From: Candidatus Bathycorpusculum hydrogenotrophicum
GTDB lineage: Archaea > Thermoproteota > Bathyarchaeia > Bathyarchaeales > Bathycorpusculaceae
DNA: 41,028 bases
Direction: 5' to 3'
Assembly (NCBI GenBank): GCA_009783705.1
Contig: WRCX01000012.1
Span: 1-41,028 of the forward strand
Shown: piece after piece, positions 1-41,028 of the stretch
How positions within the stretch are numbered: the stretch's first letter is position 1
Layout: the number at the start of each line of letters is the position of its first letter
Program-made: the position numbers and the translations under genes
Notes under the pieces: model-generated
The model's input: the letters and a program-made list of their open reading frames with translations, nothing else
The model's database searches: none
Told to the model about the DNA's origin: nothing

Positions 1-96
1 AAAACCGAAGCAGAAGCATGTGTCTTAATTGAGTCAGGCTTTGACTTTGTATGCGACTTTGACGGACACAAACTCTTCAGAAAACGAAAGTGCTGA
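1..96 (+). CDS. 3' end of a truncated gene, probable archaeal tyrosine integrase C-terminus
   Basis: Frame 1 is open from the window edge to TGA at 94-96 and gives 31 residues ending FDGHKLFRKRKC. From memory, archaeal site-specific tyrosine recombinases often end with a segment of the type LIExGFEYVCxxxGxKLFRKRK, and this tail fits that closely. The catalytic domain lies outside the window, so the family call rests on this tail alone. The gene ends about 60 bases from the 3' end of a tRNA gene, which is where an integrase of a tRNA-integrated element would sit. The fragment could instead belong to another protein with a similar basic tail. Confidence 0.45.
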   Translation, partial: KTEAEACVLIESGFDFVCDFDGHKLFRKRKC

Positions 97-154
97 AATG
101 TCAGAATTTATGGTTATCGCCATCTGGACACACCCTCGGCATTTTATTTATAAG

Positions 155-277
155 TGGTGGCGAGGGTGGGACTTGAACCCACGAAGGCCTGCGCCAGAGG
201 ATCTTAAGTCCTCCTCCATATCTTAGGGGCAATAGGTTTAATCTGGCCCTATTTAGACCTGGCTCGGATACCCCGCC
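155..277 (-). tRNA. tRNA-Leu (anticodon UAA) with apparent D-loop intron
   Basis: Read on the minus strand, the acceptor GGCGGGG (277-271) pairs with CCTCGCC near 159-165, with one G-U pair. It is followed by discriminator A (158) and an encoded CCA (157-155). The anticodon stem GAGGA/TCCTC encloses the loop CTTAAGA with anticodon UAA (204-206 on the plus strand). A long variable arm and a T arm GTGGG/CCCAC follow, as in tRNA-Leu. The D stem TCC/GGA is present, but the D loop is 48 nt instead of about 14. Removing 34 nt (about 218-251) restores a normal 86-nt tRNA-Leu. The anticodon, arms and class are clear; the exact intron ends are not. Confidence 0.85.
218..251 (-). other. Probable non-canonical tRNA intron in the D loop
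   Basis: These 34 bases are the excess over a normal archaeal tRNA-Leu D loop. Flanking and internal bases can form either of two helices, AATAGG with CCTATT or TAGGG with CCCTA. Either could present a bulge-helix-bulge-like site for the archaeal splicing endonuclease. CTAA occurs at both borders, so the splice sites could shift by a few bases. Confidence 0.6.
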
Positions 278-621
278 ACCAGTACCGATACACTTAGCAG
301 CGTACACTTTAAGTTTTTTGATTTAACTTTCTGCATCTGGTTGCCAACACACTGTTATATTTGATGGTGGGCTGTAATTTTTGCAGACTGAGGAACACGC
401 TTCAGGCTGGCATCTGTACAAACTTTAAGCGGCTACTAAAATCCAAATGAGATAACATCAAAGATGGATTTGGTAAGCACTTCTGGTCGTGTATGTGTCG
501 GCATGGGGTTTAGACTCAGTCTGTATTTATCTTTGTTTTATATGATCATGTTGGGCGTAAGGCATTTTAGGGTTTGAGGTTAAGTTACTATATGGCATAG
601 CTGTTTGTTTGGCGATTTGTT
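278..621. other. Intergenic spacer between tRNA-Leu and the glycan locus
   Basis: No convincing coding region was found. An AT-rich stretch at about 305-325 (AAACTTAAAG on the minus strand) lies about 30-40 bases upstream of the tRNA 5' end and could be its TATA region. TTACTATATGG near 585-595 lies about 30 bases upstream of the GTG at 622 and could be a promoter for the next gene. Confidence 0.4.
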
Positions 622-2148
622 GTGACTGCCATTAATTCTTTGTTTGTGTTCATATCTAAAAAGGGGTATATTGTTCCTTTACTGGCTTTTCTTTTGCCTC
701 TCCTAGTTAGACTCATACCTGAGGTGTTGGTGGGTTCATATGTTATTGGTTTTGACACTATGGGGTTTTATGTTCAAAATACTCTTGCATGGTTGCATGG
801 TGGTGTAGATTTTTGGAGTTATCTTGCTGTTGCACCCCTATTCTATGTGCTTCTTATGTCGTTAGTTAGTGCTGGTGTACCTATTGTTATAGTTCTCAAA
901 GTGTTCTCACCTTTGCTTCTTGGTTTATTGGGGTTATCGATTTATTATTATGCTCATAAAGGCTTGGGCTGGTCGTCTTTCAAAAGTTTGGCGCCTGCTC
1001 TTTTGGGAACTATCTATTTTGTGGCGCTGAGAATTTCTTGGGATATGTTGAGAAACGAGTTGGGTCTTATATTTCTGTTTGTTGCCCTGACTTTTCTTAG
1101 CCAACTTAAGACTGGTTCGTGGAAACAATACTTTGTGCTTTCTTTGGCAATGATTGCCGTTGTTCTTTCTCATCAACTTGTTGCTGTGATAATGCTTGGG
1201 GTCGTTATTTTCACAGTATTCCATGGTTTGTTACAAAAAAGCTTTCAAAAATCGCTTGCTTTGATTGTTGCTTCTTTGCCTGCGTCTGTTTTTTCTTTAG
1301 TGGTTTATTTTTTTGCTGTAGTGCCTGATGGTTTTCAAAATTATGCCACAAGTACCGAGTTGATTTTGGCTAATTGGCTTGGTTTTTCTTCTTATCCTAG
1401 TATGTTGCTAAGTGAACTCGGTTTTTTCTTGTTTTGTTTTCTTCCATTGTTGCCTTTGGTGGTGTTTGGTTTTAAGTGTCTTGGTGATTTCCAGTTGAGA
1501 TCTTGGATTATCTTGAGTTTGTTTTTGTTGTTGATTCCGTTTGCGTTTGTTAGTCCCTATAGGTGGTTGTTGCTTCTCATATACCCGTTTGTGTTTTTTG
1601 TAGTTGAAGCTGTAAGTCACCTAAAGTCAATCAAGTGGAAACGCTTTAACACAAGTTTGCAAAAAATTGTTATATTTTATTTGATTTTATCGACTGTTGT
1701 CCTTAGTTTTGGCTATATTTTTAGTACTCCCGATCAGCCTTTTAGTTATTTTTCTCCCCAGCACTTTAACTCTTATTATTATCAAATTCCCTCTGCAATG
1801 CAACAGAACACCATTTCGGTTGCTGATTTTCAGGGTACGGTTGATGCTTTGCGCTGGTTTGAGGAAAACAAACCTGTCGGTGGTCTTTTATTGACGCATA
1901 CTGCGTTTTATAGTTGGGCCTTACTTGTCCTCAATGATACTGATGTGATTTGGAATTATGAATTTGGTGACCCGGTTAATGCGGCATCTTTAGCTGTGCA
2001 GGAAGGGCACACACGGGTCTTTTTAGTTTGGTGGATAGATGGGTTGGGTTGGTATACTCAGCCCTCTCTGCCTTTGGTGTTTCAAGAGGTTTATCGAAGT
2101 GAGCGGATTGCTATTTATTTTTATGATATAGCGGCTGATGGTACTTAG
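622..2148 (+). CDS. Multipass membrane protein, possible GT-C-type glycosyltransferase
   Basis: A protein of 508 residues that is mostly hydrophobic, with roughly ten membrane segments, followed by a more polar C-terminal portion (about residues 390-508). An early loop has the acidic motif IGFDTMGFY, in the position where GT-C enzymes of the dolichyl-phosphate-mannose mannosyltransferase type carry catalytic Asp. The overall shape (polytopic N-terminal region and small extracytoplasmic tail) and its place at the start of a glycosyltransferase locus suggest a lipid-linked sugar transferase. The sequence alone does not prove it. The start is GTG. Codons are very T-rich. It could instead be a non-enzymatic membrane protein of the locus. 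Confidence 0.6.
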   Translation: MTAINSLFVFISKKGYIVPLLAFLLPLLVRLIPEVLVGSYVIGFDTMGFYVQNTLAWLHGGVDFWSYLAVAPLFYVLLMSLVSAGVPIVIVLKVFSPLLLGLLGLSIYYYAHKGLGWSSFKSLAPALLGTIYFVALRISWDMLRNELGLIFLFVALTFLSQLKTGSWKQYFVLSLAMIAVVLSHQLVAVIMLGVVIFTVFHGLLQKSFQKSLALIVASLPASVFSLVVYFFAVVPDGFQNYATSTELILANWLGFSSYPSMLLSELGFFLFCFLPLLPLVVFGFKCLGDFQLRSWIILSLFLLLIPFAFVSPYRWLLLLIYPFVFFVVEAVSHLKSIKWKRFNTSLQKIVIFYLILSTVVLSFGYIFSTPDQPFSYFSPQHFNSYYYQIPSAMQQNTISVADFQGTVDALRWFEENKPVGGLLLTHTAFYSWALLVLNDTDVIWNYEFGDPVNAASLAVQEGHTRVFLVWWIDGLGWYTQPSLPLVFQEVYRSERIAIYFYDIAADGT

Positions 2149-2149
2149 C

Positions 2150-2280
2150 AATGGTGGTTTGTTGTGTTTTTTTTGTGGTTTTGTTTTTTGGTTAATTGTT
2201 GTTGGCACGTAGTGGTTTGAGGTGTGGTTTTGGGTGTTGTATGGTTGTTGTGGTGTGGTGCTGTTGGTTGGTGGTTTTTT
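2150..2280 (+). repeat. T/G-rich strand-polar low-complexity tract
   Basis: The plus strand is almost entirely T and G for about 130 bases after the stop of the preceding gene, including runs of 7-8 T. It is probably non-coding and may act in transcription termination, since archaeal RNA polymerase stops in U-rich tracts. Similar tracts recur at about 16015-16085, 34785-35010 and 40020-40110. Confidence 0.5.
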
Positions 2281-2291
2281 TAAGGACGTAA

Positions 2292-2300
2292 TTTATAAAT
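2292..2300 (+). promoter_or_regulatory. TATA-box-like element TTTATAAAT
   Basis: TTTATAAAT is a good archaeal TATA match upstream of the gene string beginning at 2398, whose members overlap or nearly abut through 7227. A second TATA-like stretch (TTATAATAAAA) lies at about 2377-2387, only about 20 bases before the GTG start. Confidence 0.35.
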
Positions 2301-2397
2301 AACTCTTTTTTCATTAAAGAATTGAGCCTCTGAAAAAGACAGTGGATGAGGTGTTTTTAAAATCGTTATTTTTTCTTATAATAAAAAACAATTACTG

Positions 2398-2730
2398 GTG
2401 GTAAAGACTAGAGCGTTGCGATCTGGCGCTTGGTTTAGCGTACTTAGACGGATCGATAGAGTGCTTCTTGATTTAACAATAAAAGTAATAGATACCATTC
2501 GTAGTGAAAAATTGGCAAAAAGTGTATCTGATATTTTGAGAAAGCTTGAAAATGCTGTTCAGGGTGCTTCTAGTTGTTTCTATGCGGCTGGTTTGCCCTT
2601 GGTACAGAAAATAAGTGTTATTTGCCAAAAGTTTGGTAATTTTTATGCCAGCGGTTGGGTGTATGATTTTTCATTTATAACGTTTTTAGGTGTTTTACAA
2701 GTTAATGCTAACAAAACATTCTCTTTATAA
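2398..2730 (+). CDS. Small hypothetical protein, mostly helical
   Basis: A 110-residue reading frame with GTG start. The first 50 residues are rich in Arg, Leu and Ile in a helical pattern, followed by mixed hydrophobic sequence. There is no clear signal peptide or catalytic motif and I recognise no family. It precedes a two-helix membrane protein and a dolichol-phosphate-sugar-synthase-like GT2 on the same strand. It may therefore be an accessory of the glycan locus, which is inference from position only. Confidence 0.5.
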   Translation: MVKTRALRSGAWFSVLRRIDRVLLDLTIKVIDTIRSEKLAKSVSDILRKLENAVQGASSCFYAAGLPLVQKISVICQKFGNFYASGWVYDFSFITFLGVLQVNANKTFSL

Positions 2731-2803
2731 TCTAGTTGTTGTGTTATTGCTAGTAGTGTAATTGTCACTTCAATTGTTTCTAAATAGTAAATAGTGTATC
2801 TTT

Positions 2804-3055
2804 ATGATACGTGTTATCTCCAGTAAATTTTTGCTTAAAATCAAGAAGGGACCTATTAAAGAAAACTGGGGTTTTCCTTTTCTATTTGTGTTTGTAGTGC
2901 TCTTGGCAGGTGTTGCTGTTTTCTTATCAGCTGGCTTATCCTACCTATCCGATACCCTTGTGATTTATGCTTTTTATGCTCTATTTGTCGGTGTCGTTTT
3001 GCAGTTCTTTTCTTTTTTAAAACCCGTAAAACCCTGTAAAACGGGGGTTAATTAA
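2804..3055 (+). CDS. Small two-helix membrane protein
   Basis: Eighty-three residues with a basic N-terminus and two hydrophobic helices (about residues 27-50 and 55-72). The last base of its TAA is the first base of the next gene's ATG (3055), so the two are almost certainly translated together. The next gene encodes a soluble dolichyl-phosphate-sugar-synthase-like GT2 that lacks membrane helices. This protein may be its membrane partner, as small subunits are for some DPM synthases. That role is inferred from context only. Confidence 0.65.
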   Translation: MIRVISSKFLLKIKKGPIKENWGFPFLFVFVVLLAGVAVFLSAGLSYLSDTLVIYAFYALFVGVVLQFFSFLKPVKPCKTGVN

Positions 3056-3819
3056 TGAGTCAAGTTGAACTTTCTTTTATTGTTCCTGCATATAATGAGG
3101 AGAATTTTATAGAAGGCACCTTGGGAATAATTGATACTATTGTAATGAACAAAAGTCTTTCATATGAAATCGTTGTAGTAAACGATGGAAGTGCTGATAA
3201 CACTCTAATAAATGCAAAAAAGTATGCTGGCAAAAATGGTCATGTTAAAATTATAAGCTACAGCCAAAATTTGGGTAAAGGGCACGCAGTTAAAACTGGT
3301 TTTATGAATGCTAAAGGCAATGTTGTTTTTTTTACAGACAGCGATATGGAAATTGATTTGAAAAAAATACCTGAATACCTTGATGCCCTAAACCAGGCTG
3401 ATATCGTAATAGCCTCCAAAAAACACAAAAATTCACATGTCACTGTACCCCTATCTAGACGAATTCAAAGTGAGATTTTTAATGTACTTGTCCGTCTTTT
3501 TACCGGAATACCCCTAAAGGATACCCAGTCAGGACTCAAAGCAATGAAAAAAAGTGCGTTTGTAGATATTATTCCCCGTTTAGCTGTAAAACGGTATGCT
3601 TTTGATGTGGAATTGCTGGCAGTAGCTAATCTCTATGGTCTAAAAGTTACCGAGTTGCCTGTAGATGTGAAATTGGATGCTAAATTTAAACCAAGCGAAA
3701 TGTGGCATATGTTTTTGGATTTATTAGGTATAACCTATCGGCTTCGAATTATTCATTGGTATCAGCGACCGCTTCAAACAAAATATAGTCTCAAAAATAT
3801 ATTTTCCATCTCGGGTTGA
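3055..3819 (+). CDS. GT2 glycosyltransferase, dolichyl-phosphate sugar synthase-like
   Basis: A 254-residue GT-A fold protein. The N-terminal motif FIVPAYNEE and NDGSADNT (residues 43-50) bind the nucleotide sugar. NLGKGHAVKTG (72-82) and DSD (95-97, metal-binding DXD) follow, and KDTQSGLKAMK later in the chain is typical of DPM1/GtrB-like enzymes. It has no C-terminal membrane helices. The family transfers a hexose from GDP- or UDP-sugar to polyprenyl phosphate at the cytoplasmic membrane face. It overlaps the preceding gene by one base and the following gene by a few bases. The sugar and lipid cannot be told from sequence. Confidence 0.88.
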   Translation: MSQVELSFIVPAYNEENFIEGTLGIIDTIVMNKSLSYEIVVVNDGSADNTLINAKKYAGKNGHVKIISYSQNLGKGHAVKTGFMNAKGNVVFFTDSDMEIDLKKIPEYLDALNQADIVIASKKHKNSHVTVPLSRRIQSEIFNVLVRLFTGIPLKDTQSGLKAMKKSAFVDIIPRLAVKRYAFDVELLAVANLYGLKVTELPVDVKLDAKFKPSEMWHMFLDLLGITYRLRIIHWYQRPLQTKYSLKNIFSISG

Positions 3820-4778
3820 TGATAGTGAAACCACTTGTATCAATAATTATCCCCTGCAAAGAAGTCGATAACTACACAAAAGAATGCATCACAGGCTGCA
3901 AACGACTAGAGTATGAAAACTTTGAAATTATAGTATTGCCTGATTGTCAACCGTCTGATATTGTTGAGGGCGTCAAGTTGATCTCTACTGGGGCGGTGTC
4001 TCCGGGGATAAAAAGAAATCTTGGCATAAAAAATTCAACCGGTGAATTTTGTGCATTTATTGACAATGATGCCTATCCCCGACCTGACTGGCTAACAAAC
4101 GCCTTGAAAATACTTGCTGATCCCTCAATTGGTGGTGTTGGTGGACCTGGACTAACACCGCCGGAAGATAATTCCCATCAAAAAGCCGGTGGTTATGTTC
4201 TCTCTTCTTTTATGACTGGTAATCTATCAAACCGATATAAATCAAAAACTAACGTCGAATCCGATGATATTCATTCATGCAACTTTATTTCTCGCCGATC
4301 AACTCTAGTCTTAGCAGGCGGCTGGAATGAAAAATATTGGCCCGGCGAAGACACTCTTATGTGTCTAGCCATAAAGAAAACCGGTAAAAAACTCATAGAG
4401 TCCTCCGCTGTAGTTGTCTATCATCATAGACGCTCCCTTCTCAAACCGCATCTTAGACAGGTTTCACGGTTTGGGGAACATCGCGGCTTCTTTGTAAAAA
4501 AATTCCCCGAAAATTCACTGAAACTCACCTACTTTGCTCCTTCCTTGCTAGTCTCTTTATTCTTTGTTGGCCTGCTGTTTTCTTTGTTTAATCCCTTTTT
4601 CTTAAATATTTTTCTGCTTGGGTTAACTGCCTATCTTTTTGCAAGTTTTGTTGCCGCGGTATTGCAAGTTAAATGCTCAAAATTGTTACCTGCTGTATGG
4701 TTAGGCATAATCGTGACTCACATAGTGTATGGTTTATTCTTTCTCTCAGGACTCCTAAAGCGTGACTTAAAAAGATGA
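3819..4778 (+). CDS. GT2 glycosyltransferase with C-terminal membrane helices
   Basis: About 319 residues from ATG 3819; a TTG at 3816 would add one residue. VSIIIPCKE opens the GT-A domain, DND in AFIDNDAYPRPDW is the DXD metal site, and GEDTLMCL matches the catalytic (G/E)D region of processive-like GT2 enzymes. Two or three hydrophobic helices occupy the last 80 residues and would tether it to the membrane. The start overlaps the upstream stop (TGATG). It probably adds a sugar to the lipid-linked glycan; donor and acceptor are unknown. Confidence 0.85.
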   Translation: MIVKPLVSIIIPCKEVDNYTKECITGCKRLEYENFEIIVLPDCQPSDIVEGVKLISTGAVSPGIKRNLGIKNSTGEFCAFIDNDAYPRPDWLTNALKILADPSIGGVGGPGLTPPEDNSHQKAGGYVLSSFMTGNLSNRYKSKTNVESDDIHSCNFISRRSTLVLAGGWNEKYWPGEDTLMCLAIKKTGKKLIESSAVVVYHHRRSLLKPHLRQVSRFGEHRGFFVKKFPENSLKLTYFAPSLLVSLFFVGLLFSLFNPFFLNIFLLGLTAYLFASFVAAVLQVKCSKLLPAVWLGIIVTHIVYGLFFLSGLLKRDLKR

Positions 4779-6244
4779 AAATCAGCATCTCCTACCCTCC
4801 GCTCTACTCTGAAAAGGGAGTTCCCTTACTGTCCCAGAATAGACAATTTCAATATTTCAAATCACCCACCTACATCTATCCCGTTGTCCCCGCATATGCT
4901 GCAACAATGTTGACAAATGCCGGTCATGAAGTTGTTTGGGATGACGGTATAGCCGAGGAGAAAACATACCCTCAATGGCTCACTGAATTAGCGCATGTTG
5001 CTCCTGATATAGTAGTTATTGAGACAAAAACTCCTGTAGTGAAAAGACATTGGGCAATTATAACTGACCTAAAACAGGTTCTTCCCAATTCCAAAGTAGT
5101 CTTGGTTGGTGACCATGTTACCGCTCTCCCCTTAGAGTCCATGGAGCAAAGCAAAATAGATTTCGCTCTAACTGGGGGAGACTATGATTTTCTATTATTG
5201 AACTTGGCTGATTTTCTTAGTGGGAAGACACGTGAGCTTGAACCTGGCATATGGTTCCGCGAGCATGATGCCATTAAAAGTACCGGGAAATTCAAATTAG
5301 ATCACACTTTAGACGAATTGCCTTTCATTAATCGAGAGTTAACAAAATGGCAACTCTACAGTGAACGAAACGGCAATTTCAAAGTGATTCCGGGTGCCTA
5401 CACCATGGCGGGACGTGATTGCTGGTGGCGAAAAGACGGCGGTTGCACTTTTTGTTCCTGGCCCACTCTTTATCCAACTTTTCGTGTGATGAAACCTAAG
5501 CGGCTAGCTGATGAAATCGGCTTACTTATAGAGCGTTATGGCGTTAAAACGGTGTTTGACGATACAGGTTGTTTTCCAACCGGATCTTGGCTTAGACAAT
5601 TCGCTAACCTGATGATCGAGCGTGGATATAATAAAAGGATCCAATTTAGTTGCAATATGCGCTTTGGTGCTTTGGTACGCGAAGATTATCAATTGATGAA
5701 AAAAGCAGGCTTTAGGATGTTGCTGTTTGGTGTAGAATCAGGAAGTCAAGCTACACTTGACCGTTTAAACAAAGGAACCACAATTGAAGGCATACTAAAT
5801 GAATGCAAAATTCCCCAAAAAGCTGGTCTTGAACCTCACATAACTATTATGGTGGGTTATCCCTGGGAAACACGGCAAGACGCCCAAACCACTCTTAATG
5901 CCGCAAAAACAATGATGCAAAAAGGCTGGGCAATCACTTTGCAGTCCACCATAGTTATTCCCTACCCAGGAAGCAAATTATATGCCGAAGCACTAAAAAA
6001 CGGTTGGTTCCGATTTGACCCCAAAGATTATGCACGCTTTGATATGAAAGAACCCGTAATGACAACCTCTGATATGACGCCTAAAGAAGTACTGCAGCTC
6101 TGCGATGAAATATACAAAGTGTTTCTTACACCCCAGTACATGTTAAAGCAACTGGTTAGAATACGCTCAGCAAGAGACCTCAAATACTCTGTTAAGGGTC
6201 TAGCAAAGGTTCTAGGTCACGTTAAGGATTTTGCAAAGGATTGA
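4775..6244 (+). CDS. B12-binding-type radical SAM protein with CX7CX2C cluster motif
   Basis: A 489-residue protein whose N-terminal third (about 35-160) has the Rossmann-like layout of cobalamin-binding radical SAM enzymes (PVVPAYAATMLTNAGHEV, later DFALTGGDY) but no visible DXHXXG motif. The radical SAM domain follows. The cluster cysteines are C216, C224 and C227, spaced CX7CX2C instead of the usual CX3CX2C, within GRDCWW...GGCTFCSW. Downstream LLFGVESGS and GYPWET are normal for this superfamily. The ATG overlaps the upstream stop by 4 bases, so it belongs to the glycosyltransferase string. It may methylate or otherwise modify a glycan or lipid; the substrate is unknown. Confidence 0.85.
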   Translation: MKISISYPPLYSEKGVPLLSQNRQFQYFKSPTYIYPVVPAYAATMLTNAGHEVVWDDGIAEEKTYPQWLTELAHVAPDIVVIETKTPVVKRHWAIITDLKQVLPNSKVVLVGDHVTALPLESMEQSKIDFALTGGDYDFLLLNLADFLSGKTRELEPGIWFREHDAIKSTGKFKLDHTLDELPFINRELTKWQLYSERNGNFKVIPGAYTMAGRDCWWRKDGGCTFCSWPTLYPTFRVMKPKRLADEIGLLIERYGVKTVFDDTGCFPTGSWLRQFANLMIERGYNKRIQFSCNMRFGALVREDYQLMKKAGFRMLLFGVESGSQATLDRLNKGTTIEGILNECKIPQKAGLEPHITIMVGYPWETRQDAQTTLNAAKTMMQKGWAITLQSTIVIPYPGSKLYAEALKNGWFRFDPKDYARFDMKEPVMTTSDMTPKEVLQLCDEIYKVFLTPQYMLKQLVRIRSARDLKYSVKGLAKVLGHVKDFAKD

Positions 6245-7227
6245 TTGATGACTTGAACGATTTTCTGCCAACAGTTAGCATAGTGATCCCCACCTATAAT
6301 TCCCATAATATCTTGGCTCTTTGTTTAAAAAATATTAGAAACCAAGATTATCCTCAAGATAAAATAGAGATAATAATAATTGACGGCGGTTCTAAAGATA
6401 ACACCTTAGAGATCGCTAAAAAATATTCGGTTGACAAAATTTGCTATAATCCGCTGGTTGTTGAGGAATTTGGACGCGCATTAGGCATTGACTTAGCATC
6501 CCATGATTTAATTGCTTTTATTGATCAAGATAACCTGCTTGTTTGTTCTGATTGGATTAAAAAAATGGTTGCACCCTTCCAAGATAGCGAAATTGTTGGA
6601 TCCGAACCTCTTTTTTACTCGTATAGACGCACAGATCCAGCGATTGTTAGGTATTGTGGTTTAATTGGGGGTGATGACCCTTTCCATGTGTATCTGGGTT
6701 ATTACGATCGGTTTTGTTACTTCACAAATAAATGGACAGACACACCTGTTATCCAAACCGATACCAATGATTACCTAAAGATACACCTTCTTTGTAGCAA
6801 AAAAATTCCAACTATGGGTGCAAACGGCTTTATCGTAAGGCAAAATAATCTGCATAAAATTAATTATCGACCATTTATTCACACAGACATAATCTTTGAC
6901 CTAGTTAATTTAGGAAACTCTACGTTTGCCAAAGTTAGAGTTGGTATTATTCACCTGCATGCAAACAGTATTTTGGAATTTATGCGCAAAAAAATACGCC
7001 GAGCACAAAGATATAATCCCAAACTCAGAAAGTACAACAATCTATCTCTCAAAGATCCCAAATTATCTCTCTTTGTTTTACGCACTCTATTGCTTCTAAC
7101 GGCTCTAGATGTTGCAAAAGGGTACCGCCAAAAACCTGATATTGCTTGGCTTCTCCACCCCTTCATATGCTTTCTTGCCCTATCTACGTATGCAACTAAA
7201 ACAATAATGACTATAGTTCACCTATGA
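6241..7227 (+). CDS. GT2 glycosyltransferase
   Basis: A 328-residue GT-A protein. VSIVIPTYNS (N-terminus), IIIDGGSKDNT and FIDQDN (DXD-like metal site) are the family marks. The C-terminal 60 residues contain hydrophobic helices. It starts with TTG at 6241, overlapping the upstream stop by 4 bases. The first ATG in the area is out of frame, so coupled translation from TTG is the best reading. It is the last gene of the tight string that began at 2398. Donor and acceptor are unknown. Confidence 0.82.
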   Translation: MIDDLNDFLPTVSIVIPTYNSHNILALCLKNIRNQDYPQDKIEIIIIDGGSKDNTLEIAKKYSVDKICYNPLVVEEFGRALGIDLASHDLIAFIDQDNLLVCSDWIKKMVAPFQDSEIVGSEPLFYSYRRTDPAIVRYCGLIGGDDPFHVYLGYYDRFCYFTNKWTDTPVIQTDTNDYLKIHLLCSKKIPTMGANGFIVRQNNLHKINYRPFIHTDIIFDLVNLGNSTFAKVRVGIIHLHANSILEFMRKKIRRAQRYNPKLRKYNNLSLKDPKLSLFVLRTLLLLTALDVAKGYRQKPDIAWLLHPFICFLALSTYATKTIMTIVHL

Positions 7228-7367
7228 ACACGGTATATTTACTCTTTTTTAATCTCAAAACGCCTGATACCCTCCATAGCAAGGGCGGGGTTGTCTCTAA
7301 TTTGGGTAAAGCTAAATGCTAGTTTCAATCTTATGTTAGTGTCTGTATGTGTGCAGACGGCTGAGTT

Positions 7368-8576
7368 TTGATTATCGTGACTGCATCTGAAAAGTTGACC
7401 ATTACTATATTGGCAAATTCGATTGCTGGACCTATGAGTGGCGGCGATAGAATCTGGATTGAATGTGCTAAGCGTTGGGTAAAAAAGCCCAATGTTTCCA
7501 TAAATGTTTTTACTACTGAGGAAGGTCTCAAACGTGGCCAGCAATATGGGTTAACGGGTGTTAATTATAAACTCTGGAGCAAACCTGCCCGTTTTTTGTG
7601 TCATAGTGTGTATCTTCTTTATTTTTGGAGAACCTTTAGAGGTTGTATTAACGCCTTAGTGTCTCTACCTAGTGATAGTGAGCGAAATGTTGTTTTTTCT
7701 TCCTCAGATTTTTTGCCAGATTCAATACCTGCTTGGGTTTCTAAGGTAAAGAATAAAAATGTTGAGTGGCTTGCGGCATTTTATCTTTTTGCCCCTAGTT
7801 TATCGGATAAAACTTCGCCTTATCGAGGCAAATTATTTGCAAGAGGCTTATTTTACTATATTTCCCAATTACCCGCTCTATATCTAATTCGACGCGATGC
7901 AGATCTAGTCTGGGTGACAAGTGAGATTGATCGTTGGCGGTTTATTGATGGGGTGCGATTTACACCCGATAAAGTGACCGGTGTTCGGGGTGGTGTAGAT
8001 GTTAAAACCCCTGCTTCCCTACCTGAACCGGCAAAAAAAGAATATGATGCGGTATTCATTGGACGGTTCCATACTCAAAAAGGCGTACTAGAACTGATCG
8101 ATATCTGGCGAAATGTTTGCAATAAAAAACCTAATGCAAAACTGGCTATGATTGGTATCGGTGAATTGGAGGGTAGCGTTAGAGAAAAAATAGTTGCTTA
8201 TGGTTTGCAAAGTAATGTTTCTTTGTTAGGTTTTAAAGATGGTCTTGAGAAACTTGAGATATTTAAGAAAAGTAAGCTGGTTGTGCACCCTGCTGTTTAT
8301 GATAGTGGCGGAATGGCTGCCTGCGAAGCAATGGCTTGCCGATTACCAGGTGTCAGTTTTGATCTTCCCGCTTTAGTGACTTATTATCCTAAAGGTATGA
8401 TCAAGACGCCTTGTTATGATTTTGTTGGCTTTGCAGAAAATATAGTTCATCTGCTTGAGGATGATGAACTTTATGAAAAAGTTGCCAATGATGCTCTTGA
8501 CTGGGCAAAGGAATGGGACTGGGACAATCGTGCTGAGGTTTTATTCAATTATTTAGCGGCTAGATGTGACTCATAA
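7368..8576 (+). CDS. GT4 family glycosyltransferase
   Basis: A 402-residue GT-B protein. The C-terminal domain shows the donor-binding pattern DAVFIGRFHTQKGVLELID, then VHPAVYDSGGMAACEAMAC, the counterpart of the E-X7-E motif with Asp in place of the first Glu. GGVDVKTP in the linker is also typical. Start is TTG at 7368, with an in-frame GTG at 7377 as alternative. The stop overlaps the ATG of the next methyltransferase by one base. It probably extends the glycan with a nucleotide-activated sugar. Confidence 0.85.
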   Translation: MIIVTASEKLTITILANSIAGPMSGGDRIWIECAKRWVKKPNVSINVFTTEEGLKRGQQYGLTGVNYKLWSKPARFLCHSVYLLYFWRTFRGCINALVSLPSDSERNVVFSSSDFLPDSIPAWVSKVKNKNVEWLAAFYLFAPSLSDKTSPYRGKLFARGLFYYISQLPALYLIRRDADLVWVTSEIDRWRFIDGVRFTPDKVTGVRGGVDVKTPASLPEPAKKEYDAVFIGRFHTQKGVLELIDIWRNVCNKKPNAKLAMIGIGELEGSVREKIVAYGLQSNVSLLGFKDGLEKLEIFKKSKLVVHPAVYDSGGMAACEAMACRLPGVSFDLPALVTYYPKGMIKTPCYDFVGFAENIVHLLEDDELYEKVANDALDWAKEWDWDNRAEVLFNYLAARCDS

Positions 8577-9208
8577 TGTTTATTACTAGATTTGAAGTTG
8601 CCCGTGATTCTGTAATTTCCAAGTTTGTAAAGATCTTAGATGGCAAATTGATTCTTGAGCTTGGATGTAGTACTGGTGATCGAACAAAATTACTCTATGA
8701 GGGTCGTCAACTTGTTGGGGTTGATATAACTGATAAGCTCTCGATGGAGACAAAAAAGCAATTTAGTTTTTTGTTAGCTGATGCAACTGCTTTGCCTTTT
8801 CGGGACGAATCTTTTGATGCCGTTTTATCCTTTGATGTGATTGAGCATGTTGAGGCTGACCAGCTTTTTGTACAGGAAGCCTTTCGCGTTTGTAAGCGTG
8901 GGGGTCCTATAATGCTTGGCACTCCTAATCGATTAAGGTTATCTAATCGACTGTTACGCCTTATCGGCAGGCCTGTTTGTTATCCCTGCTGCCTGGGTGA
9001 GGGTGTCCTCCATTTGCGTGAGTATTCGCATGAACAGTTACTGTCTCTTTGTAGGGATGTTGGTTTAATCGGAAATTGCCTAGATATCTGGGTAGGGCTT
9101 GTGGGACGATTAGATAGGGGGTTTGCTGTTTTTCCGTCAGCATTTGCTTGCTTGACTCAATATATTCTCTTTATTGGTTACAAACCGCCCATCAGCTTTC
9201 GTAGGTAG
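8576..9208 (+). CDS. Class I SAM-dependent methyltransferase
   Basis: A 210-residue Methyltransf_11-type protein. Motif I is ILELGCSTGD (residues 26-35), GVDITD gives the acidic ribose-binding residue, and FDAVLSFDVIEHV is motif II/III of this family. It is coupled to the GT4 gene by a one-base overlap and to the next methyltransferase by another. The two methyltransferases in tandem within a glycosyltransferase cluster suggest glycan or lipid-carrier methylation. Confidence 0.85.
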   Translation: MFITRFEVARDSVISKFVKILDGKLILELGCSTGDRTKLLYEGRQLVGVDITDKLSMETKKQFSFLLADATALPFRDESFDAVLSFDVIEHVEADQLFVQEAFRVCKRGGPIMLGTPNRLRLSNRLLRLIGRPVCYPCCLGEGVLHLREYSHEQLLSLCRDVGLIGNCLDIWVGLVGRLDRGFAVFPSAFACLTQYILFIGYKPPISFRR

Positions 9209-10122
9209 TGATGTTTATGCAAACAACAACTACTGCTACTGCCTGTTTGCTCTGTGGTTCGTTTGAATATATTGCTCTGGATCAGGTTGTTGATTATAGA
9301 CTGCACACAACAAACCAAATTTTTAATCTTGTTCGCTGTCTTAGGTGCGATGCAGTGTATCTCAATCCCCTGCCAAACAACAAAGATTTTCCGAATTTTT
9401 ACCCCGAGGCTTTCTATGCCTCTGTTGATGTCTATTCCTATGTGTCACTTTTTTTAAATCAATTAAAATTTCGAATGGTTACTAATCTGAAAACTAAGGG
9501 CCGAATATTAGATGTTGGTTGTGGTGGTGGCGGCTTGCTTTCTCTTTTTAAAGATGGCGGCTGGCTGGTTTATGGAGTCGATACATCTGAAAAGGCCTGT
9601 AAGCTGGCAACAAAGCGTTTAGGGGAAAACGTGTACAATAATACCTTGAGCGGTTGTGCGTTTCCTGATGATTATTTTGATGTTGTTTTTCTTAACCATG
9701 TAATTGAGCATATGTCATCTCCATATCGAGAACTTGATGAAATTTCAAGGATTTTAAAAAATAATGGTTTAATTGTCATCTGTACTCCAAACATAAGTAG
9801 TTATCAATTTGTCATAAGCGGTGATAAATGGCTGCATTTAGATATTCCCCGCCATGTAATTCTTTATTCTCCTCTGACTATTACGCGGCTTCTCAAAAAA
9901 ACTGGCTTTCAAGTGACAAACATAAGCTTTCCTTTATTTGATTTTCCTCTAGATTTCTACTCTAGTCTCAAACGAAAACATTTACTAAAACGCAATCTAT
10001 CCAATATCCTGTTTTCTCCCTGGTTGCTCTTCTTCTCAGTTGTAGCAAAACTGTTGCCTGCTTGGCGTGGTAGCATGATAGTTACCGCCATTAAGAAAGA
10101 AAATTTATCGAAACACAGTTAA
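9208..10122 (+). CDS. Class I SAM methyltransferase with N-terminal zinc ribbon
   Basis: 304 residues. The N-terminus carries two CXXC pairs (C13/C16 and C44/C47), likely a zinc ribbon, as in sugar C-methyltransferase-like families. The SAM domain follows with ILDVGCGGGG, GVDTSE and FLNHVIEHM. A GTG at 9208 overlaps the upstream stop; ATG at 9211 or 9217 would also serve. Proteins of this layout often methylate sugars or act in surface polysaccharide clusters. The specific substrate is unknown. Confidence 0.85.
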   Translation: MMFMQTTTTATACLLCGSFEYIALDQVVDYRLHTTNQIFNLVRCLRCDAVYLNPLPNNKDFPNFYPEAFYASVDVYSYVSLFLNQLKFRMVTNLKTKGRILDVGCGGGGLLSLFKDGGWLVYGVDTSEKACKLATKRLGENVYNNTLSGCAFPDDYFDVVFLNHVIEHMSSPYRELDEISRILKNNGLIVICTPNISSYQFVISGDKWLHLDIPRHVILYSPLTITRLLKKTGFQVTNISFPLFDFPLDFYSSLKRKHLLKRNLSNILFSPWLLFFSVVAKLLPAWRGSMIVTAIKKENLSKHS

Positions 10123-10134
10123 ATTTTATGGTCG

Positions 10135-12510
10135 TTGATAATTATCCGAAAATCTCTTGTTTCTGTGCTAATCATTCTGTCGGTGGCTCTTGTTTCCCTA
10201 GTTTGGTTTAGGGATGGTTGCATGTTTGTTGGAACCGATCTAGTTTTTCCATCTGATCGGTTAAATATTTTTCTTGAAACTTTTACAATTTGGGATTCAC
10301 GTTCTCTGGGGGCTCTAAACCCGCGGATGCTGGCTTGGTCATTCCCCAATGGGGCTTTCTTGGGTATTTCAGAGATCATTGGACTCTCTTTGGAGTATGC
10401 CGAGCGTTTGTGGTTCTATCTATTATTTGCTTTTTCTGGGTTGTCAATGTATGTCTTATCAACAGTCGTGGCTAAAAACAAAGTCAAACCTTATCACGCT
10501 GTTGGGGTAATCGCGGCACTTTTTTACATGTTTAACCCTTTTTTTGCCTTAGGGGTTTCCCATTGGCCTTATTTGTGGTTAACCTATGCTTCTTTGCCGT
10601 TGATGCTGGGTCTGTTTATCAAGGGTCTCAATGAACAAAGAGGCCTAAAATATATTTTTATTATAAACCTTGTTTGGTTGTTTTTATCGGCGGGTCAATT
10701 TGTTAACCCTAAATATGCTATAATTGTCTGGGTTCCGTTATTACTTTATCTTGCCTTTCATTTAATAGTTAACCGAGAAAAAGCCGTTTTTATTTATTCT
10801 TGTAAATTTTTTTTGCTCTTATTGGTCCTGTGGATACTGCTCAATTCTTATTGGCTTTTGCCAAATATGCTCTATATTTTCCAATCGATTTCAGTTACAG
10901 GCGATCTTTACTTGGCGATCGGTAGAACTAGACTTGCTGATTTTGCCCTAAATAGTGCCCCCTTACCTGAGGCCATGCGATTAGTGGGTTCTTGGGTTTT
11001 GGATTCAGGCTTTAGAGGTTATCCCTATGTTTACTGGGCACAGATATATCGTTCCTCGCTTTTCATACTCATCGGTTATCTTATTCCAGCTATAGCCTTT
11101 TTTCCTGTGATTTTTAAAAAGGGAAAAAATGTTCTTTTTTTTAGCCTATTTTTACTGGGTGCTCTTGTGCTTATGAGTGGTAGTCAACCACCTTTTGGTC
11201 CACTTAACTTATTTTTAACCCATATTCCCTTGATGCTTGAAGTTTTCAATCTTCCCAACATACTTTTTGGTATATACTCCGTTGTTGCGTATGCGGTTCT
11301 TTTTGGTTTAGGTACCATAATGTTTACCTATTATGTGGGTAAAAAGTTACCTCTGCGCTTGCCTCAGAAGTTAAGAGTAGGCCTGAAATATGTGTTTGCA
11401 GGAACCGTTATCTTTCTTGTAATAGGTCTCTATGGATTTCCTCTATGGACTGGTGCGGTAGCTTATCCGGGAAATGCTCTATTGTCCTCAAGTAATTACC
11501 AGATACCTAATTATTACCATGAGGCCTCGTTATGGCTCTCATCTGATAAAGAAGAAGGTGATTTTAGAATTTTTCCTGTGCCCTACTCAAAAGCTGGATA
11601 TGTTGCTTATGTTTGGCCGTCCGGTGGGTACCAAGGTCCAGATTTAACTGAATCGTTACTTGGTAAACCGCTTATAGCCGAACCAATAAATGGTAACTTG
11701 AGTTTATCTATTGCAACCTCAATCGTTTCCAACTCTACCGATAATGTAGCACACATTTTAGCATTTATGAATGTTAAATACATTGTATTGCACAATGATG
11801 TCAACTGGAAATTAATAGATAATTATAATGAACAAATTATGTATTCATACATTGCCGCCACTCAAAAAAATTTGACTAACACCCTAAATTCAATGGCTGG
11901 TTTTAGCTATTGTCGATCCTTTGGCCAACTTGACTTTTACCTAAACAACTATTGGACGCCCATGAAAGTTTATGCAACCTCAAATGCCATTTACTGTGAA
12001 GACTCTGAGCACCTCCCAGAAATCTCAGAACTCAATCAATTTACTCCTCATGAAGTGGTTATTTTACCTAACAACCAATTCAATATCGAACAAACCCTCC
12101 ATCTCCCAACAAACTCATCTATATCTGATCTTGACTTGCTTTCTAACAAAACAACCCCAGTTTTGCTTACCTATGAAAAACTTAATCCAACACTATACAA
12201 CATTGAGGTTGACACTTCAAAGCCCTTCTTTTTAGTTTTTAGCGATTCGTATGATGAGGGTTGGGTTGCAACAGTGGATGGACACAAACTTTCTGACAAG
12301 TATCACTTTAATGCCAACGGATTTGCCAATGGTTGGTACATCAATAAAACCGGTACCTACACCATAGTTTTAGAATTCCAACCGCAAAAATTATTCTACA
12401 CCGGCTCCGCCATATCACTAACTACCATACTTATATGCACCCTATATCTTGGACGAAATAAAATCAAAAAACAACTAGAAAAAAGCTCCTTAAAAAAAGC
12501 TATCCTCTAA
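10135..12510 (+). CDS. Large GT-C/YfhO/AftD-like membrane protein
   Basis: 791 residues. The first about 450 residues hold a dozen or so membrane helices. An early loop contains FVGTDLVFPSD with acidic residues as in GT-C arabinofuranosyl/glycosyl transferases (YfhO or DUF3367/AftD-like). A large extracytoplasmic region follows, ending in the SDSYDEGW type beta-domain (about residue 703) shared by YfhO-like proteins, and then a last helix. Start is TTG. Codons are T-rich in the membrane half and A/C-rich in the last 600 bases. It is likely a polyprenyl-phosphate-sugar-dependent transferase acting outside the membrane. The assignment is by architecture. Confidence 0.7.
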   Translation: MIIIRKSLVSVLIILSVALVSLVWFRDGCMFVGTDLVFPSDRLNIFLETFTIWDSRSLGALNPRMLAWSFPNGAFLGISEIIGLSLEYAERLWFYLLFAFSGLSMYVLSTVVAKNKVKPYHAVGVIAALFYMFNPFFALGVSHWPYLWLTYASLPLMLGLFIKGLNEQRGLKYIFIINLVWLFLSAGQFVNPKYAIIVWVPLLLYLAFHLIVNREKAVFIYSCKFFLLLLVLWILLNSYWLLPNMLYIFQSISVTGDLYLAIGRTRLADFALNSAPLPEAMRLVGSWVLDSGFRGYPYVYWAQIYRSSLFILIGYLIPAIAFFPVIFKKGKNVLFFSLFLLGALVLMSGSQPPFGPLNLFLTHIPLMLEVFNLPNILFGIYSVVAYAVLFGLGTIMFTYYVGKKLPLRLPQKLRVGLKYVFAGTVIFLVIGLYGFPLWTGAVAYPGNALLSSSNYQIPNYYHEASLWLSSDKEEGDFRIFPVPYSKAGYVAYVWPSGGYQGPDLTESLLGKPLIAEPINGNLSLSIATSIVSNSTDNVAHILAFMNVKYIVLHNDVNWKLIDNYNEQIMYSYIAATQKNLTNTLNSMAGFSYCRSFGQLDFYLNNYWTPMKVYATSNAIYCEDSEHLPEISELNQFTPHEVVILPNNQFNIEQTLHLPTNSSISDLDLLSNKTTPVLLTYEKLNPTLYNIEVDTSKPFFLVFSDSYDEGWVATVDGHKLSDKYHFNANGFANGWYINKTGTYTIVLEFQPQKLFYTGSAISLTTILICTLYLGRNKIKKQLEKSSLKKAIL

Positions 12511-12609
12511 ACATCGAACATTTAGTCCTTTGGTTAATGAGTATTCTATGCTTGATTTCTCTATCTGGGATAGTCAACTGGTTTGAGGTTGTTGTGTGAT
12601 TTTTATTTG

Positions 12610-13614
12610 TTATTTTGTGAACCATGTGATTGTTTTTTTAAGTCCTTCTTGTAATTCAATTTTGGGTTTCCATCCAACAATTTTTTCTAGTTTGGTGGTA
12701 TCGGGGCAACGTCGCTTTGGGTCATCTTTAGGTAAGGGCTGAAATGTGATGGGTGATTTGCTTTGGGTTATTTCTTTAATTTTTTGTGCTAACTCGTGTA
12801 TGGTGATTTCTTGTGTGTTGCCCACATTTACTACCTCTCCTTTGGCATTGGGGTTTGTAGCTAGCAAAAGGAGTCCTGTTATGGTGTCGGAGATATAGCA
12901 GAAGGATCGTGTTTGTTTTCCGTCGCCATAAACTGTTATGTCTTGTTTTGCTAATGCTTGGGCAATGAAACGTGATAGGGCTCGACCATATAATCCGTCT
13001 TCACGCAAACGTGGTCCATAGGAGTTAAAGATTCTTGGAATTTTAACATCTAAATTATACTGTTTGTTGTATGCTACAAGTAATGCCTCTGCGAATCGTT
13101 TTCCTTCATCGTAACATGACCTGGGACCAATTGGATTAACGTTTCCCCAATAGGTTTCAGGGGTGGGAATTATTTTTGTGTCACCATAGGTTTCTGAGGT
13201 CGAGGAAAAGAGCAGGGTGGCATCATTTTTTCTGGCAAGCTCCGCCATGACAAATGTCCCTGTAGCGCTGGTCTGCAGTGTTTGGATTGGATGAGTTTGG
13301 TACTCATCTGGTGATGCATGGCCTGCCATGTGGATGATAAAATCAAATTTTTCGTCGCTTCTAAAAGTGCAGACATCGGTTTGGATAAATTTGATTTGGG
13401 CTTGTTTAATGAGATGTTCTATGTTTTCTATTCTGCCGGTTGATAAATCATCAACAACGGTCACCTGCGCGCCGAAATCGGTGACAAGGTCGCATATCCA
13501 GCTGCCTATAAAGCCTGCACCGCCGGTAACGAGAACTTTTTTGCTTGTAAAAATCTCACCGTTTAGGTTTTTCTTTATGTTTTCAAGGTCCTGGCGTATA
13601 ATATCATCCATCAT
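12610..13614 (-). CDS. uxs: UDP-glucuronate decarboxylase (UDP-xylose synthase)-like epimerase
   Basis: A 334-residue extended short-chain dehydrogenase. GGAGFIG (31-37) binds NAD, and the catalytic YXXXK lies in SCYDEGKRFAE (Y168, K172), a segment characteristic of UDP-glucuronate decarboxylases. A 25-residue N-terminal extension precedes the Rossmann fold. It overlaps GalU by 4 bases in the same operon and lies beside divergent ugd. UTP plus glucose-1-phosphate to UDP-glucose to UDP-glucuronate to UDP-xylose is therefore encoded together. Related epimerases cannot be fully excluded. Confidence 0.82.
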   Translation of the reverse strand: MMDDIIRQDLENIKKNLNGEIFTSKKVLVTGGAGFIGSWICDLVTDFGAQVTVVDDLSTGRIENIEHLIKQAQIKFIQTDVCTFRSDEKFDFIIHMAGHASPDEYQTHPIQTLQTSATGTFVMAELARKNDATLLFSSTSETYGDTKIIPTPETYWGNVNPIGPRSCYDEGKRFAEALLVAYNKQYNLDVKIPRIFNSYGPRLREDGLYGRALSRFIAQALAKQDITVYGDGKQTRSFCYISDTITGLLLLATNPNAKGEVVNVGNTQEITIHELAQKIKEITQSKSPITFQPLPKDDPKRRCPDTTKLEKIVGWKPKIELQEGLKKTITWFTK

Positions 13615-14480
13615 GTTGTTTGTTTCCTGCAGAATTGTTTATACGATAACTCTAGGGCTTCCCAGTATCTCTCTGGACTGCCAATATCTAAATGCTTATA
13701 GTTGTCATCTAATTTTACGGCGTATACTCTCATGTTCCACTCGATTAACTTTTGGATGGCATCGGTTAGTTGTATTTCGCCGTGTTTTCCCGGGGTTGTG
13801 GCTTTTAGGGCTTTGAAGATGATGGGGTGGAAAACATACATGGCCATTATTGCCAGATTTGTTTTAGGTTTCTCGGGTTTTTCAACAACATTTTTTACTT
13901 GTATGATCCCGGGTTCTATTTCTTTGCCCTCCACAATGCCGTATTGTTTGGGGTCCTTGATTTCTATGACAAGAAAGATTGCATCGGCATTAAACCGCTC
14001 AAAGCTGTCAAGCAGTTTTTTTACATAGTCCATATTTTTTGATATAATACAACTATCACCAGCATGAACAAGGCAGCTTTCATTTTGGATAAAGGGTTGA
14101 GCCATCAAGACCGCGTTTCCAAAGCCTTTGGGTTCAGGCTGGTTAACCCACATAATAGTTGAGCTATCAAGCATAGCATAAAAACTCTCTAGATCTGAGG
14201 CTTGTCCGTTTTTGCCCGATTCTTCAAGGGTTTGTATGCACTCATTGTCAGGGGTAAAGTGGTCTTCTATGCTGCGTTTGCCTCTGCCGACTACAAAACA
14301 GAACTCTCTAAGACCTGCATCCTGTAGTTGCTCAAAGACTAACTGTACTACTGGTTTGACAATCAGATCGCCATGGGGAGTGTTGGAGAAAATGGGCAAC
14401 ATCTCTTTTGGTTGTTCTTTGGTGGCTGGGAACAATCTGGTTCCTAGACCCGCAGCTGGAATAATTACCTTATAAACCAT
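13611..14480 (-). CDS. galU: UTP-glucose-1-phosphate uridylyltransferase
   Basis: 289 residues with the GalU signature IIPAAGLGTRLFPATKEQP (residues 6-24, containing the G-X-G-T-R loop and the KE/K catalytic region). Family motifs also include HAGDSCII near the middle and VVEKPEKP later. It makes UDP-glucose from glucose-1-phosphate and UTP in the cytoplasm, the substrate of the divergent Ugd. A GGGGAAG ribosome binding site precedes the ATG, and a TATA element lies about 36 bases upstream. Confidence 0.92.
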   Translation of the reverse strand: MVYKVIIPAAGLGTRLFPATKEQPKEMLPIFSNTPHGDLIVKPVVQLVFEQLQDAGLREFCFVVGRGKRSIEDHFTPDNECIQTLEESGKNGQASDLESFYAMLDSSTIMWVNQPEPKGFGNAVLMAQPFIQNESCLVHAGDSCIISKNMDYVKKLLDSFERFNADAIFLVIEIKDPKQYGIVEGKEIEPGIIQVKNVVEKPEKPKTNLAIMAMYVFHPIIFKALKATTPGKHGEIQLTDAIQKLIEWNMRVYAVKLDDNYKHLDIGSPERYWEALELSYKQFCRKQTT

Positions 14481-14511
14481 ACACTTCCCCTTTTCTCTTT
14501 GTTGTGTTAAC

Positions 14512-14520
14512 TATATATAT
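14512..14520. promoter_or_regulatory. Shared divergent TATA element between galU and ugd
   Basis: TATATATAT is the only good TATA match in the 63-base gap between the divergent starts. It is about 28 bases from the ugd TTG (near-leaderless) and about 36 bases from the galU ATG. Its near-symmetry would allow use in both directions. Confidence 0.5.
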
Positions 14521-14543
14521 TTAGCCCGATCACCTACCATCTG

Positions 14544-15908
14544 TTGCTGACTGAGGTTTTAGGTTTGTATAAGCGACCAACCATTTCTGTTATCGGTGTT
14601 GGATATGTTGGTTTATGTACTGCGATAAGTCTGGCAAGCAGAGGCTATAGTGTTGTTGCCTCTGATATAGACGCAGAAAAAATCAATAAAATAAATCATG
14701 GTATTCCTCCATTCTTTGAGCCGGGTCTTGAAGAAAAACTCTCTGAATGTATCCAAAAAGGTACCCTAAAAGGGTTAGTTAACCAAACCGATACGGCAAT
14801 ACTGGAAACCGACTATACCTATGTGGCTGTAGGAACCCCAAGCAAGCCCGATGGCAACATAGATCTCACCTACATAAACTCTGCCGTTACCACTATCGGC
14901 AAAACGCTCAAACAAAAAAACGATTATCACCTAATAATAATCAAAAGTACCGTTGTGCCCGGAACAACCCAAAATGTCATATTGCCCCTTCTCGAGTTGG
15001 AATCAGCCAAGAAATGCTCTGTGGATTTTGGGTTATGCATGAACCCCGAGTTTTTGCGCCAAGGCTCAGCATTCCACGATACCCTACATGCCGATCGCAT
15101 AATTATTGGCTCAGTTGACCCACAAGCTAGCCGCTGTCTTGAAACGCTCTACCAAGACGTCTATAGACCCAAGGTGCCTCCTATACTGCAAACTAGCCTC
15201 TCAACGGCTGAACTTATCAAGTATGCCAGCAACGCCATGCTAGCAACCAAAATAAGCTTCATAAATACCATCGCCAATATCTGCGAAAAAATCCCCGGTG
15301 CAGATATCCAAGTTGTAGCACAGGCTATGGGTTTAGACCAGCGCATCGGTTCACAATTTTTAGATGCCGGTTTAGGATATGGCGGTTCATGTTTTCCTAA
15401 AGACCTAAAAGCATTGCTTGCTTGTTCCAACGCGGCTGGTTACACGCCTGAGCTTTTGGATGCAACTGAAAAAGTTAACAAAAAACAACCCTTTAGAGCC
15501 GTAGAGTTTTGCAGACAACACATAGGTACCCTTAGCGGTAAACAAATCGCTATTTTAGGTTTGGCGTTTAAGCCCAATACCGATGATTTACGCGAAGCGC
15601 AAGCTATCCCCCTTATTAATCAGCTGTTGGCGGAGGGTGCCTGTGTTGTTGCGTATGATCCAGTTGCATTGTCGATGGCTAAGCTTATTTTCAAAGATTC
15701 TATTTGCTATGCCTCTTCTGCTGTAGAATGTCTGAGAGATGCTGATTGTTGTATTCTTGTGACCGAGTGGCCTGAATTTAAAACGTTAACTCCTGACTTT
15801 TTTAAGGCTAATATGAAACAACCCATACTAATCGATGGCAGACGCATCTATGACCCTCAAAAATTTAGCAAAACACTGAAATTTTCCGCTATCGGTTTAG
15901 GACAATAA
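14544..15908 (+). CDS. ugd: UDP-glucose 6-dehydrogenase
   Basis: 454 residues. GVGYVG (18-23) is the NAD-binding loop, and the active-site cysteine is C283 in GYGGSCFPKDL. The C-terminal UDP-binding domain starts at about GKQIAILGLAFKPNTDD. The enzyme oxidises UDP-glucose to UDP-glucuronate with two NAD. UDP/GDP-sugar dehydrogenases look alike, but the neighbouring galU and UDP-glucuronate decarboxylase favour UDP-glucose. Start is TTG at 14544, with another in-frame TTG at 14565. Codon choice changes from C-ending to T/G-ending within the last 400 bases. Confidence 0.87.
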   Translation: MLTEVLGLYKRPTISVIGVGYVGLCTAISLASRGYSVVASDIDAEKINKINHGIPPFFEPGLEEKLSECIQKGTLKGLVNQTDTAILETDYTYVAVGTPSKPDGNIDLTYINSAVTTIGKTLKQKNDYHLIIIKSTVVPGTTQNVILPLLELESAKKCSVDFGLCMNPEFLRQGSAFHDTLHADRIIIGSVDPQASRCLETLYQDVYRPKVPPILQTSLSTAELIKYASNAMLATKISFINTIANICEKIPGADIQVVAQAMGLDQRIGSQFLDAGLGYGGSCFPKDLKALLACSNAAGYTPELLDATEKVNKKQPFRAVEFCRQHIGTLSGKQIAILGLAFKPNTDDLREAQAIPLINQLLAEGACVVAYDPVALSMAKLIFKDSICYASSAVECLRDADCCILVTEWPEFKTLTPDFFKANMKQPILIDGRRIYDPQKFSKTLKFSAIGLGQ

Positions 15909-16014
15909 CCTCATATGCTCACTTTATCTGCCAACCAAGCCACTGTCTCCGCTCATAGCACTTCACACGACTGATAGTATCCGTATGCAATCATTGATTA
16001 GTTGCTTAGGTTTT

Positions 16015-16085
16015 GTTAGTTGTTGTTTGGTGGCTTTTTTGGGTTGTTGCCGTAATCTTTGTTGTTCCCTGATTTTGTTTTTTTG
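16015..16085 (+). repeat. T/G-rich intergenic tract
   Basis: A short strongly T/G-biased stretch in the 250-base gap between ugd and the flippase gene, of the same kind as the tract at 2150-2280. Possible U-rich termination zone for ugd. Confidence 0.35.
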
Positions 16086-16158
16086 AAAACCAAAAGCGAT
16101 AAACATTACCTTAACACCAACATTAAACTTAACTTAAAACTGTACTTGAGGATGAGCG

Positions 16159-17730
16159 ATGAGTAAGGCTGCTGATATGGCAAAGGTTTCGGCTAAAGGC
16201 GGTTTCCATATGCTTTGGGGCCTTGTTATATCTACGGTTATCTCCTCTGTTGGTACTATTATTATCGGTAGGTTGTTGGGTGCAGATAATTGGGGTCTCT
16301 ACACCATCGCCATTGCTGCACCTACTATGATTGCAACCTTTAGAGACTGGGGTGTGAACACTGCGATGGTTCGATATACTGCCCAGTACAATAGTGAAAA
16401 TCAAGTTTCTAAGATAAGAAGTGTCTTTGTTGCGGGCCTTATCTTTGAGCTTGTTTTAGGTTTAGCGCTCTCGATTGCATCTATTGCACTTTCAGGTTTT
16501 CTTGCAAATGCATATCAACGCCCAGAAATAGTCCACTTAATCCAAATAGCTTCTATATTTGTGCTAAGTGGTGCAATGATGTCTGCTGCAGGTGCAGCCT
16601 TCACTGGTATGGAACGATTACACCTTAACAGTATCATGTTAATTGTTCAATCCATAGTTAAGACCGGTCTGATATTGGCTCTTGTGATTTTGGGTTTCGG
16701 TACTTTGGGTGCAATAACTGGCTTTTCTATAGCAGTTCTAGTTGCAGGTATAACTGGCGTTTTGCTTATGTATCTAATGTACACCTCGTTGCCTAAGCCT
16801 GAGGATGGCAAATTAGCCATAGGTGCAACGATAAAAACCCTGCTTGGGTACGGTTTACCGCTTTCTATAGGCACCATGCTGGTTAGTTTACTTGGTTTTT
16901 TCTATTCTCTTATTATGCCTATTTTTGTTATTGACAATAGCATTATTGGTAATTATTCTCTTGCACAAACCTTTGTTGTTTTAATTACATTCTTTGCCTC
17001 ACCTGTGACAACTATGCTTTTCCCTGCCTTCTCAAAGCTTGATTACCGGACCAATTCTGCTGATCTGAAAAATGTTTTTCAATATTCTGTAAAGTATGCT
17101 GCACTCATAGTTGTGCCTGTTACTTTTTTGGTCATGTCTCTTGCTGAACCCGCGATCCATACCCTATTTCCTGAGGGTTTCTCACAGGCACCTTTCTTCC
17201 TTATGTTATTATCAATAAGTTATCTGCTTACTGCTTTTGGTAATTTGAGTGCGGCTAATCTTATAAATAGTCAAGGCGACACAAAATACAGCCTTAAACT
17301 CTCGATTCTTCAAACAGCCATCGGTTTCCCATTGGGGTTTGTGCTGATTTCCCAATTTGGTATTATCGGTTTAATTATTAGCTCCCTTACAGTTGTCCTT
17401 CCCGGATTAGTTTTGAGTTTAAACTTTATAAAGAAACGCTACGGAGTCTCAGTAGCTTGGGGCGCATCTGCAAAGATTCTGATCTCATCTGCACTTACCG
17501 GGGTCTTAACTTACCTCTTGGTCACTTGGCTACCCTTTATCAGCGTAATTCGCCTGGCGATAGGTGTAGTGGCATTTGTGGGTATTTTTATACTGATTGC
17601 AGTTTTCACCCGAACCATAACCCGAACCGACTTGGAAAACATCCGAACAATCGTGGGTGGTCTGGGTCCATTGCGTAAACCTCTAAACATTGTGCTTGGT
17701 ATACTAGAAAAGCTCATGCCGAAAGCTTGA
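16159..17730 (+). CDS. Wzx/MATE-like polysaccharide flippase
   Basis: 523 residues, hydrophobic throughout with about 14 predicted membrane helices. The N-terminal stretch GLVISTVISSVGTIIIGRLL and the following LGADNWGLYTIA are typical of the oligosaccharide flippase (RfbX/Wzx, MATE-like) family. Such proteins move lipid-linked oligosaccharides to the outer membrane face. The ATG has a GAGGATG ribosome binding site 4 bases upstream. Its position between the UDP-sugar and dTDP-rhamnose genes fits an export role for the glycan made by this locus. Confidence 0.88.
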   Translation: MSKAADMAKVSAKGGFHMLWGLVISTVISSVGTIIIGRLLGADNWGLYTIAIAAPTMIATFRDWGVNTAMVRYTAQYNSENQVSKIRSVFVAGLIFELVLGLALSIASIALSGFLANAYQRPEIVHLIQIASIFVLSGAMMSAAGAAFTGMERLHLNSIMLIVQSIVKTGLILALVILGFGTLGAITGFSIAVLVAGITGVLLMYLMYTSLPKPEDGKLAIGATIKTLLGYGLPLSIGTMLVSLLGFFYSLIMPIFVIDNSIIGNYSLAQTFVVLITFFASPVTTMLFPAFSKLDYRTNSADLKNVFQYSVKYAALIVVPVTFLVMSLAEPAIHTLFPEGFSQAPFFLMLLSISYLLTAFGNLSAANLINSQGDTKYSLKLSILQTAIGFPLGFVLISQFGIIGLIISSLTVVLPGLVLSLNFIKKRYGVSVAWGASAKILISSALTGVLTYLLVTWLPFISVIRLAIGVVAFVGIFILIAVFTRTITRTDLENIRTIVGGLGPLRKPLNIVLGILEKLMPKA

Positions 17731-17841
17731 AAGTAATTAATGAAACGGTAATGTAGCTGTGCAATTGCCCCTCTACGGCTTCTGGTGTTTTTATGATGTT
17801 TACGGAAAAGCGAAATGCTATAGCTCATTTTTACTTATGCA

Positions 17842-17982
17842 ATGGATCATGTGGATCATGCTTTTTGGCCTTCTAGACAATCGTTACTAAGTGTGATCCT
17901 CAATTTAGCCTATCGGATCAACCCATTTGGAAATATCGGTATCTGGAAAGAATTAAATACGTCTTTGTGTTCCGATTATTGA
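17842..17982 (+). pseudogene. Short reading frame, possible methyltransferase remnant
   Basis: An ATG-started frame of 46 codons with protein-like composition, for example FWPSRQSLLSVILNLAYRIN followed by an Asn/Gly/Trp-containing stretch ending CSDY. It stops just before the FkbM gene. The look is that of the segment that precedes motif I in some SAM methyltransferases, with the rest lost. This is a weak call; it may be chance coding. It is preceded by a GGATCATG direct repeat (17844-17859 region). Confidence 0.2.
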
Positions 17983-17994
17983 CTGGTGTTTTTT

Positions 17995-18831
17995 ATGGTC
18001 ACTATAAAGGGAATGCTTCGAACGTTGTCTATGGTCAAAAATCCAGTTACTCTTATTAATCTAAAACTGAGGAAAAAATCAGTTAACATTACTTTTCCAA
18101 ATGGCGATGCTTTTCAAGTGACCTGGTCACAGTTTAGATCGTTTAGAGATTGCTACACATTTGTAAAAAATTGTCAGATACAGCAGATAAACGATGACGC
18201 TTTCAAAATCACCACCGATAAGTATCAATTGATTGGTTGCCGTGTACTGATAGATGTCGTGACCGAGCTGGAGTCAGGCTTCTATGGCTATGATTATCGG
18301 GGTAAAGTTGTTCTTGATGTTGGCGGTTTTGAAGGCGAGTCCGCTGTTTTTTTCTGGTCAAGGGGCGCAAAAAAAGTTGTGGTCTATGAACCGGTACTTG
18401 AGCATCATCCCGTTATCTGTGAAAATATTCGTTTGAATAAAGTAAATGCTGAGGTTCACTCTGAAGGTATAGGTGATAGTGATGGTGAGCGGGTTGTTGC
18501 TTACGTTGAAATTGATTTGGGGTTTGGTCTTGGAACCGGGGGGTCCAATAAGTTGACTATTAGGCTCAAAGAGGTTTCAAAGGTTATTGCTGAAAGTGGC
18601 GGGGATATTGCAAAGTTTGACTGTGAAGGTGCTGAACTGTCTTTGCTCACAGTGCCTAAAGAAACGCTCAGAACACTAGAATATGTGATGGTTGAATTTC
18701 ACACGCCTCAAATCAGAAAACAGCTCATTGAGAAATTTAACAGTTCAGGCTTTACTGTGAGCAGAGATATTGACAGAGGCAACAAAGATGGTATATCGGT
18801 AATGCATTTTAAAAGGAAACCAGATGCTTGA
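17995..18831 (+). CDS. FkbM family SAM-dependent methyltransferase
   Basis: 278 residues from ATG 17995, chosen because GGTG lies 6 bases upstream; a GTG at 17986 would add three residues. VVLDVGGFEGESAVFF is motif I of the FkbM family, VYEPVLEHH gives the acidic ribose contact, and AKFDCEGAELSLL is the family's KIDCEGAE motif. FkbM proteins O-methylate sugars and other small molecules. It follows the flippase in the glycan locus and probably caps or decorates a sugar residue. Confidence 0.87.
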   Translation: MVTIKGMLRTLSMVKNPVTLINLKLRKKSVNITFPNGDAFQVTWSQFRSFRDCYTFVKNCQIQQINDDAFKITTDKYQLIGCRVLIDVVTELESGFYGYDYRGKVVLDVGGFEGESAVFFWSRGAKKVVVYEPVLEHHPVICENIRLNKVNAEVHSEGIGDSDGERVVAYVEIDLGFGLGTGGSNKLTIRLKEVSKVIAESGGDIAKFDCEGAELSLLTVPKETLRTLEYVMVEFHTPQIRKQLIEKFNSSGFTVSRDIDRGNKDGISVMHFKRKPDA

Positions 18832-19239
18832 TTAGTTGATTTAAATTCTCAAAATTTTTAATTATTAGGTTCTGTTTGACTTTCCGAATTTGTGTTTTAA
18901 TGTCCAGTTAACTTAACATGTGTGAACTGTGTTTGTAGTGGTTATTTCTGTTTTTGAGTAGGGTGAATTGTTTTATCCTCTGAGTGGGGTTGTGTTATGT
19001 TAAAATTAACAATAGCCGTTCGTTATGCGGTGGGTTGTGTTTGAAGTTGGTGGTGATTATTTGTATTTTTTATATGGGTGCTAGTTTTTTTCTAAAACTT
19101 TGTTTTTATCCATTTTATAGAATATTTGTTTAATGGCTGTGGGTGGGTGTGGGATACTTGTGAAAAAGCTTAAAGAGGTGCTATTGGGCTTATGTATTCA
19201 ATAAACCCTTGGAGAAGTCTTGGATAGAGGCGATGGTTT
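18832..19239. other. Long T-rich intergenic spacer
   Basis: No supported gene. It is T-rich with several T runs, and T/G-biased from about 18940 to 19160. A small palindrome TGTTAA-AA-TTAACA sits at 18998-19011. It could hold the terminator of the FkbM gene and a promoter for the GT2 gene, but no TATA box stands out. Confidence 0.4.
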
Positions 19240-20160
19240 TTGAGAGATGACTTAGTGTTTCGAGACAAAGTGGTTTTAGGCATCAAAAATGTTGCTTCGT
19301 GGGCTCCCAAGTTGGGGTTAATGAAAAAACCCCGGTATCACAAAGACGGGGTCACGTTTCTTGTGGCAGTTAAAGATGAGGAAAGATGGATCAAACCCTG
19401 TATCCAATCAATCCAAGACGTCGCAGATGAAATCATCGTCGTAGATAGCTCTGTTGAGGACAACACAACAAAAATTGTCGAATCTCTAGTAGTAAGTAAC
19501 CCCAAAATTAAGCACATAAAATTCTACTGGGGAGGGGCAAACGCTTTTGCTCTCTCACTCCACATCGGTCTATCAAGTGCCAATTATAAATGGCTCTTTA
19601 AATGGGACAGCGATCTTGTTGCCAAAAGTCCCCAAGCAATACAGGAATGGATAAACCGACTAAAATACCTCGACCCAAACCGTTACTACGTAATCGACAT
19701 ACCCCGCATCAACTTAGAGGGTGATCTTGAACATCAATCTCGTACATTGCCCTTTGGTGCCTATGAGGGGCGTCTCTTTACTTGGAGTCCAGAACTACGC
19801 TGGGCCCTAAAAGACAACTATTACGAGCAAATCTCAGGAGACAGCATCTGGGGTCATCGCTTCCCACCTTGGTTTAACAACCTGAGATGGCATGAACCCT
19901 ACGTTTTTCACTGCAACATAAAAAGCCCCAAACGCTCCCTGACACGGCGATACTGGGGTGACTACATGGTACATAAAGAAACCCGTTTCGCAGACTTGGA
20001 GGAGTACACTGCATATAGAGTTCGTCAAGATTTGGGGCTAAGCGTAGAAGAAGCCATTAAAGAAATGACAAAGGTGATTGAAAAAGATATGATGCCCTAC
20101 GATAGAGCTCGTTTTGGCGAATTACCTGAGCTTTTAAAAAATAGTTCAGCTATCGTTTAG
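19240..20160 (+). CDS. GT2 glycosyltransferase
   Basis: 306 residues. VTFLVAVKDEERWI begins the GT-A domain and IIVVDSSVEDNT is the nucleotide-binding strand. KWDSD (around residue 125) is the metal site. The C-terminal half is rich in Trp, Arg and Tyr, and no membrane segment is seen. TTG is the start; an ATG at 19233 is out of frame and meets a stop at once. It stands alone between two large spacers. Donor sugar unknown; its nearness to the rhamnose genes makes rhamnosyl transfer one option. Confidence 0.8.
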   Translation: MRDDLVFRDKVVLGIKNVASWAPKLGLMKKPRYHKDGVTFLVAVKDEERWIKPCIQSIQDVADEIIVVDSSVEDNTTKIVESLVVSNPKIKHIKFYWGGANAFALSLHIGLSSANYKWLFKWDSDLVAKSPQAIQEWINRLKYLDPNRYYVIDIPRINLEGDLEHQSRTLPFGAYEGRLFTWSPELRWALKDNYYEQISGDSIWGHRFPPWFNNLRWHEPYVFHCNIKSPKRSLTRRYWGDYMVHKETRFADLEEYTAYRVRQDLGLSVEEAIKEMTKVIEKDMMPYDRARFGELPELLKNSSAIV

Positions 20161-20401
20161 CTTCGTTTTCATAACTAACTAAAGAGTGCCACGGTAGATA
20201 GTTAAGCCTTTTTTCACTTATCGGTTCCAAGATCTCCTTAGGGATGTTCCACACATTTTTACATAATTTCTATCCTATTCGAAGTAATAACCTAAACCAA
20301 GCGGTCGATACAGAAAATCCTGTTTGTCTGACTTAGAAAGCGATATGTGCTCTGTTTTTGGTTCGCTAATTAGTTTACTTTTGCAGTTTGTTTTATTAAG
20401 T

Positions 20402-20411
20402 AAGTTATAAT
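20402..20411 (+). promoter_or_regulatory. TATA-like element before the rmlACBD genes
   Basis: AGTTATAATA lies in AAGTAAGTTATAATACTTGG. Initiation 25-30 bases downstream would give a very short leader before ATG 20444, which supports that start over TTG 20414. Confidence 0.4.
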
Positions 20412-20443
20412 ACTTGGTTTTCCTCTTAACCTTTAAGGTTGAT

Positions 20444-21502
20444 ATGAAGGCTCTTGTGCTCAGCGGCGGCAAAGGCACGCGGCTTCGTCCCCTGACTTTT
20501 ACTTGTGCTAAACAGCTTATTCCTGTAGCAAACAAACCTATTTTGGGTTATGTTCTTGATCAGGTGGCTGCAACATCTATTACAGAAGTGGGCATTATCA
20601 CAGCACCTGAAACGGGTCACTTTGTTGAGGCCTATGTTGCTGATGGTTCAAGTTGGAACCTTGATGTGCAATATATTCCTCAGCAACCCTTGGGTTTGGC
20701 ACATGCAGTAAAAACTGCTAAGGAGTTTTTGGGGTCTGATCCTTTTGTTATGTGCTTAGGCGATAACATAACCGGCCAGGGTTTGGCTGGATTTATTGAA
20801 AAATTTATTGCCGAAGGATTGGATGCATTAATTATCCTCAAAGAAGTAGAGACCCCCTCTAGTTTTGGTATCGCACAGCTCGATAAGGTGGGTAATATTG
20901 TTCAGCTTGTAGAGAAACCTAAAATTCCCATGGGTAATTTAGCCATTATTGGTACGTATTTGTTCTCAAGTCGGATTCATGAGGCTATTGAGCGTATTGT
21001 GCCGTCGTGGCGTGGCGAACTTGAAATTACTGATGCGATCCAAGAAATGATACACATGGGCTTTACGGTGAAGGCAGAGCTTCTTGATTCTTGGTGGCTT
21101 GATACAGGCAAAAAAGATGATATCTTGTCTGCTAATGCCATAATTCTAGATGAATGTGTTTCATATGATGTTAAGGGCAAGGTTGTTGACAGTACTCTTG
21201 TTGGTCGTGTACGGGTTGAAGCTGATACTGAGATCATAAATAGTGTTGTTCGGGGGCCCTGTGTAATTGGCAAAAATGTTTTGGTTGAGGGCTCCTTTAT
21301 TGGGCCCTACACAAGCATTGGCGACAACTCTAAGATCTGTAATTCCAATCTTGAATACTGTGTGGTACATGATGGTGTTACAATACAAGATGTGGAACGG
21401 CTCGAGGATAGTTTAATTGGAAAAAATGCGAAAGTAACCCGAAACCCGCGTAATCGGACTTTAAAATTGCATGTAGGTGACTACTCTGAGCTTGAAGTAT
21501 AG
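20444..21502 (+). CDS. rmlA: Glucose-1-phosphate thymidylyltransferase (long form)
   Basis: 352 residues from ATG 20444. The N-terminal nucleotidyltransferase signature is LSGGKGTRLRPLT, with LGDN in the metal-binding region and VEKPK further on. The last about 110 residues have the hexapeptide pattern of a left-handed beta helix, as in StrD-type long RmlA proteins. It makes dTDP-glucose from dTTP and glucose-1-phosphate, the first step to dTDP-L-rhamnose. RmlC, B and D follow at once. Confidence 0.9.
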   Translation: MKALVLSGGKGTRLRPLTFTCAKQLIPVANKPILGYVLDQVAATSITEVGIITAPETGHFVEAYVADGSSWNLDVQYIPQQPLGLAHAVKTAKEFLGSDPFVMCLGDNITGQGLAGFIEKFIAEGLDALIILKEVETPSSFGIAQLDKVGNIVQLVEKPKIPMGNLAIIGTYLFSSRIHEAIERIVPSWRGELEITDAIQEMIHMGFTVKAELLDSWWLDTGKKDDILSANAIILDECVSYDVKGKVVDSTLVGRVRVEADTEIINSVVRGPCVIGKNVLVEGSFIGPYTSIGDNSKICNSNLEYCVVHDGVTIQDVERLEDSLIGKNAKVTRNPRNRTLKLHVGDYSELEV

Positions 21503-21561
21503 CGGGTTAATGGGAAGTGTTATAAGCACTCCTTGTCGCTATGTTATGCGTAGGTGAGACG

Positions 21562-22065
21562 ATGTTAGAGGGGATGCGCATTAAGCCTATAAAACGCTTA
21601 GTCGATGAGCGGGGTTTCTTTAGTGAGGTCATGCGCCATGACTGGGGCGATCTCTTTGGAGATGATGTGGTTGTGCAGATAAATCATTCTTTTAGTTACC
21701 CTGACATTATCCGAGCTTGGCATCGTCACCTTCGAGGTCAAGTGGATTACTTTTTGGTTTTGAGGGGTTCGATTAAGCTCTGTGCGTTTGATGAGCAAAC
21801 TCTTGAGCTTACCGAAATCGTTTCTAGCGGCACCGAGTTACAGGTGGTTAGGGTGCCGGGGCATTATTGGCATGGGTTTAAAGCCCTTGGCACCGAGTCA
21901 ACGATGCTTGTGTACTATACCACTAAACTCTATGATGTTGCTGATCCTGACGAGGAGCGGCGGGTTTGGAATGATCCAACACTCATTCCCCAAAGCATAA
22001 ACGGCAAAAAATCTGATGAACGTGTTGGTAAAAGCTGGGATTGGAATAGTGTCCCTCATAGGTGA
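21562..22065 (+). CDS. rmlC: dTDP-4-dehydrorhamnose 3,5-epimerase-like cupin
   Basis: 167 residues from ATG 21562, chosen because GGTGAGA lies just upstream; ATG 21541 is an alternative. The cupin core has RAWHRH (expected catalytic His region) and VDYFLVLRGSIKL. VPGHYWHGF occurs in the second half as in RmlC proteins. It would epimerise C3 and C5 of dTDP-4-keto-6-deoxyglucose. The sequence is divergent from bacterial RmlC; the operon context decides the call. Confidence 0.82.
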   Translation: MLEGMRIKPIKRLVDERGFFSEVMRHDWGDLFGDDVVVQINHSFSYPDIIRAWHRHLRGQVDYFLVLRGSIKLCAFDEQTLELTEIVSSGTELQVVRVPGHYWHGFKALGTESTMLVYYTTKLYDVADPDEERRVWNDPTLIPQSINGKKSDERVGKSWDWNSVPHR

Positions 22066-22070
22066 TTATG

Positions 22071-23078
22071 ATGAAAGTTTTAGTGACTGGTGGTTTAGGT
22101 TTTATCGGAAGCAACTTCTGCCGCTACATGCTTGCAGCATACCCTGAATGTGAATTGATAAATGTAGACAAAGTCGGCATAGGCGCAAACCCGGCCAACC
22201 TGCAGATGATAGAGAACAATAAACGTTACACCTTTATCAAAGGCGATATCTGCAACCCGCAGCTAATCAACCGATTAGTCCATCAAGTTGATGCAGTTGT
22301 AAACATTGCTGCTGAAACCCATGTTGATAGAAGCATAACCGACCCCAACGTGTTTTTACAAAACAACACTGTGGGAACCTTTACAATTCTTGAAGCTATC
22401 AAACGCCATAACCACAAAGCCCGCTTTGTGCAGGTATCAACCGATGAGGTTTATGGCGAAGCCTTGGAGGGCTCTTTTACAGAGAATACCCCGCCTAAAC
22501 CCTCCAACCCATACTCAGCCTCCAAAGCCGCGGCGGATATGTTTGTGCTATCTTACTGCAAAACCTATGGTTTGAAAGCCTCCATTACTCGATGCACTAA
22601 CAATTTTGGCCCCTACCAGCTTCCCGAAAAACTCATACCAAAAATCATCATACGAGCCCTGCGTGATCTGAAGCTTCCCATCTATGGCAAAGGCACAAAC
22701 ATTCGCGATTGGATACATGTTACAGATCACTGCAAAGCCGTTGGTATGGTGCTTGAGAAAGGTAAACCCGGTGAAATCTACAATATATCAGCCGGTAACG
22801 AAGCTACCAACCTTGAAATAGTAAAAAAAATCCTTACCTCTATCAAAAAACCCGAGAGCCTGCTAACCTTTGTAGATGACCGACCGGGGCATGATGTCCG
22901 CTACAGCCTAGATTCCAAAAAAATCCGCGACGAACTAGGCTGGAAACCTACTGAAATCTTTGAAGATGCTCTGAACTCAACAGTGGAGTGGTATGTTGGA
23001 AATGAGCCGTGGTGGACTCCCTTTGCTACCGATGCAATCCTACACCCCACACCTTGGAAACGGGGGAATCTGAATTGA
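22071..23078 (+). CDS. rmlB: dTDP-glucose 4,6-dehydratase
   Basis: 335 residues from ATG 22071, five bases after GGTGA; ATG 22068 is also possible. GGLGFIG binds NAD, STDEVYGE carries the T-D-E catalytic residues of dTDP-glucose dehydratases, and YSASKAA is the YXXXK motif. It converts dTDP-glucose to dTDP-4-keto-6-deoxyglucose. Codons shift abruptly to A/C-rich compared with rmlA and rmlC just upstream in the same gene string. Confidence 0.92.
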   Translation: MKVLVTGGLGFIGSNFCRYMLAAYPECELINVDKVGIGANPANLQMIENNKRYTFIKGDICNPQLINRLVHQVDAVVNIAAETHVDRSITDPNVFLQNNTVGTFTILEAIKRHNHKARFVQVSTDEVYGEALEGSFTENTPPKPSNPYSASKAAADMFVLSYCKTYGLKASITRCTNNFGPYQLPEKLIPKIIIRALRDLKLPIYGKGTNIRDWIHVTDHCKAVGMVLEKGKPGEIYNISAGNEATNLEIVKKILTSIKKPESLLTFVDDRPGHDVRYSLDSKKIRDELGWKPTEIFEDALNSTVEWYVGNEPWWTPFATDAILHPTPWKRGNLN

Positions 23079-23959
23079 AACTCTTAATCACCGGCGCAAA
23101 TGGACTGTTTGGCTCCAAATTAGCCCAGATGGCCCTTGAGAGAGGCATTGAGGTCTACTCCTCAGATCTTGAAGCCCAATCACCTTATGGCACTCCTCTT
23201 AAACTAGATGTCTCAAACAAAACCCAAGTTGACGCAGTATTTGAGCGCATAAAACCCGATGTAGTGGTTCATGCCGCTGCACTAACTGATGTAGATAAGT
23301 GTGAACTAAACAAAGGGTTTGCTTGGAAAGTTAACGTAGATGGAACCATGCACATACGCGAAGCATCCGAGCGTGAAGAAGCCTTCCTAGTTTACTTATC
23401 CACCGACTATGTGTTTAGCGGTGAGAAAGGTTGCTACGTAGAATCTGATGCAGCGGATCCTCAAAACTACTATGGCCTAACTAAACTAATCGCTGAGGAA
23501 ATTGTTCAAACCCTCCCAGAATTTTTCATCGTCCGACCCAGCGTAATCTATGGCGCTACTCCCGCCGCAGGCAAAACCAATTTTGCCCTCTGGCTCATTG
23601 AAACACTGCGCAAAGGCGAACGCGTCCGAATCGTTAAAGACCAATGGAACACGCCTACCCTAAACACCAATCTTGCCGAGATGGTTCTAGAGGCTGCTGA
23701 TCGCCGTTTGGTTGGACTCTATCATCTGTGTGGTGCCACAAAAGTCACCCGCTTAGAATTTGCTAAAGCAATCGCTACTGCTTTTGGTTTAGATACAGGA
23801 CTAATCGATAAGGTTGCGTCTTCACAGCTTTCCTGGCTTGCTAAACGTCCCATAGATTCTTCACTTGACACCTCCTTAGCACAACGCGTTCTCAAATCCA
23901 AACCCTTACCCCTAGAGGCTGCTCTTGCCCAATTAAAAATCGAGTTAACCCAAACATAA
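23075..23959 (+). CDS. rmlD: dTDP-4-dehydrorhamnose reductase
   Basis: 294 residues from TTG 23075, which overlaps the rmlB stop by 4 bases and has GGGGGAA a few bases upstream. TGANGLFGSKL is the nucleotide-binding loop, STDYVFSG and YYGLTK (YXXXK) complete the RmlD active site. It reduces the 4-keto group with NAD(P)H to give dTDP-L-rhamnose. An upstream extension of the frame lies wholly within rmlB and is unlikely to be used. Confidence 0.9.
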   Translation: MKLLITGANGLFGSKLAQMALERGIEVYSSDLEAQSPYGTPLKLDVSNKTQVDAVFERIKPDVVVHAAALTDVDKCELNKGFAWKVNVDGTMHIREASEREEAFLVYLSTDYVFSGEKGCYVESDAADPQNYYGLTKLIAEEIVQTLPEFFIVRPSVIYGATPAAGKTNFALWLIETLRKGERVRIVKDQWNTPTLNTNLAEMVLEAADRRLVGLYHLCGATKVTRLEFAKAIATAFGLDTGLIDKVASSQLSWLAKRPIDSSLDTSLAQRVLKSKPLPLEAALAQLKIELTQT

Positions 23960-24010
23960 CTTGGCTAGCGTAACTGTTATGTAGCAATGTGCTTTTTGCA
24001 TGTTAGAATG

Positions 24011-24367
24011 ATGAACCAATCCAGCATCAAGCAGATTGCACGGCAACGGATCGAAATATTGTTTGGGCAAGCTAAAAAGGTCGCGCCCTCAAATCCTACG
24101 TTAGCGGCTGTGTATGTAGCGTCTGCACGGCGGATTGCGATGGCGGCTCGAATTCGTTTGCCGCTAGAGTTTCGGCGTGAGACTTGCCGGGAATGCAATG
24201 CCCTGTTTAGATATGGAGTTAACTGCCGAGTTAGAGTAAAACAAAAAAGGGAGCCTCACGTGGTAGTAACATGTTTAAACTGCGGGAATTACACTCGCTA
24301 TATGTTAAGAAAAAAGGTGCGCAAAGCAATTGATCAAGATAACATCAAAAATGAAGCGCCATGTTAA
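24011..24367 (+). CDS. rnp4: RNase P protein component 4 (Rpp21/Rpr2)
   Basis: 118 residues from ATG 24011; ATG 24008 is equally possible. Two CXXC pairs (C59/C62 and C88/C91) form the zinc ribbon of Rpr2/Rpp21, after an N-terminal helical part (residues 1-50) with the usual ARRIAMAARIRLP pattern. It is a protein subunit of archaeal RNase P, which matures tRNA 5' ends. It overlaps the YhbY-type gene by 17 bases, a pairing common in archaea. Confidence 0.92.
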   Translation: MNQSSIKQIARQRIEILFGQAKKVAPSNPTLAAVYVASARRIAMAARIRLPLEFRRETCRECNALFRYGVNCRVRVKQKREPHVVVTCLNCGNYTRYMLRKKVRKAIDQDNIKNEAPC

Positions 24368-24638
24368 GCACGTTCTAAAAGATGAAAACCCAACGATTTG
24401 GGTGGGCAAGGATGGTTTATCGGCGCAATCGATAAGCGAAATTGAGAAGCAACTACAGAGAAACAAGATGGTTAAGGTGCGGATTTTGCCAGCGGCACTC
24501 AAAGAGTTGACTACCGCTGAAGACATCGCCAATAAAGCTGCAAAAGAAACAGAGTCTGCGTTGGTAGAAGTCAGAGGCCATGTGTTTATCCTGTTTAGAA
24601 AACGCAGAGCCGCTGAACCCGAGCCGCCTGCACCCTAA
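24351..24638 (+). CDS. YhbY/CRM-domain RNA-binding protein
   Basis: 95 residues from ATG 24351; a TTG at 24330 would add seven. The CRM fold is shown by WVGKDGLS (the GXXG-type loop), VKVRI and the helix with IANKAAKETESALVEVRGHVFILFR. Such proteins bind structured RNA in ribosome or RNase P context. It overlaps rnp4 and the two are surely co-transcribed. The C-terminus is short and Pro/Glu-rich. Confidence 0.9.
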   Translation: MKRHVKHVLKDENPTIWVGKDGLSAQSISEIEKQLQRNKMVKVRILPAALKELTTAEDIANKAAKETESALVEVRGHVFILFRKRRAAEPEPPAP

Positions 24639-24649
24639 TTTATTTAACC

Positions 24650-24658
24650 TATAAATAT
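24650..24658 (+). promoter_or_regulatory. TATA box before hemerythrin-like gene
   Basis: CTATAAATA is a strong archaeal TATA match about 70 bases upstream of the TTG start at 24722. A GGTGA ribosome binding site lies at about 24711-24715. Confidence 0.5.
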
Positions 24659-24721
24659 CCCCACGTTTTCTTCTTTAGTGCAATACTTGTTTTAGTTAAT
24701 TAATTAGTTAGGTGACTTGTT

Positions 24722-25156
24722 TTGGGTCTTAGTGAATCTATAAAACGTGATCATGATATATACCGCAGGTTTTTTACTAAAATGTCAAAGACAACCCCAA
24801 AGGATGGGCCGATGCGAGAAATTGCTCTCAAAGAGGTTATGCAAAATATCTATACACATCACAAAGCAGAAGAGCTGACAATTTTTCCTAAGATGATGCA
24901 GATACCTGAGTTGCGGGGACTAGCCTTTGAGCTTGAAGTGGAACATGCCGATATGAAACAACTCTTTGAAACCCTAAAAACGGAACGTACCGACACAGAA
25001 ATCTGGAAATACAAACTCATCCCCATATACGATATCATGCATGCCCATTGGTTAAAAGAAGAGGAAACTTTAACGCCATTTGGATTGGACTATTTTTCTG
25101 AAGCTGACTGGACACAACTAGGCCAACACTTTGATGAGATAGTGCATAAAAGTTAA
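24722..25156 (+). CDS. Hemerythrin HHE-domain protein
   Basis: 144 residues forming a four-helix HHE pattern: H11 (RDHDIYRR), H46/H47 with E50/E51 (HHKAEEL), H75, then H107/H109 and EEE 113-115. These could bind a di-iron centre that senses or carries oxygen, or protects against it. Start is TTG, set by GGTGA upstream. The role in this organism is not shown; redox or oxygen defence is the family-based guess. Confidence 0.85.
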   Translation: MGLSESIKRDHDIYRRFFTKMSKTTPKDGPMREIALKEVMQNIYTHHKAEELTIFPKMMQIPELRGLAFELEVEHADMKQLFETLKTERTDTEIWKYKLIPIYDIMHAHWLKEEETLTPFGLDYFSEADWTQLGQHFDEIVHKS

Positions 25157-25216
25157 GCTATAGGTTGTTCTGTGAATTTATTTATACTTTAACCAGTTAA
25201 CAACGTTAGGATCAGC

Positions 25217-25531
25217 ATGAAGTTTTTAATTATACAGAAGGTAAAACGTGATGTGCCCCTTGAGCGTTGGGCAAAACTGTTGCCTTTACAGTTTAAATAT
25301 TTTGAGAGTCTTGAGAAAGAAAAAAGCCTCGATCTCACCTATCATCTTATTGGACATCAGGGTAGTATGCTCATAGTTAATGCTGAATCTGATGAAAAAC
25401 TCAGCCGTATCATCGGACAGGACCCTCTTTTCTTTGAATGTGACCGTCAAATCTATCCTTTAGCTGCACGGCAAGCGCACGAAAAACAAATTCTCGAGCT
25501 CTTAAAACAACCCGTAGAACTGGGCATGTAA
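25217..25531 (+). CDS. Small ferredoxin-fold protein, muconolactone isomerase-like
   Basis: 104 residues with an alternating strand-helix pattern (MKFLIIQKVKRDV, then a helix LERWAKLLPLQFKYF, then LTYHLIGHQGSMLIVNAES) as in the dimeric alpha-beta barrel families of muconolactone isomerase or YciI type. No catalytic residues are obvious. A TATA-like TTTATACTT lies about 35-40 bases upstream. It ends 70 bases from the convergent adhesin gene. The function is unknown. Confidence 0.6.
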   Translation: MKFLIIQKVKRDVPLERWAKLLPLQFKYFESLEKEKSLDLTYHLIGHQGSMLIVNAESDEKLSRIIGQDPLFFECDRQIYPLAARQAHEKQILELLKQPVELGM

Positions 25532-25538
25532 CGCTAAA

Positions 25539-25571
25539 CAAAAAAATAAAAAGGGAAGACGGCTTGCGCCG
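25539..25571 (-). terminator. Hairpin plus T-run terminator after the adhesin gene
   Basis: Read on the minus strand just beyond the stop, CGGCGCAAGCCG forms a 4-bp stem and is followed by a long T-rich run (complement of the A-run at 25539-25554). This resembles an intrinsic terminator. Confidence 0.45.
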
Positions 25572-25601
25572 CCTCTAAAGAGACACTATTTTATAGACTT
25601 C

Positions 25602-28028
25602 TTATGGTTTGTATGGTGGAAGTGCTTGTACACCAGCGGTAACAGTGACTGAAGTCATTGTGCGTAATGTAGGCAATCCAGCCGCTGTGATTGTGTAGTA
25701 GTATTGACCTGTTTTGAGTAGCTCAGTTGAGCCTGTGGAGTGTCTTGAAATCTCAACTGGTTCGCAAGCGCGAATTGTACATGCTTCGTCGGAGTATACG
25801 TTGAGGATGATGGTTTCTGGTGTTTTGTCAGTGTTGGCGTAGCCTGTGAGTCCACCGAGGTGTAGATAGACATATACTGGTTTGTTGGTGTCTACCCAGG
25901 GTGCTTTGAAGGTAAATGAGTGTCCGTTGCCGAGGCTGAATTGTTGTTGGCCGGGTGCTGATGTCCAGATTGGTGTTAGGTAGTCTATTGTCTTTTTGCT
26001 GTTTCCAGGGTCGGGTATGCTATAGACATTGGCTGGGGTTTTTTTGATATCGTTGGCGTTTTTTGCGTTGAGTATGAATGTGTTTGAGATTGAGAGTTGT
26101 GCGCTGCTGCCTATTAGTTCGTCGCTAAAGGTTAGAGTGTATTCTTGTGTGTTTGGGTTGTATTCGATTGTGTATTCGCCGACTTTTGCTAGGTTGTTGC
26201 CGTTTATTAGTTCAAATGTGCCGCCGATGCCGTTGGAGAATTCGTTGAATTGGAACCAGTTGCCTTTTGTGCCGAGTTTTTGGTCAAGGTTGTGTGCTTG
26301 TTTTTCTCGGGCAACTATATTTTCAGATGAGTAGCCGCCTGTTATTGAGTCTTTGATGTTGACTTTTGTGCCTACGTCATAGCTGAGTGTGATGCTGCCG
26401 TATTGTTGTACTTTGTTGTCAAATGTGACATCTTCACCGTAAACGGGCACTAGTTGTGGCTGGCATGTTTTAAATTCGTGGTTGGGGTTTTCACAGACCA
26501 TATAGACGAGGTCGACTATTCTGCCGCCTTCTTGTTCATCGAAGTGATCAAGCACATCTAGTATGGAGTAAATGTTTGCGTCTGATACATCACCGAGCAT
26601 GCCGTAGTCAATGTCTGCGGTGTCGATGGATTCGAGCAGGACCCATGTGACTATTTGGGTGATGATTCTGTTGTCGTTGTTGTTTAGGTCGCCATAGTTG
26701 GTTTCGATGTAGTTGTAGGCAAGGACGAAGTCGCCATATTTGTCTGGTAGTACGGTGCCTAATTTTGATGCAACCATGTAGCCGCTACAGTCTATGCCGC
26801 TTTGGCCTGCAAAGTTTTGGGAGCCACCGTGTGCGCAGAAGGATGGGTATGTGGTTCCGGTTTTGGTGTTTGTGACGCCGATGGGGAATATGATGCCGCC
26901 CATGTTGAGGTTGCCATGGTTTAGTGTTGCGAGTGTGTTGCCCCAGCCGTTTTGGATGGTGTAGAATGCGTCGTAGTCGAAGTCGCTAAAGATGTGGCCT
27001 GTTTCGGTGTTGCGTATGTGGAAGTATAGTGGTGCATTAGCCTCTTTGAAGACTGCTTTTGCTTCTGGTGTGATGAGTGTTTCGACTACTGCATAGTAGC
27101 CTGATTCTAGTTTGCCTATTGCGAAGTCTATATATCCGTCGACTGAGATGCCTCTGACGGTTGCAATGGGTGCTGTTTCATCATAGCTGCCGTCGTCTTC
27201 GTTTGCTTTGTAGAGTGCGAATTGTACACCTAGGCGGATTGCGCGTGCTTCTTCATCTGTGTAGCTGTTGAGCCAGGTTTTAAATGCGATGCCGTCTACG
27301 GTTTTCTCTATTCGCAGTTCACCGTATTGGGTGGTGGGTGTTTTGTATAATGGGACCAGTTGTGGCTGGCAGTATTCAAAGTCATGTTCATGGTTTTCGC
27401 ATGTCAAGTAGGCTACGTCTACGATTTTGCCTTCTCCTACGTATTTCTCCTCAATAGCATCTATAGCATCTCTGACGAGTTGTTGTTGTTCATTATTGAG
27501 GCTTGTTGTACTGAATGCGTCACTTTTGACATTAATGGCGCCTAATATGGCCCACATGACTGTTTGTGTTATGACTCTGTTGTTGCCTTCGTTTAGGTTG
27601 CCTAGGTGGTCTTCGATGTAGTTGAGGGCGTAGACGAAATCGTCTGTATTTATGCCTTCGATGAAGTCGGTGGATGTCATGTAGCCGCTGCAGCCAAGGG
27701 TGTTGTCGCCTGCAAAGTTTTTGGAGCCGGCATGAGCGCAGAATGATGCGAACTCTTCGTTTGTGTATGTGTTGGTTACGGCGATATAGAAGAATTCTCC
27801 CCCGCCGTTAAGGCCTGGATAGTTTAGTCTGTCAGGGGTACACCAGGGTCCAGTGTAACCTTTGACGATAGCATACAGAACATCTTCGCCGCCAGCATAG
27901 AACTGGTGTGCGGTAGGTTCTGTATATGTGGACGCCGCGTTTGCTTTTAGGGGCATTACTGCAAAACAACCTATAACAAGCGCAAACATAATTATGGCCG
28001 CTAAGCCTTTTTGTGTTTTGCTTTTCAT
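25602..28028 (-). CDS. Secreted surface protein with two TQXA/thioester-like repeats and a CnaB-like domain
   Basis: 808 residues. A Sec signal peptide (1-31, cleavage near ANA) is followed by repeat 1 (about 35-230), a CnaB-like domain (233-341), repeat 2 (about 342-530) and a beta-rich tail. Each repeat has FCAH(A/G)GS with Cys (C97; C398) and ITQ(T/I)VXW with Gln (Q155; Q458), matching the Cys...TQXXXW pattern of thioester domains. Paired CEN...C loops (C210/C220; C512/C522) recur. In the CnaB-like part, K242, E316 and N340 sit where isopeptide residues are expected. No C-terminal anchor or LPXTG is seen. GGTGA precedes the ATG. Likely a covalent adhesin or surface fibre, to be shown. Confidence 0.75.
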   Translation of the reverse strand: MKSKTQKGLAAIIMFALVIGCFAVMPLKANAASTYTEPTAHQFYAGGEDVLYAIVKGYTGPWCTPDRLNYPGLNGGGEFFYIAVTNTYTNEEFASFCAHAGSKNFAGDNTLGCSGYMTSTDFIEGINTDDFVYALNYIEDHLGNLNEGNNRVITQTVMWAILGAINVKSDAFSTTSLNNEQQQLVRDAIDAIEEKYVGEGKIVDVAYLTCENHEHDFEYCQPQLVPLYKTPTTQYGELRIEKTVDGIAFKTWLNSYTDEEARAIRLGVQFALYKANEDDGSYDETAPIATVRGISVDGYIDFAIGKLESGYYAVVETLITPEAKAVFKEANAPLYFHIRNTETGHIFSDFDYDAFYTIQNGWGNTLATLNHGNLNMGGIIFPIGVTNTKTGTTYPSFCAHGGSQNFAGQSGIDCSGYMVASKLGTVLPDKYGDFVLAYNYIETNYGDLNNNDNRIITQIVTWVLLESIDTADIDYGMLGDVSDANIYSILDVLDHFDEQEGGRIVDLVYMVCENPNHEFKTCQPQLVPVYGEDVTFDNKVQQYGSITLSYDVGTKVNIKDSITGGYSSENIVAREKQAHNLDQKLGTKGNWFQFNEFSNGIGGTFELINGNNLAKVGEYTIEYNPNTQEYTLTFSDELIGSSAQLSISNTFILNAKNANDIKKTPANVYSIPDPGNSKKTIDYLTPIWTSAPGQQQFSLGNGHSFTFKAPWVDTNKPVYVYLHLGGLTGYANTDKTPETIILNVYSDEACTIRACEPVEISRHSTGSTELLKTGQYYYTITAAGLPTLRTMTSVTVTAGVQALPPYKP

Positions 28029-28046
28029 TTATATTCACCTGAAAGC

Positions 28047-28064
28047 TTGATTCTTATCAATCAA
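28047..28064 (-). promoter_or_regulatory. Inverted repeat in the adhesin gene leader
   Basis: TTGATT-CTTATC-AATCAA is a perfect 6-bp inverted repeat 20-40 bases upstream of the adhesin start. Read on the minus strand, an ATTTAAATAG TATA-like element lies further upstream (about 28095-28105). The repeat falls between them and could be an operator or a leader hairpin. Confidence 0.3.
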
Positions 28065-28218
28065 ACTATCAAACGAGATAATTGTCTGAAATCTATTTAA
28101 ATGACATTTCATATATGTAACATTTGAAAAAATGATATATTGGGGTTTAAGGAATATCTTACCTCAAGATATATCTAAAAAGACACTCAAAATAGGGCAT
28201 ATGATATAGCAAACTACA

Positions 28219-28230
28219 AACGGGCCCGTT
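28219..28230. repeat. Perfect 12-bp palindrome AACGGGCCCGTT
   Basis: A GC-rich perfect palindrome within an AT-rich 277-base gap between the arginine decarboxylase and adhesin genes, both on the minus strand. A hairpin ATATCTT-ACCTC-AAGATAT is also present at 28154-28172. Either could bind a regulator. Confidence 0.35.
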
Positions 28231-28305
28231 AAAACAAGCACCTAAAGAACTTGTGCATATAGAAGTTAAAAAATGAAAAAATCGGAGTTGATAGTTTGTT
28301 TATGT

Positions 28306-28872
28306 TTATCGTTCTGTTGTGTTGTCTTCTGGTGGAACCAAAACTGCTGCTGCAACTGTTGTAGTCCACAAACCGTTCTTATCGCCTGCTGCTGACTGAG
28401 TGGTATTTGCTGTCTTTATAATCAAACCCGTAGTCTTAAAGAGCTGTTTGCGTTCATCCCAAGCCGTCTCGGGATCAAACTGGATACCCATAGTAGTTGC
28501 AAGCATGGTGGCTGCAAGATCCTCCGCATAGTCACCTGCGGTTTCATCTGTCTGTCCATAGCTGTGGTGCTCAGATAGATAGCCATATTGATTTTTTCCT
28601 GAGGGGATGGCAACACCTACCGATGAGGCGACCAGCCGGTGGGGTTCATTGGTTGCATTGCGGGCGATGACAACAAAAGTAATCTCTCCGGGATGAATCA
28701 TCTTTAGGCCTTTTTCACGTGTAACCAGCTCACATCCAGGCGGAACAATACTAGATACGCTGACTAGATTACACATTTGTATGCCTGCGTCTCGGAGAGC
28801 TAACTCAAATGATTGGAGTTGTTCTTTGTGTTTGCCGACTCCCTTTGTAAAAAAGAAGTATTTTGGTATCAT
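28306..28872 (-). CDS. pdaD: Pyruvoyl-dependent arginine decarboxylase
   Basis: 188 residues from ATG 28872, where the conserved [10 protein letters not shown] begins; the longer upstream frame runs into the divergent gene and is not typical. The self-cleavage site is the Ser-Ser pair S40-S41 in [13 protein letters not shown], which yields the pyruvoyl group on the beta-alpha junction. The enzyme converts arginine to agmatine, used in archaea for polyamines and for agmatidine in tRNA-Ile. No ribosome binding site is seen, so it may be leaderless. It is divergent from orc1/cdc6. Confidence 0.9.
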
Positions 28873-28969
28873 CTTATGTATCAGAAAATATGGATTGCAG
28901 AATGCATTTATTAGGCTTTTGTTTAAAGAATTAACACTACCCCAAAAAACACATACACTGAGGCAACAA

Positions 28970-30151
28970 ATGACAACCTCATATAGCGTATTTAGAGACG
29001 AATCCAAACTGGATATAAACTATATCCCATCAAAGCTGCCGCACCGCGAAAAAGAACAGCGCCTCTTGAGCGAATTCTTCAATTTCATAATACAGTGTCC
29101 CACACAAATGACTCAACGTGTCATCCTAACCGGTGATGTGGGCACCGGCAAAACCGCACTTGCCCAAACCTTTGGGGCAGATCTCACAAGTCAAACCAAA
29201 CGAAAAAACCTCAAATTCCATTACGTCCACATCAACTGCCGCGAATTCCGCGGAAGTCTTCAACCGATTCTGCACAAAATCGTTACCGCGTTTCGCCCCA
29301 CCTATCCCGCCCGGGGATATGCCGCTGATGAAATCCTCGCCACCTTAATGCAGGTACTTGATGAAGAAGAAACCACCCTAATAGTTACCCTAGACGAATT
29401 TGACAGTCTTATCGAAAAAGAAGGCTCCGATGCCGTCTATAAACTCACCCGAATACATGAAACCCGCCAAGGCCAACCCCAGCGGCTCTCATTTATCTTT
29501 ATCATGCGTGACCTAAACGCCATCGAACACCTCGACGACAGCGCAAAGAGCACACTGCAACGAAACATCATTCGCCTACAACGCTATGGCAAACCCCAGC
29601 TTATCGACATCTTAAACGACCGTGCCGCTTTGGCCTTTACCTTAGGCGCTGTGGAAGATGATGTGATAGATTTAACCGCAGAGCTGGCCCATTCACAAAC
29701 CGGAAACGCACGCTTTGGCATTGAACTTTTATGGCGCGCCGGAAAATACGCCGATGCCTCAGAATTAGGCCATATCAGCGCCGAATGCATCCGCAACGCA
29801 ATCTCTGCTATCATCCCAACACTACACCGAAGCGAATTAGCCTCTTTGGATTTTCATGAAAAACTATTCCTGCTAGCAATTGCACGCTACTTTAAAGAAA
29901 ACCAAGAGGCCTACGTCCAAATCGGCGAAGCCGAAAAAGCCTACCAAGTTATATGCGAAGAATACGAAGAACCCCCCAAGAGCCACACACAAATTTGGCT
30001 CTATGTACAATACCTCTCAAAACTAGGGGTCCTAAAAGCAGAAGTTGTCAGCTCTGAAACCCGAGGCAGAGCAAACCGCATCTCTCTGCCCTCCATTCCC
30101 GCAGCTGAGCTTGAACAAGAAATGAATCTTAGCCTCCAAGGAAAAAGGTGA
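28970..30151 (+). CDS. cdc6: Orc1/Cdc6 replication initiator
   Basis: 393 residues from ATG 28970, preceded by GAGG 7 bases upstream; the upstream extension overlaps pdaD and is rejected. Walker A is GDVGTGKTA (from residue 55), Walker B TLDEFD with D142/E143, sensor region FIMRDLN. A C-terminal winged-helix part is expected in the last 90 residues. The protein marks replication origins and loads MCM. Archaeal origins often lie beside such genes; the AT-rich spacer at 30423-30900 and the 28872-28970 gap are candidates. A winged-helix gene follows 4 bases later. Confidence 0.9.
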
Positions 30152-30155
30152 AAAC

Positions 30156-30422
30156 ATGGCGCTCGAAGAAATTCTCTGCTCTAGACCACGCATAAAAATC
30201 CTAAAACTCATCTACACCCTAGGACAACTAAACGTTTCAGATATAGCCCGGAGACTAAATACAAACTATACCTCCATAAGTGGTCATATCCAAATCTTGG
30301 AATCCGAGGGCATATTGGAGCTTCGAACCTATGGACGCGTGCGCATGTATCGATTTAGCAGTTCAGCAAAAGCCCAAGCAGTTGCAGGCCTGATTGAAGC
30401 CTGGGAAAAACAAACTGCCTAA
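30156..30422 (+). CDS. ArsR/MarR-like winged-helix DNA-binding protein
   Basis: 88 residues, almost entirely a winged helix: LGQLNVSDIARRLNTNYTSI is the first helices and recognition helix, and LELRTYGRVRMYRF the wing. The start ATG is 4 bases after the cdc6 stop, so the two share a transcript. It may regulate its own operon or assist at the origin; neither is shown. Confidence 0.82.
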   Translation: MALEEILCSRPRIKILKLIYTLGQLNVSDIARRLNTNYTSISGHIQILESEGILELRTYGRVRMYRFSSSAKAQAVAGLIEAWEKQTA

Positions 30423-30900
30423 AGCAATAACATCATTTAATTAATGCGTGTTTTGTTCAAAATATAGCAAATGTGTATGGCCTAAACAATATGTTGATAT
30501 AATATATATTTTGTTTTTATCTATATATAATATTTGTGTAAATTTTAAGAGCAATAGTGTATTCTATAGCCAAACCGAAAGCTGGAAAGCCAATCGTAGG
30601 TATGCACAGCGAATTTGGCGTCAGCAACCATATAATGCCCATAGTTTAATTCCCTATCCCAACTGGCGCTTGATTCGCTGTGCAATCAGTTATAATTTTT
30701 AAAAATACCCTTATCTGATAGTTAAAGCTGTAACTAACTTTGCGATACCCCCAGTTGTTGCTCAAATAACCATTAACCCACATTAGGCTTCATTGTGAAA
30801 TTCACGGCATATATGTGCGTATACGGCCAGTTTTTCTCCCTGAAAACTACTATAGACCTCAGTAATCTTCAAAAGAAACTCTTGAAAACTCCATTCTACA
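30423..30900. other. AT-rich spacer after cdc6-wHTH, candidate origin or ncRNA region
   Basis: It contains a very AT-rich stretch (about 30490-30550, including ATATATAATATT) followed by a more GC-rich island at 30560-30690 with a long inverted repeat. No convincing protein is encoded on the plus strand. I see no copy of the ORB motif known from other archaeal origins, though lineage-specific motifs would not be recognised. Confidence 0.4.
30550..30705 (+). ncRNA. Candidate structured non-coding RNA
   Basis: A GC-richer island in an AT-rich spacer, preceded by a TATA-like TATATAATATT about 25 bases upstream and ending in a T/A run. A perfect 12-bp inverted repeat, TGCACAGCGAAT (30603-30614) and ATTCGCTGTGCA (30673-30684), would close a long hairpin with a 58-nt loop. 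A second pairing GCCAA/TTGGC nests around its 5' arm. No known RNA family was recognised. Strand and ends are inferred. Confidence 0.35.
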
Positions 30901-31530
30901 ATGGTACCTGTTATAGACACTAATTGGCAAAGTCCATCCACAGAATATTCCCCAAGTGAACGCGATGCAGATGTACTATTATTAATTGAAACCGAAGACT
31001 TTACCATCTTCACCTTTGATGGACTCAAACGCAGAACAGGTCTGCATTCCGAAACACTCTCACGTATACTAGCCCGGCTTGAAACCGAGGGAATCCTCAA
31101 AAAAGAACCTGATGGCTACCGCGTAACTCCCAAAATTACCCAGCTCAACATCCACTCACCACACACCGAAACGCCAACTACCCCGCTCATACAAACTTTT
31201 CTACCCTCCGACATAATGACCCAACGCCTAATACTCCAACTCCGAGGTAAATGGTTTGGCATGCTCCGCTGGCTAGGTATATCTGAAACTCCCCAAGGCA
31301 TAACCTTGAAATGGATTACCGAGGACGGCGCAATTCAAATAGCTGCAAACATAGAAGGCACCGCCCTAAACATCGAAGCCAAATTCCTAACCAACAACAA
31401 CCTCAATTTAGCTCTCAAAGCATCCTACCAACTGATGACACTTATCAGCAAATTCGTCATAAACTCCCGCTTGACTAATCCCATTACAACCCAAACGACA
31501 AGTTACTTTAACTTCTACACAACTGCATAA
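30901..31530 (+). CDS. HTH-domain protein, probable transcription regulator
   Basis: 209 residues. Residues 20-75 form a MarR/winged-helix-like unit (DVLLLIETEDFTIFTFDGL, then TGLHSETLSRILARLETEG, then KEPDGYRVT). The remainder is a strand-rich domain with ITLKWITEDGAIQIAANIEG that I do not recognise, perhaps for ligand or partner binding. ATG 30901 follows no clear ribosome binding site. It lies alone between two spacers. Confidence 0.7.
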   Translation: MVPVIDTNWQSPSTEYSPSERDADVLLLIETEDFTIFTFDGLKRRTGLHSETLSRILARLETEGILKKEPDGYRVTPKITQLNIHSPHTETPTTPLIQTFLPSDIMTQRLILQLRGKWFGMLRWLGISETPQGITLKWITEDGAIQIAANIEGTALNIEAKFLTNNNLNLALKASYQLMTLISKFVINSRLTNPITTQTTSYFNFYTTA

Positions 31531-31698
31531 CTCTTAATTTCAAACATGAGATCACTCAACTTGCTGATGGTTGTGAAATACTGTCTTCTCTATCTGATGT
31601 CAAATCCCCAAAATTAAGTACCTGCATAGTGTGACCAAGTTTATCTCATCCTTAGTCAACAAATATCGTTTTGTACATTTCTCTTTTAGTGAAAATAA

Positions 31699-32631
31699 AT
31701 GACCCAACTAGTAAATCCCCTTGAAGTCCTCAAATCCGTTTCAGACGCAACCAGCACGCTTATCAAAAAAACCTCTGAATCAGTTGTTGCCGTCAAAGCT
31801 CAAATGTCTCGCGGTACAGGTGTCATCATCACCAAAGACGGCTATATAATCACCTGCAATCACGTGCTCCAAGGCTGTAGCACTGTCAAAATCGGTCAGG
31901 GCGAAAAAATCATCAATGCAAAAATCGTGGGCACCGACCCATACAACGACATCGCTTTACTCAAAGCCGAACAAGGGAACTATACCCCAATTGCGCTAGG
32001 GGACAGCGAAAAACTAAACGTAGGCCAATATGTTTTGGCATTGGCTAATCCATTCAACAAAAACCAACCCACCGCCACATCCGGCATGGTAACTGGCGTA
32101 AACAGCACCGTCCGCGGCTGGCGCGGTATGACTGCAATGGAAAACGTCATTGCAACCGATGCCCAACTCAACCCCGGCTTTAGCGGTGGTCCACTTGTCG
32201 ACGCTGAAGGTAAACTCATCGGTATAAACACCGCCTACATCTGGCAAAGAGGCATCGCCATTCCCATAAACAAAGTCAAAACCATCACCGACCGCCTCAT
32301 GACTGGTAGAACCGCACAACGAGGCTATCTAGGTATTATCGCAAATACAGTTGCCATTCCCCAAGATATCGCTGAACAAGCAGGTATTGAACAGGAAACA
32401 GGCGTTATGATATTTAGCGTCGAAGCCGGTTCCCCAGCCCGCCAAGCCGGTCTATCTATGGGTGATGTTCTTATCAAATTCAATGACAAACCCGTAACCG
32501 ACTTCTATGACTTGCCAAGGCTACTCACAGAAGACGTGATAGGCAAACAAACCAAAGCTATCCTAATCCGCAGAGAAACCCTTCTCGAAGCCACCATAAT
32601 CCCCACAGCACATGGAGACCACCCAGATTGA
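31699..32631 (+). CDS. HtrA/DegP-like trypsin-fold serine protease with PDZ domain
   Basis: 310 residues. The protease domain has the triad H55 (TCNHV), D84 (YNDIALL) and S162 (NPGFSGGPL), then a PDZ domain (about 200-300, with RGYLGI, GSPARQAGLSMGDVLIKFND). There is no signal peptide or membrane anchor, so it appears cytoplasmic, unlike most bacterial HtrA. The family degrades misfolded proteins. It is single-gene, with a terminator-like hairpin downstream. Confidence 0.9.
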   Translation: MTQLVNPLEVLKSVSDATSTLIKKTSESVVAVKAQMSRGTGVIITKDGYIITCNHVLQGCSTVKIGQGEKIINAKIVGTDPYNDIALLKAEQGNYTPIALGDSEKLNVGQYVLALANPFNKNQPTATSGMVTGVNSTVRGWRGMTAMENVIATDAQLNPGFSGGPLVDAEGKLIGINTAYIWQRGIAIPINKVKTITDRLMTGRTAQRGYLGIIANTVAIPQDIAEQAGIEQETGVMIFSVEAGSPARQAGLSMGDVLIKFNDKPVTDFYDLPRLLTEDVIGKQTKAILIRRETLLEATIIPTAHGDHPD

Positions 32632-32764
32632 TAACAAAACTACCGCTGGAACTTGACCCGCCCTCCCCGTTTCCCGCTCCACCCCTGCGCAAACGACCCT
32701 TCATTTCGCCCCAAATAAACGCTGATTTCGCGATTGCTTCATCGACTCGTTTATTTATAGACAA

Positions 32765-32804
32765 ACGCTGGAACTAAAACAGCGTCCCAGATTTTTTATT
32801 TTTT
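32765..32804 (+). terminator. Intrinsic-type terminator after the HtrA gene
   Basis: ACGCTG (32765-32770) pairs with CAGCGT (32780-32785) and is followed by two T runs at about 32792-32804. A longer inverted repeat AAATAAACG/CGTTTATTT (32713-32721 and 32748-32756) lies just before it. Confidence 0.55.
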
Positions 32805-32858
32805 TCACTAACCTATTTTCATGTCATGTTTGTTGGCAGTTATAGTGCAGTCTAATGG

Positions 32859-33881
32859 TTATGCTGTTTTTACTGCTTCAACAGTACGTTTAAGCAGTAA
32901 TGTCGCTGTATCTTGATTGGGCCAGCTTCCCATGCCGCAATCTGGGCCTGTAAAAGTCATCCGATCGCCATATTTTGCTTTAGCAAACCGATAGCGTTTC
33001 TGTATGGTTTCAATAGATTCTACTAGTTGCTCAGAGGTGGGTTGAGTTACTCCTTTTTCGTAGAGTTCTGCCCATATGGTGTCAATATCTGTTCGGGTGA
33101 TGCCTACGCGGATTTGTTTGTCTGTCTCATCTAGCATGCTTTTTGGAACCTCGTTTATGTTTTGTGGGGAACCGCCGTATTCAAAGGACAAAACATCAAG
33201 TCCCTTTACTGCTAAGAGATCATGAATACTTGAAGCGAAATGGAGATGAATCTGTTTTGTCGGCCCCGAAAAATCGTAGGCTTTCTCCAAAGTTTCCCTG
33301 ATAAGCTCCGCTGAGCCGCTAAAAGGAGAATGACCCAGACCAGGTTCATCAATGGAGACAACTGTTGTTTCAATGTATTTGCTGTTTAGAATGCTGTTTT
33401 TAGCAAAGTTATTTATGGTTTGAGCAATCCCTTCCAATACATCCGGATAAGCGGTTGCACCTACTTCTGAGAGGTACTGTGCGATGGGGCCAAACATCGA
33501 AATCCGTAAGCAGATTTTTTTACCAAATTCTTCACTTAAACGTTTAGCCGCCTGATTTAACACATAAACTTCGGGTAGAATCGCTCTTTCTTTGGGAACA
33601 ACAAAGGAGCCGTCTGCCATGGCTTCATGGATAGCATCGCCAACTTGTCGCATGCCACTGTAGATCTGTGGATAATTAGCCACATCCAAACCTGCCGCCA
33701 GCTTTTTTCTAAACGACTCAACCACAACTGAGCAAAAAGTCCTCTCTACAAAAAGATCTTCACATGGATTTCGCCTCCCAAGTATGGCCTCTCGAGCCAG
33801 CTCATAGGCTTTGGCGTAATCATCTGATTTAATGCCTTGCGGCAGAGGAAAGCTACCTATGTCATCGATTAATGTGTCCAT
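32859..33881 (-). CDS. MetE C-terminal-family (core methionine synthase-like) protein
   Basis: 340 residues, the size of archaeal core MetE proteins that hold only the catalytic barrel. Conserved parts include SIDEPGLG and GPDCGMGSW. By alignment with bacterial MetE zinc ligands (His, Cys, Glu, Cys), H214, E234 and C315 are kept, but the first Cys position (H-X-C) is A216 in IHLHFASS. Zinc and homocysteine binding may therefore differ. It may be a cobalamin-independent methyl transferase to homocysteine or another thiol. It is divergent from the HIT gene. Confidence 0.78.
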   Translation of the reverse strand: MDTLIDDIGSFPLPQGIKSDDYAKAYELAREAILGRRNPCEDLFVERTFCSVVVESFRKKLAAGLDVANYPQIYSGMRQVGDAIHEAMADGSFVVPKERAILPEVYVLNQAAKRLSEEFGKKICLRISMFGPIAQYLSEVGATAYPDVLEGIAQTINNFAKNSILNSKYIETTVVSIDEPGLGHSPFSGSAELIRETLEKAYDFSGPTKQIHLHFASSIHDLLAVKGLDVLSFEYGGSPQNINEVPKSMLDETDKQIRVGITRTDIDTIWAELYEKGVTQPTSEQLVESIETIQKRYRFAKAKYGDRMTFTGPDCGMGSWPNQDTATLLLKRTVEAVKTA

Positions 33882-33928
33882 AAAGTATATCCATTGAGAA
33901 TTCTATTAAAGCTAACTCCATCTGGTGT

Positions 33929-33938
33929 GAGGTACCTC
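33929..33938 (+). promoter_or_regulatory. Palindromic ribosome binding site of the HIT gene
   Basis: GAGGTACCTC is a perfect 10-bp palindrome that contains the GAGGT ribosome binding site and ends one base before the ATG at 33940. A self-paired site could limit translation or bind a protein. Confidence 0.3.
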
Positions 33939-33939
33939 T

Positions 33940-34380
33940 ATGTCTGATGATTGTGTGTTCTGTCAAATCATCCAAAAAAAGTCGCCTGCAAGTTTTATCT
34001 ATGAAGACCACTGGGTTGTGGCTTTTTTGAGCAACCGTCCTGTTAACGAAGGGCACACACTTGTGATTCCTAAAAATCACTACGAAAATATCTATGAAAT
34101 GCCTGACTCTGAGCTTGCTTACCTATCTAATGTTGTTAAACAAATTGCACACGCGGTTAGAGATGCTATGGTTGCAGAAGGTATTCGTGTGGTGCAGAAC
34201 AATGGTTCTGCATCTGGTCAGGTGGTTTTTCATTTTCATGCGCATGTTATTCCGTTGAAGCCCCATGAAGGTTTCACTCATGGTACCGCATATCGAGAAC
34301 AAACTCACGGTCGATTGCCTGAAGCATTAGATATTGATGCAGAAAAAATAAGGCGTCACCTCAGAGAGACTCAGCAATAA
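33940..34380 (+). CDS. HIT family (histidine triad) nucleotide hydrolase
   Basis: 146 residues. The triad motif is FHFHAHVIPL with H98, H100 and H102; the N-terminus CVFCQII carries the CXXC pair (C5, C8) common in HIT proteins. These enzymes cleave AMP-linked substrates such as adenosine phosphoramidates. Substrate not known here. A GAGGT site just upstream of ATG fixes the start. Confidence 0.92.
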   Translation: MSDDCVFCQIIQKKSPASFIYEDHWVVAFLSNRPVNEGHTLVIPKNHYENIYEMPDSELAYLSNVVKQIAHAVRDAMVAEGIRVVQNNGSASGQVVFHFHAHVIPLKPHEGFTHGTAYREQTHGRLPEALDIDAEKIRRHLRETQQ

Positions 34381-34429
34381 TTAATAAAAATTTAAATAGT
34401 TTTTTTGATTAAACTTTTTGGTGAGAAAA

Positions 34430-34723
34430 ATGTTGAGGTTGGTCAAGATTGCAATCGTTTTCAATATAGTGGTGTGTGTTTTATTTGTCTATGGAAATTA
34501 TGTTCAATGGAGCGTGTTTGCAGGAAATAATGCCGCTTCATCAAACATAGTTAGTTGTACATGGGCTCCAACACAATTGACAATGATTTTTTATGGTGGT
34601 GGTGAGAACGGTGTTATTAGCGCTGTAGAAGGGCTGTTTGTGTATCCTAACCTTCCATTTATGCTGTTTTGGTTTTCGACAATAGGCAACCTTCTGATAA
34701 TTAGACAAAAATTTAAGGGGTAG
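34430..34723 (+). CDS. Small membrane protein of unknown function
   Basis: 97 residues from ATG 34430, set by GGTGA at 34420-34424; an in-frame TTG at 34418 would place the start before that site. Two hydrophobic segments (about residues 3-20 and 70-90) flank a loop containing one Cys and a GGGENG stretch. No family recognised. TTTAAATAG about 40 bases upstream may be its TATA box. Confidence 0.55.
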   Translation: MLRLVKIAIVFNIVVCVLFVYGNYVQWSVFAGNNAASSNIVSCTWAPTQLTMIFYGGGENGVISAVEGLFVYPNLPFMLFWFSTIGNLLIIRQKFKG

Positions 34724-34784
34724 TTTATTATCTATTAGAAAAATAATTTATAGCATTGGCGATGTTGTAATATAGTTGGTTTTT

Positions 34785-35010
34785 TCTTTTTTCCATTTTA
34801 GGTACTGTTTGTGTGCTTGTTTGTTTGTTTGTGGGTTTTTGTGTTTGAAGAGTTGTTAGTGGTTTTTGTGTTTTGATTTTATTTTTTGTATGTTGTTGGG
34901 TGTGCTGATTGTGGTGGTCGTTTGTGCTTGTCAAGTTTTTTGTTGGGTTTGTTGGTAATTTGGTGTTTATAGTGGTCTTTTGTGTGTTCTGGTTTTTCTT
35001 TGTTCTATGC
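34785..35010 (+). repeat. Long T/G-rich tract upstream of the uS10 gene
   Basis: The 388-base gap between 34724 and 35111 is mostly a strand-polar T/G sequence with TTTG and TTTGTG microrepeats. No protein on either strand is supported; the complementary frame is a low-complexity Thr/Gln/Lys/Asn string. GTATATTAAAC at about 35071-35081 may be the rps10 TATA box. Confidence 0.45.
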
Positions 35011-35111
35011 TTTGTTCCTTGGTAGTCGCAAGGTTTTTATGTGCCCGCTAAATCTCATAGGTGCACTCAACGTATATTAAACACGGTAAAACGATGGATT
35101 GATGGACCAAG

Positions 35112-35420
35112 ATGGTAAGAAAAGCACGAATACGCCTCACAAGCACTGATTACGTGAAGCTTGAAGAGGTTTGCGGGGAATTACGTAGCATCGCTCATAA
35201 GACGGGCGTAAAAATGAACGGTCCAGTACCGTTGCCAACAAAACGCCTCCGTGTGCCTGTTCTTAAGGGCCCCTCAGGTGAAGGTACCGCAACATGGGAT
35301 AGATGGGAAATGCGTATCCACAAGCGCCTCATCGATATTGACTCTGAAGAACGCGTTATGCGCCGCATTATGCGTATCCGCGTGCCTGAAGAAGTACACG
35401 TAACAATCGAACTTATCTAA
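35112..35420 (+). CDS. rps10: Small ribosomal subunit protein uS10
   Basis: 102 residues with the archaeal S10 sequence: [10 protein letters not shown] at the start, [16 protein letters not shown] in the loop, and the C-terminal [16 protein letters not shown]. It is part of the 30S head. In many archaea it follows the elongation factor 1-alpha gene, but here it is preceded by a T/G-rich spacer and a small membrane protein, so that link is broken. Confidence 0.95.
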
Positions 35421-35505
35421 CCCTTTTAATTTCACTTCTAGTCTCTTTTTCTTTAGCGTGCACCTTAAATTCTATTGCTAACCTTTCACCTTAGAGGTAA
35501 AATAC

Positions 35506-35673
35506 TTGAAAGAATGGCAATGTATAGTCGTGGGACACCACAATAACGTCGCTAAAACAATCGCAGATTGGGAAGCCCAAGGCTGGAAACTACACACCTA
35601 CAACACCGCCGGAATGGGCGGCACATGGAACTACACCGTAAACCATTATCTACTATTTGTTAGAGGCGAATAG
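35506..35673 (+). CDS. Overlooked 55-residue protein, DUF4177-like
   Basis: TTG start with AGAGGT 7 bases upstream. The product begins KEWQCIVVGHHNNV, continues with a helix ending WEAQGWKLHTYN and closes with a strand HYLLFVRGE. This strand-helix-(EGW)-strand plan is that of small DUF4177-type proteins. It stops 4 bases before the stop of the convergent protease gene. Function unknown. The start codon, ribosome site and protein-like pattern support a real gene. Confidence 0.6.
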   Translation: MKEWQCIVVGHHNNVAKTIADWEAQGWKLHTYNTAGMGGTWNYTVNHYLLFVRGE

Positions 35674-35677
35674 TGCC

Positions 35678-36514
35678 TCAAATAAAAAATATCCACCAAA
35701 TAAATGCCATTATACTTACCGCTGGAATAAACGCTAACGCCCATATTTTCTTGTTTAGCATAAAGATTTTATAACCATCAAAGACCCCAACGGGAATCAA
35801 GTTAAAGACTGCCATAAACGAGTTAAAGAACGCGGCGTAGACAAACATCAACGTATAAGCGTTGAGTGGTAATCCAAATACTAAACTCAAAAAAACAACA
35901 GCAAAGATCATATTTGTAATGACCCCTGCAATGGCGATTTTTATCATATTCTTAGCTGAGGGTGCATGGCCTCCAATCATCATAGCGCCTGGAGCAATCA
36001 TTTTAAAAAACGGTACAAATATCGAGATAAACGTAATAATTGCACCCAGTTTGGTTAATCTAAACTCTGCCCACATACCTGCTTTTTGTGCCATAACTTT
36101 GTGTGCCATTTCATGCACAAGAAAAGACATAGTCATAATCACAGCAAACACGCCTATCACTTCCCATGACCACAGCGGCGGCCAAAAACTATACATACTG
36201 GTCGTTAAGCTAATACCTATCGCAAAACCAATGCCGATAACAAGTGCAATTGCAACGCCTAAATGTTTGGCTTCTTTTTTGCTCCAACGTATGCGCTGTT
36301 GACGTCTGTAGGGATCTTGACCATAGACGTAGCTGTAATTGTAGGACCCATCACTTTGCTGTATTACAACACGTTGCTGTGTTTGAGCCTTAGCATTGTT
36401 AATTCCAATACAGCCATGGTTTTCTGGCAGTCTGTGATGACTACAAAATTGTCCACCGCAGAAAGGACAGCGAAACGGCATCACCGTTTCTGTAGTGCAC
36501 TTTTGGCATTGCAT
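35678..36514 (-). CDS. Site-2-type (M50) membrane metalloprotease with AN1 zinc finger
   Basis: 278 residues. The N-terminus fits an AN1 finger: C3, C6, C16, C19, C24, H27, H33, C35. A linker of about 45 residues leads to a membrane domain with HEMAH (H134, E135, H138) and PVGVFDG (D246), the two zinc-binding sites of M50 peptidases. There are about five to six helices. Such enzymes cut membrane-bound regulators within the bilayer. The AN1 finger could bind a partner or ubiquitin-like protein, as in archaeal and eukaryotic AN1 proteins. Confidence 0.87.
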   Translation of the reverse strand: MQCQKCTTETVMPFRCPFCGGQFCSHHRLPENHGCIGINNAKAQTQQRVVIQQSDGSYNYSYVYGQDPYRRQQRIRWSKKEAKHLGVAIALVIGIGFAIGISLTTSMYSFWPPLWSWEVIGVFAVIMTMSFLVHEMAHKVMAQKAGMWAEFRLTKLGAIITFISIFVPFFKMIAPGAMMIGGHAPSAKNMIKIAIAGVITNMIFAVVFLSLVFGLPLNAYTLMFVYAAFFNSFMAVFNLIPVGVFDGYKIFMLNKKIWALAFIPAVSIMAFIWWIFFI

Positions 36515-36695
36515 GGTTTGACGCCTTGCTTTGATAATGCCATGGTTTCTTATATTTATACGCCAAAATCTCTATCCATCACTACCTATAAAATCATAAA
36601 AATGCATAGTGACCAAGTTTACACTGAAGATAAAACCGCTATATTCAAAGAACACTTAATATAACTTAGTATCCAAAACAAGAAGGCGACTGCCC

Positions 36696-37202
36696 TTGAA
36701 GCCATTTAGCTTTGTCCATGTATCTGATCTACACCTAGGATACACCCAGTATGGCTTAGAAGTCCGAAGACAAGACTTTGACAGCGCATTTAGCGAAGTT
36801 GTGGACAAAACACTCGATCTCAAACCAGATTTTATGATTATCGCGGGTGATCTATTTCATCAAGCCCGACCCAGTAATCACACGCTGGAAAATACGGTGC
36901 GCAGTTTTAAACGCCTAAAAGACGCCAATATTCCCGTTTTAACCGTAGATGGTAGCCACGACTCCGCCCCAAACACCATAACCAGTACCATCCTCTACCC
37001 CCTTGACAGCGCAGGGCTCATCTTTCATCTACCCCGACACCGCGGCTCCTGCTGGAGCAAACCCGAGTGTTGCTATGTCTACGGTATTCCCAATTACCAT
37101 AACCGTCCCAAAACACTTGAAGCTCTCCCCCGCTTTATGGAAGAAAACCCCCCAACTCCCCAACCCAATCTCGCTAACATCTTTGTATTTCACGGCGCCT
37201 AG
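36696..37202 (+). CDS. mre11: Mre11 nuclease, N-terminal part (frameshifted)
   Basis: 168 residues from TTG 36696 with phosphoesterase motifs DLHLG (D11, H13), GDLFH (D52, H55) and GSHD (86-89) where most Mre11 proteins have GNHD, then FHGA at the stop. The frame ends in TAG at 37200-37202. One added base near 37197-37199 would continue as GALDLPNVKPSYMEAEIPP into the frame of the next entry. The two pieces together make a normal archaeal Mre11 of about 403 residues. Whether this is a real mutation, a recoding site or a sequencing error cannot be told here. Confidence 0.8.
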   Translation: MKPFSFVHVSDLHLGYTQYGLEVRRQDFDSAFSEVVDKTLDLKPDFMIIAGDLFHQARPSNHTLENTVRSFKRLKDANIPVLTVDGSHDSAPNTITSTILYPLDSAGLIFHLPRHRGSCWSKPECCYVYGIPNYHNRPKTLEALPRFMEENPPTPQPNLANIFVFHGA

Positions 37203-37228
37203 ACCTACCCAACGTTAAACCCTCCTAC

Positions 37229-37906
37229 ATGGAAGCTGAGATTCCCCCCGAATTATTACCTGATGGCTTTTGCTACTATGCCGCAGGCCACATCCACGAC
37301 CGCTACACTGGCCGCTTTAAGAGCGGCATTTTAGTATACAGCGGTTGCACAGAATCCTCCGGCTATGATGAAGGCAAAATCACCAAAGGTTTCTACCATG
37401 TGCAAGTCAACGACAAAGGTCAACCCGCCCCTGAGCTAATTGAACTATACACCCCTCGACGCTTTATTCTCCTAGAACATGACTACACCGGCTTGTCACC
37501 TGCCAAGATCACCGAGATGGCAGTACAGATGGTCAAAGAAGCTGATGAAACCGATGTTATAATCGTTCCCATCCTCTGCGGTACCCTGCCCACAGAGGCT
37601 AGCCGCGCCGAATTAGACGTGCCCAAAATCCGCAATGCCGCCCCCAAAGCGCTTTTGGTCCATCCTATTGTCCAACTCAGAGAAACGGTGGTTTCTGATG
37701 AGGTAGTGCGCTCTATCTTTGAGGGCGAATTCAAAGACCTAAAAACTAAGGCCTTTGACTATTTTGTGCAGATTTTCTCTGATCGATATGGCAAAACAGA
37801 CGCTGAACGCATCGCACATGGCGCTCTAAATTTGATTGAGCCGCTGGCACAAAAACAAGATGCCAAAGTTAAACAAGTCATCGAGGAGCTCACCCATGAA
37901 AATTGA
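37229..37906 (+). CDS. mre11: Mre11 nuclease, C-terminal part (frameshifted)
   Basis: 225 residues from the first ATG; the open frame actually extends upstream to about 37199, where it joins the N-terminal part by a one-base shift. GHIHDRY (H21, H23) gives the last two metal-binding histidines, followed by the capping domain and a helical region for Rad50 contact. The stop overlaps the rad50 start by 11 bases. A separate product starting here would lack most metal ligands and should be inactive by itself. Confidence 0.75.
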   Translation: MEAEIPPELLPDGFCYYAAGHIHDRYTGRFKSGILVYSGCTESSGYDEGKITKGFYHVQVNDKGQPAPELIELYTPRRFILLEHDYTGLSPAKITEMAVQMVKEADETDVIIVPILCGTLPTEASRAELDVPKIRNAAPKALLVHPIVQLRETVVSDEVVRSIFEGEFKDLKTKAFDYFVQIFSDRYGKTDAERIAHGALNLIEPLAQKQDAKVKQVIEELTHEN

Positions 37907-39995
37907 CATCGTGCAGCTGGAAAACATTCGTAGCCACACCAAATCAACTGTGCCCTTCACCCGGGGCTTTAACTGCATCGTTGGAGGCGTGGGATGCGGC
38001 AAATCCAGCGTACTCTACGCTATAGACTTTGCATTATTTGGCGACACCATTGGCCGCAAAAGCTTTGACTATCTCATGCGTGAAGACGCGGACTTTTGCC
38101 GCGTAACTTTGCAGTTTAGCCAAAACGGCCGCATATACAAACTAATCCGCGGATTAAAACGCAAAGGCAAATCCCTAAATCAAGACAGCGAACAACTAAA
38201 ACTCTACGAAGACGAAAAACTCGTTGCCTCAATGAAAAACGAGGCCGTTGCAGAACAAATCAAAACCATAACCGGTCTAGATCGCGATCTCTACCGCGAA
38301 ATCGTCTGGTTTCGCCAAGAACACCTAAAAGAACTCCTAGATGCCAAACCCCGTGACCGCCAGATCCGCATCGACGAATTTTTCGGCTTAGCTGAGTATG
38401 AGGCCGCCTGGAGTAGCATAGCCCAATACCAACGCGACTTTGAAACCGAAAAACGTGTCTACGAAAAAGACCCCGATGTTTGTAGCTTAGAAAAACTCAG
38501 CGCAGAATACAACCGCGCAAGCGAAGACTTTACCAATCTTGTGATGGCCCTTGAGACATCCACCCAACGACTAACCAACGCCAAATCCGCCCTTGACGAA
38601 ACTGATTTACGCCTCAAACGCTCCGAAGAAAAAAAACTCGCCATAGAAGAACTCAAACGCAAAGAAGCCCGCCTAAACGCCAACTATACCAACATGACCC
38701 AAACATCCAACTCACTAACTGAGCGAATTGAGGGCAAAAAAACAATACTTGACAACCTTCTTCAACGCCAAACTTCTCTTGGCAACCAAATAAAGCAATA
38801 TTTAAGCATATTCGAACAGGCCGGGATACCCAAAGATCAGTCCCTTGATCAGTTACGCGTTTATATTTTGGGGTTTGATGACAAACTCTCTCAACTAAGA
38901 GCCGAACAGGAAACTGCCTCCCAAAACCTTCTCCAAGATCAAAAAAGAGCCGAGACCCTTAGTAAATCCTCAAAAGACAGCCAATGCCCCGTCTGTAGTC
39001 AACCTCTAATGGGTGCTTACAAGACCGATTTACTCAAAAACATAACCCAAACAAACCTAGATCGAGAAAAAACCATTAACCATCTGCGTATTGAAGTTGC
39101 AACTCTGCAAAAAACCAAAACAACTGTCTCCCAAGCATACGGTGATCTGCAGACCAATCTGACCAGAAACACTGATTTGGTTGCTCGAATCGTTGAGGAG
39201 CAAGACAACCTCAAAAATCTGCTTGCGGAACAAGAAGTCCACCAGCACCTTGAAGCCGCACAATACACTGAGCTCCAAACCTGCCAAGCTCAAATCGCCC
39301 AATTCGACATATCTGAGTTGCAGGCCGCTAAAGACCAAAAAGACCAAACCCTAAAACAATACTACGCCGCCGAATTAGATCTGCGCACAAAAGCAAACCG
39401 TAAATCCGATCTAAACCTCCACCTCCAAGAAATCAAAGACCGCCTCGAAATAGCTCAACAAAAACTTGATCGGAGCGAAAAAATCAGCCGCATCATCGAG
39501 TTACTAAGTGCCATTCGAGACGCCTACCGTAGCATCCAGCCTAAACTCCGACGCGAATTTGTCAAAGTGCTGCACAGCTTTGTCCAACAAGTAATAGACA
39601 GCCTAGTGGGCGGCGAAACTCCCATGCTAAACGTGGTTATCGACGAAACTTACACCCCCTACGTAAAAAGCGAAGCCGGGGTAAACCGTGAAGTCAACAA
39701 TCTCTCAGGCGGAGAACGCACCCTCTTAGCGTTTGCTTATCGTATGGGCCTAGGACAGCTCATTTTGCAATCCCACACCGGTCAGGGTCTGAGTATGCTT
39801 GTGTTAGATGAACCCACCGAAAATTTGGGTAGTGAAGACGGCAGTATTGAGCGCTTAGCCGATGCCATTGGTAAATTTAGAGCAATTGAGCAGATAATTG
39901 CCGTTACTCACAGTGAAGCTTTCGCAGTAACTGCGGATCATGTGATTAGTATAGCTAAAGAAGCAAACACAAGTAAGCTCTCTATTGAACGCTAA
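37896..39995 (+). CDS. rad50: Rad50 ABC-type DNA repair ATPase
   Basis: 699 residues from ATG 37896; an upstream extension in this frame lies inside mre11 and is rejected. Walker A is GGVGCGKSS (from residue 30), a long coiled coil is broken by the zinc hook CPVC (C364, C367), then signature LSGGE (603-607), Walker B MLVLDEP (634-640) and the His switch AVTHSE. It joins with Mre11 to process double-strand breaks. The coiled coil is shorter than in large archaeal Rad50. herA and nurA, common partners in archaea, are not nearby. Confidence 0.92.
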   Translation: MKIDIVQLENIRSHTKSTVPFTRGFNCIVGGVGCGKSSVLYAIDFALFGDTIGRKSFDYLMREDADFCRVTLQFSQNGRIYKLIRGLKRKGKSLNQDSEQLKLYEDEKLVASMKNEAVAEQIKTITGLDRDLYREIVWFRQEHLKELLDAKPRDRQIRIDEFFGLAEYEAAWSSIAQYQRDFETEKRVYEKDPDVCSLEKLSAEYNRASEDFTNLVMALETSTQRLTNAKSALDETDLRLKRSEEKKLAIEELKRKEARLNANYTNMTQTSNSLTERIEGKKTILDNLLQRQTSLGNQIKQYLSIFEQAGIPKDQSLDQLRVYILGFDDKLSQLRAEQETASQNLLQDQKRAETLSKSSKDSQCPVCSQPLMGAYKTDLLKNITQTNLDREKTINHLRIEVATLQKTKTTVSQAYGDLQTNLTRNTDLVARIVEEQDNLKNLLAEQEVHQHLEAAQYTELQTCQAQIAQFDISELQAAKDQKDQTLKQYYAAELDLRTKANRKSDLNLHLQEIKDRLEIAQQKLDRSEKISRIIELLSAIRDAYRSIQPKLRREFVKVLHSFVQQVIDSLVGGETPMLNVVIDETYTPYVKSEAGVNREVNNLSGGERTLLAFAYRMGLGQLILQSHTGQGLSMLVLDEPTENLGSEDGSIERLADAIGKFRAIEQIIAVTHSEAFAVTADHVISIAKEANTSKLSIER

Positions 39996-40019
39996 ACTGC
40001 TCCCTGTCTTTCACGGTCT

Positions 40020-40110
40020 TTTATTTTTGGGTTTATGATGTGGATTGTTTGTGTGGCTGGTTTTTTGCTTGTAGTTTTCTTGTATTTTTTCTTTGATTTG
40101 TCTTTCAGGT
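40020..40110 (+). repeat. T/G-rich tract after rad50
   Basis: A strand-polar T-rich, G-containing tract of about 90 bases following the mre11-rad50 operon, similar to the others in the window; likely a U-rich termination zone. Confidence 0.4.
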
Positions 40111-40115
40111 GAGCC

Positions 40116-40131
40116 AGCTTTTGGAAAAGCT
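40116..40131 (+). promoter_or_regulatory. Palindromic operator candidate AGCTTTTGGAAAAGCT beside a TATA box
   Basis: A 16-base perfect inverted repeat abuts TTATATTACT (40131-40140). That TATA-like element lies about 40 bases before the next start codon. The palindrome covers the TFB recognition position, a usual place for archaeal regulators. Confidence 0.45.
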
Positions 40132-40179
40132 TATATTACTTTTTGAGCAAAGAGATCGCTATAAAATGGTGTGATTCAA

Positions 40180-40683
40180 GTGGATAAAAAAACTATCTAC
40201 ATCATTGTTGCAATTTTAGCGGTAGTTATTGTCGCCGTAGCCGCAGTAGCCCTTTTGATGAACAACGAAACAGAAACAACTCCAGCACCTGAGCCGCAGA
40301 CTATTGCTGATGGTGACTCTCTACAATTTAAGGTTGCCGATAGCACTACTGGCTTAGACTATTATTGCGCAATAAACGACTTCAACGGAGAAGCTGATAT
40401 AGTTAGAGTTGACATGGTTATGGATGACGCATGCTACAGTTATATCTTGAACTTGGAAGATTCCACATCATATGCAAGTAAAGATTTTGGCGAAACTTGG
40501 ACAAAATCCAAATTTGCTGATGATGAATTGTATCTAGAGATGGCATATTGCTTTGCAACTGAACTCAAAGATAAATGGGATGGCCTATCAGCAACCTACA
40601 GCTACACAGCAGACGACATTAGCTATACTATCTCCGACATTAAAGTGAACGACCTCGACGATTCGCTTTTTGCAACTAGTTAA
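40180..40683 (+). CDS. Membrane-anchored extracellular protein of unknown function
   Basis: 167 residues from GTG 40180, placed 7 bases after GGTGT; a GTG at 40171 would add three residues. The N-terminus is a short basic stretch and one hydrophobic helix (about residues 5-28) and acts as signal anchor. A Thr/Glu/Pro linker (TETTPAPEPQ) follows, then an acidic strand-rich domain with several Cys, Asp and Tyr. It likely sits on the cell surface. No family recognised. Confidence 0.65.
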   Translation: MDKKTIYIIVAILAVVIVAVAAVALLMNNETETTPAPEPQTIADGDSLQFKVADSTTGLDYYCAINDFNGEADIVRVDMVMDDACYSYILNLEDSTSYASKDFGETWTKSKFADDELYLEMAYCFATELKDKWDGLSATYSYTADDISYTISDIKVNDLDDSLFATS

Positions 40684-41028
40684 ACAAAACCGGTTGGCTT
40701 AATCCAACTTTCCTTTTTTTGTTTTCAAATTGGCAGGTACATTAGATTCCAAACTTTTCCAAGTTTGGCCATGTGTTTTGATAAACGCTTGTTTTAATAT
40801 TCATGATTAGTCCTTTTTTTAGTGAAGTCATATGAATGTGTTGTGTAATTGGTCTTGTAAAATGTTTTTTATTATAAAACCGGAACTCGGCAAAATTACC
40901 CCTAGGTCAATAGTTTGACATTGATTTACGCCTGTTTTTAAAATTTAGCCATAAACCTTAAATCTAGGTTACACCTAGGTTAACCCATAGGTTACCCATA
41001 TGCAAAACGTACCCAAACAGGTACAAAA
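40684..41028. other. Terminal spacer with iterated TAGGTTA motifs
   Basis: No gene seen in these 345 bases. TAGGTTA occurs at 40965, 40976 and 40988 (spacing 11 and 12 bases), with a related TAGGTCA at 40903. GTACC (41009-41013) and GGTAC (41020-41024) form an inverted repeat at the edge. This looks like a regulatory region for a gene beyond the window. Confidence 0.45.

Follow-up and report, generated by a model that had tools for sequence, protein, structure and literature searches.

A secreted archaeal protein with predicted thioester domains, one of them inserted in a CnaB-like domain, as a probable covalent adhesin

Introduction

A gene in the archaeon Candidatus Bathycorpusculum hydrogenotrophicum encodes an 808-residue protein with the order TED1 - CnaB[TED2] - C-terminal region, in which two thioester domains (TEDs) are combined with a CnaB domain (25602..28028, minus strand, from the ORF listing). 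We consider it probable, at roughly 0.75, that this protein is a secreted, self-crosslinked covalent adhesin. For this reading we computed the fold, the domain insertion and the residue conservation, and we infer bond formation, reactivity, target and role. Thioester adhesins were reported in 2015 to be exclusive to Gram-positive bacteria (PMC4450167), and a literature search for TED adhesins in archaea found no description of any.

Results

The gene and its genomic context

The window, the whole stretch of DNA that was analysed (41,028 nucleotides), is an entire 41-kb contig of an assembly of 2.24 Mb that is 96% complete. The coding sequence is preceded by a Shine-Dalgarno-like AGGTGA (28035..28040, minus strand) and, 73 nt 5' of the ATG, by a TATA-like TTTAAATA recognized by consensus match only (28094..28101, minus strand). 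The assignment of the gene to an archaeal host was borne out, with RNase P component 4, pyruvoyl arginine decarboxylase and Orc1/Cdc6 encoded on either side of it on the same contig, and with an exact site for the Bathyarchaeia-specific probe MCG493 (probe sequence from PMC10477458) in 6/6 16S loci from other genomes of the genus. That the window is a contaminant of the assembly is unlikely given these flanking markers and a GC and GC3 of the gene (46.6% and 50.6%) close to those of its neighbours, such as orc1 (46.6% and 47.3%). Genome size and the genome GC of 41.8% agree with the termite-gut genera described in PMC7886697, which have genomes of 1.0-2.5 Mb and a GC of 37.4-43.4%; the habitat of the adhesin-bearing genus is probably the termite gut. 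Carriage on a plasmid or virus was also considered and rejected, with no plasmid match and no relative on viral contigs. Near the adhesin gene, positions 3055-23959 of the window hold a surface polysaccharide/glycosylation cluster that includes several glycosyltransferases, a radical SAM/B12 protein, a polysaccharide flippase-type protein, UDP-glucose dehydrogenase and dTDP-rhamnose genes.

Two repeats with the fold of thioester domains

Both of the repeats of about 190 residues named in the original prediction are present, with FCAHAGS (C97) in TED1 (aa 34-232; 27333..27929, minus strand) and FCAHGGS (C398) in TED2 (aa 345-533; 26430..26996, minus strand), and the ITQ motifs lie 58 and 60 residues past the cysteine as described (Q155 in ITQTVMW, Q458 in ITQIVTW). 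The repeats share 41-43% identity over this length, and their similarity is far beyond chance because matches to paralogs and relatives reach E-values down to 1e-78. An AlphaFold2 model of TED1 (pLDDT 91.1, pTM 0.89) was compared with the PDB by Foldseek, and ranks 1-19 were exclusively TEDs, led by streptococcal Cpa (4c0z, E 2.2e-5) and including Spy0125, EfmTIE86, CpTIE, PnTIE and BaTIE; past rank 19 the E-value jumps from 0.04 to 2.5. A model of the CnaB-TED2 module (pLDDT 84.3) has the adhesin FNE as its top PDB match by Foldseek (5dcq, E 7e-3, probability 1.00).

Sequence profiles gave a more qualified picture. The window protein matches the Pfam TED family (PF08341), but its 19.8 bits fall under the cut-off of 22, which is a detection threshold rather than a biological feature. 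A short TED of a genus relative (L009) exceeds this cut-off at 24.1, and window-type TEDs align by hhalign with the short paralog TEDs, one of which passes it, at a probability of 96.5 and an E-value of 8.8e-10. In a PDB sequence-profile search SaTIE-TED ranked first at E 0.033, a value not significant alone. Taken with the structural models, these comparisons indicate that both repeats are thioester domains.

Candidate thioester residues

Known TEDs carry a C motif with the thioester cysteine, a T motif (helical TQxxPhiW) with a non-essential glutamine, and a Q motif with the bond-forming glutamine on a beta strand (PMC4450167, PMC6194298). Across 26/26 TEDs of the family, three positions are invariant: the thioester cysteine, the Q155/Q458 column and the Q221/Q523 column. 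The cysteines C97 (27738..27740, minus strand) and C398 (26835..26837, minus strand) lie in FCAH, which agrees with the [YFL]C-hydrophobic-polar motif. The T motifs TQTVMW (TED1; 27552..27569, minus strand) and TQIVTW (TED2) are helical in the models by DSSP. Q221 (27366..27368, minus strand) and Q523 (26460..26462, minus strand) lie within QPQLVP(L/V)Y at the last TED strand, Q221 being assigned to a strand or bridge in the TED1 model, and this C-terminal beta-strand position is the one expected of the bond-forming glutamine; CQPQLVP is an imperfect fit to the PhiQzetaPhiPhi motif, itself weak. The cysteine-glutamine spacing is 124 for C97-Q221 and 125 for C398-Q523, and 129 in CpTIE and 152 in SfbI (PMC4450167). 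The predicted thioester pairs are thus C97-Q221 and C398-Q523, with Q525 (25/26) an alternative to Q523.

The original prediction had instead paired C97 with Q155, C398 with Q458 and, for the isopeptide, K242 with N340. Every residue that it named exists, and Q155 and Q458 are invariant. However, the TQ-motif glutamine is dispensable in Cpa (PMC4450167) and is helical in both models here, and asparagine is rare at the N340 column, as detailed below; we regard this set of bonds as very improbable.

The cysteines could alternatively serve in disulfides only, within a TED-like fold that forms no thioester. Each repeat has several cysteines, and the columns of C113 (27690..27692, minus strand) and C210 (27399..27401, minus strand) co-occur perfectly: 16 domains have a cysteine at each of them and 10 at neither. 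This pattern amounts to only about two independent changes on the tree, so that it is suggestive of a disulfide and no stronger. C97/C398 is moreover retained in all 26 domains, even where the other three cysteine columns are all without cysteine, and C220 is missing in six domains; nine divergent repeats of the genus likewise keep one cysteine and the glutamines while their remaining cysteines vary. A fold with disulfides alone is accordingly improbable, and the thioester assignment is preferred, with a C113-C210-type disulfide that probably staples each TED.

Insertion of TED2 in a CnaB domain

The N-terminal part of a CnaB (SpaA-like) domain was located by the module model at aa 236-345 (26994..27323, minus strand). 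The window protein itself has no match to the SpaA profile; 8/23 modules do, with the paralog L005 above the cut-off. K242 (27303..27305, minus strand) and E316 (27081..27083, minus strand) are in place as the isopeptide lysine and catalytic glutamate, as the original prediction had it, and each is invariant in 25/25 modules. The asparagine that it proposed, N340, was misplaced: the column holds asparagine in just 4/25 modules, and in the model N340 occupies a loop after a strand. The predicted isopeptide asparagine is N538 (26415..26417, minus strand; 25/25), beyond TED2 on the last CnaB strand (aa 534-545, the DVTFDNKVQQYG region; 26394..26429, minus strand). K242, E316 and N538 all lie in strands of the model, with the lysine on the first and the asparagine on the last, as in CnaB domains. 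Because the N538 strand follows TED2, and TED1, which has no CnaB host upstream, is followed by no such asparagine, we conclude from sequence and model that TED2 forms an insert within the CnaB fold, which would be locked by a putative K242-N538 isopeptide. The earlier description of repeats placed around an isopeptide domain does not hold, as TED2 lies within that domain.

Insertion of a TED into a CnaB domain is known (PMC12617251), and in Spy0125 the inserted TED lies between the two residues of the K297-D595 isopeptide (PMC7900414). PDB entry 4bug names Cys426 of this protein as a thioester residue in its title. Its partner in that thioester is Gln575.

Export, retention and the C-terminal region

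A signal peptide (aa 1-31; 27936..28028, minus strand), recognized from the sequence and from paralog N-termini, has an AxA site at ANA/AS, and the protein ends in ...VQALPPYKP without the LPXTG sortase anchor of a canonical Gram-positive TIE protein; the expectation of a Sec signal and no visible cell-wall anchor therefore stands. Within the signal peptide, a lipobox-like LVIGC with C21 (window 27966-27968) is kept in most of the archaeal paralogs seen, and a VGCFAxLP-like sequence precedes the AxA site in most signal peptides of the archaeal family members. The cysteine is replaced by S, T or Y in some paralogs and is absent from both clostridial signal peptides. N-terminal lipidation at C21 is possible, judging by the sequence.

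The C-terminal region (aa 546-808; 25605..26393, minus strand) has no Pfam family in sequence searches. One in-genome paralog, proteins from two further genomes of the genus and Ca. Methanimicrococcus labiotermitis share it, and a broad sorting module was rejected as its function because only 3/32 genomes of the genus have the region. In Ca. M. labiotermitis it occurs in a protein of 1207 aa (L079:6498-10121) that has no TED match, which suggests domain exchange between distant archaea of one habitat. The tails of seven other archaeal TED proteins (L010, L013, L087, L090, L091, L098 and L099) resemble archaeosortase sorting signals, being of the VPE(S/L)P or PVPE(L/Q)S type and having a hydrophobic segment and a basic end; no NCBIfam match was found for the PEF-CTERM-like tails in the five tested.

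Distribution and evolution

The module occurs whole or as a fragment in 11/32 genomes of the genus and in no genome among 131 others searched in the order; 2/35 genomes in the order of a clostridial MAG also have it. This MAG, Clostridiales Nt197P3bin103, and Ca. M. labiotermitis are the only two named relatives found in GTDB contigs, and by their names we take both to be MAGs from termite guts. In other archaea, TEDs over the Pfam cut-off were found in 5/398 genomes sampled in the window's phylum and in 2/394 sampled in the Methanimicrococcus phylum. Two TED proteins (L088, L089) come from another family of the same phylum as the window, and L088 also has an SdrD_B-like domain.

Several paralogs carry CnaB[TED] modules in tandem, and three from related genomes (L045, L049, L054) join a short class II-like TED to a CnaB[TED] module within a single chain. 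In the short TEDs of the genus a long stretch separates the T motif from a QPL motif, an arrangement that recalls class II TEDs, and the best PDB profile match of these short TEDs is an E. faecium class II TED (6fwy), weak at E 0.16.

In an unrooted tree, the two clostridial sequences are nested with archaeal ones in a cluster of 17 (support 99/97), and the sequence nearest to window TED2 (L078) is 46% identical to it. As a termite-gut clostridial MAG holds the same module, genes have evidently been exchanged with gut bacteria, in keeping with that part of the original prediction. Acquisition from Firmicutes is unsupported, as the clostridial sequences sit among archaeal ones; the tree being unrooted and bacterial monophyly not being rejected (p-AU 0.064), either direction of transfer fits. 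In-place duplication of TED1 and TED2, implied when they were called duplicated repeats, was rejected, because their grouping as sisters has a p-AU of 0.007; TED1 therefore probably came by domain shuffling.

Discussion

A close known parallel is Cpa (Spy0125), the pilus tip adhesin of Streptococcus pyogenes, which likewise has an N-terminal TED1 and a CnaB domain with an inserted TED2, at the same point between the part with lysine and glutamate and the strand with Asn/Asp. The residue order K-[C...Q]-N/D is common to both, being K297-[TED]-D595 in Spy0125 (PMC7900414). The window protein differs from Cpa in being archaeal, in lacking LPXTG and a pilus context, in having Asn for Asp and a probable extra disulfide, and in an unrelated C-terminal region, and identity is only 10-15%. 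The TIE proteins (SfbI, BaTIE, SaTIE, CpTIE, EfmTIE86) are similarly secreted with an N-terminal TED and isopeptide domains, whereas the window protein lacks a sortase signal, has its second TED within a CnaB domain and has tandem CnaB[TED] modules in several paralogs. Archaeal DUF11/CLIPPER proteins are also predicted to be isopeptide-stabilised surface proteins, with domains that are CnaA-like, and the portion of that report available to us does not describe archaeal TEDs (PMC12617251).

We propose that, following Sec export, TED1 and TED2 would each close an internal thioester (C97-Q221 and C398-Q523), which could later react with an amine, for example of a lysine, on a target surface to form an amide bond. 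E316 would catalyse the K242-N538 isopeptide that locks the CnaB domain holding TED2, and because the reactive TED2 sits in a locked domain, a pull on it would be carried by covalent links. With two TEDs the protein would be divalent. It would probably serve to attach the gut archaeon to the surface of its host, to particles of food or to cells nearby, or to crosslink the surface matrix. The same chemistry might have another job than host adhesion, joining cells or matrix in aggregation, mating-type contact or S-layer cementing. One chain with two TEDs and no visible anchor would suit such a crosslinker, a TED adhesin mediates cell-cell contact in Bacillus conjugation (PMC8092201), and the module is found in archaea and clostridia that share one habitat; we nevertheless think this purpose rather unlikely.

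Returning to the covalent adhesin, we tentatively suggest, at a little under even odds, that termite-gut Bathyarchaeia attach covalently by an archaeal thioester adhesin family that has expanded within a single gut genus, has been exchanged between archaea and gut clostridia, and reaches the surface by a non-sortase route, perhaps an N-terminal lipid at C21. Because the secreted proteins of a gut archaeon contain the reactive domains of Gram-positive bacteria, streptococcal-type covalent attachment probably also exists in archaea. Termite-gut Bathyarchaeia face a gut residence of 24-48 h, which raises the question of washout unless they are attached to the intestinal surface (PMC7886697). The adhesin family bears on that question and, if active, would bring covalent attachment chemistry to the archaea.
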